From Branchiostoma floridae (Eukaryota > Chordata > Leptocardii > Amphioxiformes > Branchiostomatidae), in NCBI RefSeq assembly GCF_000003815.2, contig NC_049997.1, positions 11,269,387 to 11,333,386 on the forward strand: a stretch of DNA of 64,000 bases, written 5' to 3'. A program made the translations under genes and the position numbers. This document shows positions 1-64,000 of this stretch, in pieces. The stretch's first letter is position 1, and every line of letters starts with the position of its first letter. The notes under the pieces were generated by a model. It was not told where the DNA came from. It did no database searches and worked only from the letters and a program-made list of their open reading frames with translations.

Positions 1-1111
1 CACAGTATATTTCCTGGGCTGTGCTGAGACTGCTCTACACAGAGATTTTACCCGGAGTCCACCACCCAATCTTTCCCAACACCTTTGCAATGACCAAGTG
101 TAACCAAGGCCGAGTGTTCTTACTTGGTGGGCGCAGGTTGTAGTCTTCACGAAACACGTAACGACGCATGGGGGAGGGAGACATTCGTTAGTACGGCACT
201 CGTTAGTGGTGACTAACGAAGGGAGGCGTACATGTATGTGTGAGAGATGCAGACAGGTGTGCGTAGATGCATGAAGCATGCAGACTTGGTAACATGCATG
301 CAGTAAGCAGATGTGCTGGGCATTCACAATGTTATAGCTGCATTGCACACTGCACAATACACATTGCACTATATTGCACCACTGTCCAACTACACCACAC
401 TACATTACACTACACTATCAAACAACATTGATCTACATTATACAATTGAACCACCAAACTACACTATATAATGGTGCATAATATATACTACACACTACAA
501 TTAACTGTATGTCATACTATATACAACACCACACTACATGCCATGCTGGTTTACACACACACACACACTACACTACTACATTGCACACAGCTACAAACTA
601 CATGTATGCTGTACTACACGCTATGCTACACTCCAAATTGTACCTTGGGTCCCTTGTTATATTCATGTACACCACTTATCAAATAATTGCCTTTTATCGT
701 GTACCATACCATAAATGAAACTTTACAGAAGTGAGGAGTTTCATCAGTTATCCCGAGAAGGCACCACATGTGTCATTATACTTACCTATAACAGCATGTA
801 GCTCGTTTGACGATCCTCACAATAAAGCTTTTTAGTTTGTCTTAACTCTTGCAGATTTATAAGGTTAACATAGTTACACTTTTATAGTAAGTTTACATGT
901 ATATAACACATTCCCTTTTTTTGTCTACCAAAGGCCCCATTTTGACATATGTTTGGTAAGAAGTCATGCAATTTCATTTCATTTTCATTTCCGTCTTATT
1001 TCATTTTCATTTTATTTTCAAATTTGTCACTTTTAGACTTTCAATCTTTTTACTTCCATTTTTCATTTTTCATTTCATTCTGTTCCATTCCATAGTTTGC
1101 TCCAAGCCTAC
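1..1111. other. DENND5 intron, low-complexity at the left edge
   Basis: No coding exon is visible. Positions about 330-640 are rich in ACTACA/ACACTACATT and include a short CA run near 555. Positions about 960-1080 are rich in TTTCATTTT. I see no mobile element with clear ends. Confidence 0.5.
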
Positions 1112-4100
1112 CTGTGCCAGGTGAGAGAGCGCTGCTCTCAGGTGACCTGTCTCTGGTCTCCTCCATCTCCTGATAAGCCATCAGGTGAGACCACAGGGCA
1201 GACTTCCCCTAAAAACACATAGAACAGTACAGTTATTTCAAGTTCTGCAGTTTGAACTAATCATGATAGGTGGCACTGCTGCATGGTCAGTTTTAGTTAG
1301 GAGATTGTTTACCTCCTGGCCAAAAAAGGAAAGGTGGACACATACATTTCTATTGGTACTATACAAAATAGTTTCAATGACTGAAAACTTTTGGAGATAA
1401 CCGTTGAGCAATACCTCTACTTCAAATGCAAAGATTCTCATGCTTAAAACATAACATACTTTTATAAGTTATAACAGTGCTTCTAGTTCTGTTTCTTACT
1501 TCTACTGAGGAACCAGACACAAAAGTCAATGATATTGTTCATCTATGTGTCCCTTGATACGGTTATTCTTAAGTCTTAAAAATTATGGAATGTTAGAAAA
1601 GTGAACCCTTCAAGAGCTGCACTTTGGCATAATACCACTAGAGGGCATTACAAACAGTTGACCACCTGTTTGGTCTGCAGCCCGTGGCTCCAGATCCTCT
1701 CCAGCAGGTCGCACAGACTGGCGATCAGCGTGTTCTCCTCCATCGCACGTAACGACGTCTCACCGTGTCCGAGCTCCACCGCCTCCGAACCCATCTTCTC
1801 TACAAGCATCCTCTTTGTCTGACAATTAAGTCCAAAAAATGTCAATTTCAACCAGTTTACTCACAGTCAAACTGACCTCAACATTGACCTCCACTCCATC
1901 TTTAACATTTTTGGTTTGACCTTGGAATGCTTAGGACTGCAAAATCAAAGAGGTTTTATCTGATGAAATCTCCTTGGTGTAATGGACACAGATTTATGAC
2001 CCTTTGGTTTTCTTGTGATGTATGTTGTCCACTGGTGTCTCTGACTGAATGTAACACGTTTTGTTTTTGTTTTGTTTTACATGTATGGTGGGCCCCCTTG
2101 GAAATCAAATCTCAAGAGTTGTAGGGGCTACCGACCTGTTTTAAGATGAATAAATAAATAAATAAAACAGTAGACAGGGGGTCACTACAGACAGGATTCT
2201 TCAAGGTGCCACCACAAAGGTACCAAAGTGACCGGGCAGAAGAGGTGGTCACTTGTACAGGTTGGACAGTGATTGTGGAAACATTAAGGCAGCAACCTTC
2301 CACATTCCCATCAACCCAAAGGGAAAAACATGTCCCCATGGACAAAAAAGAGATTGTCAAAAAATGTGATGCTTTGAAAAGTCCAGCCAAGAAACATTGA
2401 CATTGTGTGGCATAGGAGTCTAAGACTACACTTATTTGAACAGTCATCATTGACAATAACAACTTGCCTATCGCTTATAAGCTACTGACAATGAAAGAAT
2501 GGATAAATTAATGGATGATGCACTTAAAAGATGGTCTACAAATAACTTAAAGGCTACCTTGACTTTACACTCCTTGAGAAGCCCCTCCACAAATTTCCAG
2601 TTGGTCTGAGCGATGACGGCAGGTGACATGTCCGACAGTTTGGGCTGTCTCAGCAACTTACTGCGAGCCTCTTGGATGTATTTCTAGACAGGAAAATGAT
2701 AATATTTGTATTATTGTTATAAAGTCATTGTATATTACATGTTTTAAGCTCTACAAGTCGTAGATCACAATTGCCATGATATCGATTCTACAATTATCTT
2801 CAATCCATTTTTGTTCAAAGTACATGTGTCTATTGTCCCATGCTGGAAGACCTGATGTGTTCATCGGTGAGTTTGATGCAACCCTAAAGCCTGTATTTTG
2901 AGCTTTAGGATATATTATACACATATGATTAAAACTAGAGGTTATAGAACCAAGACAAGTCATTATCTATTCTGGACCAGTTTTGATATAATTGAAGCTC
3001 ACATTAGAATGTCATTCAGGTCTGGAAAAGATTGTACTTATAGCAGTGTGTTCCATCTATCAAGAGTTGATTTTCCAATTATTTTCCCACGTCATCGTAA
3101 GAATTCTGATAATAAAATATATTATAAGAGCTATACACTTGACCTTACAACGTAAAATTTCATTTAAAAAGATTTTCAAATTCCATGCAGTTTAATCTGA
3201 GGATGACAGTCAAAGATTACTGAAAACAAAAGATATCAAATCTATTCAAGGTCACATGGGAAATACAAGTATCTTCAGGAAAACCCTCAGACATGCTATG
3301 ACCCTGCATCCACTGGAATGCAAATGATACAAATATAATCTTCTAGGGATACCTGTTCATGCATGCACATGTATAGTGCTTTGCTATTGAAGCCGATACT
3401 TAAAAGATGACATCCTTCATCATCTTAAAGGTTACTGCCAAATAGTCATAACTACTCTAAGAACATCCTCCTGTATCCTACTATAGATCAGTACTATCTC
3501 TATTGATGGAAAAAGAAAAAAGAAAGTAAGAATATGAAAAAACAGTGATGAGGTAAAGCAATACCCAGATGACTTCCCAGAGTTCGGCCAAGTTGTCATC
3601 CATCCTATCCCACCTGAGGAACTGTGGTGAGAGACCCAGGCCGTAGGAAAAAAGGGGGGTGGAGAGACTAGATAAGTTTATTGTGCACTTGAGCCAGGTG
3701 TCACTACGCGTGTCATCAAAAATGGGAAGGGGTCTTATGTGACTGTTAAGATACAAAATTAAGGCCTTTGGCAATGGTTTTTTATTTGCCTTGCTCAGAC
3801 TTTGAATGTAAGAAAAATATTTACAGAAAAAAATAGAGACAAAACATTAAAAAAAAACTTACTGCTAGGAGAGGGGCAATGCATATAGGGTTGTAAAAAA
3901 ATGTCCTCAGATAGATAGATAGAAGGAATGACAGGAGGAAGTGTATCGTCAGGATTTGCAACTTTGTTAGAAAAATAATGGCAGTATGCATGGAAAAAAA
4001 CTTCCTCTACTTAAGCTGATGTTTAAAATGAAACTAGCAAGACTATGCTGATACAAAACTCAAAAGTAAGCCAGTACAATAAATAACTGAGGAAGAAAAT

Positions 4101-7100
4101 GTGCATAATTGTGAATTGAATAAAATACCAAAAATACTTACATTCAAACCCATACCATGTCAAAAGCATTATTCATACAATACATGTGGTTTCATAATGA
4201 TTACAAGCTGAAAGGAAAAGCTACAGAAACACAAAATGTCTTTCTCAGTCTTGTAAACATTGATGCTTTGACTATAAGTCAGTTCACCAAATAAACTGCA
4301 CAAGTGCAGTGAGGTGCATTGTGGATAATACTGAATGTATATCAGAGTTGAAGGCCCTTGGCATGTAAACGTAAATAAAACATGTCAGGGACATGGCCAA
4401 ACAAGTTTTTACAACTGTTTACAACTTAAAGGAGCATTCCACTCCAGAAGGGGTGGTATCTTCCAATTATTATAGATAATGTGTCAATGAATACATAACC
4501 AGCCGAATTTTGTGGAATTCACCTTGGGATGAATTGCACGATGTGTGTCTTGTAAAACAATATGACACTCGATAAACCCATGTGGACCCTACCCATGCAT
4601 TCCCTATATGCATATTAGACACTTTGTTTATCGTGCATATTTTTGGAATAAATGAGGATCGCTAAGCACACCGAGAAGGCAAATTGCTTATAAGATAGCA
4701 AAGAACACATAACAAAATGAGATTTCTTTGAGCGATCCTGAAATTTAAGTTTTGTAACCTTACCTAAAAGCTTTGCATTGTATTCAGCAATTCAATGATT
4801 AGAGGGTACTTGGGGAGTTTAGTAGAGGACTGAATGCTTTTGAGGCACGTGGAGCAACTGGGTATTTTATCGTACAATGTGAAGTAGTATGCATTTCTTA
4901 CTTCCTAAAATTAATATCTATCGGAAAATAACACTCCCGTGTGGAGTGGAATGCCCCTTTAAGGGCCGTCACCTCTGACCTCATGCTTTTCAAACTGCAG
5001 CAGTACATACTATTAGCATGCTAATCTTGAAGTTTTCTCCCCAAAGCCCTCCTGACTTCCCTGTAAGGGCTTAACTGAGACATTTTACCTCTCGTTGATC
5101 TGTGCTCATGGCCAGGTGCTGGGAGTGTTGGGTCATCCTCTCCTTACGTCTCCACTGCTGCCGCATGTTTCTCCTGGTATATCTACAGGAGCAGACAAAC
5201 AGGATACCGTGTCTTCATCAACAAGTAGTCAATTTTGTCCTCGGTTACATGTATACTTGACAACATTATGACATTTACACCACAATTCCAAAGGAAGATG
5301 ATGACAGAACAAGTCAAATCTGATAAGCTGAACTACCAAAGAAGTCATATCATCAGATTCAATTTTTTTATCAAAATGTCTGTGAATCTAAGAATTATGA
5401 GAGCTAGATGTTATGTCGGTTGTATTTCTGCGTAATATACAATTTATACGTCAGGAAAGTGATTGCAAGCTGGCATGTACTTATTCTGCTTGTACTTTTG
5501 TTTTTTAGAGATCACATTTAGAGTAAATTTAAAAATAGGTCCTAAGTTATTTTATATAATTCATGTCAATTTGGATTATCAATTTTTTGGCTGGACAATT
5601 GGCTGGAAAATGGAATACCACTCCAAAACATTCGCAGCATCCTGATTACGATTGACAGGGAGTTCAATCTCCGACAAAATCAACTATTCTACCAGATTGC
5701 AATATCTATCATAACATGTACGTCGTGATTGTCCATTTTTTGTGCATGTACATGTATGTCTGTAGTAAGACAGATATTTGTATTTGAGAGTCAACAAGGT
5801 AAGCAGAGGTGCAAGACAGATGACCGAGCACACATATCCAAAGAGAACACATACATGTACACACACATACACACACATATAGCAGAAAGCATACAGATGC
5901 AAGCCACTCACAGACAGAAGAAGCATACTGGGTAATTGTGTACATGTTGCAAATTGTTCAGATATCATTTTGACAATTCAAATTGCACCACTCTAGATTT
6001 GAAATTGCATAATTTCATAGTCGATGATTATTGTAAAACAAACATTTGAATCATGCATAAATTTCATTGTATGTTGATTTTCAACTATTATGACACAATT
6101 TGGAAACTTTTTGACACCATCAAACTTTAATGTACCTGCTAAACAACAGGAAATCCAAAATGAAAAACTTCAACACATACATCAAGTTTTTAAATACAAA
6201 CTGTAGTTTAAAGACGCTTCTTCAAAATTTTAAGTCAAAGTCACAAGCATTATGGTTTACTGGACTAGTACACTACTCTACGGGGTGGGCAGGTTGGTGT
6301 GGGAGGGGAGACGTGTGTGACAAACCTGTAGTCATCCCACTCGATTTCGTCAGCATGTGGACTGAGAAAGAAGCTGGAATAAGCATCTTGCAACGCACTG
6401 GAAGAAACGTGTACACCATGTGTTGAACCTAGGCCACCCAAAGATATGCAGAGTTTGTACATGTGTACAGCGAGCCTTCAAATTTTTTCAAGGATTATCA
6501 AAATTTTGAACTTCTAAGAGCTCATTGTTAAACATTGTATATTTTTGTACTGGTTTGAAGTCTTAACTTTTAACTTGCAATTTATGGAATAATTATTTTC
6601 ATTCTGGCTGCTATGAAATTAAGAACATACAGTGTAGTACCTACGATTGTGACAAATCTTAAAGAATTTTTTCAAGCTCTTTAACTGAATTAGATGGATT
6701 TCAACATCATCATCATCATCATCATGGATATAGAAAATCAATATTTTTCAATTGTGCTTTTCCAATAACATATCTCGTACATTGTAAATAAGTGGCCACT
6801 GATTTTTGGCTTCTCCATGTACAAACCCTGCATTGTAATGTAAGAATGAAAGAAAAGAAATTAATAAAGTTTAAAAGAAATGTGTCTAAAAAAAGGAAAA
6901 GAAAGAAATGACAGAATAAAGAGGCTACTTGCAAAGTAAACAACAGAAACAAACGCTGCTAGTAAGGCCCAAAGCACACTACAGGCTGATTGGATGAGAG
7001 GCAATGCATGTATGTAGGTACTTGTTGTAATGTATTTCAGTTATTTAAACATCTAATCAATATTACATTTGTTTTGTAGAGCTGTCATTATGTTACATTC

Positions 7101-10100
7101 AAGCATAGTAAAGTTTTTTTGTACATTGTATAGAAATGTCAATGATTTAGAAAACCAAGACTTTGTTTCAAATTGTAAGTGTAAACTGTATAATTGCACA
7201 TGGACACAATGGAAAAAGCAAGCAGGAATGATTATATAGTCATATTATAGATAAGCATGATATCAATCATTATGGTATTAGCCGCACTATAGGAACTACA
7301 GAATCAGTGTGGAAGCTTGAATGAAGTATTCTGTATCATATTTTACTGCATTCATGTAGTTTGCCAGGAATTTAGATCAAATTTGCAAGAAAATTTTGAG
7401 CATCTAGCTGAAGCAAAAACTGCTTGCAAGTTCCCAAACAGCCATATAGTCAAATCTCATAATTTCAAGTAGTCTAAAACTGCCACATAAAAAAAAAACA
7501 AGGTTATTGAGGCCTAGACCATCTTGAATTAAGAATATCTGAACTGTACATACTCTGATGATTACTACTGCATTACACACAGTCAACAAGTTTGTCTGTA
7601 TTTGATTATAGCTGATGAATTTGGATTTGCCTGAGAGATGTGCATATTTTCTGCCTGAAAATTTACCCTTATCACCTTGGACATGGTTTGGTGAACTGTG
7701 ACCAAATCCCAAAATCTTTATTTCATGCTAGCCAAGCAGATTCTTTGGACTACTGGTGTAAATTTTCCTGCTGTTTTATAGGGGAACTAGGTCTTTTTAT
7801 CAAATCAACTTTTTTGAAGAAGAAATCATGATCATTGGGTAGTGATGGAATTATGAGACTAACTTGATGTTGGGGAGGGGGGTGTTAGAATTCCTACCTG
7901 TTATTGCCCGATTCGTAGCACATAACGTCAGCTTGAAGTTCAGGGAAGAAGCCGGGATCGTGTCTGCCCTGTCCGATCTTCATACTGAGGAGGTGGGGGT
8001 GCACGGCCATGTGGTCCACTTTGTTCCACTTCTCCGTGATGGCTCGTTCTGTAAGGCAACCACAACTTCTGTAAAATCCATTATACATTTCAGTACAAAA
8101 ATATGTAACGAGAACTAAAAGGCTGACAAAAATAAAGGATCCAGGCAATGAGAAACAATAATTTTATCACTGAAAAAAAAAAAATTAACAAACACAGATC
8201 ACAGTACATCCCCATAACAAAAGCTGGAATTATGTGTAAGGGCACAATTTCTGCATTTTCACAATCTGATACGAAGAAAACTACTGTAACAATCTCTGGC
8301 AACATGCTCGACGCACAAGCTTAGGGTCTTCAAATATTGCTGGATACAATTGCTGTAAATTTGATTACTGTGCTGGTATTTATGCTAAGTACTAATCAAT
8401 GTTGTACACAAAACTAAAGTAAGTAAATGCTACAATCACAGAAACAGTATAGATTTAACAATAAACAGAAGGAGTCTATATGAATTCCAACAATGCAGTA
8501 CAAGTTGATGAAAAATATAATTATGAAATTGAAGAGAAAGTGCACTCAGATTTTGAATGTGAGATATGGTAAAAAGATTTATGACAGACATACCAACCAT
8601 AAACATTATTCTAGTACTAGGTCCTAGTACATACATGCAGTATATTCAGTAGACTTCAGATGTCAAAAGTGGAAATAGAAAAGATCTGGGGAAACTCTGC
8701 AATTTAAAAAGGAGTCAAACTTCACACTGGTAAAAGCTTGCCTTAGACTGACAAGAACTTACCCGAGTCTGCAAGTGTTTTCCAGGTGCAAAGGCAGCCA
8801 ATGAAAACAAGAGCGGGTCCATGTTTAGTACACCTTATTTCCACAAGTACACCACAAACTACTTATTGATAACAAGCATTCCATATTATAAAAAGAGCTA
8901 TTATATAATACAACAATTTTCCAACAATAGTTGCTATGCATTAGTACTAGTAGGAAATTCAATTAGAGTTAGTACAAATATTTTTGTCAAATTACTATAA
9001 TTGTACATGTGCATCTGTTTGTCAAACATTAGAAGAAACTGACATAAACACACATCTTCATTTTGAAAAACAAGAGAATCATGGGCCAAATAGAAAGTCA
9101 AAGTGTTAAGATGTTGTATTAGATTCACATAGCAGTTTTGAACATATCAAGCATCCTAGTATGGTTGCTAAACTGGACCTGTTGGATGCTAGATAATATA
9201 GAAAACAAAAGAAGACAACAAAGGTAATATTGAGTTTAGTGGGCACTTAGGAAAGTTAATGGTGATGCAAAGTCACTCTCCTACTCTATGGCTGATGCTT
9301 CCACTTTTGTGGGCGTGGCCTCTAACCAGCTGTCAATCAGTGTCAGTCAGTCTAACTGGCTGGTTTCAGGCCACGCTGACAATTAATGGAAACCTCAGCC
9401 TGATTTGGTACAGCCTCCTCAAGGTACATTGTTTATGCCATGTCGAGGTTATGCATTAACCTGGGTACCATCCGGAAAGTAGTTCGCTCCGGCGTTCATT
9501 ATATACTAATAGATATACAGTCGCTTCTAGCTCTGACATTCATCATACACTATATACAGTCGCTTCTCTGTGTTTCCGTCTGGGAACGTGGACCATCTTA
9601 ACGTCTGGAATCGTCCAAATTTTGGACACATGCGCTGATTGGTCCCCACATATGAGCAAATTATGGAATGGGTTCAAGCGATCATTCGAACAGGCGCTCC
9701 AACACCGGACAAACCCTCCGTCCGCTTGCGGGCCTGTTGTCATCGAACAAGCGCTCTAGAACCTATTCCTTGACTCGCTCATTAATTGCCGTTAGCACCA
9801 AACGGTTTGAATGTGCATGTCTCCAGACGGATAACAGAAGCGAACATAGCAGCTATCCGGATGGTACCCAGGCTAGTTATGCATAGGAAAATGTGTAAAG
9901 GTAAAGAATGACACTGCTGGAAAAGAGTTTAAGCTGGCTGTGAAAGGAAAAAAAGATTAAGTAGCTGAGTGAAATTTGCCCTTCAGTAAGAATGATCTAC
10001 AGGCAGGTGAAAGAAGCGGTTACCTTGTATCTCCACCATGATGGATCTGTCCGGGTTGGACATTCTGATGTGGGAGTTTCTGGATGACTTGATGTTCTCG

Positions 10101-13100
10101 ATTTTGGCGTCAAAAATCTTCAAGTTGTCATCGATAGGCTCCCAGTTTGCCATAATCTGAGGAAAAAATGCAAGGACACTATAAGCTAGTTCACGTTTAA
10201 ACAGTGTATACACAACTAGGTGTAACTAATGTGTAATATGTCCACACTGAAGGCCCCTAACTTGAAATTGTAAACAGTTTATGCCTTAGGGGCCTTCAAC
10301 TTAGACATATTACCCATAGAGTGTCTTGCAGTTTAATTCATGATCTTTTGTTCCAAAGCAAACTTTAAGTAAAAGTAAAATTGGCTAATACAATTCTTTG
10401 GTAAACACAATTATTATTCTACATTTCTACCAATTACAACAAAGGTTTTGATCATCAAAGACAGTGTTCAACTGTCAAAATGTAAGTTTTTTTTCAGTTA
10501 AAGATGATTCTTCTTTTCAAAGATTCTAAAATCAGGGCGGTTTGGAGCAAACTTTTGTTTACTTGCCTTGTTGTCCACAAGGGTTGCAAACATCTGTGTC
10601 TCAATGAAAGGCGACAAAAAAGGCAAGTAGATGTCCGGTTGGTCCGACAAGAACGCTGCTTTGTCGAAGTTCGTCATCTGCTCCCTGTTACTAAACCACG
10701 ACTCCAGGTCACCGTTTGGTTGGATGACGAACGACTCGTAACCAAGCAACAAGGATGCTATTCTGTGCAAGAAGATTTCTCGTAACGCAGCGTTCAGTTT
10801 CATGTCTTCAAGATCGTGATCGACCTTCGGTTTCTTGTCAAATGCAGCGATCTCCGGGAGAGATTTCGCGATGTCGCTGATCGTGTGACTCACGCCCATC
10901 CGCTGAGCGATGGCGGTGATTTTCGCGATGGCTTCGCTGCTTTCTAGAATGTCGCGTTTACTGAGGGTTGTGGTGTGGGCGGGGCTTCCGGTGCGACCAT
11001 CGTCGCTGAGATGGCAGCCGGAGTCGCTACGACTGGGCGGGTTCATCCCCGGTTCCAGAGGCACGTTGCTGCGGACCAGGATCTCCGAGATTTCTTGGAG
11101 GACGTCCAGTTTCTTGGGAAACTGTGGGAGGTCCTCGGGCAGCTCCACTGTGTGGTTGTCAATGTCCACAAAACAGAGAGAGGCCTGCAGAGGGAAAACA
11201 AAACCTTCAGCGTTATCAGGCTGCCTCGTGGCTGATTGGCATCTTTAAGAATGATTCACTAGACTAATTTTCAGTTAAAAACAAAATTGTTCACACCCTA
11301 ATGCTATACAAATTACACTTTCAAGGAGTATGAATAATTGTTGTTAGCAGTAGATGCAAAGGCTAGGATGATGGTAGAATCTAACATTTCTAATGTTAGC
11401 AGTTTGGATGGAAGGATTATAAGAGAATAAAAACTGACTCAGATTAATGGATGGGTGAATGACTGGATGAATGCACATGCATAGACGGATAAATGCATGG
11501 ATAGAATGAATGAATGGAGGGATGGATAGATGGATGACTGATGATGACCGAGTGCAATGAATTGCCATGTTGATCCCACCTCGTGAGGCAACTGTAGCTG
11601 GGACCTGTCGTCCCTGCCGCTGTGGTGCAGGCCCATGATGTAGGGAATGAGTGAATGAATGAACAGATAAAGGAAGGATTGACCCACCTCGTGAGGCAAC
11701 TGTAGCTGGGACCTGTCGTCCCTGCCGCTGTGGTGCAGACCCATGATGTAGGGGACGGGTGCGTCCAGGAAGTGCAGCAGGGATGCGGGCAGGATGGGGA
11801 CGTACACGTGCTGCCACGTGAACGGGAACAGCAGCACGCTCAGACTCTCCGCTAGCAGCATCAAGCGATGGTAGTCTGACAATAGAAACGATAACATGTT
11901 GATTCTTGCATTCAAAACACTTGTTGTGACCTAACAATAGAATATTGGTTCTTATATTTAGACATAAGACATAGACTAATGTTTCAATATCAAAGCTTCC
12001 AATTGAATTATGTTTCAACTCCTAATTTTTACATGATATTGATTTATATATGGCCAACTGAATGGGAAGCAATACATAACATCATATCAAATCCATAACC
12101 AAATCCAAAACCATAATGATAGTTCATAACTTTCTAGAATCCAAATGATCCTTTTTAATCAAACCTACATGTACTTTGAAATGCCAAGAAGTCAACAGAA
12201 GCTAGTTACCTGGTTTGATAAAATTAATATATATCTAAAAGTCAAGTTAGACATTTTAATCCTGGTTTCATAATTTTATTTGTAAACACTGTTTTAAAGA
12301 AAGGAATGGCTAGGAAATATTGGGAAACTCCTAATTGGGAAATTTCTACCTTGTGAATACAGCAGTATATGTTTTTCCAAGAGAGCACAGGTCCACAGCT
12401 GTAGTACACTGTCCACCCCAAGGAGCATGAACATCTCTCGTATGTGGAAGTCGAACAGCGGCAGCTCGCTAGCACTGGGGCGGTGACACGTGATGGAGCC
12501 CTTTGCGCCGTTGAACTGTAAACTCCTACCCGGCGGCGGCAGCGGGACTTCGTACAAAACGTTGTAAACGTAGCTTTCTACGGGGAGCGGGGGTTGGGAT
12601 TTGGACGATATTGCTTCATACAACTGGGCCAGGAATCTTTTACAAGCTTGGATGAAAGGCAGTGGTGTTATAAGGCATATACTCTTGGTGACGTACAAAG
12701 TGTCGGAGGTTATGTCGTAAGTTCTGGGCACGTATCTCTCGTTCTCGTCCCCGATTTCGGGCGGGGTGCGGTCCATGAGGGGAAAGACGGTGCGAGACTG
12801 GCGGTTACTGAGTTCGGCCTGGTGCATGGCGAAGAGGGTCTGCATGGCTTCACAGATCTGTTTGTCCACGACTTTCTCGTAGAAAGTGAAGGAGGTTCCA
12901 TACGTGCGGCTGCCGTCCTCCCGCGTGATGATGAAGGAGTGGAAGCGGGTTTCCCGTCTCTCGTTCTCCGTACGGAATGACAAACCCTTCGGAAGGCAGA
13001 GCTGTGGAACAAACAGAATACAGTTATCAACTGTGCATTGCTATCTGCAAATGTTAAGGTCAGGTGTCAAGGAAAGACGCATCCATGTAATGATATATGC

Positions 13101-16100
13101 AATTCATCACAATGAACTTTCATTCAATTTTGGATCACTGGCAAGAGTTTAACTTCAAGCATGGTAAAGTTTCCCGTCTCTTGTCTTGGTACGGAATGAC
13201 AAACCCTTGGAAAGGCAGAGCTGTCGAACAAACAGAATAAATTATCCGAAAATAATTTCATCAGGTTGGTAGATCATAGGATATAAAAGTTTTCTTTCAC
13301 ACTCAGCCACATTTGGGATTGTGTTCTCGCTGCAAAAGTGCCATCTAGTATCTACACCAGCTACATAAAGCGGCAAAAAGCAGAACTCAGTTAGAGGCTC
13401 TAAGGAAAATGGTTGTGTAAAAGAAAACTTCTATATTCAAACAGAACACAGTTACGTGCATTGCTACCTGCAAATGTTATAAGTGGCAAGCAAAGATGCA
13501 TCTCTGTACATGTAATTCATCACATGAACTTTTAGTTTTATCCAATTTTGGATCACTGGCAAGAGTTTAACTTCAAGCATGGCAAATTCTCAACAAACTT
13601 TTCTATTGTAGCATCTTAGAATTTTCATATTCCTAATTTCTTTCTCAAAATTCTGAATATCTCACCATGCCAACAGCACTCTCATCAAAGGGGTTCCACA
13701 CAACGTTGTCGGGGTAATGTGCCAGGACCTTGGAGTTGTACGACCTTTCCAGGGGGGTCAGCTGAAGGTTGTGGGCTGTCGGGAGAAACAACAAGACGTT
13801 ACTTTGAGAAACACCTTTAAATGGACTACTCATGGACAGGTAGAATTTAGCAAATGTAGCATGCAATGTACATGTTACAATCATATCACCTAGTTCATAG
13901 TTTGAGATGTTCATGTGTAGTCTGATGCTTTGTGGGTAACATGTCAAAGTTGAAGAACTGTTTACGAGTTAGGGGCCTTCACCTAGTAGAAGCTGTCAAC
14001 CAGCTTATTCAAGTTCAAAGTGTAAATATCACCCACCCATCAATAAAAGTAACTAACTACCAAGTAAATATATTTGCCTCCTTTGCAGACTTCTAGCAAT
14101 GCTAGATTCTATTTGGTGCTCTGATTCAAAGATTTTTATAAGAGAATGTTATTTAATGCTGGAAGAGGTAGTTTGTGCACTGGTCAGTAAGAAGTCTGCT
14201 TAGGAGGCTACTACAAAATGCCCTTAGGCCACACCAGGCTGAATTGAATTCTGGGGTTACAAATTCACCTGTCTGATCTCCTTCTTCATTTCTCCCTGAT
14301 TTGAAAAAAAAATATGATAATGATAATGATTAAGCCATAGACCATCAACTCCAAGTTGTTTATTTTTTGTTTTGGTGACAACATTTGAGGGGAGTCCTTG
14401 TTGCATTGCAGTTGTTGAAAGTTTTCTGGAAATATCTTTTAGGAATTAACATTTTTAAATTTTGTACACCAAAGTCCTGACAATTACATGTAGATATTAC
14501 AATGACTGGACAATTAGATATGTAAATGCATTTAAATTTGCGGGGATTCAATTTTGCGGTAGAGGGGAAAACAAAAAAAAGGACGTTTTGCAGTGGTTTG
14601 CGGTAGCTTACTGCCATGGAAAAATGTTCACGTGGTTTTAAGTTTGCAGTGAAGCGGCCACGACAAAAACCGACACATATTAAAACACCGCAAAAGTTTC
14701 TGCATTTACAATATATGACATTTTGTATATAGGTAATTCCCTTTAACACTGATGATATACATGTGCATACTTTACACCACATATGATTGACTGTAATATG
14801 TGTAATAGCACTCAACTTAATTGAACAAATACTGCTGAGCCAAGGAAAATATAGATTACTGCAAACCATACAAAAATTCAGCCACAAAATCTAATAAAAA
14901 TAAGCAAATGTCCTTGGAAAAAAAGTACCTCTAATCAAGAAGACTCCCAGGAGATATTGAAGAAAAACAAATCCTACTGTAATGATCACACTGGCTAGAA
15001 TCCCTGGCACCAAGTTTTAACAGGCCCATCTATATTGTGGCAATATTGTGCTACCGATATGGTGATACCCTACCATACTTATTGATTTTCCCTACGCTAT
15101 CGCAACCTTACGTTATAACGTATCCTCGGTACCAAACACGCGCCGGAATCATTAATTACTTCTGCGTGCAGTTGATACGGGCCATAGGTATTGCCTTACA
15201 TGTGATAAATTGCTATGTACATTACAAAGGATTGGTGCTTCAGACCGCAATCTTTTAGTTGGTTACTTTCCAAGAAAAATATGCATGATTTATGTACATT
15301 TGAGTAGGGCTGAGTTACATTGGTATGGTCTACAGGCTGGAATGTAAAATGAATGTTGTATCACTGTGAACAATGGATTCCTTCCTTTATTACTAAATAT
15401 TTATATGTCTTTTGTTTTCATCTCGTCTGAACATCATTTTCCTTTGAACTATATCATCAAATATTGTACATATATATATAAAATAATAACTATCTATCCT
15501 CTAAAACAAGTAAATACAAAAATATTATAAATTGTATTCTCCTCTCTTGTTCTGTCCTTGGTGCTGAACAACATTTCCAATCTATAGAAAGGTTGTTAGT
15601 GAGATGGTAGGGACACTTTCAGATAATGGCTTATTAAGAACTAGTCTTACATAGATCACCACAATGCGCATGGATGAACAAAATCCGCCAGAACAACCAC
15701 CCAGCTAGTAGGAGATGAGTTGACAACAACAGTCGGTCTGCTGTCAAGAAATAACATCTAGGAGAATATGAGTGCCTACATTTGTAGCTTCAGCTGGGGA
15801 GGTTCCTTGGATTATCCGATAGGACATAAAATGGAGGTCCCATATTCTAGGACAGGTAATCCTTGAGCTCGTAAAAGAACCCACCATAGTTATTGAAAAG
15901 ATTAGTAGTCCCAATGAGAGTGGATCAAAACCCACTACATAGTCTGGTCTCAAGGTTGATACCTTGAAAAGGTGGTACTAGTAGTTACCTTTTATGACAA
16001 TGCGGTAGATTTCAATTAATAGCAAAGGAGATGGGGAATAACAGGTAACAATACAGATATAAAGTGAATATGAGTGAGTTACTGGCATGCTTATCAAATT

Positions 16101-19100
16101 GAATGTCAAGGAAGTTTGATCCTGAAACTTTGATATGAAAACAACATACTATGGTGTCATCACAGTCTGCCAGTTTGATTACGAATATGATAATATAAAA
16201 ATATGTCCATGTGAGTTGGCAAATATTTACATAAATAATATTTATCAAATGATGTCACAGCTCAGTGACAGCTGTGGTTACATTTCATGCTCAAAATGGT
16301 TTTGCATATGAAATTTCAAACCTGTACACAAAGTAATCATACTAATGGAACATATCCAGCAATTTCCCAACCATTTTTATGATTGATGATATGATATGAT
16401 ATGAGTAGTTATGTTGGCACACAAACAAAATGTAGGGCAACTTGAAAATATGAGAAGAATACAAGAAAACGTCACTAGTATTTATGCAAAAACTTCAAAT
16501 ACACTTTGGTTTATAGAGAAGAAGATCCTTCAACATTAGTTTCCAATAATGGATCAATATATATGTACAGTCCTGCACAGTGGCATGCATAGTCCAATGG
16601 TAAGTGAGCAAGAGGATAGTGAGTCTCTCATCCAACTAACTTGCAGGCTACTGAAAGGGTTTCAGTCCTTATAGTTATACCCATCACATTATCCATGATC
16701 TTCGGGCGTATCGATGGAAGATCGGCCATATATAAGATCGACAGAGGGTTGCGCGTATTTTTCACCTGAAAACCGTCCGTCACATATAAGCCATACAGTC
16801 AAACCTGTCTATAGCGGCCACTCAAGGGACTGGTCAAAATTGGCCACTATAGAGAGGTGGCCACTATAGAGAATATGCTAATTAATTGACCACAAGCAAT
16901 AAGTTGGTTTTAGTATTGGTTTTAGTACCCACTGATCTTTATTCACATAATACAGTACTGTACATGTACTGCAATGATTTTTACACTATATGTATTAAGA
17001 AAACAAAAGCTATAAAAAGTTTTAAATGTTCTACAGTTGATATTGTCTGAAGAGACCGGTATCGTCATATTTCTTTGATCTTTCGTCTTGTATCCTTTGA
17101 TACTTCGCCGTCTGTATGTTCCCGCTCGCGTGCACATGTCAGATCCGCCCTTATGCTAATGTGGTACTCACAAGAAAAGTCACGTCATTTTAGACTTATC
17201 TCTTAATATTAAAATGTAAGAATAAAATCCACCATAGTCTGAAGTTCATATCATTTTGTCTTTGTAACAATTTATTTAGAAATTTTTGTGATGTAAATTA
17301 ACCTAAGCGATAGTGTACTAGAACGTAACTTTAACACAATTTACCTCCGTAATATTGGTGTCGTCTATTGACCTTATATGACCTCGTTTGTCTGCGGGTA
17401 TGGGTAGCGCCAGTTTACGAAGTTTTGTTTTGAAAATAAGTCAAAGAGGTTTTAAATCCGGCGTAGGGTGACGATATGGCCGCTGTATATAGCCGAACGC
17501 GTGCCGAAACATAGATCAGCGGTCTGCGTGGCCGTAATCGGCAGTGTTTTTGTACCTGCGGGACCGGAAATCGTGTGGCCGTGGCCGCGTTGGACAGGTG
17601 GCCACTAAGCCTATTTCTTAATCATTACGAATCCAAGGGACCGACAAAAAGTGGCCACTATGGGCAGGTGGCCGTTATGCAAAGGTGGCCGCTAATACAG
17701 GTTTGACTGTACTTTGTACCTTGTACTATTGTTGTGCAATAAAGTTATTATTATAAGCGAGGCCCGGGCGATTGCCGCAGAACCGACGTCCGATCGATTT
17801 TTGCTAAATGTGACAGGAGTATTAGGACAGTGGTCCACTATTCATCGTACTTGTCCAAATGGGCTACAGGAATTTTCCTGGTTTCCTTGAAGTAGCGTGC
17901 GTAGTCCAACTAGAAGCCATGAGCTCGATTCCGACTGTGTCGCACAACCGACATGCACACTACCAGAAAGGGTTACAGTCCTTAGGACAAAACTGATGTC
18001 CACTGTTAATCGTGCTTGTCGAAAAGAGCTAGGGGAATTTCCCCGGTACAATGAACCTATAAATACTGTACATAGCGGCTGTCCTCTCTGTCAGGACCAG
18101 TGGAAGACTAGCTCTTCAGTGAGCTAAAACTGGATTCTTTTTTTTTCCCCTTGAAATTGGAGTCTAACTCGTTCAAACCCTCATCTTTCTTTTGCACATG
18201 TGATTTTCCCTTCATTTCTGTTTTAATTAGAAACGACCTTTCACATGCCCATGACCTTGTGTGGCTGAGACAGGTCAAAGCAGATGAAACAAGCCGCTAT
18301 CAGCCATAATGGGAAAGGGGTATAGATCACAATGGCAATCTGCTACTGCAACACCTGCGCATTGTGTGGGATTAGGTAGTAATTGGTAATTTTGCACTTG
18401 CACATCGTAACAATACGTGTTACATGATCAAATTAAGGGGCGGAGCAAGCTTGAAGTATTTGAAATGGGGTCTAACATATAGAGTTTTCTGTGGGCGTCT
18501 TTTTTTCTTCCAGGGGGGTCTATAATACAATTAGTTACAGTACACAGTCACAGTGGATCCGGAATATATACTAAGCATTTTCGAATATGATTATGTACAT
18601 TTTGTCCTTTATGTCTGTTAAAATTTATGATCCACATGATTCTAGTATAATATCTAAGTCATCTATATTCTTAAATGTACAAACCTTCCTTATAAATATG
18701 TTAGACTCCATTTTTCTTTCAATTCAATTCCTCTTGAAATTTGATCTATCATAAGAGAGAAGAAACATCATTTCACAGACAACCTTTAGCAATTTCTCAC
18801 CAGACGACTTGTGAAAATATACAATTCTATTGATTTTGCACAGGAAATAGCCCAAGGAGAACAAAGACAGCCTACACACACACACACAAAGATAAACCGG
18901 AAACGTTTGAATTTTTCATGAGATACAAATGTGACCTTCCTTACTAACCAACAAGTGGGAAAAAAACTAATATCATTTTGACTGGTCAGATTCTGAGAAG
19001 AATATTTTTGAACAGAAATGAAAAAACAAAAGATTTTGAATTTCACCAAGTATGTGAAGGGAAGGTTTTGGCAATGTGTGGCCAATATAATCTAAATGTA

Positions 19101-22100
19101 TTTTAACCTCCATCATGCAAAGGTGAGGCATCAGGGTGCAGTTATGGTAATTTTAAAGCTGTTGGCCCTCTAGTTCTGAAGCATAGCCTATAGTGCAAGG
19201 TTTTCTCAATGGCTCAAGAGTTCAATGAGACATCACCATGGCTCAAGCATACTTAATTACCACTTCTCTTTTCAAGAAGGTTAAACAAAGTGTGTTGAAT
19301 TCTTTACATATAGCACTACCTTGAATAGTCTGGCCAAAACCTACCAATTCTAGCTAATTATAACTTACCGCTATTTGTTATAACTGATGGCTATACATGC
19401 ACGTAGGTAGGCAGACTTGGCTATATGTCACTTGAACCAATAAATCTTCAAAATGCATTTTGACAGTATGGCCGCTCGCCAAGTGCTGACTCATGCAAAA
19501 CCTGATCAGATTGGCAAAGGTACAAACTTGACAAAATACAGGACTCAGTGTTTTTAACTTGAGATTTGGTATAGAAAAGCCAAGAAAACAACATACTAGT
19601 ACATGTATGTACAATACACAAAGTTACATGGTTTCAAAATTTTCATTTTTTTTTGCTGCATATTAGCTCAACAACAAGCTCAACTACTTCGTGTTTGGAA
19701 ATATATCTGGCATGGAAAAATCAAATCTCCCTGTGCCTGTACTAGTACAAAAACAACCTGACTATTTGCCCAAATGGAGATTGTTTGGGTACATAGATGA
19801 CTGCCTGCCTGCTACCGTAGGATCTGCTTGGAGACTAGGAGTAGGAAACATATCTGTTAGGACCATATGGCACCAATGCTAAACCCATGATTGCTGTTAG
19901 ACTGGTGCATAATCGGTGAAATTGGTTGTGGTAGACTGTGATCAACATAAAAATAAATCAATTCTTACAATGTACTGAAAGACAGGAAAATCTGTGACTG
20001 GTTGGGTAATTTTTTAAATAATTCAAGCGAAGAAAATATCATAAAACATACAGTTTTCTAAAATACTGTATGTTCTATACAAAAATTGAGAAAATATGCA
20101 ACACAAAGAAAGCTAACATCAACGTGCAAATGGAACAGTCCTATAACCGTATAAGAGGTGTTTGATTAATTGCTTTCCCTGATGACCTGATCATTTGCAT
20201 GAGAATAGCACCTATGGGGTCCTGACTGACCTATTGGGGGCTGACTACCCCATGAGTCACCCTTTGTTGGTCACACCACTTTCTCTTTTACATGAGTACA
20301 CAATCGGCCTGCTGCATAATAGGCAAAACCAATGGATTCTCACTTGTGCATTTATACTAGCACATGTATATGCATTGTGAGTCAGTAGACTAAATTTTGA
20401 GTTAGATTTTATCAAAAATTCAGCATATCAAATTCAGCATATCAAAATAAAAACTTATCGTTTTGACGACAAAAAGGTGTGAATAGAGTCTATACAAGCA
20501 CGATTAAATTTGTAAAGACTTTTCCACAGCATTCTGAAAAAATATAACGTTACATGTTTCAATTGGAAAATAGAGCCTACAAAACTTTTCTTAATCTATT
20601 GTTCATACATGAGCTGTGCCTATGACCAGAATAATGTTTTCCGAAGGGAAAAAAAGGGAAAGATTTTCCCAAAAAATTGCAATCTTGCATCCTGACCAAG
20701 ACTGTAATCAATCAACAGTGGCCCAGGAGAGACCGGTAGTCATACACGAGTCCAATTAAGAAGCAATAGAATGACCCAACATTCATTTTCTAGAGACAAT
20801 AATGGCTGACTATGATGGAGTAGTATCCTGGGTGTGTTTACATTTGTTATCTGTGACATTTCCATGTTGCAGCAATGTCCAAAATTGTTGTTAATTGTGG
20901 TATGGATCTGAAATTTGACATAATATGAATTGCTTTTATTCATGACAAGCTAATGCCAAGAAAAATAACAACCTGTTCCTACAATTTGCACAAAAAATTA
21001 TCGTAGGGAACACAGAAAAATATATTTTGCTTGCAAGTTGGAAGCTACTAGTAACTTAGAATCAGTACTTGTAACCCTGTTTTGTCATGAGGGCATTCAA
21101 GCAACTTTCTTTGCAAGCAATGTATCTTGCTACTAGTACATTAATGAAAATACGGAAGCCAATCAAAAAGTTGCTTAACATACAAGCTGTACTTCGTAAA
21201 AGCAAGTGTGTTCTCGTTAGAAGGGAAAAAATCATAGCCCAAAGCTATGGTGTTTACCTGTCAGTGTAACAATGCTTTCATTTCATAAATTGATCCTGGA
21301 TAATTGAAAGAGACAACAGCTGGAAGAAAATTTTACAAATGGAAATACAAATGTATGACAAAGGCTTGAATACAAACAAAATGTAAACATTAATTTTTTC
21401 TGTCTCGTATTGTCATATAGATATAATAAAAACTTGACCTGTTACTTTTTGAAAGCTTTATAGCTTAGAAACTAAACATGCCACACTTTTATTAGGAATA
21501 ATAACACTTAAATATAAATGATGCTGGTTCAAAATCTGCAAACTACCTGTGATTTTTCAATGGTTTGTAGTAATGTTATCTACATTTGTATGAGAACCCA
21601 ATTTGATTTAACCTAGAGAAAATGGTATCAAACATATGCAGGTCTTCTTTTATGCCTCCATCTGACATTTTAAAGCGTGGGTTTGGATCTAATCAAGATA
21701 TGACGTCAATTGTCCTTTGATGTTTCCACACACAAGTGTTGTGGTGCACAGCTGAGTAAAGATTGGGGAAGGTTTAACTTTAAGACAATAATAAAGACTT
21801 AAGACTTATATAGAAGACACAGGGAGATTTGCCGGGGAGGACTAAGAGGTCACCAACTTACTATACACGAATGTGCAAAGCACCAGAGTTCAAGCACCAA
21901 TGAGCAACAACCACATGAGAAGCACCTAGATGGAAATAGTACCTGGAGCTCACGTCTAGCGAAGAAATAGACGTTAAGCAGGGACAACAACAACAACAAC
22001 AAGACAATAGTGGACTGTATTATATAAATGTAACAGCTGTAGTTATGATTTCATATATCCTTGACATATATGGCATATGTGTAGTCACAAATGTGGTATC

Positions 22101-23551
22101 AGTCTATCATTGATTGTGCAGCTCTCTTCTGTGGCTGTTACCAAGCATAAAACTTATGAACTAACCAGTGCCATAAAGGTGAATCTGAATGGTAGAGAGC
22201 TCATACAGACTGAAGGTTTGAGCAAAGAGATTTCAAGCAATCCACAATAATACATAGCCTGAGTACCATCCTCCGTAGTGACCACTGGTTCAATCCCTTT
22301 GCTCATGGTTAACAAGCGAAAGGATTTAGCCAGTGGTCACTAGGGAGGATGGTACTCAGGCTACAATAGACAGTGTATATAAGGCTAATATATATATAAT
22401 AGTTTTCACTCAAAGCAAATCAAAGTACAGGTTTGCAATAACTTAGCAAAACCTAGTATTTCATACATCAATCACTCAGCTATACTATACTTCTAATGTA
22501 TTTGCAATGTACACTAACATACATGCATAAAAACAACACTAAACTAATATGTTAAAATCAATATATAAAGTAAACATTATGGTAATGGCAGCTTAGTGAC
22601 AATGTTTTAAAATATAACCCAAGAAACAGTCGAGAGTACAGTCGAGAAACAAAAACAGACGTGATCAACTTGTATGTACATGTATTATACATTCCTGCAC
22701 TGACATCACACCAGCTATTATTGTACCAATGTAAACGGAAAGGAAAATATTGATGTTTGAGGTACTAGTTCCATCTCATGACGCGTCCTGTTTATGTTGA
22801 CATGAAAAGCGAGTACGTATTTCCTGGTTCCTATCCGGAAGAACTTCACAAATTAAAGGATCGAATTTTCCTGCACGTAAGCCAAGAGGAAGTCCATGTC
22901 TACGATAGAAACTGGAATGTGTATTGATAACTGCGATGATTCCAGCAATTTAGGTATATGATTGTACTGTTGTGATAATTTTTCACACCTATGAACTGCG
23001 AAGTGAAAGCAATTCTAACATGGCTGAAACTACAAATCTAAAAACGAAGAAAACGGGCCCTGTTGCATTGTTTTGTAAATCGGGACTTCGCGACAACTCG
23101 TAAATAAACATGGCTACATTCTTTATCAGACCTCAGTTATTTCGTAAGGATGTGTTGTTGACATTCTAGGGGCAAAATCCGAGGACTTCAGACTGTACAA
23201 CACAGGGACGCTACACCCAAAGAGTCGGTTCATGTTACACATTTTGGCGTGCGTTTTTTCATTGGAGTACAGCCAAAATTACCACAACCGTGATATTCTA
23301 GGTAAACACAAGCTCCGAAACTGTGTGACTACATAAACAAGAGACAGAATCTTACGGAAATGGGGATTAAAAAAATCAATAAAGATATTTTCTGCTGTCA
23401 GCCTTTGACGATTTTTTAGGCGATGTCTTTTTTTTTAAAGAGCCACATACGTACCTTGTAGTTGGTCCGGTTCCAAGCCTGATGCAACGTCTAAACCGCA
23501 AACCACGAAGTAGTCGGCGAACCTGGTCCCTGCTTGACCCGGCTCGCTCAT
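1112..23551 (-). CDS. DENND5: DENND5-family DENN/RUN protein, 5' part (11 exons, runs off left edge)
   Basis: Coding exons in transcript order: 23455-23551, 13666-13775, 12350-13001, 11688-11875, 10567-11184, 10024-10156, 7898-8048, 5089-5182, 2558-2683, 1666-1818, 1112-1208. All junctions keep frame and give about 806 codons; vertebrate DENND5A/B are near 1,290 residues, so the rest (end of RUN1, PLAT, RUN2) lies to the left. The chosen start gives [12 protein letters not shown] near the N-terminus, as in the vertebrate proteins, with A at -3. Family signatures include [80 protein letters not shown]-like [18 protein letters not shown] and [20 protein letters not shown]. The first part is the tripartite DENN module; the last two exons enter the first RUN domain. 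Known relatives are Rab6 effectors and exchange factors for Rab39-class GTPases at Golgi and endosomes. One donor is GC rather than GT. A large first intron (13776-23454) separates the first exon from the rest. Confidence 0.95.
3565..3621 (-). CDS. DENND5: Candidate alternative 57-bp cassette exon of DENND5
   Basis: Between exons 8 and 9 (both at phase 0) the minus strand has a pyrimidine-containing acceptor ending CACCACAG, an open 57-bp stretch, then a GTATTG donor. It encodes 19 residues, [19 protein letters not shown], and neither breaks the frame nor adds a stop. The peptide has regular hydrophobic spacing and is unlike the intron around it, which is why I list it. Against it: the donor is weak and I cannot recall this insert in a known isoform. 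It may be a microexon used in some tissues or a chance open segment. Confidence 0.4.
4430..4958. mobile_element. TTAA-flanked inverted-repeat element (Kolobok- or piggyBac-like MITE)
   Basis: Terminal inverted repeats AGGAGCATTCCACTCC and GGAGTGGAATGCCCCT differ at one position over 16 bases and are flanked on both sides by TTAA (4426-4429 and 4959-4962). TTAA target duplication is typical of Kolobok and piggyBac superfamilies; the AGGGG-type terminus fits Kolobok better. It is 529 bases long with no open reading frame worth naming, so it is non-autonomous. It lies inside DENND5 intron 8. Confidence 0.8.
5183..7897 (-). other. DENND5 intron 7, no recognisable features
   Basis: A/T-rich sequence with a (CAT)n run at about 6706-6724 and a short CA-rich stretch near 5855-5880. 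I see no conserved exon or element with clear ends. Confidence 0.5.
9457..9875. mobile_element. Inverted-repeat MITE with 9-bp target duplication
   Basis: The ends are TAACCTGGGTACCATCCGG and, at the right, the inverse of TAGCCTGGGTACCATCCGG: 18 of 19 bases pair. Perfect 9-bp direct repeats GTTATGCAT flank it (9448-9456 and 9876-9884). A 9-bp duplication is what MULE/Mutator-type elements make and excludes Tc1/mariner. The interior holds two copies of TATACAGTCGCTTCT and no transposase. It sits in DENND5 intron 6. Confidence 0.85.
10230..10316. repeat. Short foldback element
   Basis: The left arm, about 10231-10260 (TAATATGTC ... TGAAGGCCCCTAA), is the near reverse complement of the right arm, about 10284-10314 (TTAGGGGCCTTCA ... 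GACATATTA), around a short A/T-rich loop. It lies in DENND5 intron 5. A related end (GTTAGGGGCCTTCA) occurs near 13967, suggesting a small MITE family. Confidence 0.65.
10567..11184 (-). CDS. DENND5: DENND5 exon 5, with a non-canonical GC donor
   Basis: This exon runs from [10 protein letters not shown] to ...FATLVDNK. The acceptor is CTGCAG at 11185-11190. The donor (minus strand) reads AAG|GCAAGT, with GC at 10565-10566. Only this join gives VDNK followed by [11 protein letters not shown] of the next exon. The nearest GT, four bases further into the intron, would shift frame and hit a stop within the next exon. AG|GCAAGT is the strong consensus seen in GC-AG introns. Residues between the LPQFP motif and the second half are serine-rich and vary between family members. 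Confidence 0.9.
11440..11680. repeat. GATG/GAAT simple repeat in DENND5 intron 4
   Basis: Degenerate tetranucleotide repeats (GGAT, GAAT, TGAA) run from about 11440 to 11565 and again at about 11645-11680. They flank the duplicated exon fragment at 11575-11645 on both sides and are the likely substrate of that duplication. Confidence 0.7.
11575..11645 (-). pseudogene. Intronic duplicate of the 3' end of DENND5 exon 4
   Basis: The 71 bases match 11683-11753, the 3' end of exon 4 plus its donor, with a constant offset of 108 bases and one visible mismatch. It codes for [20 protein letters not shown] on the minus strand. The copy keeps a donor-like GTGGGA but has no acceptor: its upstream side is TGAA/GGAT-type simple repeat. 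It is best read as a partial exon pseudocopy made by local duplication through that repeat. Confidence 0.85.
13166..13220 (-). pseudogene. Decayed duplicate of the 5' end of DENND5 exon 3
   Basis: The segment repeats the start of exon 3 (12947-13001) together with its acceptor (minus strand CGACAG before CTCTGCCTT). Reading it in frame gives [11 protein letters not shown] and then departs from the exon and reaches TGA within about twenty codons. The flanking intron is duplicated too: about 13020-13160 matches about 13440-13581, including a shared stretch around 'ttggatcactggcaagag'. It still offers an acceptor upstream of the real one, but including it would truncate the protein. Confidence 0.8.
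14521..14710. mobile_element. TGTAAATGCA-end MITE, diverged copy
   Basis: It begins TGTAAATGCATTTAAATTTG and ends with TGCATTTACA, the inverse of the start. The interior (GCGGGGATT, GGAAAAATGTTCACGTGGTTTTAAG) matches the copy at 59030-59238 in order and orientation, with many substitutions. It has no coding capacity. Flanking duplication is unclear. Confidence 0.8.
16796..17709. mobile_element. TA-flanked inverted-repeat element (Tc1/mariner/pogo-type, non-autonomous)
   Basis: Ends CAGTCAAACCTGTCTATAGC and the inverse of CAGTCAAACCTGTATTAGCG face each other, with TA at 16794-16795 and 17710-17711. Behind each end is a set of short GTGGCCACTATAGA-type repeats, giving compound termini. The 914-base element has no transposase frame. 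The TA duplication and the end sequence fit the Tc1/mariner/pogo group; the exact family is not certain. Confidence 0.8.
22255..22363. mobile_element. Small palindromic MITE related to 9457-9875
   Basis: Ends TAGCCTGAGTACCATCCTCC and GGAGGATGGTACTCAGGCTA are exact inverses, and the arms extend inward through the AGTGACCACTGG motif with a few mismatches. The termini resemble the 9-bp-duplication element at 9457-9875 (TAGCCTGGGTACCATCC). No clean target duplication is visible. Confidence 0.75.
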
Positions 23552-24066
23552 CTTGGACGTTTGGAGGGCGAGCAAGAGTGAGAAATTCGCAGAAAAATTG
23601 GGAGCAACAAGCGATATTCGAGTGGACCTATCCCTCCGCCATGATGGACAAGAGGGTGTTCTCGCGATATCAGGCAAAACTCACGAGAGTTTACGGTCTA
23701 ATCTTAGGCGATTATATTTTACAAAGAATAGGGAACTACTTTCTTTTATATACACAAATACATAAAAAGATATAACATTTAGTCTTAAATTACTACAAGT
23801 AATATTCTTTACATTATGTAAATCAAATATAAAAGCACAAAGTCAAAATAATAGTGAATGTCTGTATATGATAATTATATTTTAGAATAGAAATCTACCT
23901 TTTTTGGCAAGAGGTAGAATAGTCCCCGGGTAATTTGAATAAGAGTTCACTTTCGGTCATTGCCCCACTGTCGAGTACCACTCCCACTTTGAGAGGTTTG
24001 TTGCCACAAGCCCCCCTCCATTTTATTCAACTTTTCTGTCGCTCTAGGCGGTACTGGCGGGCTAGA
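23552..24066. promoter_or_regulatory. Divergent promoter interval between DENND5 and the acidic-tail gene
   Basis: Only 515 bases separate the two start codons, which point away from each other, so both transcripts must start in or just beyond this interval, or in upstream non-coding exons. It is not CpG-dense throughout and I see no convincing TATA box. Inferred from geometry alone; no transcription start site is visible directly. Confidence 0.55.
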
Positions 24067-27000
24067 ATGAGCGAGAAGAAGACACAGAAGGAAGTAGCAA
24101 AGGAACGACTGGTATGTGGGTCGCGGTTCCGTCGCAATCTGTCGACAAATTCTTTGCCTTTTGTAGCACATTTCCACCCCTCCCCATTTTGTTTTCTTTT
24201 CGCCCATCTTTCAGTTTAACACTTTGGTATGCTGAAATTGAAAACATCTTACGTATTCAGTAGCCGTGTACACAATGCTGTCATTTTTTCCCGTCTTGTT
24301 TGAGTTGTTGGTTATTTGAATGTTTAAAAAGCAGCCAATGTGAATTAAATTGCTCCACCGTTAACGTTGCTCCAGGACTTTGTCATGCAAATATGAAATT
24401 CCGTTGGGTGTTCCCCACGCTGTGGCACAGTCTGTGCACGAATGATCTGTTATGTTCCCCATACATACGCATCTTTGTGTCTTAGAATTTAGAGCTATCT
24501 TTTGATCAACACTGTAGTTTTAGAGTCTTATTTTCACTTCATCATCTAACAATTTCTTTATAACCATAATATACTGCAAATTTGGCTCTTACGAACACAA
24601 AGGCCCACGTTTGAAAGTTGATTAGCACGACAATGGTGTTTGATAACAATAGATCAATAAATGATGAACTATTAAAATTGTATATTTCGGAAATGAATTT
24701 ACTAATTTTTAAAAAGTATGCAACCAAACCTATTTTGCTTTTTAGGCAGTACATGTATTTGCGATGTTACAAAGATGTATTTGGGCTATGTACCTTTTTT
24801 AGCACTCTCACTTGTGGCTTTTTGGTCAATGATTTTGTGAATTCACTTTATTTCACTTGCCCATTGTTTTCAACAGGAAGTCACAGAAATGAGTCTAGAA
24901 TTGTCATTTGAATGGTAATGCTTCCAGCACTATGAAGTCTTTATGCACAAAATGCTTTCACTGAAAATAGATATGTTGGCACAAACTCAGAACTTTTAGA
25001 AAGATTGAAAAAAGAAACTTCACTCTTACTCTGAAGTTGATGAAGGTCAGCTACAAGTACTCAAGCAACTGGCTAGATTTCGAAAACTGTCAGACATATC
25101 ATCAGTGACTGAGCAAGATCTGTAGTCCAACATACTAGTAACTCTTCATTATGTTTTGCTTAGTTTGTGTCATGAATGCATTACTGACTCCATTGCACCT
25201 CTTCCAGGAGAAAGACCTTGCGAGGTACATCTATGTCCCACAATGGCACCTGGGAGCTCCCAAAGCTGCACCGACCAATGGGAAAGTACCGGACATTCCA
25301 GACTTCACACCGAAGCTCGGTAAGGATGAAGGAAATGTATTTTGAAGGAGACTTTATTTATCCCACAACAGGGAAAGTAGGACACATGATAACAGTTGTA
25401 AACTCAAGCAACTGGATAAGTTTGTAAATGGTCAGGTGTTTCAGGTAGCATCCAGTACCTAAACACACTTCACTACCGGTGGACTGCTGTAGTGACTTAT
25501 GTATGTGTGACCCCAGGACTTAAAAACGGAGATGGGTGCTGGGCCTACGCATCACAATGTGATGCATGGCAACTTTAGCATTAGCTTAGTACCTTTCTTC
25601 AGTGACTGAGAAGGATCTGAAGTCCCACTCAATGATTGAAATGGTCATAGCTGTTAGGTTTAGAGTATCAGTGCTGAGATGGATCAAGTGTATTCCCTGC
25701 TGCCCCTGCTACCTTAATCTTGTAGCCTGTACCCTGTACAAATTCCAGTTTAGCAGGGAGTATAGGAGTAGAATTAACTGGTCATCTTGATTGTCTACTA
25801 AAATCCTTACTACAACAGGTTACAGGTGTAATGTACTATTCAGCTCATTAGCCAAGGAAGCAAGGTAAGTAGGGTCTGAAACAAGGGCAACTTTTTTCAT
25901 CAGGAATGTTTGCCTTGGGGTGTTAAAGTGTCTGTCCTACCTCAAAGATGAAAGTTTAGCACCAGAAAAAGATGAAAATATTATATGGTTGTTGAAACCA
26001 GCACCATTTTTGAAATGATCATTACAGCATGAACGATGACAGATTAATTGTTGAAGTGCAACTTAAAAGTTTGAGTTCATATCTTTGAAGCAGGGAAACA
26101 GTGCATATTCATGGTGGCCCTCTCAGTACATTTGATATAGTGTTGCTCTGTTTGGGGTCGAGCCCTGGTGCCAAGGTTGCTGTCCTACATACATGGTCAA
26201 ACATCTGTGTGTCTGTCGGCTTCAGGGCATCCTGTCCCACTAACAGGGTCTCATGTTCAGACTCTGGCATTTACATGTTATTCTGACTTCTTTTTGCTGA
26301 GAAGATTATCTTTATGATAGTGTTTGTGTGTGTGTGAGAGAGAGTCTGTCTGTTAACACAAAAACTCAAGAATACCTGGATAGATGTCTTGATATTTCAG
26401 GTATATGCGTATATGGGTATGTCTTGATCAGACCTCAAAATGGTTACTAGTATATTATCATAGGGAGAATAATTATAATAACTTGATAGGGGAGTTTTGC
26501 TACCAGAGGAGTTGGCTGTCCACGCAGGATTTGCCGAATTCTATGATCCCCATAACCCTGTAGGAAAGACCCGGTGGAGGCTAAGATTTAGGGCTGTCCG
26601 CCTACTAACGGCTTGTAATGGTATTGCAGTGGAACTTCCATGTTTTGTTTTCAGTTTTGATTTGATTTGTACCAATGTACTTGTTGTTGATTTTAAGCAT
26701 TGTGCAGGAATTGATTCCTCTTCTTCTGTTTGTGTTCAGTATTTTAGGTTCATGTCAAAAATAACCATCTGCATTTTGTAGAATGTTTCTACAATATCCA
26801 AGTCACTGTTTCTTCATTCCTGTAATACTAGTACCTGTTGTGTTACCTGTACAGTTGGTACATTACCTGTTGTGTTACCTGTACAGGTGGTACATTACCT
26901 GTTATATTACCTGTACAGGTGGTACATTACCTGTTGTGTTACCTGTACAGGTGGTACATTACCTGTTGTGTTACCTGTATAGGTGGTACACTACCCATTG

Positions 27001-30000
27001 TGTTACCTGTACAGGTGGTACATTACCTGTTGTGTTACCTGTACAGGTGGTACCTTACCTGTTGTGTTACCTGTACAGGTGGTACATTACCTGTTGTGTT
27101 ACCTGTACAGGTGGTACCTTACCTGTTGTGTTACCTGTACAGGTGGTACGTTACCTGTTGTGTTACCTGTACAGGTGGTACATTACCTGTGGTGTTACCT
27201 GTACAGGTGCTACATTACCTGTTGTGTTACCTGTACAGGTGCTACATTACCTGTTGTGTTACCTGTGCAGGTGGTGTAAGTAGGGCAAAATGAACTTCAC
27301 TGTGTTTTATACTTTTTGTGTATTATTTGGTAGGGCTAAAGTTAGGTTGTTGTTTTGATTAGTGCCACAGAGCTGTAGCAAGAGTGTGAAGTGTGGAGAT
27401 TTGCATTTTGATTAGTGTCGTATGCAAACGAATGTTCGTCTCCTCTAGTGCCAGGTGTAATTGTTTCACACCAAAGCCATAGACAGAACTAACAGATAGA
27501 TGGCAGTCGCTCAGCCTTTGATATCTTGAACAACAAAGGGACTTCAAAAACATTGTCACCTCTATAATATGTATGAATATGTGAATTTGGATGAATAAAC
27601 AGGACAAGCTTGCTGGTGGGGAGAGAGAGAGATCAGTTGTGTCAGTCGTGCGTGGAGTGCAGACACGAGGATGTAGCTCTCCAGCAAGCGGTCCGTGTGT
27701 GCGGAAAATGGCCTGTGTCTCTGCGTGTTGTTCTTCCCTTCTGTCTTAGACTCTCAGCAGCAATTCCAAATAAGAACCCGGGGCCACAACATCTGCCCCC
27801 ACTTCTTACAGTGGTACATTACCTGTTGTGTTACCTGTACAGGTGGTACATTACCTGTTGTGTTACCTGCCCAGGTGGTACCTTACCTGTTGTGTTACCT
27901 GTACAGGTGGTACCTTACCTGTTGTGTTACCTGTACAGGTGGTACCTTACCTGTTGTGTTACCTGTACAGGTGGTACCTCACCTGTTGTGTTACCTGTAC
28001 AGGTGGTACATTACCTGTTGTGTTACCTGTACAAGTGGTACATAACCTGTTGTGTTACCTGTACAGGTGGTACATAACCTGTTGTGTTACCTGTATTGGT
28101 GGTACACTACCCATTGTGTTACCTGTACAGGTGGTACATAACCTGCTGTGTTACCTGTACAAGTGGTACATAACCTGTTGTGTTACCTGTACAGGTGGTA
28201 CATAACCTGTTGTGTTACCTGTACAGGTGGTACATAACCTGTGGTGTTACCTGTACAGGTGGTACCTTACCTGTTGTGTTACCTGTACAGGTGGTACCTT
28301 ACCTGTTGTGTTACCTGTACAGGTGGTACCTCACCTGTTGTGTTACCTGTACAGGTGGTACCTTACCTGTTGTGTTACCTGTACAGGTGGTACCTTACCT
28401 GTTGTGTTACCTGCCCAGGTGATGTCCTGTCCTGGAGTGACTACCGTGATGGCCACACCTACATAGTGGGGAAGGACGGAGCCCTGATACCCAACCCTGA
28501 TTACAGTGGGTCTGGGTACCTCACTATACCATTCGAGGTTGGTCAACAATACATGACTGTGTACATGTATACAAACAAATATGTACATGAATAATTTAAA
28601 AAAAACGCATAAGCATACATGTGTATACCATCCAACTTCCAAGGAGATGTTGATGGAGAAATTGTGACATTTTTCTTATACAGCACATAAGAAAGAGGTC
28701 ACCATTTTCCCCATCAATCTCTGCTTGAAGAACAACATGGACACACACTGGAAGAAAATTTGTATTTTTTAAATTTCACTGATGGTCACTGAAATGTCTG
28801 CTGTTGCAACTCCTTGGTTCTGAATCAGTGTTTTAGCCATCCTGAAATTTTTTTCTGTCCCCTGGATTTTAAATGAAAATCCTGTCAAAGGCGCAATGAT
28901 CCTAGGGTGGTCCAGGGGCATGCTTGAAATCTAGACCCTCTGTAATGCTATTTCCTTTATTTTGAGGGGCAAAGTTTGCTGACTCATCTTATTTCAAATC
29001 ATATCTTTATATGCCAATTTTTGTCCATCACAGATCGAGAGGACGGAATGGGCAAAATTTTTGTTCGTCCACAGCTGCAAAATTCTGTTGAAGGACGGAT
29101 GCTGGCTAGAATTCTGTGCTGAATAAACAACTTCGTTTTTGTGCTCAGATCACCCAGCACATGACAGATGCCAGGAGGAGGTACGAGGGAATAGACGTCC
29201 TGTTCATGGACCTGAGACATGACGACCAGTTCATCCAGGAAAACTTTGGCGACCTCCCCGAGGAGTGGAAGTTCACCTGGTACGATGGGGAGGAGGAACT
29301 ACAGATCACGTTTCCTAACGGAAAAATGCAGACATTTCTACCTGGTTAGTGCGATATTTTAGCAAATAGCAACAAAGGGTTGTTGTAAATGCAAAGTACA
29401 TGTTCCAAGATCTCACAACTCAGTAAAATATTTTCACATGTCTTGTAGTCCCCTGATTATGCAAAATATGGTTTTGAATAACAGTACAATGGTCCATTGG
29501 TCACTCTACTGTAAACCTGACAAGCATATGGAAAATGTGTAATTGCAAAAATGCAAGCAAAACTCCTCTTGAATTAGTATTCCATTGACCCTATGACCTG
29601 TCATGTCTGTTAAATGCCTAGTTCTACCACCACTGAGCTGTACTTCCCGCCACTGTGGTAAGTCAGACCTTTGTGGTCATCTTTCCACTCACTGACTTCC
29701 CGCCACTCTACTTACAGTATTCAAATAACTAACCCAAACAAACACACACTACATACCAAACAGATACTCTGTACATGGAGTCAAACTTCTATTGTAACCT
29801 GTACATTTTTTGCAGGTGAACACATGAAAGAAGACATCTTCAGATGGTACGAAGGCAGCCAGAAGATGCAGAGTTCTTTCTCAGTGACCTATGACCTGAA
29901 GGGTGATGACCTGAAGCGGTTTCAAGAGAAGTACCAAAACAAGGATGATCCAAATGGTAAGATATTCTATATATACATTTGAATGTTTGAATTTTGGGGG

Positions 30001-30542
30001 TAACTAGGCGTTTCTTCCCTACTTCACCCAATGAAGAAAATTCACAGATTTTTTTGCTGAGTATTGGCCAAAACGAGAGTCCCTAAAGTTTCTCTTTCAA
30101 TGTTGTTGTTGCAGACCAGTACGCCTGGCTTCGAGCACGACCAAAGATCCCGCCGACCTGGACCATGGAGCCGGGGGGAGGGGGAGGGGGGAGCGACAGA
30201 CACCACGGCACGTTTTACCTAAACGGTCCTGCAGAGGAGGCAAAAGCAGCGGTCGACGCGGTGAAGGAATTCTACGAGGGGTTCCAGCACACCACGACAG
30301 AACCGGTCGAGTACTCGGACGAAGAAGATGAAGATGACGACGATGATGATGAGGAAGGTGAGGAGGAAGAGGATGATGATGATGATGATGATGAAGATGA
30401 GAATGAAAGAAGGAGAAAAAGGATGAAATTTGATTTTGAGGAAGGCGGAGAAGGAGATGATGATGCTGATGATGATGATGAAGATGATGATGGAGAAGCT
30501 GAGGAAGAAGAAGAAGATGGAGAAGATGAAGAAGGAGTCTAA
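24067..30542 (+). CDS. Unrecognised 346-residue protein with acidic C-terminal tail (6 exons)
   Basis: Exons 24067-24111, 25208-25319, 28419-28537, 29149-29344, 29816-29956 and 30115-30542 join in frame with GT-AG introns; the start has A at -3. The protein opens MSEKKTQKEVAKERL, then a segment rich in W, Y and P (IYVPQWHLGAP). The middle contains two related patches, FTWYDGEEELQITFPNG and FRWYEGSQKMQSSFS, about 40 residues apart, which may be an internal repeat. A G-run linker precedes a helix-like AEEAKAAVDAVKEFYEGF. The last 80 or so residues are almost all D and E, broken by a basic ENERRRKRMKFDFE patch that could be a nuclear localisation signal. No signal peptide, membrane segment or catalytic motif is visible. 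I do not recognise the family and give no function. Confidence 0.85.
25445..25592 (+). mobile_element. 5'-truncated SINE copy, plus orientation
   Basis: The stretch containing TAAACACACTTCACTACC, GACTGCTGTAGTGACTTA, CGGAGATGGGTGCTGGGCC and GCATGGCAACTTTAGC follows, block by block, the reverse complement of 50950-51085, the body of the tRNA-headed SINE. The tRNA-like head is missing. It lies in intron 2 of the acidic-tail gene. Confidence 0.75.
26831..27276 (+). repeat. 32-bp minisatellite, array 1 (about 14 units)
   Basis: The unit reads GTTGTGTTACCTGTACAGGT followed by GGTACATTACCT, with few substitutions between copies. It contains the perfect 12-bp palindrome ACCTGTACAGGT. Because 32 is not a multiple of 3 and no frame has a stop, all three forward frames stay open; the resulting cysteine- and tyrosine-rich predicted peptides are artefacts. 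It lies in intron 2 of the acidic-tail gene. Confidence 0.95.
27811..28418 (+). repeat. 32-bp minisatellite, array 2 (19 units), ending at the exon 3 acceptor
   Basis: Same unit as array 1, 608 bases or 19 periods. The last unit ends TTACCTGCCCAG, which is the acceptor of exon 3 at 28419. Every other unit offers the same position as TACAG followed by GTGGTAC, so each is a decoy 3' splice site and, read the other way, a CAG|GTGGTA decoy donor. A 27277-27810 spacer of non-repeated DNA separates the two arrays. Confidence 0.95.
28826..29116 (-). mobile_element. hAT-like non-autonomous element in intron 3 of the acidic-tail gene
   Basis: The ends are CAGTGTTTTAGCCATCCTG and, at the right, GCTGGCTAGAATTCTG. 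The flanks TTCTGAAT (28818-28825) and TGCTGAAT (29117-29124) match at 7 of 8 bases, as for an 8-bp hAT duplication. The interior, read on the minus strand, carries the block AGAGGGTCTAGATTTCAAG and GCCCCTGGACCACCCTAGG shared with 52349-52591. Its right end is only 32 bases from the exon 4 acceptor. Confidence 0.75.
30306..30542 (+). CDS. D/E-rich tail-coding stretch of the acidic-tail protein
   Basis: GAT/GAC/GAA/GAG triplet runs encode long acidic tracts interrupted once by the basic patch RRRKRMK. The DNA is near-simple repeat, so length may vary between alleles and assemblies. Long acidic tails are common in histone chaperones and nucleolar proteins, but such composition is not evidence of function by itself. 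Confidence 0.85.
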   Translation, partial: VEYSDEEDEDDDDDDEEGEEEEDDDDDDDEDENERRRKRMKFDFEEGGEGDDDADDDDEDDDGEAEEEEEDGEDEEGV

Positions 30543-30974
30543 AGACTTACATGTTAACCTCTTTGATGTTATCAACACAGAAATACATACCTTACCTCTT
30601 GCATTGTACCTGACATCTGCTTCTTCTGCCTCAACCAATATATAATAACAGAAATCACAACACTGGTGGCAGTAAGTGTGATGAGCATCGTGGTGGATTT
30701 GTCAAAGCTAACGATCTTAAGCTGTGGTCACAATTACTATGTGATTTCATCGTTGTGGGATTTATCCCAGGGCTTTGACAAAACCGACTGTCAACAGGAT
30801 CTATGACAACCTCTTCTGTCACGAGACAGTTGATGGTTCATGACACATCAATGACTGTTTGAAGTTATGATGCTCAATTCTGAAGTAAACCTGTATCACA
30901 CAGCTAAAGTGACATGACCCTTATGCGCACTTTCCACTGGAGGCTGTGACTGCACTGCAACCTGTGAGTGACCA

Positions 30975-30980
30975 AATAAA
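30975..30980 (+). terminator. Candidate polyadenylation signal AATAAA
   Basis: First AATAAA downstream of the acidic-tail gene stop codon, 433 bases away, followed within 30 bases by a T-rich stretch. Later signals (e.g. 35390-35395, followed by TTTCATATA) could be used instead. Confidence 0.5.
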
Positions 30981-31100
30981 GATTTGATGGATTACCCAAC
31001 TTTCATGGGCATAGTACAATTTTGTTACCAAGGGTTATACAAGTCCAATTTTGGTTGCTGTACGGTTGCTTACTGTCCAGTGGAAAGGAGGTCTTACCAG

Positions 31101-31363
31101 AGGTGGTATCTTACTTAACTTGGGTCACCGGTGCAGCACTGTGGGGTTCATTTACTGCGGCACTGTTGTGTTATTTTCACCAATTTTTATAATTTAGATG
31201 TTGCATTAAAACTTGCATATTATGTAAAAGTATGACTAAGCAGACAACAAAATACAAAAAACATAAGAAAATTTGTTCATCTCTGAAATTCGTTGAGTAA
31301 TCTTTCGAACCCTGCAGTGCCGCACTGGTACGGCCGTGCTCCAAGTGCAGTGAGATACCACCT
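31101..31363. mobile_element. Inverted-repeat element, first copy
   Basis: Ends AGGTGGTATCTTACT and AGTGAGATACCACCTT are inverses apart from one base. The interior (GCGGCACTGTTG ... TTTTTATAATTTAGATGTTGC ... GTAAAAGTATGACTAAG) is shared with a fragment at about 55920-56062, so it is a dispersed family. Target duplication not resolved. Confidence 0.7.
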
Positions 31364-31933
31364 TAAGGCAGATACAGTTGCTTTGGAATCTGCTTTAACT
31401 TGTTACTGTTGAGCACACAGCTATGGATGGCATACCACCCCTGATGTACCTCTTTGATATACATAACACTGTCATTCAATCAATGCCAAATGGAAAAAGT
31501 TGTATGTAGTCTTTGTAGGTAGGGTTGGAAACTAGTGTCATAGAGTCTCCTGTGTGATTAGACAATGCAGGGTTGGACAAAACCGCTTGCCCAATTTTCC
31601 AAAGCATGTAAAAGTGCTGATTGGGCAAGATTGAGACTTTGATGTACTTGATACTTTTCACAGTCATGGCATCAAGCATTAGTCAACAAAGAAAAAGAGA
31701 GCCAATAATAAAAGAATTCTTTTGCTGGAAGTTAAAATACATAGAAAAATGTTATTAAGATTTTGTGAAAGCTGGTTTGGGCAAGTACTTTTTTTGCATT
31801 TTGCGACTTGCAGTCGCAAAATGCCTTCTGGCCAGTGTAGTCGCCGTTGTGATGTTGTGATGTTGAGATGAACGGACCTGTTCAATCCATGCCAAACATT
31901 TGTATACCTGTTAAAACAGGCATTTCTTCAACA

Positions 31934-32003
31934 TGTTCGCACTAGCGCAGTGGTAAAGTTTACGCATTCTGAACCAATGCACCCGGTTCGAATCCGGGGA
32001 GGT
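31934..32003 (+). pseudogene. tRNA-like sequence (pseudo-tRNA or SINE head)
   Basis: It contains an A-box-like TAGCGCAGTGGTA, a 5-bp anticodon stem GCATT/AATGC around loop CTGAACC (anticodon position GAA, Phe), a perfect T arm CCCGG-TTCGAAT-CCGGG, and a following T run. The acceptor stem does not pair and the D stem is broken, so it is not a functional tRNA. It may be the head of a decayed SINE. Confidence 0.55.
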
Positions 32004-35000
32004 AGATTTTTTTCAACTTTTTGTTTCTTTTTTACATCCATTAAAATACTAATTTTTACATCCATTTGGCCACACCAATTTATTTCTTTGGTTAACGGAT
32101 TCGCCGCTTCGTTTTTTTGCCGAATAGAAATAAAAATTTAAAAAAAAACTTAAAAATGCCCCGCAACAGAGCTCACTCAAAAACAGGCAATGTGTAGTGA
32201 AATTTGCTGCAGTTCACGCAAATTTTAACAGGTGGCATCTAGATCTGCTGCAGTTCAGGCACATATGTGAATCTCTCCATGCGCCAATATCAGGTTTAGT
32301 CACTCTGTTCTATTTATATGACATTCTAATAACTAGAAAAAAACGTTCACACACGCAAACATTGGCAAAATGCCAGCTTTTTTAAAAGCACTTGTTTTAT
32401 ATACTTGCCTTATAGTTCAAACAAATTTTTGAAAACTTGTTTAACCCTGCAATGTATAATTGTATTCAACTAGAGGTCATGTATGGAGTATATAGTGTTT
32501 TAGTAGGAAAATTCAGGAGTGCAGCTCGGGTGTGGTATATTTATAACAGAAGCAGTTTTGATGATGATGATGTGATTTTGGAACAAATATTATTTTAGGT
32601 AGAAACATTCCATGCCTATATTAGGCCAGGTCAGTTGTATTGATTTAGTTATATAACAGCTTTTGTAACTGACAAAATATTTTGATACAGAAGACGAAAA
32701 AGGATTTATAGAGTACTTAAGTTAAGATAGCTTTTCTTTTGCAAAAACTTGAAATGTATTGGAAATACATTCACTCATTGACTGTTTTGGGACACTGAAG
32801 AAAATGGTATAGGGTTGCGTTGTGAAACAATTTTTTTCTACGAAGGGAAAAAATTGGAGTTTATTCGTAACTTCTTGCATTTTCTTCAATACTGTACATT
32901 TTACAGTACTTAGAAGTATCCCAAGATCATAAACCATGTTCAATGGTTGGATAGTGGACAAATCAGGATATTCAATAAAAGAATAGCTTAACACTTTGGA
33001 GGATATAGTTGAATGTAACAGATTTCTAACAGTAACTGTATGTGCTAAAATTACCAAGAAGCTGGCAGTCAAAGTAAATATACATTGTAGCAAGAGTTTC
33101 TTGATTGTGCACTGCCAATTGCAATGGAGATACCGATAATGTGATTGGGTATGTATCAAACACATACAGTATTAGAAGTGATTTTTTGTGCCATATCATG
33201 GTAGGTGTTTACATCTAAGGCTATTCCATTTGAAGATTGAGAATGAGGTTAATAGGATTTTGTATTAAAGGGAAGCATATTCAACGGAAAAAGAAGAAAT
33301 GCAATAAAAGGGAACATTGAAGAAAGGATGATCCTAAATGTCAATCACAATTAGCAGTTCAACCAATGGTGGCATGGCAATTTGAAGTTTGACCAATGAG
33401 AGTGTGACACATTTTTATGTTATTTTATATAGGATCAGCCTATTCCTTTAGGTTTACAAAATTACAAGTTTGTCATTTTGATGAACCATCATTGTACTTG
33501 TGTTCCTTTTTGTAAACATATGTAACCATTGTAGATATGCATTTCCAACAAGTGTTTTATAATGATACGGCATAGAGTTACTGTCAGTCACAACCTTTTT
33601 CTTTTACAGATTGAAATTGCTTGACTACCTCAACAGCACAAAACAACACAACAACACAGACAATCTCTCCGTCAAAGTTTCAACGGGAAAGTGTTATGTT
33701 TCATCGCATATCAGATACATTTTCTATTCAACACAGATTAACATAAGAACAACACACCAAATAACTGTTTCCTTAGTTTTTACATATTGAAGTATATTTG
33801 TTATATTACAATAGGGATACCAATGGCAGTCATGTTAAGTTCCCCCCTCCCACCTACATGTAATTTGATGTTAACAATTTCACTACTCAGACTTAGTAAT
33901 TAATGGATGTACTAACTACATGTGTAATATTTTGAAAAATGTTATTTAATGCTGAAGAAACTGATGCTTAATTTGCAGCTTTATGATTTTTTGCATTTTT
34001 ATTTTCTTTATGGTTGAATGTTGATAAATTTTTTTTTAAATCAAAATCATATCGTGTAAAGGGAAAAAAGATTTGATATGGTTTGCTTTAATGCTTTGAC
34101 TCTATTCATTTTAACTTTGCAAACTTTGCAAAAGTTGTACTTAATGCCTAAAAGGCATTGACAGAATGTTTGAACCATAAGTGTGTCATTTATGGGGACA
34201 GTTATTATAGAATGATGATGCAGCTGTGTAGTACATGTATTATGATTTCTTTGCTTTTATAATTGGATGTCTCAAAGTACTGGATGATAAGTCAGCCATA
34301 GGGTTTTTATTTGGAAAGTCATAGAATTTTCAAGACAGTTATTTGATAGGTCCCATTGTGTTTAATGACTCACTTACTGGTATGGGTTAGAAAGCAGTAT
34401 TTGTCAATGGGATTTTGGAAGAATGCATGTTACTGCCAATTTGAATACACAAATCTCTAAGCAAATGTAAAGATATGTCAAGTATTTTACATGTTCTGTT
34501 CATGCATTATTCTAATGGTTTGCCTCATAGGGAAAACATACAGTACTTGTACTAGAAACAAGTACAAATGTTCCCAAAACAGGTGTATAGCAATAGGAAT
34601 ATGCTTGATTCTTTCAGAAGCTTTAAGAGATTAAAAAACACCAAATGTACTGTGTATGGAAGACTTCATGGTAACAATAATAGAATAAAGACTTCATGTA
34701 CATCTATTGTTTAAAAGCCATTTTCTGGCCACTTCTTTGCTGATGTTATTTCAGTTGTATGGTTTTGCTACTTAAAAGTCTGGACAATTGGTGTTAAGTA
34801 TTGGTTATATTGTTGTCTGAACCCACTGTCATGAGAAGAAGTGCAGTAACTGTACAGTCAAAAGTGTAGGTGGACAAACTTGAAGTCAACAAGAGACTTA
34901 AACACAAATGCAAGAAATGATATTAGAATTGGAGGATAATTAAAATGGTGTAATTATAATGAATGGTTGTTGTTCAGTACACAAAGAGTTGTAAGTGTTG

Positions 35001-36910
35001 AATTTTCTTGTAAAATGTGATGAATACCATGAGACAGAAGATTTTTTTTCAACTGTTTCAATTCATGTTGAAGAAAACAGTTGCTGGGATCAGAATTTTA
35101 TATTGACATACTTCATTCTTTTCTTATTTTACATTGTGTAATACAATTGCTACATGCCATAGTTGTTGATATAAATTTTGAGTGGAAACCCTCAATACAT
35201 GGTGGTAGACTGATAGCAAGAGGGGAACTATTTACATATTATTGGATATGTAGAATTCAGCAACATTGTGCCATTGTACACTCCATTTGTATGAATATGT
35301 GAAATGTATTGTGCAGATGTTAATTGTTGTGGAGGGAATTTGTACACAAATGTACGTGTATTTGAACTTTCCACATGTGCCATTATTTCAATAAACTTTC
35401 ATATATTTAAGTGTTTTCTATCCATAGCAAAATGTTTTACAGCTCAATAGAATTACGCGTATTTGCAATACATGTTTATGTATCTATGCATGCATGCATG
35501 CAACTTCGTATATTGGAAATAGCTGACATTTCCTTCCTGCAGTACTGATATCGATTGCTAGGCGGTGTCCATGAGTGGACGTTGTACTCAAGCAGTGCAT
35601 TTGCAACTCATTTGTGGTCGAGGTCGAAGTTGTACGTATTACGTTGAAGTATAGAAACAGTAGCTGGTTTCGTATTTTGTTTAAAGGGCTGGGCCTGCTC
35701 AACCTAATCTAGAAGTATATAGAATTTTTTTTGGGAAAATCACTTCTAGTTTGATTGGGCACAAGATGTAATCACTTGGCCCCCAGTCAGAAATCGTCAC
35801 AAGTTTGCCACCAAATGCAAAGTTTGCTTGGAAATTACAGCTTTCATCAGATCTACTTTCATTTTTGAACGAAAAATTCATATCTACTTGACTGACGTAA
35901 AATGTAAATACAGGGTGACTTCATCGTCCTGTGGGGTTTGTTGAATGGTGACTCAATAGGGATCGGCCCTTGGGCCCTTTTATGGGTCTTTTATGGTCTT
36001 TTGTTTAAACTTCCGGGAGCAATTTTGAATGAATAGGGCAAGAAATAACCGTAGCTAATGCTTAATAAAGTCAGGGAAAGTGTGTTTATGTTACGTGTAA
36101 ACCATAGCTAACGTTTTAAAAGGGAAAATAGAAACGCTGGACGATTTTTGATGGCAAGTGTTACTGTTGAAATGGACAGGTGGTTCCCGCCACGGGCGCA
36201 ACTTTCTGTGTTCTGATTGGTCAGCATTGGCAGGATCGTTACATAGCACATGTTTCGCGCTTAAAGTTAATTATTTATTTTAAGATATGTCTCTAAAAGT
36301 GTGTAATGTTTCTGTATTTTGGACACTTCTGTTCACAATTGCAAACGATAATACTAGAAATCAACTGTAGTGTGGCTGAAAGAAACATGGATATGATTAA
36401 ACTTTTCTAGACAAAATACTGAACCTTTGAGACAGGTCCTGATTCAGCTGAGCATGATGGGGTCACTTCCGGGTTTTCTCTGTTCCTGTGTGAGGACTGA
36501 GTTGGTTTCCTAACCACTGTGCTCAGTTGTTTCTCAACTTTCTACCGAAATTCCGACAAAAGGGCCGTTCAAGACATCGTTCAAGGTCACTGAGGACACA
36601 GCACGCTCCATAAATCGTGCTTCCAAAGGGATATTTTGTCTGCAGGAGGGGGAAACGAAGAAATTTTGCCGTGCGACAGTGTGAGTGTTGCCATCCGCCG
36701 AATAGGATTCACAGCTGTGTTTTGCTTCATTTAACCAAATATCGGGACTTGGAAACTCGCCCAGAATGGGTGATTAGCACAGATCTATGCTCCTCTGATG
36801 ATATCTTCCCGCTTGTTTGATGACATCGCACAGTTGACATCGTAAAAAACGGCAGGGATCGCGTCAGAGACGGTTGGAACACTGGCAAAGCCAGACGGCG
36901 GAAATTCAAG

Positions 36911-39900
36911 ATGGCCACCCCCAAGTTGAAGCAATTCCTTAAAAAAGCTCTGGCAAAGGTAGGTTCTATCCTTTATTATCCGCAATTTTAAGATTTTTGC
37001 TTCTTAAGATTGTATATTAAACCTTCCAAGCGGTTTGGGTATATAGGATATTCTTACAATTCGACAAACCCCTTAGAATTATGTTGAATTAACATTAGTC
37101 ATACAATATTAAGGTAAGCGTGTTCCTCTGTGATTCTGTGCCTTTCATTGTTTGTTAAAAGAAATTTTCAATATAGAATGATTTCTAAACTGCAATACTT
37201 TTGGAAAAAATCTTATGAGTTGTTATGCAACCTGTTAAATAATGTGTATCTTAAAATCAAACACTGATCAGGGATTAAGGTTGTCCAACACATGATTTTA
37301 TAATCAGTGATATGCACCCACATGTATTTTTGGCGAGAAAAATCATTGCAAAGATATGGTGTTTTTTTTAAAAAGGTAATCTCACTAATACTGTGTCTTT
37401 TGTTTGTGGCATATTTTTGTCAATTTTGAGACAACTTTACTGATAAAGTGATAAGATAGGAGTCGTAAAAGCAATAAAGGTCTTCTGTGTAACATCCATA
37501 ATCTAATTAAGGTACATTAGGCAGTGGATAAGTTGGTGTAAATGTGCCTTTGTCAGCCTGTCTTTTTATTTAAAGATTGGAATGATCTAATTTGTATTGG
37601 TGGCCAATGATATTCCTTTTTATGTAAAGCAAATTTTCATTTAATTACCCAGTAGTATGTTAAATACACATTGATGGGAATAAATGTAAGTTACGCTTAA
37701 GTATACAAATGGAATATAAAGGATATTATCAATAATGAATTCTGTTTTTGACAATGTTGACAATGTGTCTTATTCACAGACTTGGCTATCATTGAAATGT
37801 TTTTAAAAGTTTATCAATTTGTAGATATCAGGCTACATTTTAGCCTACAATTTTCTTTCTTTTTTTCTTTTTTGATAATAATCAAATACTGGATACTACT
37901 ACTACTATTACTACTACTACTTTCTCTAGGTACATTCCCGGTAGTGTTTAATCACAACTGTAGCTAGTATAACCACCCTTTGGTATTGCACACCAATTCT
38001 CAGGTTTGTGACAGCAGTTATTAATGGCATCAAAGTAGGCAGTCACATCACCCTTTGCACATTTGACATTCACTGAACTTTCTTAAAAATGGGTTACCTT
38101 AAATCTGTTAAAACGACTTGCCATACCACACATACCACCACCTTTCATCCCTGGTGCCCTCTGTATATACACAGTACACTGGCCACATCTGGAAGTGTGG
38201 CAACCATTGACACAGTCACACAAAACATACACAGTTTTGTTTTAGCTCATTGTCAGGGCTCGAAATGCCCACTTGCAATTTGAGATTGCAAAATTTCATG
38301 TAAGGCACAATATTACAAGCTGCATATTGTAGATCTGATATTAAAGATTCATCATAAGTAAAATCATAAAGTCATGTTTGTGCTGGTATATTATTTACAA
38401 ACCTGTGTCCAACAGGATTTGTAAAGCTGGTGTCTAGACTCTATGGGAAAAAATTTTATCTTAAAAGTCAACTCTCATTGGCCAAGTGGTCTTAATGTTT
38501 TTAGTGGTGGTTAGTTGTAGTTGTCACTGGAAATACAAAGTTTTTAGGGTAATGGTTTGTTGTATGTTACCTTTTCTTTTTTTTTTCTTCTTCCTATTGA
38601 TAAAGCCCACATCCATGGTAAAGAATATTCTGGCTTTTTCGTAGTGTAACATAACTCATCCGAGACTGTGATCTCGGCTTAATCCAAAGGGTTATCCATT
38701 TTAGTCATACAATTGTATAATCACTTGGTTGCAAAAAAGTTGTTGTACAGGTTTTCAGGGGTCACCAAAAGGTCGCAATGCAGTATTTGGTTGTAGGGTA
38801 AGTCACTGTGTCGACTACTTTTGCTTTGTAGCCGGGGGCTGAATTGCAAGGCCCTTTCTTTCATCTCCTTGCTTTTATTTTGTAGTTACAAAAGGTTTGA
38901 ATAGGTCCTTAAATTTAGAATGAAGTTCTACCTTGCAAAGGGTCATTAAGGTGTACATAATTAATGCCTTATTGTGAAGTACAGGTTAAACAAAATGAAA
39001 AAGACATAATAATCTGCTTTCTCCTAAGCTTTATTGCATACACATCAAACAGTAAGATCAATTGGACAAGGAAAACCCTGGACCATAAAGAAGCAATTTG
39101 CGTTGTCCGATTCACGGCAGGATTAAAACACATTAGCGGTAATTGGTTTCTAAATTACTGCTGAAGTTAGTATTGATTGCCATTTGTGAAGAGAAGCAAG
39201 AAAACAGACTGAGATAACATCATCTCGGAAAAGTACTTTTGGAAACCTCAAAGATGAAAGCATTATATGATAACAAAGTTTTTAAAAAATGAAGGCAGCA
39301 TGTATAGATTGGCCCCTGCTGTTCCAGAAAAGCTGCTGAGTGGACCAAAGTCTGCGCGATATCATATCGAGTCCAAAAGCTGTCAACCATATAAAAATCG
39401 GATGAAGGAGAATTCTTTTTACACCACCAGCAGGTGCTTACATTGCTTACGTTACAATGTCTCTGAAATACCTTCGTCATTTAAAAATCATGACCACTAC
39501 AAGTACAGAACATGAGATACAAAATGTATCACTACTATTACCGGAAGTCCTGATGCAGTAAAATGGCAAGACAGATGCTCAGGAAAAACATCCTTTTCCA
39601 AAAGCTGTAAAAAGTAAATGTTGTAGTATCTTCTAAATACATTAAATCACAATGTTGTAAAACAGTACATTTTATGGAAATTTTTGTGGGAAAAACAAAT
39701 CTTCATATACAATAATCAAAATACTAGTATATTGAGTTTAAAATTTAAGCTTTGCATTAAGCAAAACGGTCGATATACAAAACATTTGTATGTATGGAGA
39801 TCATACAAAAATTAAGAGACATTTAAAGGTTCTTGGTTTAGATTTCAAACCATCATGTTTGGTCTGTAACATAACAGCCATTCCACAAAGTACCATTGAT

Positions 39901-42900
39901 ATTTTATGGGAAAGCTGATGGATCCCATAACCAACACGGTTTGAACATTGATTTTTCTGTGGTACAAATAGACAGATGGGCGGGGCGGGAGCCGAGGTCA
40001 GTACTCAAGTAGTTCTCATCAGTACACCAAGGTCACATGCTGATCTATCGCGATCTTTTGGTGACCTTTGACCTACGGGAGCTACACGTTATCCCTAATG
40101 CTGTCTGGTAGACCACAGATGATGGCCCAGCGCTAACATTTTTCTGGAAAATGAAGCAAAATTGCTGGAATTTTTATTTGTGTATTCTGATGCTAGATGT
40201 TTAGTCTTAGATATTTAGTCATATTCTTACTTGCTCAGTGGAAATAATATGAAAATTGTCTTGATAATAAGAATTTTATTGTTTACATACGTGCTCATAT
40301 ATTGTAACACATCAAACTTAACAATAGCTAATGGTTATAGAGAATAAGAGATACATAATCTTTTTGCTTGCTTAACACATCAATGTAATGTTACATGACT
40401 TGTAATTATGTTAATTGTGATAAAAGTATGCTAAAACCTACTGTGTAATGATTCATTTAATTTAAGGATGACTCATTAACTCTAAATTATGATGTCATGT
40501 GAATGATTTGCATTACTGTCTCTTGAGTCTCGTCTTAAGTTCCTGTCTAACCTTATAAGGGTATTAAAGTTATGGGTTCAATTTCTGTTCCTGTTGACAT
40601 TTCTTAAGTATGATGCCTTCCTGTTTGTACTACAAGTTCATGTACCGGGGGTATGAAGAAAAAGAAGGGTGTGTTACATATTGTCTACTATGATTAGCTT
40701 AGAGATCAATGTCTTTCATCAAATAATTATGTATAACACCAACCCTGATTCCCTGTCAGAATTAGATGGGTTATCAATTATCAAATTAATTTAAGGTTTA
40801 CAAAAAAAACAGAAAAATCTGACCTAAAGGGTCAGCATAAAGCTAGTAACATTAATATGCATGGATACCATACAGAAATTAAATCTCATTGAATTTTAGA
40901 ATTTCCTAGTTTTGATTTCAAAACAGCATATTCAATGCTCCGTCTGTAGCATAACAGCTATTCCAGAAATTATTTAATATGAAAGCTTATCGATTTGATA
41001 ACAACAGTTATCAACCTTAGATTTTTGGAAGAGTACTTTCATTGCTGCAAATGTTTTGTTTTTTATTAGCATAATGATTTTCCCTACTGGTACTAGTAGG
41101 TGCTTCTATGCCTGAATTGCAAATTCTACCCTTGACCTATGAACTTGGCCATTGAAACTTACATGATGTATTGTCAAGTTGCATGACATGTGAAAGACAA
41201 TCCTTCCTTTGTTCTCTCTCCCAGTACTCCGCTGCCTTTGTCATGATTGTGTAAACTTTAACCCTGAACTCAGACGACCCTATAGCCCCTGGTATTCATC
41301 TACTGACTGCCTGTATGAAGTTTATGAATTTTTAATACTAAATGTTGTTACTAAAGGCAGGGCTCGAAATACTTTTTTCTGCATACCTGCACTGGTGAAG
41401 GTAACATTGAAAATTACCTGCACCGGACAAATTTTACCTGCACCACTCTACATTTAGGTAGTATGGATCATACTAAAATTGTTCAGCAACCATTGCTATT
41501 TATACAAAGTTTATGGTGGTAACAGTCAATGCAGCTAGTAACAATCCATATACAGCTACATAATAGGACATTTATGTATAAAAAACAGTTCATGGACCAG
41601 TGCAGGTTAGGTGCAGGTAGACAACCCTGAACTCAGATGACCCTAGAACCCCTGGTATTCATCTGCTGACTGCATGTATGAAGTTTATGAATTTTTAATA
41701 CTAAAGGTCATGCATTTTTCAGTAATGAGTAGAACAAAAAAGGCTTTGTCTTAGCATAGCATCTTCTTTCAACATATGTACCCATCAAGTTTTCAATTGC
41801 AAGTCATATAATAATGCTATTATCTAGAGATATATACTTAGCAATGAGATTGATACAGAGAAATGGTATACTGTACTCTCAAATTTGTTGCTTTTGTCCC
41901 TACTTGTTAATAAGCCATATATAGTTGAAGTCATGAATAAGAAAATCAATTCTTCACTTCTGTGGTAGCTTCTCTATGGGCTTAACCTGATATGACATCG
42001 TTGGGGTCATCAACCTTTTGATGACACCTGCTATCCTTTGTCATTTCTGATAAATGGTTAATATACAATGTATTCAAGGCTATACTTTTTTTTTCTGCAG
42101 TGCAGGTAACATTGAAAATTACCTGCACCAGACAAATTTTACATGCACCACTAGTGGATTTAGGAAGACTTTAGTATAGATCACATTTCAATTGTTTTGG
42201 GAACCATTGCTATTTTTCTTTTTCTTTTTTCTACTTACGAGGGGGGTTCAATAAGTTCTTTGCCTCACCAAGAAATAACAAGCACAACTCAGATTTTCAG
42301 GCACAACTTCATAGTATGAAGTCTTTTATCAATATCCTCCAAATTACAAATCATTGGAGTCATTACTTTCCAGGCATTCGTTTTTTCTAAATTAGAAGGT
42401 AAGTGGGGAGAAAAAGAAGGGTGAAGTGTGATCAGACAATTTGACCTCACACCTCAGGTTGCAGATCAATTGTCCACCTTTTTTTTTCGTTATCCCTTAC
42501 CTAACGTTACTGGGTGTCGCCTGCAACATGATGATCACAATAATTTGAATTTTGGTACACATTTATATAAGACTTTATACATGTACGTGGGGTTATCAAT
42601 AAGTCCCCGACTTTACCGAGAAAAAATAAGCACAGCTCAGATTTCGAAGCATAGATGTCAAGTATAAAGTCTTATATAAATATGTACCAAAATTCAAATT
42701 AGTGTGATCATTACTTTGCAGGCGACACCCAGTACCGTTAGGTGAGGGAGAAGGAAAAAAACGTGGACAATTGACCTGACCTGAGTGTGTGGGTCAATTT
42801 GCGCTGCTGGAAGTTAGAAACACAATTCTTTTTGCTTGAAATAGGAAGAGAATCATTATCAAACATTTTGACAACGTCTTTTGTTAATTTATGGCATGGG

Positions 42901-45900
42901 AAACTAGACCCACACATGTCTGATCACAATTCACACAACTTTTTTCTCGCCACTTACCTTCTAATTTAGGAAAAACGAATGCCTGGAAAGTAATGACTCC
43001 AATGATTTGAAATTTGGAGGATATTGATAAAAGACTTCATACTATGAAGTTGTGCCTGAAAATCTGAGTTGTGCTTGTTATTTCTTGGTGAGGCAAAGAA
43101 CTTATTGAACCCCCCTCGTAATAGGTGGTAAGAGTCAATGCAGCTAATAACAATCCACATACACCTATACATATGACATTTACTTTTTGTATGTATAAAA
43201 CCCAGTACATGGACAAGTGCAGCTTAGGTGCAGGTAGACACCGGAAGTACCTGCACAGCTCCAATTTTACCTGCACTAACCTGCATATACAGGTGGTATT
43301 TCGAGCCCTGTACATTATTTATAGAGATATTATAGTGTGTACATATTGGTAGTATAGGGGATTCTGATTTTCTTTTCAGAAGAACAATGGAACACATTTT
43401 GCTGTTATTTACTAATTTAGTGGTGCAAAATTTTAGTTTCAATCTTTTTCATGCTTGCCAATGTCCATCTCCATTTGTATTAACAAGGGTGAAATTTTGG
43501 CTATTCATAAAAAAATTATTAGATTGTCAACCAATATTGCAATACATGGTTGCTAAATGTAAATGTGGAAATTTTGCTGTGGTTTAATGTTGCGGATTTT
43601 GTGATAACAATTCTTTGCCGACTGACCTAAAAAAATGCTTGCTTCACCTTCACAATGATCTCTCCATTTTATCCCTAGCATCACGAAATTAAATCCTAGT
43701 GGAAAATAGAGGAGGGAAATCTAGAGATCTGTTTCCCATATTGTCCTAGATATGGGGACACCTGTTTCTCCCTGGTATGATGTCATCATAACTCATTGTG
43801 GATGGCCTTGTACTCTGAAGGATCTTCAAAATTAATCCCAGGAGACCATTATGAATGGTCTGATGTCCTGCAGTTATCATAACCATCAAGGTTATTTTGT
43901 TTTTTGTGTGAAAATTATTAATCTATCTAAAATATTAGATCTGCTGAGGTCTAATATGAAGAATTGATTTTAGCCCCCTAACATCTGCTATTCAAACTGC
44001 AGAGAAGTACACCATGTTAGGCCACACTGATTTGATAAAATAGATGACATCGTCTGGGAACCCCAAAACTGATGCGAGCGAGCGAATAAAAGAGTTTGGA
44101 AAAGAAAAGGTTGCCTTCATTATGAAATCTTAAAGATTCTTCATTCTCGATCTGTCACATCTTCTTTGATCTTGGAATTAATATTTTTCATTCTATGGCA
44201 CTAGCAGGCTTTTAGCCAGGCATGCGTCAATGCGTCATCTGGACGCACTTTTCAATTTGATGCCCCTGGGCGCCCTTACACTACAGAGAAAATTGTCTTA
44301 CAAGCATGAAATTCTGATTGACCAGGGATGCTACCAGGTCATCTGTGGTCACAGTCTTCTACTGTGACCTCTGGAACAGTATTTTTGCCTCTTGGGATAC
44401 CTAAGAATGCACTCATTTAACTTTAAATCATCAAATACTCTGCACCATGGAAGGTGGATGCCCCCAGACCCCCCTACATTAGTCACTTACCGTGACTCAC
44501 CAATAAGTTTGGACTCCCTATTATAAAATCCTAGCTAAAAGCCTGGGCACTAGTATACGTTTTCCGTTATTCTTTTTTTTTGCAATCCACGCACAACAAG
44601 TGTTTGCTCTGATTGCAGCTGCTTTGTACTAATTGTACCATACAGTAAAGTTCAAATAGCCAAAAATTGATGCACGCATGGATGTTGTCCATATAATAAG
44701 ATCAACGTGGCCTTAGAAAAGAAAAAGAAATGTACCGGGTGCTGTTTTTCGTTGATAACATGATGGTGTTTCTATTCCTTCTGTAGTACAAGCACAAGGA
44801 TGTGACACAGAAGGAAGTGGTGGCGACCCTCAAGCACTTTGAGGACCTCAAGCCAGTGGTAGACACATATGGTAAGTATTCCCAAAGAGACATAAGAATA
44901 AATTTCATGACAATGTACTTATCATTTACTCGATGTCACAGACTAGAGTTGAACTTGCTGAACGTTTTTAACAACAGTGTATAGATTGCTAAGCAGTGCA
45001 AACAACATGTGACTAACAGCTCATGCTACGTCTTCATGACAAATTGCTAATCTATACATTTATACGTTGCAAAGCTAGTGAGCTAGAAAGAGCAATCCAA
45101 GGTACCTATTTAGTAAGTAAGGTTTCACCATGATTCTTAAATGTAGCAGTCTTATTCAAATATTTGGTAGATCTATTGTCATCGTGAAGTGCAGTATAAT
45201 GTGATCCCTTCGTAACTTTTTTCCACAGTTTTCAACGACGGATCACAGACTGAGTTACTGTGTCTGTGTGGAACCATCCCAGTCAAGATAAAAGGTACTT
45301 TAAACATTTTTGTGGTGTATTTGGGTCAGATTGCAACAAAAAAAAGACGAAAAAAAAGTGCTGTGAATGAGATAAGTTTGTTTGATGTAAACACTGCAAA
45401 AATCAAGCTGTTGAGTCTGTCATGGTGACCACTAGTTTTCGTAAAAATCAACTGCTTTACGTTTGTCAGAGCTAATTTGGTCTGCCATGCCATTTAGTGT
45501 AAGTTGTAACTTGAAGGTGTTGTGCTCGTGTAACCTCAGCCTTTGTCACCTCTAGAACTACGAGGACAAAGTACGTCAGCAGGGGCGTCAGGAGGTGTGT
45601 GTTTGGTTCGCTTTAAACTAATCTCCTCTTCACTATTCTAGTCTCTTAGAAAAGTTTCCAATCCTTTTGTCTCCTTTCCTGTAGAGCTGTTAGTAGTGTT
45701 ACTAAACCTGGTGTTGTTCGGACTGAATGTCATGATCACTAACCTCTGCTGGTGTGAGAAGCTTATCTGTGTGTAGCTAAGTACACTCACTAACAGTGGC
45801 CTCAATCGTGGTCACCAAAAGTGCTTTTAAGTTTGTGTTGATTTATTTTTGTGGTGTGTAGAATATGGAGTATCCGTCATGGTTTCGAGTAGGCAAAAGT

Positions 45901-48900
45901 GCTTACTATACAATAATAGGAACACCTGTTTTAAGTTTACATGTAGTTGTCATCACTATGAACATAAAACCACCTCAAGAATTGAAAAGAAAAACAGTAT
46001 AGTAGCCTTCTGCTTGCTCTCCTTGTATTGCTTGACAGCTCTGGCCTTTTATTATAATTCATATTTTTGTTGTATTTCTTGTACTTTTATCATCCCAAAG
46101 TCTATCTCTTTGTAATAGTTTGTTAGGCATGGTTGTATGTCTCTCACACTGTCACAGTCGAATCAGTATGTCTCTCACACTGTCACAGTCGAATCAGTAA
46201 GTAAAACACTTGCTTACAAATTTTGTGAGCATACAGAAAAGTGATTGGAAGGAAAACTAAATTGGATGTCATCCTAGGCTTTGCACTCAGTAACTTTTTC
46301 ATAACTAGTATTCCCATATCCATTGAATCATCTAAAATTTGGTCAAGGACCACTTCTGATTGGAAATAATGCTTCAGCCCTGAGTTATTGCTTAAAAAAT
46401 GGTCTCTATCCTTTCAGCTAACACCTACAACATCCCAGTGTGCATCTGGCTGACGGAGTTCCACCCCGAGATTCCCCCACTGGTCTACGTGCGCCCGACG
46501 GGAAACATGGTCATCAACGAGTCCAAACACGTGGACATGAACGGGAGGGTGTACATGCCGTATCTCCACGAGTGGACACATGTGAGTACCAAGTGTTACA
46601 GTGGTACAAACAGTCACATGTAAGTGCCTGTGGTACAAATGGTCACATGTAAGTACCAAATGTTACAGCGGTACACACAGTCACATGTAAGTACCTGTGG
46701 TACAGTTGGTCACATGTTAGTACCAAATGTTACAGCGGTACAAACAGTCACATGTAAGTACCAAATGTTACAGCGGTACAAACAGTCACATGTAAGTACC
46801 TGTGGTACAAATGGTCACATGTAAGTACCAAGTATTACTGTGGTACAAACAGTCACATGTAAGTACCTGTGGTACAAACAGTCACATGTAAGTACCTGTG
46901 GTACGAATGGTCACATGTAAGTACCAAGTGTTACAGCGGTACAAACAGTCACATGTAAGTACCTGTGGTACAAATGGTCACATGTAAGTACCTGTGGTAC
47001 AAATGGTCACATGTAAGTACCAAGTGTTACTGTCACAGTGGTAGAAACAGTCAAATATGAAATGGGCCCAACTCTGGTTAAGGTCTGTGAATCTGGTCAT
47101 TGTGACTACTTTTTGATGGTCTCGTAGATTGTATTCCTATTTTGACGCAAAGACTAAACATGTGTACATTTTCTTAAAGTCCTCAGATTGATTACTAGAA
47201 TAGGCTGTATTGTGCCTATACTTTTAAAAAGTTTATCTTTTGTGGGCCTGAACCTGACACAGTATACGTTTTCTGTGTGGGAAGCACTTGATTATGCTTT
47301 TAGGAATAGTTGAATTGGACTTACAGGCACTCGTCAATAAAAATAGAATTCTATATGTTAAAATGTTGTCAAAGTACAAACATAAGATATACAGTTGTGT
47401 CTTACATGACATGTAGGGAACAGAGATTATTCATTTACAATGTGGCACGAAAATTGTGGTAAAGACATTATATCAGACACAATCAATATGCTCACATGGC
47501 ATTGCTAATACTATAGGGGCAAAAGCATATAGTACCTGCAGCTAATGCGCTGACCATACATGTATTACCTAACATGCGTCCGCAACAGCAGGGACCCAAC
47601 CAGTATGACTCCAGTGTCTCCCTGGGTTTGTGGAAACGTCACACCTGTTCCACAGCCTGTCTACAGGTACTCACACAGGCCACACAACTACTGTTACATT
47701 ACAGAACTTCCAGCTTCCTGCTCACAACTTTGCTGTTTGTCGCTGCCTCACACTCTCTCTCTCGCTCACTCGGGTTTAACGGCTATTGTTCCTCATCTTA
47801 CGAGGGTTGGACGTTGCAGGATGTTGCACTCTGTTGCAGCTTACCGCAAATTGGAAGTCTGTTCCTCACATTATTGTACAAAGTTGTCTCAGTCACTTTG
47901 AATGCAAGCACAACACGTGACATCACTAATGCACACCCATTCATTGTCAAGAAAGTGGGCTAGGTGCAGGTCATTCTACCTTCAAGTTGCTGTCTTCAGA
48001 TGAGTTGGCAAAAGATGAAGTTATAGTAAGGATGTGGCAGTGATACCAGTGTACCTGATGTTATGTTTTAGTTGATATACATCCCCAAGACCTAAGGACC
48101 AGAACAGAACCCACCTACTATGCAGTTTCATTGCCATGCAGTCCCTGTTCTTTTTGTTTTCACTTTGCCATCTGTGTTAAGTTTTGTGTTTATACATTTA
48201 TCTGATATTTTAGGCGCTTCACCGGTCGAGCAGCGCCTCTAGCATGCCAACTGCTCGCAGCAGTCCCTCTCGGTCAGGAAATGTAAGAAAAAAAGAAAAT
48301 TAGTATCACAATTGTTTTGATGGTATCAAAACAATCAAAGTGTGATTGGCGTGTGATTTAATCCTGTGTGATTAGCGTTAGTGTGTGATTTAATCTCGAC
48401 AGTCACTGAGATTAGAAAAAAGAATCTAAAGTGTAAAGATTGACTTTGATTTAAACAAATTACGATTACAAATTATGATTTTATCTCATGCAGTTTTGTT
48501 GCCTATTCTCTTTTGCTGTGACTTCTTAAAAGTATAGTTTGACTTTAAATTGATTTTAAACAACTTGCTTCAAAAGTTATTATGATTTCATCTCATGTAT
48601 TTTTGTTGCCTGTTCTCATTTGCTGTGACTTTGCTGTTTGTTTTGAGTTTTTTGTTTGAATCTTATATTTTCTAGGCGCTTCAGCGGTCAAGTAGTGCCT
48701 CTGGTGTACCTGCTGCTCGGAGCAGCCCCTCTCGGTCAAGAAATGTAAGACTAAAACGGAAAATAAATAGAATTTTCTTCTGACACAACTTATTAAGAAA
48801 GGTATACACATGTACCTCCAAATCAGTCCATCTTGTTCACAGAGTGACCTTGTCTCGCGAGAGTGCAAGACTAGGTCCAGACTTGCATCTCATCTGGACC

Positions 48901-51900
48901 TAGCCTTGCATTCTCGCGAGATTAGGTCACTCAAATTCGGGGGTCGAAGTTACGTCTGTATACCTTTAAGATTAAATCACTGTTAGAAGAAAAATGTGCT
49001 CAAACATGACTAATGAATCCCTTCAACAATAATCATACATTTATTTTTTTAATTCAGTGATAATATTATGTGCCGTAACCCCACATAGTGCAAGCAGCTA
49101 ATAATGACACTAGAATCATCCAGAAAATTGAATTATTGGTTTTATCTGACCTGTAACATATGGCAAAAAGATTTGCTTCATGTGGTCTTCAAATTCAATG
49201 AAAAAAGGTTTCCAAGTTCTCTAACTTATCTCTTGTTGCATGTCTGCCACCTAGCAGAACTGTATAAACTGCACCTGCTAAAATACATTCAGGTTGTTGT
49301 CTCTTGTAACCACCAATCACTGACTACACTATTTACAGGTCTTTTCACCTGTTCTTACCTTTCTGGCTCCTTAATCCACTTTAGGTTTGAATACTACTAT
49401 CAATATTATATCACTGGAGCTGTATTGTATTATCTCTCATTTAACTAACTGGCATGGACCAATACTATGTAATGATTGAAGGTAGAGTAAAAGGTAGGAC
49501 ACAATATAATGTCATGTCATCTCATGATCAGTCATTTAAAATTTGAATTTTGGTACACAGATTCTAATAACATGCAACAGTTCAAACAGAAGGAGCATAA
49601 TATTACTCAAAAAACAGTTACAATAGACTTATGGAAGTTGTATTTCTCACAGTACATTCAATTTTGATTTTATTTTTTTCATTTACAAGAAAAAAACATT
49701 TGGCTGCTTCTATTTTGTCTGATTTTTTGCACCCCATCTTTTTAGGACTCGGATCTGATCGTTCTGATTCAGCACATGAGACGGGTGTTCTCCGAGGAAC
49801 CTCCCGTCTTCATGAGGAGCGCGTGCCCGCCAGGATCGTACCTTCCCGCCGAGATCGAGAGAATTCTGACGGACAAGGTGTACCGCAACAGGCAGATCAC
49901 GCAGCTGGACGTCAGGAATGCCGTCACCAACTTCAAGGACCTAAAGGTCCATGTGGATGTATTTAGTAAGTTTCTTTATTCCACATACCTTCTGTTCCAC
50001 CATCTCAGCTAATCTATGTTCTGCTCCTTGTATTAAAAAAAATTGTAATCATTTTGATATTAGATCTGCCCAGTATGTTATAGTCCAGGAGTGATTGTTG
50101 TTAAATCCAAACTTTCAGAAATTTGTTAATTTTTTCACAAAATGTTGCATCTACAGGTAACTGTCCTAACATAACAAGGTCCTTTATTCACAATCAGAAT
50201 ATGTTAAACTTTACACAATTTACAGCCAACGTTTCGGTCACTTTCCTTAGGACAACAAAGAAGGGGGCAAACGATCACGGGAACATCACCCGTTTATTGT
50301 ACAATAAATTCTGATTGTGCAAGAATCGTCTTGTCCTGTCAGACCAGTGATTTTACTTAATATGAAACTATTACAGTTTGACTGTTTATCATGATCCTGC
50401 CCCTTTTTACCTTTTTACAGAATATTGTTACAATGTACATGTGTCATGTATGTTGGTGGTGGTTAGGGTGGGGACATGGGATTGAGAGGTAAAAGGGACA
50501 GGCTTTGCCTTTCAACCCACTGCCACTATACATGTACATGTAACGTTAATTCACCTTTATCCGTTGGGTAGCCTATTTTTTTTTTTTTCTCAAGCAGGGT
50601 ATGAACAGATATTATCATAAGTCGACGCAGGTTGGTTTAAAATTGCAATATTTTCAGGATATTTCAGCTTGAAACCACCACCCGTTGACATGATATCACA
50701 AGTTGAACATACCCTGTTATTAAAAGCAACGGATATAGGTTACTCTACGGATAAAGGTGAACCAGTGTTACATGTAGCCTTATAAAGAAGAGAAAGACAG
50801 TGCGTAAGTAAATACATGTAGTTTCATCAGGTTGGTAAAATACTTGATCACAAAGTTTTTCATGCACAATCATGAAATTTATTAAGAGCCTGGCCCAATG
50901 TTTCGATGACCATCTGTCATCTTCATCAGGGCTATACTGACTGGTTCACAGTTAAAGTTAAAGTTGCCCGTGCATCAGTAACAGATGCTTAGGCGTGGCG
51001 CCCATCTCCATTTCTGTAGCCCTTGGGCCACACATGTGCAAGCCACTACAGCAGGGGGCTGGTCTGCTGGTAGTGATGTGTGTTTAGCTTCCATACTCTT
51101 TCTCATTAGTGCTGAGTGCTAAGCAGAGAAAGCAGCATGTACCATTTTAAAAGTCTTTGATATGACTCGGCCGGGGATCGAACTCACGACCTACCGAATG
51201 CAAGGCGAACGCTCTACCCACTCGGCCATTGCACCGGTTAACAGTGCACTGCACTGGAGTTAAACAGCAAACCAGTCGGTATAGCCTTGACGAAGACGAC
51301 AGATGGTCATCGAAACATTGGCTCTTAATAAATGTAATGGTTGTGCATGAAGAACTTTGTGATCAAAGACAGTGCCTGTCAGATATTGAATGTTTAACTT
51401 GTTCCTTCCTGTAGGTACACCTGGGGCCTCCAAGAGAGAGCTGCTGTGCCTGAAGGGAACGGTACCTGTCATCTACAAGGAGGGCACCTACAACATTCCG
51501 CTCAAAGTCTGGCTGTTCGAGGACCACCCCAACGCCTCGCCTGTCTGCTACATTGTACCCACCAACAACATGAGAATCAACGACAGGTGTAAGCACGTCA
51601 ACGCAAACGGGAAGGTGCAACTGCCATACCTCGACGACTGGAAAGATGTGAGTTTAAAAGTCGCAAGATAGCAGATAGTCAAGTAACTAGATGGGCTGCG
51701 ATAACGTTTGATACAGGTGTTCCAGACCGTGTGATAAAAAGCTGTACCACACAGGCTTCGAAGTTGTATCACACAGGCTTCCATCAAGTATTTCAAACGT
51801 ACTCTGTGCACGCCAGTGTGGCGCAGTCAAAAATTAAAATACCTGATTTGGACGTTGGAACATTGCTGTTGTAACAATTTTGGTGCATTTTGCATCGGCC

Positions 51901-53082
51901 ATCGGGCGATCCTACCTGCGGTCAGGCTGGCACCTCAGGTGATACGGAATACCCCGTGTTGTATTCTACATGTGTATATAGATTTTGGAAATGACTGGCA
52001 TTTTAGGTTTTGTATTAATTAGATAGATGTCTGGAGCATTAGAGTGTCAGTTCCATGAGCATGGGAAATGTCCAGACTTAGTTTTTTAAGCTGGAGTTGT
52101 AGAGATTGAATTGTATTTTGAATATTATTTTTATTGTTATTCCAGGCAAACAGTGACTTGTTCAGTCTGATCCAGGTCATGAGGATTGTGTTTGGAGAGG
52201 AGCCACCTGTCTATGCCCTCGCTGATGCTTCAGGTGCAGAGAACACAGGGGCAGACGTTGTCTCACCAGGAACAACATCAGGTCAGAACTCAACAAGTTT
52301 TCAAAAATGCTACAGTCCCTCCCACCACAATTGTGCATCAGGCAGCACCAGGGTTGTAGCCAGCACCCGTCCTTTGATGGAATTTTGCAGCTGAGGACAG
52401 AAAAAAATGTTTGCCAATTTCGTCCTCTGTGAGCAAAATATAACCCTCAAATTGCAGGAAATAGTGTTTCAGAGGGTCTGGATTTCAAAATTTTCCTTGG
52501 GAGCATGCCCCCGGACACCCCTAGGAACGCAGTGCCAAAGCCATTCAAAATTAAGGGGACGGAAACTGATTTCAGGCTGGCTACAAGCCTGGGGAGCACC
52601 CATCTTTGTTTAATCCTTGGCTACACAGTGTTTTGTACAATCACTATAGCAGGGGGGGTAGTCCACTGGTAGTGGTGTGTGTTCAACTACCTACTCCTTC
52701 CCAAATACTGAGTGCTAAGCAGAGAAAGCAGTATGTAGGATTTTTAAAGCCAAGATCTTTTTCATTTTCAACTTTCTTATGATATTTGCATGCATGTAAG
52801 TCTATTTTTCCAAACTTTTCAGGAACAGCTCCCACCTCTGCCAGCTCTGCCCCACAGCAGGCAGACCAGGCAACGACCGACAAGCCTCCCAAGTCCGCAG
52901 ACCGAGTCCTCTGTCTCATCTGCATGGACAAGAAGGTGGACTCTGTGGTGTACGACTGCGGACACATGTGCATGTGCTTCGAGTGTGGACAGGCCGTGCT
53001 GGACGCCCAGGCCAACTGCCCCATGTGTCGCTCGAAAATCAAGGACATCATCCGAACATACCATGCCGGGGTGGCCGAATAG
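36911..53082 (+). CDS. Tandem UEV-UEV-RING protein (TSG101-like E2 variants plus Neuralized-type RING), 10 exons
   Basis: Exons 36911-36958, 44787-44871, 45229-45294, 46418-46581, 48214-48282, 48676-48744, 49746-49965, 51415-51647, 52146-52281 and 52823-53082 give 449 residues, all junctions in frame with GT-AG. UEV1 (about 1-121 and 168-190) has TYVFNDGSQTELL, GTIPV, NTYNIPVCIWL, GNMVI, KHVDMNG, PYLHEW and LIQHMRRVFSEEPPVF. UEV2 (about 195-345) has GTVPVIYKEGTYNIPLKVWL, NNMRI, KHVNANGKVQLPYL and LIQVMRIVFGEEPPVY. Neither has an E2 catalytic cysteine in a conserved site. A serine/threonine/proline linker follows, then a C3HC4 RING (Cys394, 397, 409, His411, Cys415, 418, 429, 432) ending CPMCRSKIKDIIRTY, closest to Neuralized. 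TSG101's coiled coil and C-terminal box are absent. UEV2 keeps the TSG101 Tyr63/Tyr68/Met95 PTAP-pocket positions; UEV1 loses Tyr63. UEV1 keeps the ubiquitin-contact Asn45/Asp46; UEV2 loses them. Confidence 0.9.
41259..41708. repeat. Direct repeat of an 85-base segment flanking element remnants
   Basis: The 85 bases at 41259-41345 (AACCCTGAACTCAGACGACCC ... TTTTTAATACTAAA) recur at 41624-41708 with few mismatches. Between them lies the shorter copy of the CAGGGCTCGAAATAC-end element. The duplication unit is therefore about 365 bases and included part of that element. Confidence 0.8.
41359..43313. mobile_element. Composite of CAGGGCTCGAAATAC-end elements with a nested mariner-type insertion
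   Basis: An end GCAGGGCTCGAAATAC at about 41359 and its inverse GTATTTCGAGCCCTG at about 43298-43313 bound the region. The internal sequence (GTAACATTGAAAATTACCTG, and GTCAATGCAGCTA.TAACAATCC) occurs twice, at 41400-41625 and at 42108-42225 plus 43132-43245; the second copy is split by the mariner-type element at 42238-43118. The CAGGG terminus resembles hAT-type ends; the assignment is tentative because the target duplication is not clear. Confidence 0.65.
42238..43118. mobile_element. Mariner-type foldback element with long inverted arms, itself interrupted
   Basis: Termini CGAGGGGGGTTCAATAAG and its exact inverse are flanked by TA at 42236-42237 and 43119-43120, as for Tc1/mariner. Arms of about 200 bases (42238-42445 and 42918-43118) pair almost throughout. 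A second inverted-repeat element with similar TACGTGGGG..TCAATAAGT motifs occupies the centre (arms about 42450-42585 and 42655-42792). No transposase frame is recognisable. Confidence 0.8.
44205..44545. mobile_element. hAT-like non-autonomous element with perfect 8-bp target duplication
   Basis: GGCACTAG at 44197-44204 is repeated at 44546-44553. The ends CAGGCTTTTAGC and GCTAAAAGCCTG are exact inverses. Length 341 bases, no coding capacity. An internal GATGCCCCCAGACCCCCCTA resembles the GCCCCCGGAC..CCCTAGG block of the 52349-52591 family. Confidence 0.9.
46135..46196 (+). repeat. Perfect 31-bp tandem duplication
   Basis: Two identical units starting GTATGTCTCTCACACTGTCA, followed directly by GTAAGT, in intron 3 of the UEV-UEV-RING gene. 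Each unit ends with CACAG-TCGAATCA before a GTATGT or GTAAGT, a miniature acceptor-donor arrangement. Confidence 0.9.
46577..47032 (+). repeat. Minisatellite beginning at the exon 4 donor of the UEV-UEV-RING gene
   Basis: The authentic junction reads CACAT|GTGAGTACC. From 46619 to 47011, CACATGTAAGT recurs 12 times and CACATGTTAGT once, at spacings of 29 or 37-39 bases, alternating a short unit (ACCTGTGGTACAAATGGT) and a long unit (ACCAAGTGTTACAGCGGTAC). Each unit thus carries a strong GTAAGT donor and the long units also a TTACAG acceptor-like site. The array is intronic. Confidence 0.92.
48214..48282 (+). CDS. Duplicated 69-bp linker exon, copy A, inside UEV1
   Basis: Phase 0 at both ends, AG acceptor and GTAAGA donor. 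It encodes 23 residues rich in S, R and P, including SSSASSMPTARSSPSRSGN. It falls between PYLHEWTH and DSDLIVLIQ, that is, within the UEV fold just before its C-terminal helix. Skipping it and its twin restores the contiguous TSG101-like order, so it is probably a cassette exon. Confidence 0.8.
48676..48744 (+). CDS. Duplicated 69-bp linker exon, copy B, inside UEV1
   Basis: Same length, phase and splice sites as copy A at 48214-48282 and clearly homologous: ALQRSSSASGVPAARSSPSR against ALHRSSSASSMPTARSSPSR. The upstream intron shows a matching duplicated stretch (about 48484 against 48592, both TTTTGTTGCCT.TTCTC.TTTGCTGTGACTT). Inclusion of A, B, both or neither all keep frame. Confidence 0.8.
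48842..48932. repeat. Palindromic foldback element, 40-bp arms
   Basis: Arms 48842-48881 and 48893-48932 are inverses at 36 of 40 positions around an 11-base loop, with TCTCGCGAGA at the core of each arm. It is in the intron just 97 bases after linker exon B. It would form a stable RNA hairpin in the pre-mRNA. Confidence 0.85.
50150..50335. mobile_element. Short inverted-repeat element
   Basis: TTCACAATCAGAAT at about 50187 and ATTCTGATTGTGCAA at about 50309 are near inverses bounding an interior with CAGCCAACGTTTCGGTCA. Similar motifs (GAAACATTGG, TCTGATTGT) occur in the 50838-51370 structure and near 61600, so this is likely one of a family. Boundaries are approximate. Confidence 0.5.
50838..51370. 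mobile_element. Foldback element with about 95-bp inverted arms, hosting a SINE
   Basis: The left arm, about 50849-50946 (TGATCACAAAG ... TTAAGAGCC.GGCCCAATGTTTCG ... GACTGGTT), is inverse to the right arm, about 51272-51365 (AACCAGTC ... CGAAACATTGGCTCTTAA ... CTTTGTGATCA). The tRNA-headed SINE at about 50950-51240 lies between the arms. It sits in intron 7, its right arm ending about 50 bases before the UEV2 exon. Confidence 0.8.
50950..51240 (-). mobile_element. tRNA-derived SINE, full-length copy
   Basis: On the minus strand the 5' end (51240 downward) has an A box TGGCCGAGTGG and a B box GAGTTCGATCC in tRNA-like spacing, followed by a body with ACACATCACTACCAGCAGACC and GAGATGGGCGCCACGCC, and a 3' end with AACTTTAACTTTAAC repeats. 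Fragments of the same body occur at 25445-25592 and about 52640-52745. Confidence 0.85.
52349..52591 (+). mobile_element. hAT-like non-autonomous element in intron 9
   Basis: Ends CAGGGTTGTAGCCAGC and GCTGGCTACAAGCCTG are inverses with one mismatch; flanks GGCAGCAC (52341-52348) and GGGAGCAC (52592-52599) agree at 7 of 8. The internal GAAATAGTGTTTCAGAGGGT and ATGCCCCCGGACACCCCTAGG-type block define a family also seen at 28826-29116 and, as fragments, at 56268-56890. It starts 68 bases after exon 9. Confidence 0.82.
52640..52745 (-). mobile_element. SINE fragment
   Basis: CACTATAGCAGGGGG, CCACTGGTAGTGGTGTGTGT and GAGTGCTAAGCAGAGAAAGC follow the same order as 51045-51140, the middle of the SINE at 50950-51240. 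The tRNA-like head is absent. It lies directly downstream of the hAT-like element in intron 9. Confidence 0.75.
52823..53082 (+). CDS. RING-finger exon of the UEV-UEV-RING gene
   Basis: The last exon carries the whole RING plus a T/S/A/Q-rich linker. Zinc ligands follow C-x2-C-x11-C-x-H-x3-C-x2-C-x10-C-x2-C. The CGHMCMC and IKDIIRTY signatures are those of the Neuralized RING, which is an active E3 in known proteins, so E3 activity is likely here by family. Because the RING is on a separate exon at a phase 1 boundary, it fits acquisition by exon joining. Stop TAG at 53080-53082. Confidence 0.95.
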
Positions 53083-56000
53083 CAAAGTCAGCAATTAGTT
53101 ACGGATAATGTTAGAAGCATGGCACTTGTTCATGATGTTGTCCACAGCACTACAACAACTGTTGTACCAAGGCAAGATTTGAACTGTGATTTCCAACAGA
53201 AAAAAGAAGGTTCTGGACTTACCCAAATTTTTGGATAAAACACTGCCAGTATTTTTCAATGAATGAGTAATGCATCACTTTTTTTAGATCACTTTCAACG
53301 ACTTTTGATTCACTGCTCACCAAGTCACATGTTCTATCTGCATAGCATGACATCACAGAAACAGTAGCTAAATCCTTGACAAGGACGGGTGCTGTTCTGT
53401 TGAAAACCTTAGTTAGTTGAGAACCTCTCCATTGTGTTGGAATTGCAGTTCAAATCTTGCTTAGGGAATAGGAATGAATTCTAACAACAGACAAACTTTC
53501 AAGTCAACAACTGTTGTTACAGCATCTTACCAACCGCAAACGTTATATTGTAAATATTACCAGCAGTGTATTTAATGGGCAACTTTCAAAAGCAGTTTTT
53601 ACTTAAGACTATAAGACATATGAAATATGACTGACTGGCTGGCTCTGTGTAAAGTTGTATTAGCTATTTTAACCATTCCACTGATTAAGGAATAGTAGGT
53701 ATTGAATAGACTTGCTTGAAAATAGTTGGAGATTTTAAGATTTGTTCTTCACCAATGCGATTGTTTTATTGACAAACAGTAACAGCATGTATGTGTATGT
53801 TTGTGAAACTGTTGACTTAGAATAAGTGAGAGAAGACAACTTGATCATTGAAGAAAACAGCTGGACCTGCAATGGTTACTCCTATTTTGATAAATTTACC
53901 CTGAGTGGAAAATATTACTGTTATTAGCCACAGCATTTGCTTGGGATGAACTGTACATAGCACGATATGTAAGACCAAATTTGATTGGTAAACGTTTGAA
54001 AACATTCCTTACCTGGCATGCATGTAGGCTGTAAGAGGGTATTAATGGGGGTCCTGAAAGCACTTTATGGTTAATTTAAATCTATTATTGTTACAACACC
54101 CCATGTATTATGCTAAAGTTAAGGAAGGCAATTACCCAAATTTTGGTCACATTGGTATATAAATTAAGTGGTTATGCCAGATTTTTCTATAAATTACAGG
54201 AAATCAAAATAGGCTACGTATACGTCTTACCGAAAACATGTAGACCCCCTGTATCCTTGTGATGACAGAACTACAGTTCCTTTTCTATGCCATTCAATGC
54301 AACAATGTTTTTTATTGGACCAGCAGACTAATATGGTTGGTCCAGTCGAGATAACTAGTGTGTAATACTTGAAGCTGAAGCCACTGTTTTGACAATGTAG
54401 CTTGTAATGCTGATTTTTTTTTTATGCAGAACTTTGGATGCAATATGAAATTGTTTTATGATAAATTATGGGGAACCCAATATACTATATATAAAATTTA
54501 TTATGTTATGATGTGATGTGATCAATTTTTGAATCAAGCAAGAACAAGACAGGAGTAATTTTTTCAGAGTGCTTCTTGATGATGAAATAATAGTGTGAGA
54601 GCTTCAATTAGCACAGAGAAGTTCCTATCCCCTCTCTTTGTAGCATAAAACCAATTCTATACCTTCACTCTTGCATTTGAGGATTTCCACAGTGTAATAA
54701 AATACCTGTTGATCATTGATAAATAAGGTAGCTTCTTGGCAATTTTAGTTCCTTCATGTAGACAATGGCTTAGATATCTTACATATAAGTAGGCTCTATA
54801 GTAAAGATGTTCAAGGAAGTACACCAAAACATGTTAAGATTTGTACTTGTGTACATTTGAATGACATGATTGTATGAATTAAATCAACAGGCTGTTTCTA
54901 TGTTTTGTTGATTATAAGAATATAACATTATGGTGGTCAGTCACACTCACAATCATACATTATTGTATGAAAAGTCTTGACTACATCAGAATGATGACTT
55001 GTACTTTTTTACATTATGCATTTCAATTTTTCCTCAAAATATCTTGTATGAAGTTTTTCTCAGCTTTTCAGGCATAATTATCATATTGTTTTTATACTGC
55101 ATTGAAATGATTTACATCTGTGACACTATTTTCTGTATTTTAAGGTGACAAATATATGTATGGAGTTTAAACACAATGATTTTCATATTATCATGTTTTT
55201 TATCAATTTGATTTTCTTACAATTTTAAGTGTAACATTTCATGCAATGTGTTGTTGATATAGCTTGGTGGTTGTTTCATGTACATATAAGTGCAGTATAA
55301 TTCAAAGGAATCTTTGTGACCATCTATGTTATTTAGATGATGTGGTCTTTACTTCAATTTCTGCAGGGAGCCATGTGTAAGTAGGTTTTCATATTATTCT
55401 AGCCAACAAATATCACAAGTAACAATTTTTCATAATATTGTAAAAAGAAAAAGGAGTAAAAGTCATAATGTTTTTATTTTGCATTTTTCATATAAGTTTA
55501 TAATTTTGTTACATCGATTTTGAACCATATTGTGTCCCTCAAAATACTGCTACGTATAGTCATAAGCTTTTAATTAAAATTCATGTTTCAATATTGCTTC
55601 AGTGTTACTTTATATCATATTCAACAATGTTCAAGGCAAAGGTAAGATTTTAGTTTTTACGTAACAAGACCTGAAGGCCCTTCAAGATTACGGGTTACAC
55701 GATTGTAACTCTAACAGCATCGCTTCGCTCTAGGTCAGAAACATCATGATTGAGACCAGCCCAATTGAGGACTAACTGACCCAATTCAGTTTCCTGCCGT
55801 ATTTCTTGCAAGACAATGAGGAAGTCACTGCAGCCGTCTAGTATCTTAAAGAAAAGTACAACATTTTAGCTATTATATTATGTCAAAATTTAACACGTTT
55901 TACCTCCGCTAACACTGGGTACCCTAAAGGCGCGCTCCCACCGCACTTGTATCAAGCTTGCGTCACTGCGGAGTTCGTTCACTGCGTCACTGTTTCGGTA

Positions 56001-56900
56001 TTTTCTCCGATTTTTTTATAATTTAGATATTGCGTAATACGTAAAAGTATGACTTAGAAGAGGGCCTACATGCCTTTTTCCTTTAAGCGTTACGAGCCAT
56101 TTTAATTCACCGTTTATCGTTATCGACCGTTAATCGTTACCGGTATATTCTTCATGAAGCGTTATTGGTCGTTTTAATTCATCGTTATTTGTTATCCCGA
56201 ATTCACTGTTAGGCGTTACCAAGAAATTCTTCGTAACAAGTCACGAAGTCAAATGCCAGACAGAGTCCCTGAAAATGTGGGAAATGGCGTTTCAGAGGGT
56301 CCAGATTTCACAATTTTCCCTGCCTTCGGCACTGGTGGTAAATATATATGTCGCGGAAGCGTCGCCCTTAAAAACCATTTCACTCATACAGATTTCAGTA
56401 TCAGTATTTAGCTTATTAGTTTCAGACAAAATGTGCTCCTCGAATGCAGAAAATGAGGTTTCTCCGGATCTCCCTTGTGATGCGTCGGCTTGCGCCTTTG
56501 ACGCTCACGACGACATGGCGAAACTATGTTGGGGGCGTGGGTCGCCAACCCAAAAAACTTTTCTCTCTAATAAAACTTTGATGTCATTTGATTTAACTTC
56601 CTCTGTCAGCAAAATTTGTCCTTCAACATGCAGGGAATGGTGCTTCAGACGGTCCAGATTTTGAAATTTCGCCGGACTTATTTTGCAACGTCTCGTGCCT
56701 TCCGAGCTCGAAATGGTCAAAAACATGTCGGGGGATGGATGTCAAAGCTCTAACCACGTGTAATTTTGATGAAAAGTGTCAAAAAAAGTTTGCCGAAAAA
56801 TGCAGGAAATAGCATTTCAGAGGGTCGTGATTTAAAAAATTTCCCGGGGTGCAAACCCCCGGACCCCCCCTAGGATGCGTCGTGCCTTCAGCGCTCCATC
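53083..56900. other. 3' region of the UEV-UEV-RING gene and intergenic DNA
   Basis: AATAAA at 54696-54701 is a candidate polyadenylation signal, which would give a 3' UTR of about 1.6 kb. About 55920-56062 is a fragment of the 31101-31363 element family. About 56088-56222 is a degenerate run of CGTTA-type motifs. About 56268-56890 holds several diverged copies of the GAAATGGC.TTTCAGAGGGTCC.GATTTC block. No gene is visible. Confidence 0.55.
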
Positions 56901-58650
56901 CGTCCGAGCATTTGAAACTTTTGTGCCACATCTTTATATATCATCTTGAAACGTTGTAATTACACGCCTAGAATGCCTCAAATAAACAGAAAGTTTGAAA
57001 TTACTTGTTGAATTGTGAAAAGAGTCACAGAGTCTTGTCAATGTCCTCTTTTTTATTTCCTCGTAATTAAAAGAGTTCGGGCGTCGTTTGACACGTCAGG
57101 GCCGTGCACGCCCTCTGTTTTCCATATCACGCGTACGGTTACATACATGAATGGACTAAAAGGACACTCCTGCATTGTACTTCTACAACGTTTCACAATC
57201 CGTCCGTGCATTTGCAACTTTTGTGCCACATCTTTATATATTATCTTGAAACATTGTAATTACAAGCCTAGAATGCCTCAAATTTAATAGCAGAAAGTTT
57301 GGAATGATTTGTTGAATTGTGAAAAAAAGTCACTGAGTTTTGTCAAAGTCCTCTTTTTTATTTCCTCATAAAACGAGTTCGGGCGTCGCTGCCGCAGCGG
57401 TTACATACATGAATGGACTAAAAGGACACGCCTGCATTGTACTTCTGCAACTTTGCAACAATCCGTCCGTGCATTTGCAACTTTTGTGCCACATCTTTAT
57501 ATATTATCTTGAAACGTTGTAATTACAAGCCTAGAATGCCACAAATTAATAGAAAGTTGGAAATTATTAGTTGAATTGTGAAAAAAGTCACTGAGTCTTG
57601 TCAATGTCCTCTTTTTTAGTTCCTCATAAAACTAGTTCGGGCGTCGTTTGACACCTCAGGGCCGTGCACGCCCTCTGTTTTCCATATCACGCGTACGGTT
57701 ACATGCATGAATGGACTAAAAGGACACTCCTGCATTGTAGTTCTACAACGTTTCACAATCCGTCCGTGCATTTGCAACTTTTGTGCCACATCTTTATATA
57801 TTATCTTGAAACATTGTAATTACAAGCCTAGAATGCCTCAAATTTAATAGCAGAAAGTTTGGAATGATTTGTTGAATTGTGAAAAAAGTCACTGAGTTTT
57901 GTCAAAGTCCTCTTTTTGATTTCCTCATAAAACGAGTTCGGGCGTCACTGCCGCAGCGGTTACATACATGAATGGACTAAAAGGACACGCCTGCATTGTA
58001 CTTCTGCAACTTTGCAACAATCCGTCCGTGCATTTGCAACTTTTGTGCCACATCTCCACATATTATCTTGAAACATTGTAATTCCAAGCCTAGAATGCCA
58101 CAAATAAGCAGAAAGTTTGGAATCGTTTGTTGAATTGTGAAAAAAGTCACAGAGTCTTGGCAATGTCCACCTTTCTTTTATTTCGCAACAAAAGAGTTCG
58201 TGCGTCGCTTGGCTATGGAGGCACGTGTACGCTCTCTGTTGAGTGTTGTCTATAAAAATGATAAACATGATTAGACGAATTGACCACGAGGACACCCTGC
58301 ATGCATATTCATTACATTGCTATAACTTTGAACCGCTCGCAACAGAATTTGTATTTGTATAGATGCCAGATTTGCATCTATCATTTTGTAACATTGTCAT
58401 TTCAATCGTAGAAAGCCTCAAAATGTTAAAGAAGTTTGTTTGGCCTTGGAATCGTTCGTTGTATTGTCAAACAAAAGAATCATGCCAATGTCCGTTTTAT
58501 TTCCTCGTAAACGATTTGGGTGTGCCTGAACGCAACAGACCACTGTTTGTAACAGAACACAATTTTGTACCTGAGTGGACTATAAGGACATCTCTGCACT
58601 CATGTTATGTGCATTATATCTATTCAAATTTTCATAATTCGTTCCCAGTA
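56900..58650 (+). repeat. Satellite with a two-unit higher-order repeat (about 560 bp)
   Basis: The anchor CCTAGAATGCC occurs at 56967, 57267, 57530, 57827 and 58089: spacings 300, 263, 297 and 262. Long units contain GACACGTCAGGGCCGTGCAC or a close variant, and short units replace it with GCTGCCGCAGCGG, so the true period is the A+B pair of 559-563 bases. Units toward 58200-58650 become progressively diverged (TGGACTATAAGGACATC). No open reading frame is conserved between units. Confidence 0.9.
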
Positions 58651-58696
58651 GAAAGAAAATTGTGTTTCTTTAGGTGATATGAGCATCTATGCGAAG

Positions 58697-58735
58697 TTTT
58701 CACCGTCTATCACATTTCGTGATAGACGGTGAAAA
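58697..58735. repeat. Perfect 17-bp hairpin with 5-base loop
   Basis: TTTTCACCGTCTATCAC and GTGATAGACGGTGAAAA are exact inverses around ATTTC. It is isolated in intergenic DNA at the edge of the diverged satellite. No terminator-like or histone-type context is present. Confidence 0.9.
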
Positions 58736-59029
58736 GGATTTCGATTCGTTTCGTCAATTATCATTTATTCCGTCATAGATATCATGGACAAAATCCCAAG
58801 ACTATCAAAAATTGCTTTAAGTCTTACGGGCCATTTGTTATACTTTCCGTTGCATTTACAGACATAGAAAATAATGTTCTGAACAACAACGTTTAGCGCA
58901 GTCTGATCTACAGTAACTTTTCTCGCCAAATTTTCTCAACGCTTCTCTTTTTTGTATTTCAGTCGTAAAACGTGTCTTTGATTCAGATGTAAAAGAAAAC
59001 TGGGATAAGAATGCGCATGCGCACGGAGA

Positions 59030-59238
59030 TACTGTAAATGCATTTAAGTTCGCGGGGATTTGATTTCGCGTGGAGTGTTCGCGGTGCTTTTAATTATAAG
59101 TTCGCTGTAGTGCCAAACATTGTAGTCACATACTGTAATGGAAAAATGTTCGCGGTGGTTTTAAGTTCGCGGTAAGTAAGACTGTCTCGCAAAAACCCCG
59201 AACATAAAACAACCGCGAACATTTCCGCATTTACAGTA
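59030..59238. mobile_element. TACTGTAAATGC-end MITE, well-preserved copy
   Basis: It starts TACTGTAAATGCATTTAAG and ends GCATTTACAGTA, exact inverses over 12 bases, with GTTCGCGG-type motifs repeated through the interior and TA at both outer ends. It ends 116 bases before the start codon of the sushi gene, so it may contribute to that promoter. Older copy at 14521-14710. Confidence 0.88.
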
Positions 59239-59354
59239 GTAGATGCACCGTTTTGATGTTTACTCAGAAGGTCGTGCTTTTCTGACGAGTAGTGGACTCT
59301 GTCGACTGCTCACCGACAACTTTCGTCCTGGTCGAAAAGAGCTAAACCTCGAAG

Positions 59355-62300
59355 ATGCTGGTCCGTTGGATTGACACCATTGTCCTGGCATGTGCTTTGC
59401 TTCATCTAACAAGTCAAACGTCAGGTAAGGCAGTTTTCGAATTTTGGTACATTTTGTTGTATTTATTTTCTTATGGTAGTCGTGAAGTTATGTCTCACAG
59501 TACAGAACCTCTGTCTTACACAGTTTGTCCCTTTAGAAAAAAACACATTTAATTCTCTTTCATAATCGGGACCTCCCTGCATGCCTAACTTATTAACTTC
59601 TTTTTTCGATCCCCGCTATCAAAATAAAACAAGACGGGCGTACAAAACAGATAGGCCAGTTGAATATTTGTGATAGCGAAGAAAAACACCACGCTTTGGA
59701 AATGAGAAACTCTACATACAACATGTATTACTGAGGTGTGGGGCGATCAGTTGATATTTGAGGTAATAAAACATCTTCTTTACCATAGTGTCAGATTTTC
59801 AATCGGTGTAAACAGTCAATGGCTTAATATAATGAATTACATGGTTGTTTTCATCAGTCGCACTTACACGTTTACGTATACCAAAACGATAAAACTGCTG
59901 TTTGTCAGGTGGCATGAATTGCAGCAGAGCCTCTTACAGACTAGTAATTAATTCATTAAAAATAATTATAACAGACGCTGGCAATAGGGAGACTGATTTT
60001 GCCAGGGGATACGTCGGAGTGTGGCCACCATGGGGTACAATTTTCTCGTGCTCCGTAAAATGTAACCATTCCCGCTGACTGACTCTCCCGGCCAATCATT
60101 GCACTTTTCGAGCTCTCAAACTATCCATACCTCATAAGGTAGGCCTGGTCGAGGCTGAATGTAGCCCCAGTGAACGTTTGGTTTTAACATAAGACGATCT
60201 GAACTCTTAAATTATCATATCAGTAAACTGCATGTACATGTTGCTCAAGGCCATATGATACATTCTGCATCTCTTAACGTTGCATTGTCCCCGGAAAAAG
60301 TCCGAGAAATGATCTATCCAAAACGGTTTGACATTTTCCAGGTATTATTAGCAAAACCAATTTGCCAGGGGATGGCAACCAGAGGGTAAAATTTTCCCGC
60401 GCAGAGGGAAACGTTACCAGGTGACTCTCCTTTTTTTTATTGCACTGGCGCACTACTTAATATTTTGTCGAACTCTACTATCAGCCGGAATGCCGTCGGA
60501 ATGAAAATTCTCTTCTATTCCTGGCAATTCGTAGTGCGTTCCAGAAATCCTCACTGTATTCAAGCTATTTGTGCCCGTTCATTTTGCTGGCCCGAAAGTT
60601 TTTGACGTGTTAAAACTGTCGACGTGCACTCGAAGTGGAGAAATATTGAATGGCATTCAAAGTGGATTCTAAGTAACTATTCTAACTGCAGTATGACCGC
60701 ATTCTACGGCATTCCAACATCATTCGAAACATTCTTATCTCATTTAAATTCTATGGAGAACCGAAACGGCAAGCCACTTCGAATCCTGCCCGAATGCGGC
60801 CAAAAGAATATCTGGAATGCAGTGAGAATTTCTAGAATACACTACGAATTCCCAGGAACAGAAATTCTGACTGCATTTTGGCTCATTCCTTCTCGCGTGA
60901 AGGGGATATGAGGTCCATTTGGAATTCCCACTGTAACACTCGGAATGGCCCCGAATATGGCACGAATTTTGCAAATACTTCATTCCGGCTGGTTCTGCTT
61001 GATTCCTACTAATTCGGTTTCAGTGTGAAGGCCCTATTACTAGTATAGTATTAGGAAGGCGTAGTGGAGGTTTATTGAAGCTCCACCGAACATTTTGTTT
61101 ACAACAACTAATTTTAAGGCTTCCGAAACCGAATTAGAAAACTGCAAATAAAATACAGTATTGTGAAAAACTCCAGCGATATCCACTTCTCATACATTCT
61201 GTATCTCACAACGTTGCATTGACCATTGTGACTGTACATGTTTTTTGCCGGGAAAAGTTCGAAAAATGATCTATTCAAAATGGTTCGATATTTTTTTCCA
61301 TCATTATCTCTGTGTTCCACCATATACTGTTATGGTTGGTGTTGCCATGGTAGCATCTCAACAAGTGTAGTGAACATATGAGCAACACCCGTTTTCTGAA
61401 GAACTGCTTGCCCATAAACATAAAGCTTGAATAATTTATGGTTTATGACGCAACAACTGCTACACCGACGTACGTATACGTGCCATTTCATTGGCAGCTC
61501 TGGAAACCAAGGACACCTCAAGGACAAAGTGTTTAATCTATAGTGTAACATTTTCTGTGAATCGTTTTGGTAAATGGCCGAATAACAAAGTTCTTTATTT
61601 ACAAAACCAGATATTTACAATAGATCGAACTTTCTCTGATTGTCACCATCCTCAAGGCAATACTGACTAGCTCTACTTTACACTACGATAGGGGTCATTG
61701 GCCCAACGAAGAATGAAACTTCGATGTGAATATAAAGCAGTTTTAATTTCAGTGTACGGCTTTTGCTATTATGCCGTCATGATTTTTATGATGAAATTCG
61801 ACAACATAGTAAAGATAAGGAACGTTTTCAAACTCTTGGTAATGTCTTTGCATGTTTTCTTTCTGTCGTTGTAATTCTTTTGTTCCTTTAAATATATTTC
61901 AGCTATACCACAGGTATGGTGAAGCATATTGTATTTGTAATGTTTCTTCTTCTTCTTTCTCCTGTCAAATCTTCAAAGTGATTCATCTCCGCCGTTCCTG
62001 GGCCGAATGACCTGAAATTTGGCACAAGGGTAAAGTGGGCCAATACCCTTGGACGTTTCTTTCTTTATTTTTTCATCACTGCCTCTAAAATGATTGAGTT
62101 TTTTTGTCATTTTTAGACAACAATGGTATATTTTGGCCCCCTGTATCCTGGTATTACAAACGAATGGACTGAAAATTGGTGTAGGAGTGCTCTAGACATA
62201 TGCGCACATGGATCCATTAACACCTTTGGCATACAGTACAACTAAATGCTTAATTTTGCGATTTTTTGACCATTTCTTGACCAAAAAAGTATACTTTTGG

Positions 62301-63362
62301 CTCCTGTACACCGAATGACCTGAAATTTTGTATAGAGGTGCCTTGATCATATGCCCATGCAGATTCAATAACACTTTTGGCATAAAGTACAAAAATGCTT
62401 AACTTTGCGAATTTATAGTACCCTGGTTTCAAAACCGAATGACCTGAGATTTGGTATAGGAGTGCCCTAGACATGGAAGAGTCCATTCTTGCGCGGAGGT
62501 GGGCTTTTTTTTCAAAATTCGTTTTTGGATTTCGGTGATTATGTCAAAGTCCAATCTTAACAAATCTATCTCTTAATACCTGTCAAGCGGAACCTGGAGT
62601 GGAGAACCACCAATATGTTTAGGTGAAGAGCACAGTAAAGGATAGCATCATGATAACAAGATGATAATAGAGGTCGATAGGGAGGTTTTCATCAAAGTGC
62701 TGTCTTAGCATGCTTCAGGGGGGGGGGGGGGGGCAGTCTATTTAATTACGCCAAAAAGCAGTACTCAAGCAACTTCCAAAAACATACCCAGTTGCTTGAG
62801 TAACTACGTTTTGGTGTATCGTTACTTATTACATGGATGTCTAACCTACATCGACGTTTCCATTGAATAACATTAATTTTTTATTAGTGCCAAGCATGGA
62901 AATCTATCTTCCTTTGGTGAAGCACTTTTAGACTTTTATCACATTTCAATATTTTTAAACTGCAGCTGCTATAGAATGTCCTTCGGTGTCTGTCGCAAAC
63001 TGTTTGCTGGCCAGCTATTACCTACCGCCATGGGAAGACGGAGAGGTCATCCGGTTCTATTGTGACACAGGTTACTACCTGGTTGGCGCTTCTTCAATTA
63101 CCTGTCGAGCCAACGGAACCTGGAGTGCAAGTCCACCAAATTGTACAGGTGAAGCAAATAAACTGTTTTACTAGATAATATAAAACAATGAGAGAATCAT
63201 CATATTCATATATGTCCCCTATTTGTCTATGTTTTGACAGTACACAAAAGTCCATATTCCTTATGCAATTAAATACGCAACTGTGTGTTATAAGGTTCAT
63301 CTGTTTCTGAATTTACAGCTGTCAACGAGAAGAAGTTGAACCTATATACATACCAGACTTAA
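59355..63362 (+). CDS. Secreted sushi (CCP) domain protein, at least three candidate exons
   Basis: Exon 1 (59355-59424) encodes MLVRWIDTIVLACALLHLTS and a few more residues: a typical signal peptide with A at -3 of the ATG. Exon 2 (62966-63148, phase 1 to 1, 61 codons) is a complete sushi module: the four canonical cysteines sit in IECPS, FYCDTGYY, ITCRANGTW and PPNCT, plus one extra cysteine in ANCLLAS. A candidate last exon (63319-63362) has an AG acceptor and encodes AVNEKKLNLYTYQT then TAA, which would make a 98-residue single-sushi protein; it could equally be chance, with more sushi exons to the right or in the gap. Sushi modules mediate extracellular binding in complement, adhesion and receptor proteins. 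The partner is unknown. Confidence 0.75.
59425..62965 (+). other. Intron 1 of the sushi gene
   Basis: 3.5 kb with no additional sushi exon that I can see. About 60480-61020 is rich in GGAATG/CATTCC motifs and looks like an old inverted-repeat element. About 62000-62490 is a diverged tandem repeat. A run of 16 G at 62718-62733 is a likely assembly or sequencing trouble spot. Confidence 0.55.
62000..62490 (+). repeat. Diverged tandem repeat (about four units)
   Basis: CCGAATGACCTGAAATTT or a close form recurs near 62005, 62160, 62310 and 62430. It is followed by TAGGAGTGC.CTAGACATATG and ACACTTTTGGCATA.AGTAC blocks. Spacing is irregular (120-155 bases) and copies are diverged, so the array is old. 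Confidence 0.75.
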
Positions 63363-63597
63363 GTATACATTAGTCATTGTGGATGTAGTAAGATACCTTG
63401 TGTCACTGTAATTGTACCATTGCTTTGTTGTCATGGTCTTTACTTTAGCTTCTAAGAACATAAAGGTACAAGACAGGTATTTCATTCGTTTCTTAATTTG
63501 TTTCTTTTTATCAAATAATCTTGAACATGGATAACCTTGAAATCATTCGTCTTCCACTGTTTCAATAAGATAGTTTAAACTCAATAAGGTATAATTT

Positions 63598-63697
63598 NNN
63601 NNNNNNNNNNNNNNNNNNNNNNNNNNNNNNNNNNNNNNNNNNNNNNNNNNNNNNNNNNNNNNNNNNNNNNNNNNNNNNNNNNNNNNNNNNNNNNNNN
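63598..63697. other. Assembly gap of 100 N
   Basis: Exactly 100 N, the usual size for a gap of unknown length. Further exons of the sushi gene could be lost here. Confidence 0.98.
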
Positions 63698-64000
63698 AAT
63701 AGGAACATGCTATCTTTCTAGATAGGGTAAAACTGTAATTTCTAACACAAAATTGGACTCAAATTTTCAACCCATCGTATTCAGTCTTAGCCAAGGAATG
63801 GACAATCCACTCCTTCTGTGACGTCAGAATGACTTCTACCAATACAGATAAACTTGTAGTCTAGGCGATTGGTGCAAAAAATAGCTAGAATTGCTCAAAA
63901 TGTGGTAAAAGCATGAAACTTGGTATGATGGATCCTGAGTATTTACTAAATATTTTCAAGGGTGGAGCCAATTCAAAATGCATGTTTCTTAGCAACGGTT
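63698..64000. other. Right edge, no features
   Basis: A/T-rich sequence after the gap. No exon, repeat boundary or RNA gene is visible. Confidence 0.5.

Follow-up and report, generated by a model that had tools for sequence, protein, structure and literature searches.

A lancelet gene joining two TSG101-type UEV domains to a C-terminal RING: a candidate ubiquitin- and P(T/S)AP-reading ligase outside ESCRT-I

The interval from 36911 to 53082 (+ strand) of the window, the 64,000-nucleotide stretch of Branchiostoma floridae DNA that was analysed, raises the question of whether two UEV domains and a RING are carried there on a single polypeptide and, if so, what such a protein would do. Eight exons in this interval join in frame into one chain of 403 residues, with a start ATG at 36911 and a stop codon that ends at 53082. 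All seven introns are GT-AG (7/7), and the phases are consistent throughout. The sequence-only reading of this DNA had held that the exons join in frame, which these introns and phases bear out for the eight exons; it had also given a chain of 449 residues, and the 46 residues by which that figure exceeds the present exon set were not reproduced. The GC content is 54.5% in the exons vs 37.1% in the introns. The locus is very probably a real protein-coding gene of the lancelet, with the following exons:

36911..36958, + strand: exon 1, start codon and N-terminal helix of the first UEV (UEV1), residues 1-16; donor GCAAAG/gtaggt, phase 0
44787..44871, + strand: exon 2, 85 nt, UEV1 up to the start of the hairpin; GT-AG, phase 1 out
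45229..45294, + strand: exon 3, 66 nt, putative ubiquitin-binding hairpin (V)FNDGS of UEV1; phase 1 in and out
46418..46581, + strand: exon 4, 164 nt, core of UEV1; phase 1 in, phase 0 out; PF05743, E 8.0e-19
49746..49965, + strand: exon 5, end of UEV1 (SDLIVLIQHM...PPVF), short linker and start of the second UEV (UEV2); phase 0 in, phase 1 out
51415..51647, + strand: exon 6, 233 nt, core of UEV2; PF05743, E 8.7e-24
52146..52281, + strand: exon 7, end of UEV2 and linker; phase 0 in, phase 1 out
52823..53082, + strand: exon 8, linker, C3HC4 RING (residues 346-392), tail IIRTYHAGVAE and stop; phase 1 in; PF13920, E 2.6e-14

Residues 9-16, encoded by exon 1, align with the TSG101 UEV ahead of YKYRD in the PDB match. 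In a Pfam search of the 403-residue chain, PF05743 (chain-level E 1.5e-82) marked two UEV stretches, and PF13920 (E 2.6e-14) a single RING. Six families were matched at the cut-off of E ≤ 0.01, all of them UEV or RING-type zinc-finger models, with no FANCL domain, F box or NHR domain (PF07177) among the six, and an NCBIfam search returned 0 families. Against the PDB, the chain was matched best by TSG101 UEV chains, at UEV1 (E 6.7e-50); UEV2, when queried alone, likewise matched the TSG101 UEV (E 6.8e-38). The two TSG101-like UEVs claimed earlier are thus confirmed by Pfam and PDB matches, and the domain search of the translation that had been proposed with them recovered UEV, UEV and a C-terminal C3HC4 RING. 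The accompanying claim that the C-terminal box of TSG101 is missing also stands, as Vps23_core is absent from the chain in Pfam at E ≤ 0.01. Position 110 of human TSG101, which we take to be the vestigial active site, is not a Cys in either domain (Y in UEV1, Q in UEV2). The UEV/RING architecture is judged to be beyond chance because of the E-values, the exon lengths identical to those of TSG101, and eight exons that are open at near-saturated synonymous divergence. A pseudogene or chance ORFs were rejected because 8/8 exons are open and because exon lengths and splice phases agree with TSG101.

The genome searched comprises 513,431,437 bases on 431 contigs, and the window lies in it at C19:11269387-11333386. 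The sole Vps23_core match of this search (9 candidates scored, introns not modelled) is at C19:2750180, outside the window, on the same contig as the UEV-UEV-RING gene and about 8.6 Mb off. It lies 7.5 kb beyond other UEV exons at C19:2742703, on the same strand, and the two are presumed to be one ordinary TSG101 gene. A Vps23 core hidden in or near the window was rejected on the strength of this single match elsewhere, with the limit that a strongly diverged core could escape. Exons 2-4 of UEV1 have the same lengths (85/66/164 nt) and the same intron phases as those of the genome's TSG101. Exon 6 of UEV2, at 233 nt, equals the 66 and 164 nt exons of TSG101 merged plus one codon, so that one intron is missing in UEV2. 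A phase-1 exit is common to exon 7 and the equivalent post-UEV exon of TSG101. Pairwise identity with the TSG101 of the same genome is 59.8% for UEV1 and 47.4% for UEV2, and 43.9% between UEV1 and UEV2. The comparison of UEV1 with this TSG101 gave dN 0.34, dS 1.59 and dN/dS 0.21, that of UEV2 gave dN 0.47, dS 1.47 and dN/dS 0.32, and that of UEV1 with UEV2 gave dN 0.48, dS 1.29 and dN/dS 0.37; dS (1.29-1.59) is near saturation, and the ratios are accordingly rough. These values are in line with purifying selection on the UEVs, and eight exons open at such divergence point to selection on the protein. An origin of the UEVs from TSG101 is strongly supported by these comparisons; UEV2 may have come from a doubling of UEV1 or as a second copy from TSG101. 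The protein resembles TSG101/Vps23 of ESCRT-I in having UEVs that are both of the TSG101 type, and differs from it in having two of them together with a RING, and in lacking the Vps23 core (steadiness box).

The metal ligands of the RING are complete (C3HC4) and an Arg follows the last Cys. In the alignment with the cIAP RING, the tail IIRTY stands against VRTF, with its Tyr opposite the cIAP Phe; an Arg after the last Cys and such a tail residue go with active, dimeric RINGs. The AlphaFold prediction of the RING exon alone had a mean pLDDT of 49.5, too poor for use, so that the case for dimerisation rests on the alignment. The nearest non-self RING among 21 genome RING matches (a lower bound) is at C4:28483177, with 54% identity and no NHR match listed nearby; Pfam searches of 4 ORF pieces (of 80 ORFs) beside it gave, beyond the RING, only two matches below the cut-off. 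Each of the next three nearest RINGs is about 3 kb or less from Neuralized (NHR) exons. In a tree of 12 RING rows, the window RING groups with these nearest RINGs, apart from the IAPs (support 84/87, below the starred level). The evidence on the earlier assignment to the Neuralized type is mixed: the three near RINGs beside NHR exons and the side of the tree agree with it, whereas the closest RING is not by an NHR exon and a support of 84/87 is not strong. That the RING is Neuralized-like is weakly to moderately supported by these comparisons. The possible link of the lancelet protein to Neuralized itself (NHR and RING) lies in those three NHR-adjoining RINGs; Neuralized differs in its NHR domain, which the lancelet chain lacks. 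The genome has 35 NHR (PF07177) matches, none of them on contig C19. Two of the RING exons, at C146:90665 (L008) and C4:25080553 (L009), are identical in protein over the RING and both near NHR matches; the pair is possibly an unplaced allelic copy.

Exon 8 is entered at a phase-1 intron. Pyrimidine-rich candidate acceptors of phase 1 were found in 5/7 related RING exons examined (L007, L009, L010, L012 and L014), of which L009 and L012 also have candidate acceptors of other phases; L008 has no candidate acceptor, and L013 only one, of another phase. From the phase-1 entry and these acceptors, we infer most simply that the RING was gained by exon shuffling at a phase-1 intron. In lancelets, new domain pairs are reported to arise at >10 per million years, and exons of phase 1-1 are reported to be the vehicle by which promiscuous domains spread (passages of PMC4284660). 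The RING exon is terminal, and the 1-1 phase rule therefore does not strictly apply to it. A new domain pairing per se is not surprising in a lancelet. The gene clearly illustrates what looks like exon shuffling at a phase-1 intron that has been conserved, in a chordate noted for rapid domain recombination. A second UEV-RING gene was looked for in the genome and rejected: 2/5 UEV exon matches are this gene, and 0/21 RING matches lie within 1 Mb of the other three, all of these counts being lower bounds.

Introns of up to 7.8 kb leave some room for the view that the exons were mis-joined, and that the UEV exons and the RING exon come from separate transcripts. The structure of the 3' end makes this highly improbable. 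As no Met precedes the RING in exon 8, this exon depends on an earlier + strand exon that exits in phase 1, and exon 7, which lies 541 bp upstream of it, does so. If left unspliced, exon 7 reads through 36 intron codons and then meets a stop. Also, no AATAAA or ATTAAA is present between exons 7 and 8, a weak point as both are also missing from the 1.5 kb that follow exon 8. The border of exon 4 and intron 4 carries a further feature that bears on splicing:

46577..47021, + strand: donor-motif array, 14 copies of CACAT/GTRAGTACC (≤1 mismatch) across the exon 4/intron 4 border

The 14 matches (12 exact and 2 with one mismatch) compare with 0.05 expected, and TRF arrays are located there too. The presumed exon-4 donor has the hexamer GTGAGT, and the 13 downstream copies consist of 12 GTAAGT and one GTTAGT. 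Only the first copy keeps the chain in frame; the second, 38 nt on, shifts the frame, and read-through of exon 4 meets a stop at that second copy. With 13 further donor-like copies and only the first in frame, splicing of exon 4 may therefore be leaky and diverted into truncated UEV1 forms, and the array constitutes a natural test of 5' splice-site choice. Exons 2, 3, 5 and 7 all exit in phase 1, so isoforms without parts of the UEVs could also reach the RING.

The binding sites of the two UEVs were compared in human TSG101 numbering, with residue roles following those given in PMC3217271, PMC7073217 and PMC9944984. The region containing the hairpin at 43-48 is reported to bind ubiquitin (passages of PMC9944984). 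This hairpin reads VFNDGS in UEV1 (6/6 as human) and IFNDGS in the genome's TSG101; in UEV2 it is lost, the sequence there being STPGAS (1/6 as human). Impaired binding by TSG101 is reported for two substitutions, to ubiquitin with N45A and to P(T/S)AP with M95A, and growth of knockout cells was still rescued by either mutant (passages of PMC7073217); the two sites are therefore not essential there. The P(T/S)AP pocket is described as outlined by Y63, Y68, I70, M95, F142 and S143 (passages of PMC3217271). The corresponding residues are Y, Y, I, M, F and A in the genome's TSG101. UEV2 has Y, Y, I, M, Y and A, with one change from the genome's TSG101 and 4/6 as human (F142Y, S143A), and UEV1 has I, Y, I, M, F and M, with two changes from the genome's TSG101 and 4/6 as human (Y63I, S143M). 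By this comparison of residues, the two UEVs look non-equivalent. The pattern suggests, as a hypothesis, a division of labour, with ubiquitin read by UEV1 and P(T/S)AP motifs by UEV2. The count against the human pocket ties at 4/6 vs 4/6, so the pocket half of the split rests on Y63 and position 143. With identities of 43-60% and so few positions involved, drift could account for the complementary pattern of hairpin and pocket, and UEV1 may still bind P(T/S)AP, as M95 is kept.

Among known proteins, UEVLD has a TSG101-like UEV fused to a lactate-dehydrogenase-like domain and not to a RING, BRE/BRCC45 is not known to have a RING or UEVs of the TSG101 type, and LRSAM1 is a RING-type E3. BRE/BRCC45 resembles the lancelet protein in that two UEV domains have been reported in it (passages of PMC4891082). 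FANCL (E2-like fold, double RWD, RING) also places dead-E2-like folds before a C-terminal RING on one chain. Its E2-like fold is reported to bind ubiquitin non-covalently within a RING E3, by a contact that is not catalytic and is dispensable in vitro but needed in cells; the ubiquitin surface is described as distinct from that of E2s (PMC4543658), and the lancelet chain has no FANCL Pfam domain. Morgue (zinc finger, F box, UEV) is an invertebrate fusion of a UEV with an E3 part that associates with polyubiquitin, and differs in having an F box instead of a RING and one UEV with an active-site Gly (passages of PMC3787007); the lancelet chain has no F box. LRSAM1/TAL and MGRN1 are E3s that use P(T/S)AP motifs to act on TSG101, and its ubiquitylation by them is reported (passages of PMC7073217). 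In these E3s the motif is on the ligase and the UEV is engaged in trans, whereas the lancelet UEVs and RING are on one chain. The interaction of the TSG101 UEV with Nedd4 is reported to relieve the auto-inhibition of the latter (PMC11512315). An E3 with a dead-E2-like ubiquitin-binding domain is thus not new in kind, given the FANCL and Morgue precedents; the readers here are of the TSG101 type.

No UEV-RING family was found in the openly licensed literature, among the matches listed, and one may be annotated elsewhere; the earlier claim that no described family has the UEV-UEV-RING order stands within the same scope. The openly licensed literature also yielded no UEV with a RING in amphioxus or Branchiostoma. 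UEV and RING are unmentioned in PMC2575513, on amphioxus domain rearrangement, and in PMC4284660, and passages of the ESCRT-evolution paper PMC10936438 contain no UEV-RING protein. Relatives were searched for in viral contigs (147 pattern matches, 0 confirmed) and in prokaryote genome contigs (74 pattern matches, 0 confirmed), both collections being non-invertebrate and silent on the age of the gene.

Taken together, the gene probably combines TSG101 UEV exons with a captured RING, and we infer for its product the function of a ubiquitin- and P(T/S)AP-reading RING E3 outside ESCRT-I. The TSG101 UEV exons would have been doubled, and the coiled coil and steadiness box replaced by a terminal Neuralized-like RING exon at the phase-1 intron. 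UEV1 would dock on ubiquitin already present on a cargo or adaptor and UEV2 on sorting adaptors with P(T/S)AP-like motifs, while the RING would recruit E2~ubiquitin to modify whatever the UEVs have bound, by adding ubiquitin or extending it. The protein would act as a RING E3, probably a dimer, beside but not inside ESCRT-I; having no Vps23 core, it should not assemble into that complex. The single-chain reader and ligase proposed earlier would thereby remain the best fit: its UEV-UEV-RING chain without a Vps23 core is confirmed, the two UEVs do not look equivalent, and the function is a predicted one. If this holds, the protein would be a natural single-chain link of ESCRT cargo reading to a ubiquitin ligase, a link made in trans by TSG101 and partner E3s, and it would provide a natural UEV pair with ubiquitin and P(T/S)AP binding separated. 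A more specific form of the proposal, in which the binding sites were split after the doubling (ubiquitin on UEV1, P(T/S)AP on UEV2), and a dimeric RING ligase needs both marks as an AND gate that couples ESCRT-style recognition to chain extension, is put forward only tentatively.

As an ESCRT regulator or decoy, the protein would either compete through UEV2 for the P(T/S)AP adaptors of TSG101 or act as a ligase on TSG101 or its partners. This role would agree with a UEV2 pocket that is one change from the genome's TSG101, with the lack of a Vps23 core, and with the described E3s that have TSG101 as a substrate and bind it through P(T/S)AP motifs (passages of PMC7073217). It leaves the intact ubiquitin hairpin of UEV1 unexplained and is considered unlikely. 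Less likely again is that the UEVs are scaffolds without ubiquitin or motif binding, in a shuffling product of minor or lineage-specific role. The reported lancelet rate of >10 new domain pairs per million years (passages of PMC4284660) is in line with such a product, as is another UEV of the genome that adjoins a death-domain exon; however, the 6/6 hairpin of UEV1 and the retention of Y63, Y68, I70 and M95 in UEV2 are unexpected if binding had lapsed.

Other UEV exons of the genome were also recorded. At L025-L026 (G000:C8, about 12570425-12573420, - strand), the order is UEV exons, then a charged linker exon, and then a death-domain exon (PF00531, E 6.1e-9). This candidate UEV gene is an apparent UEV-death fusion, in which the junction from linker to death exon is of phase 1. 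L023 (G000:C19:1397644-1397817, - strand) is a diverged UEV exon (PF05743, E 3.1e-15) and is followed by a basic Ser/Pro-rich ORF with no Pfam match. Within the window, a neighbour gene at 10501-13040 (- strand) carries uDENN, DENN and dDENN domains in two ORFs.
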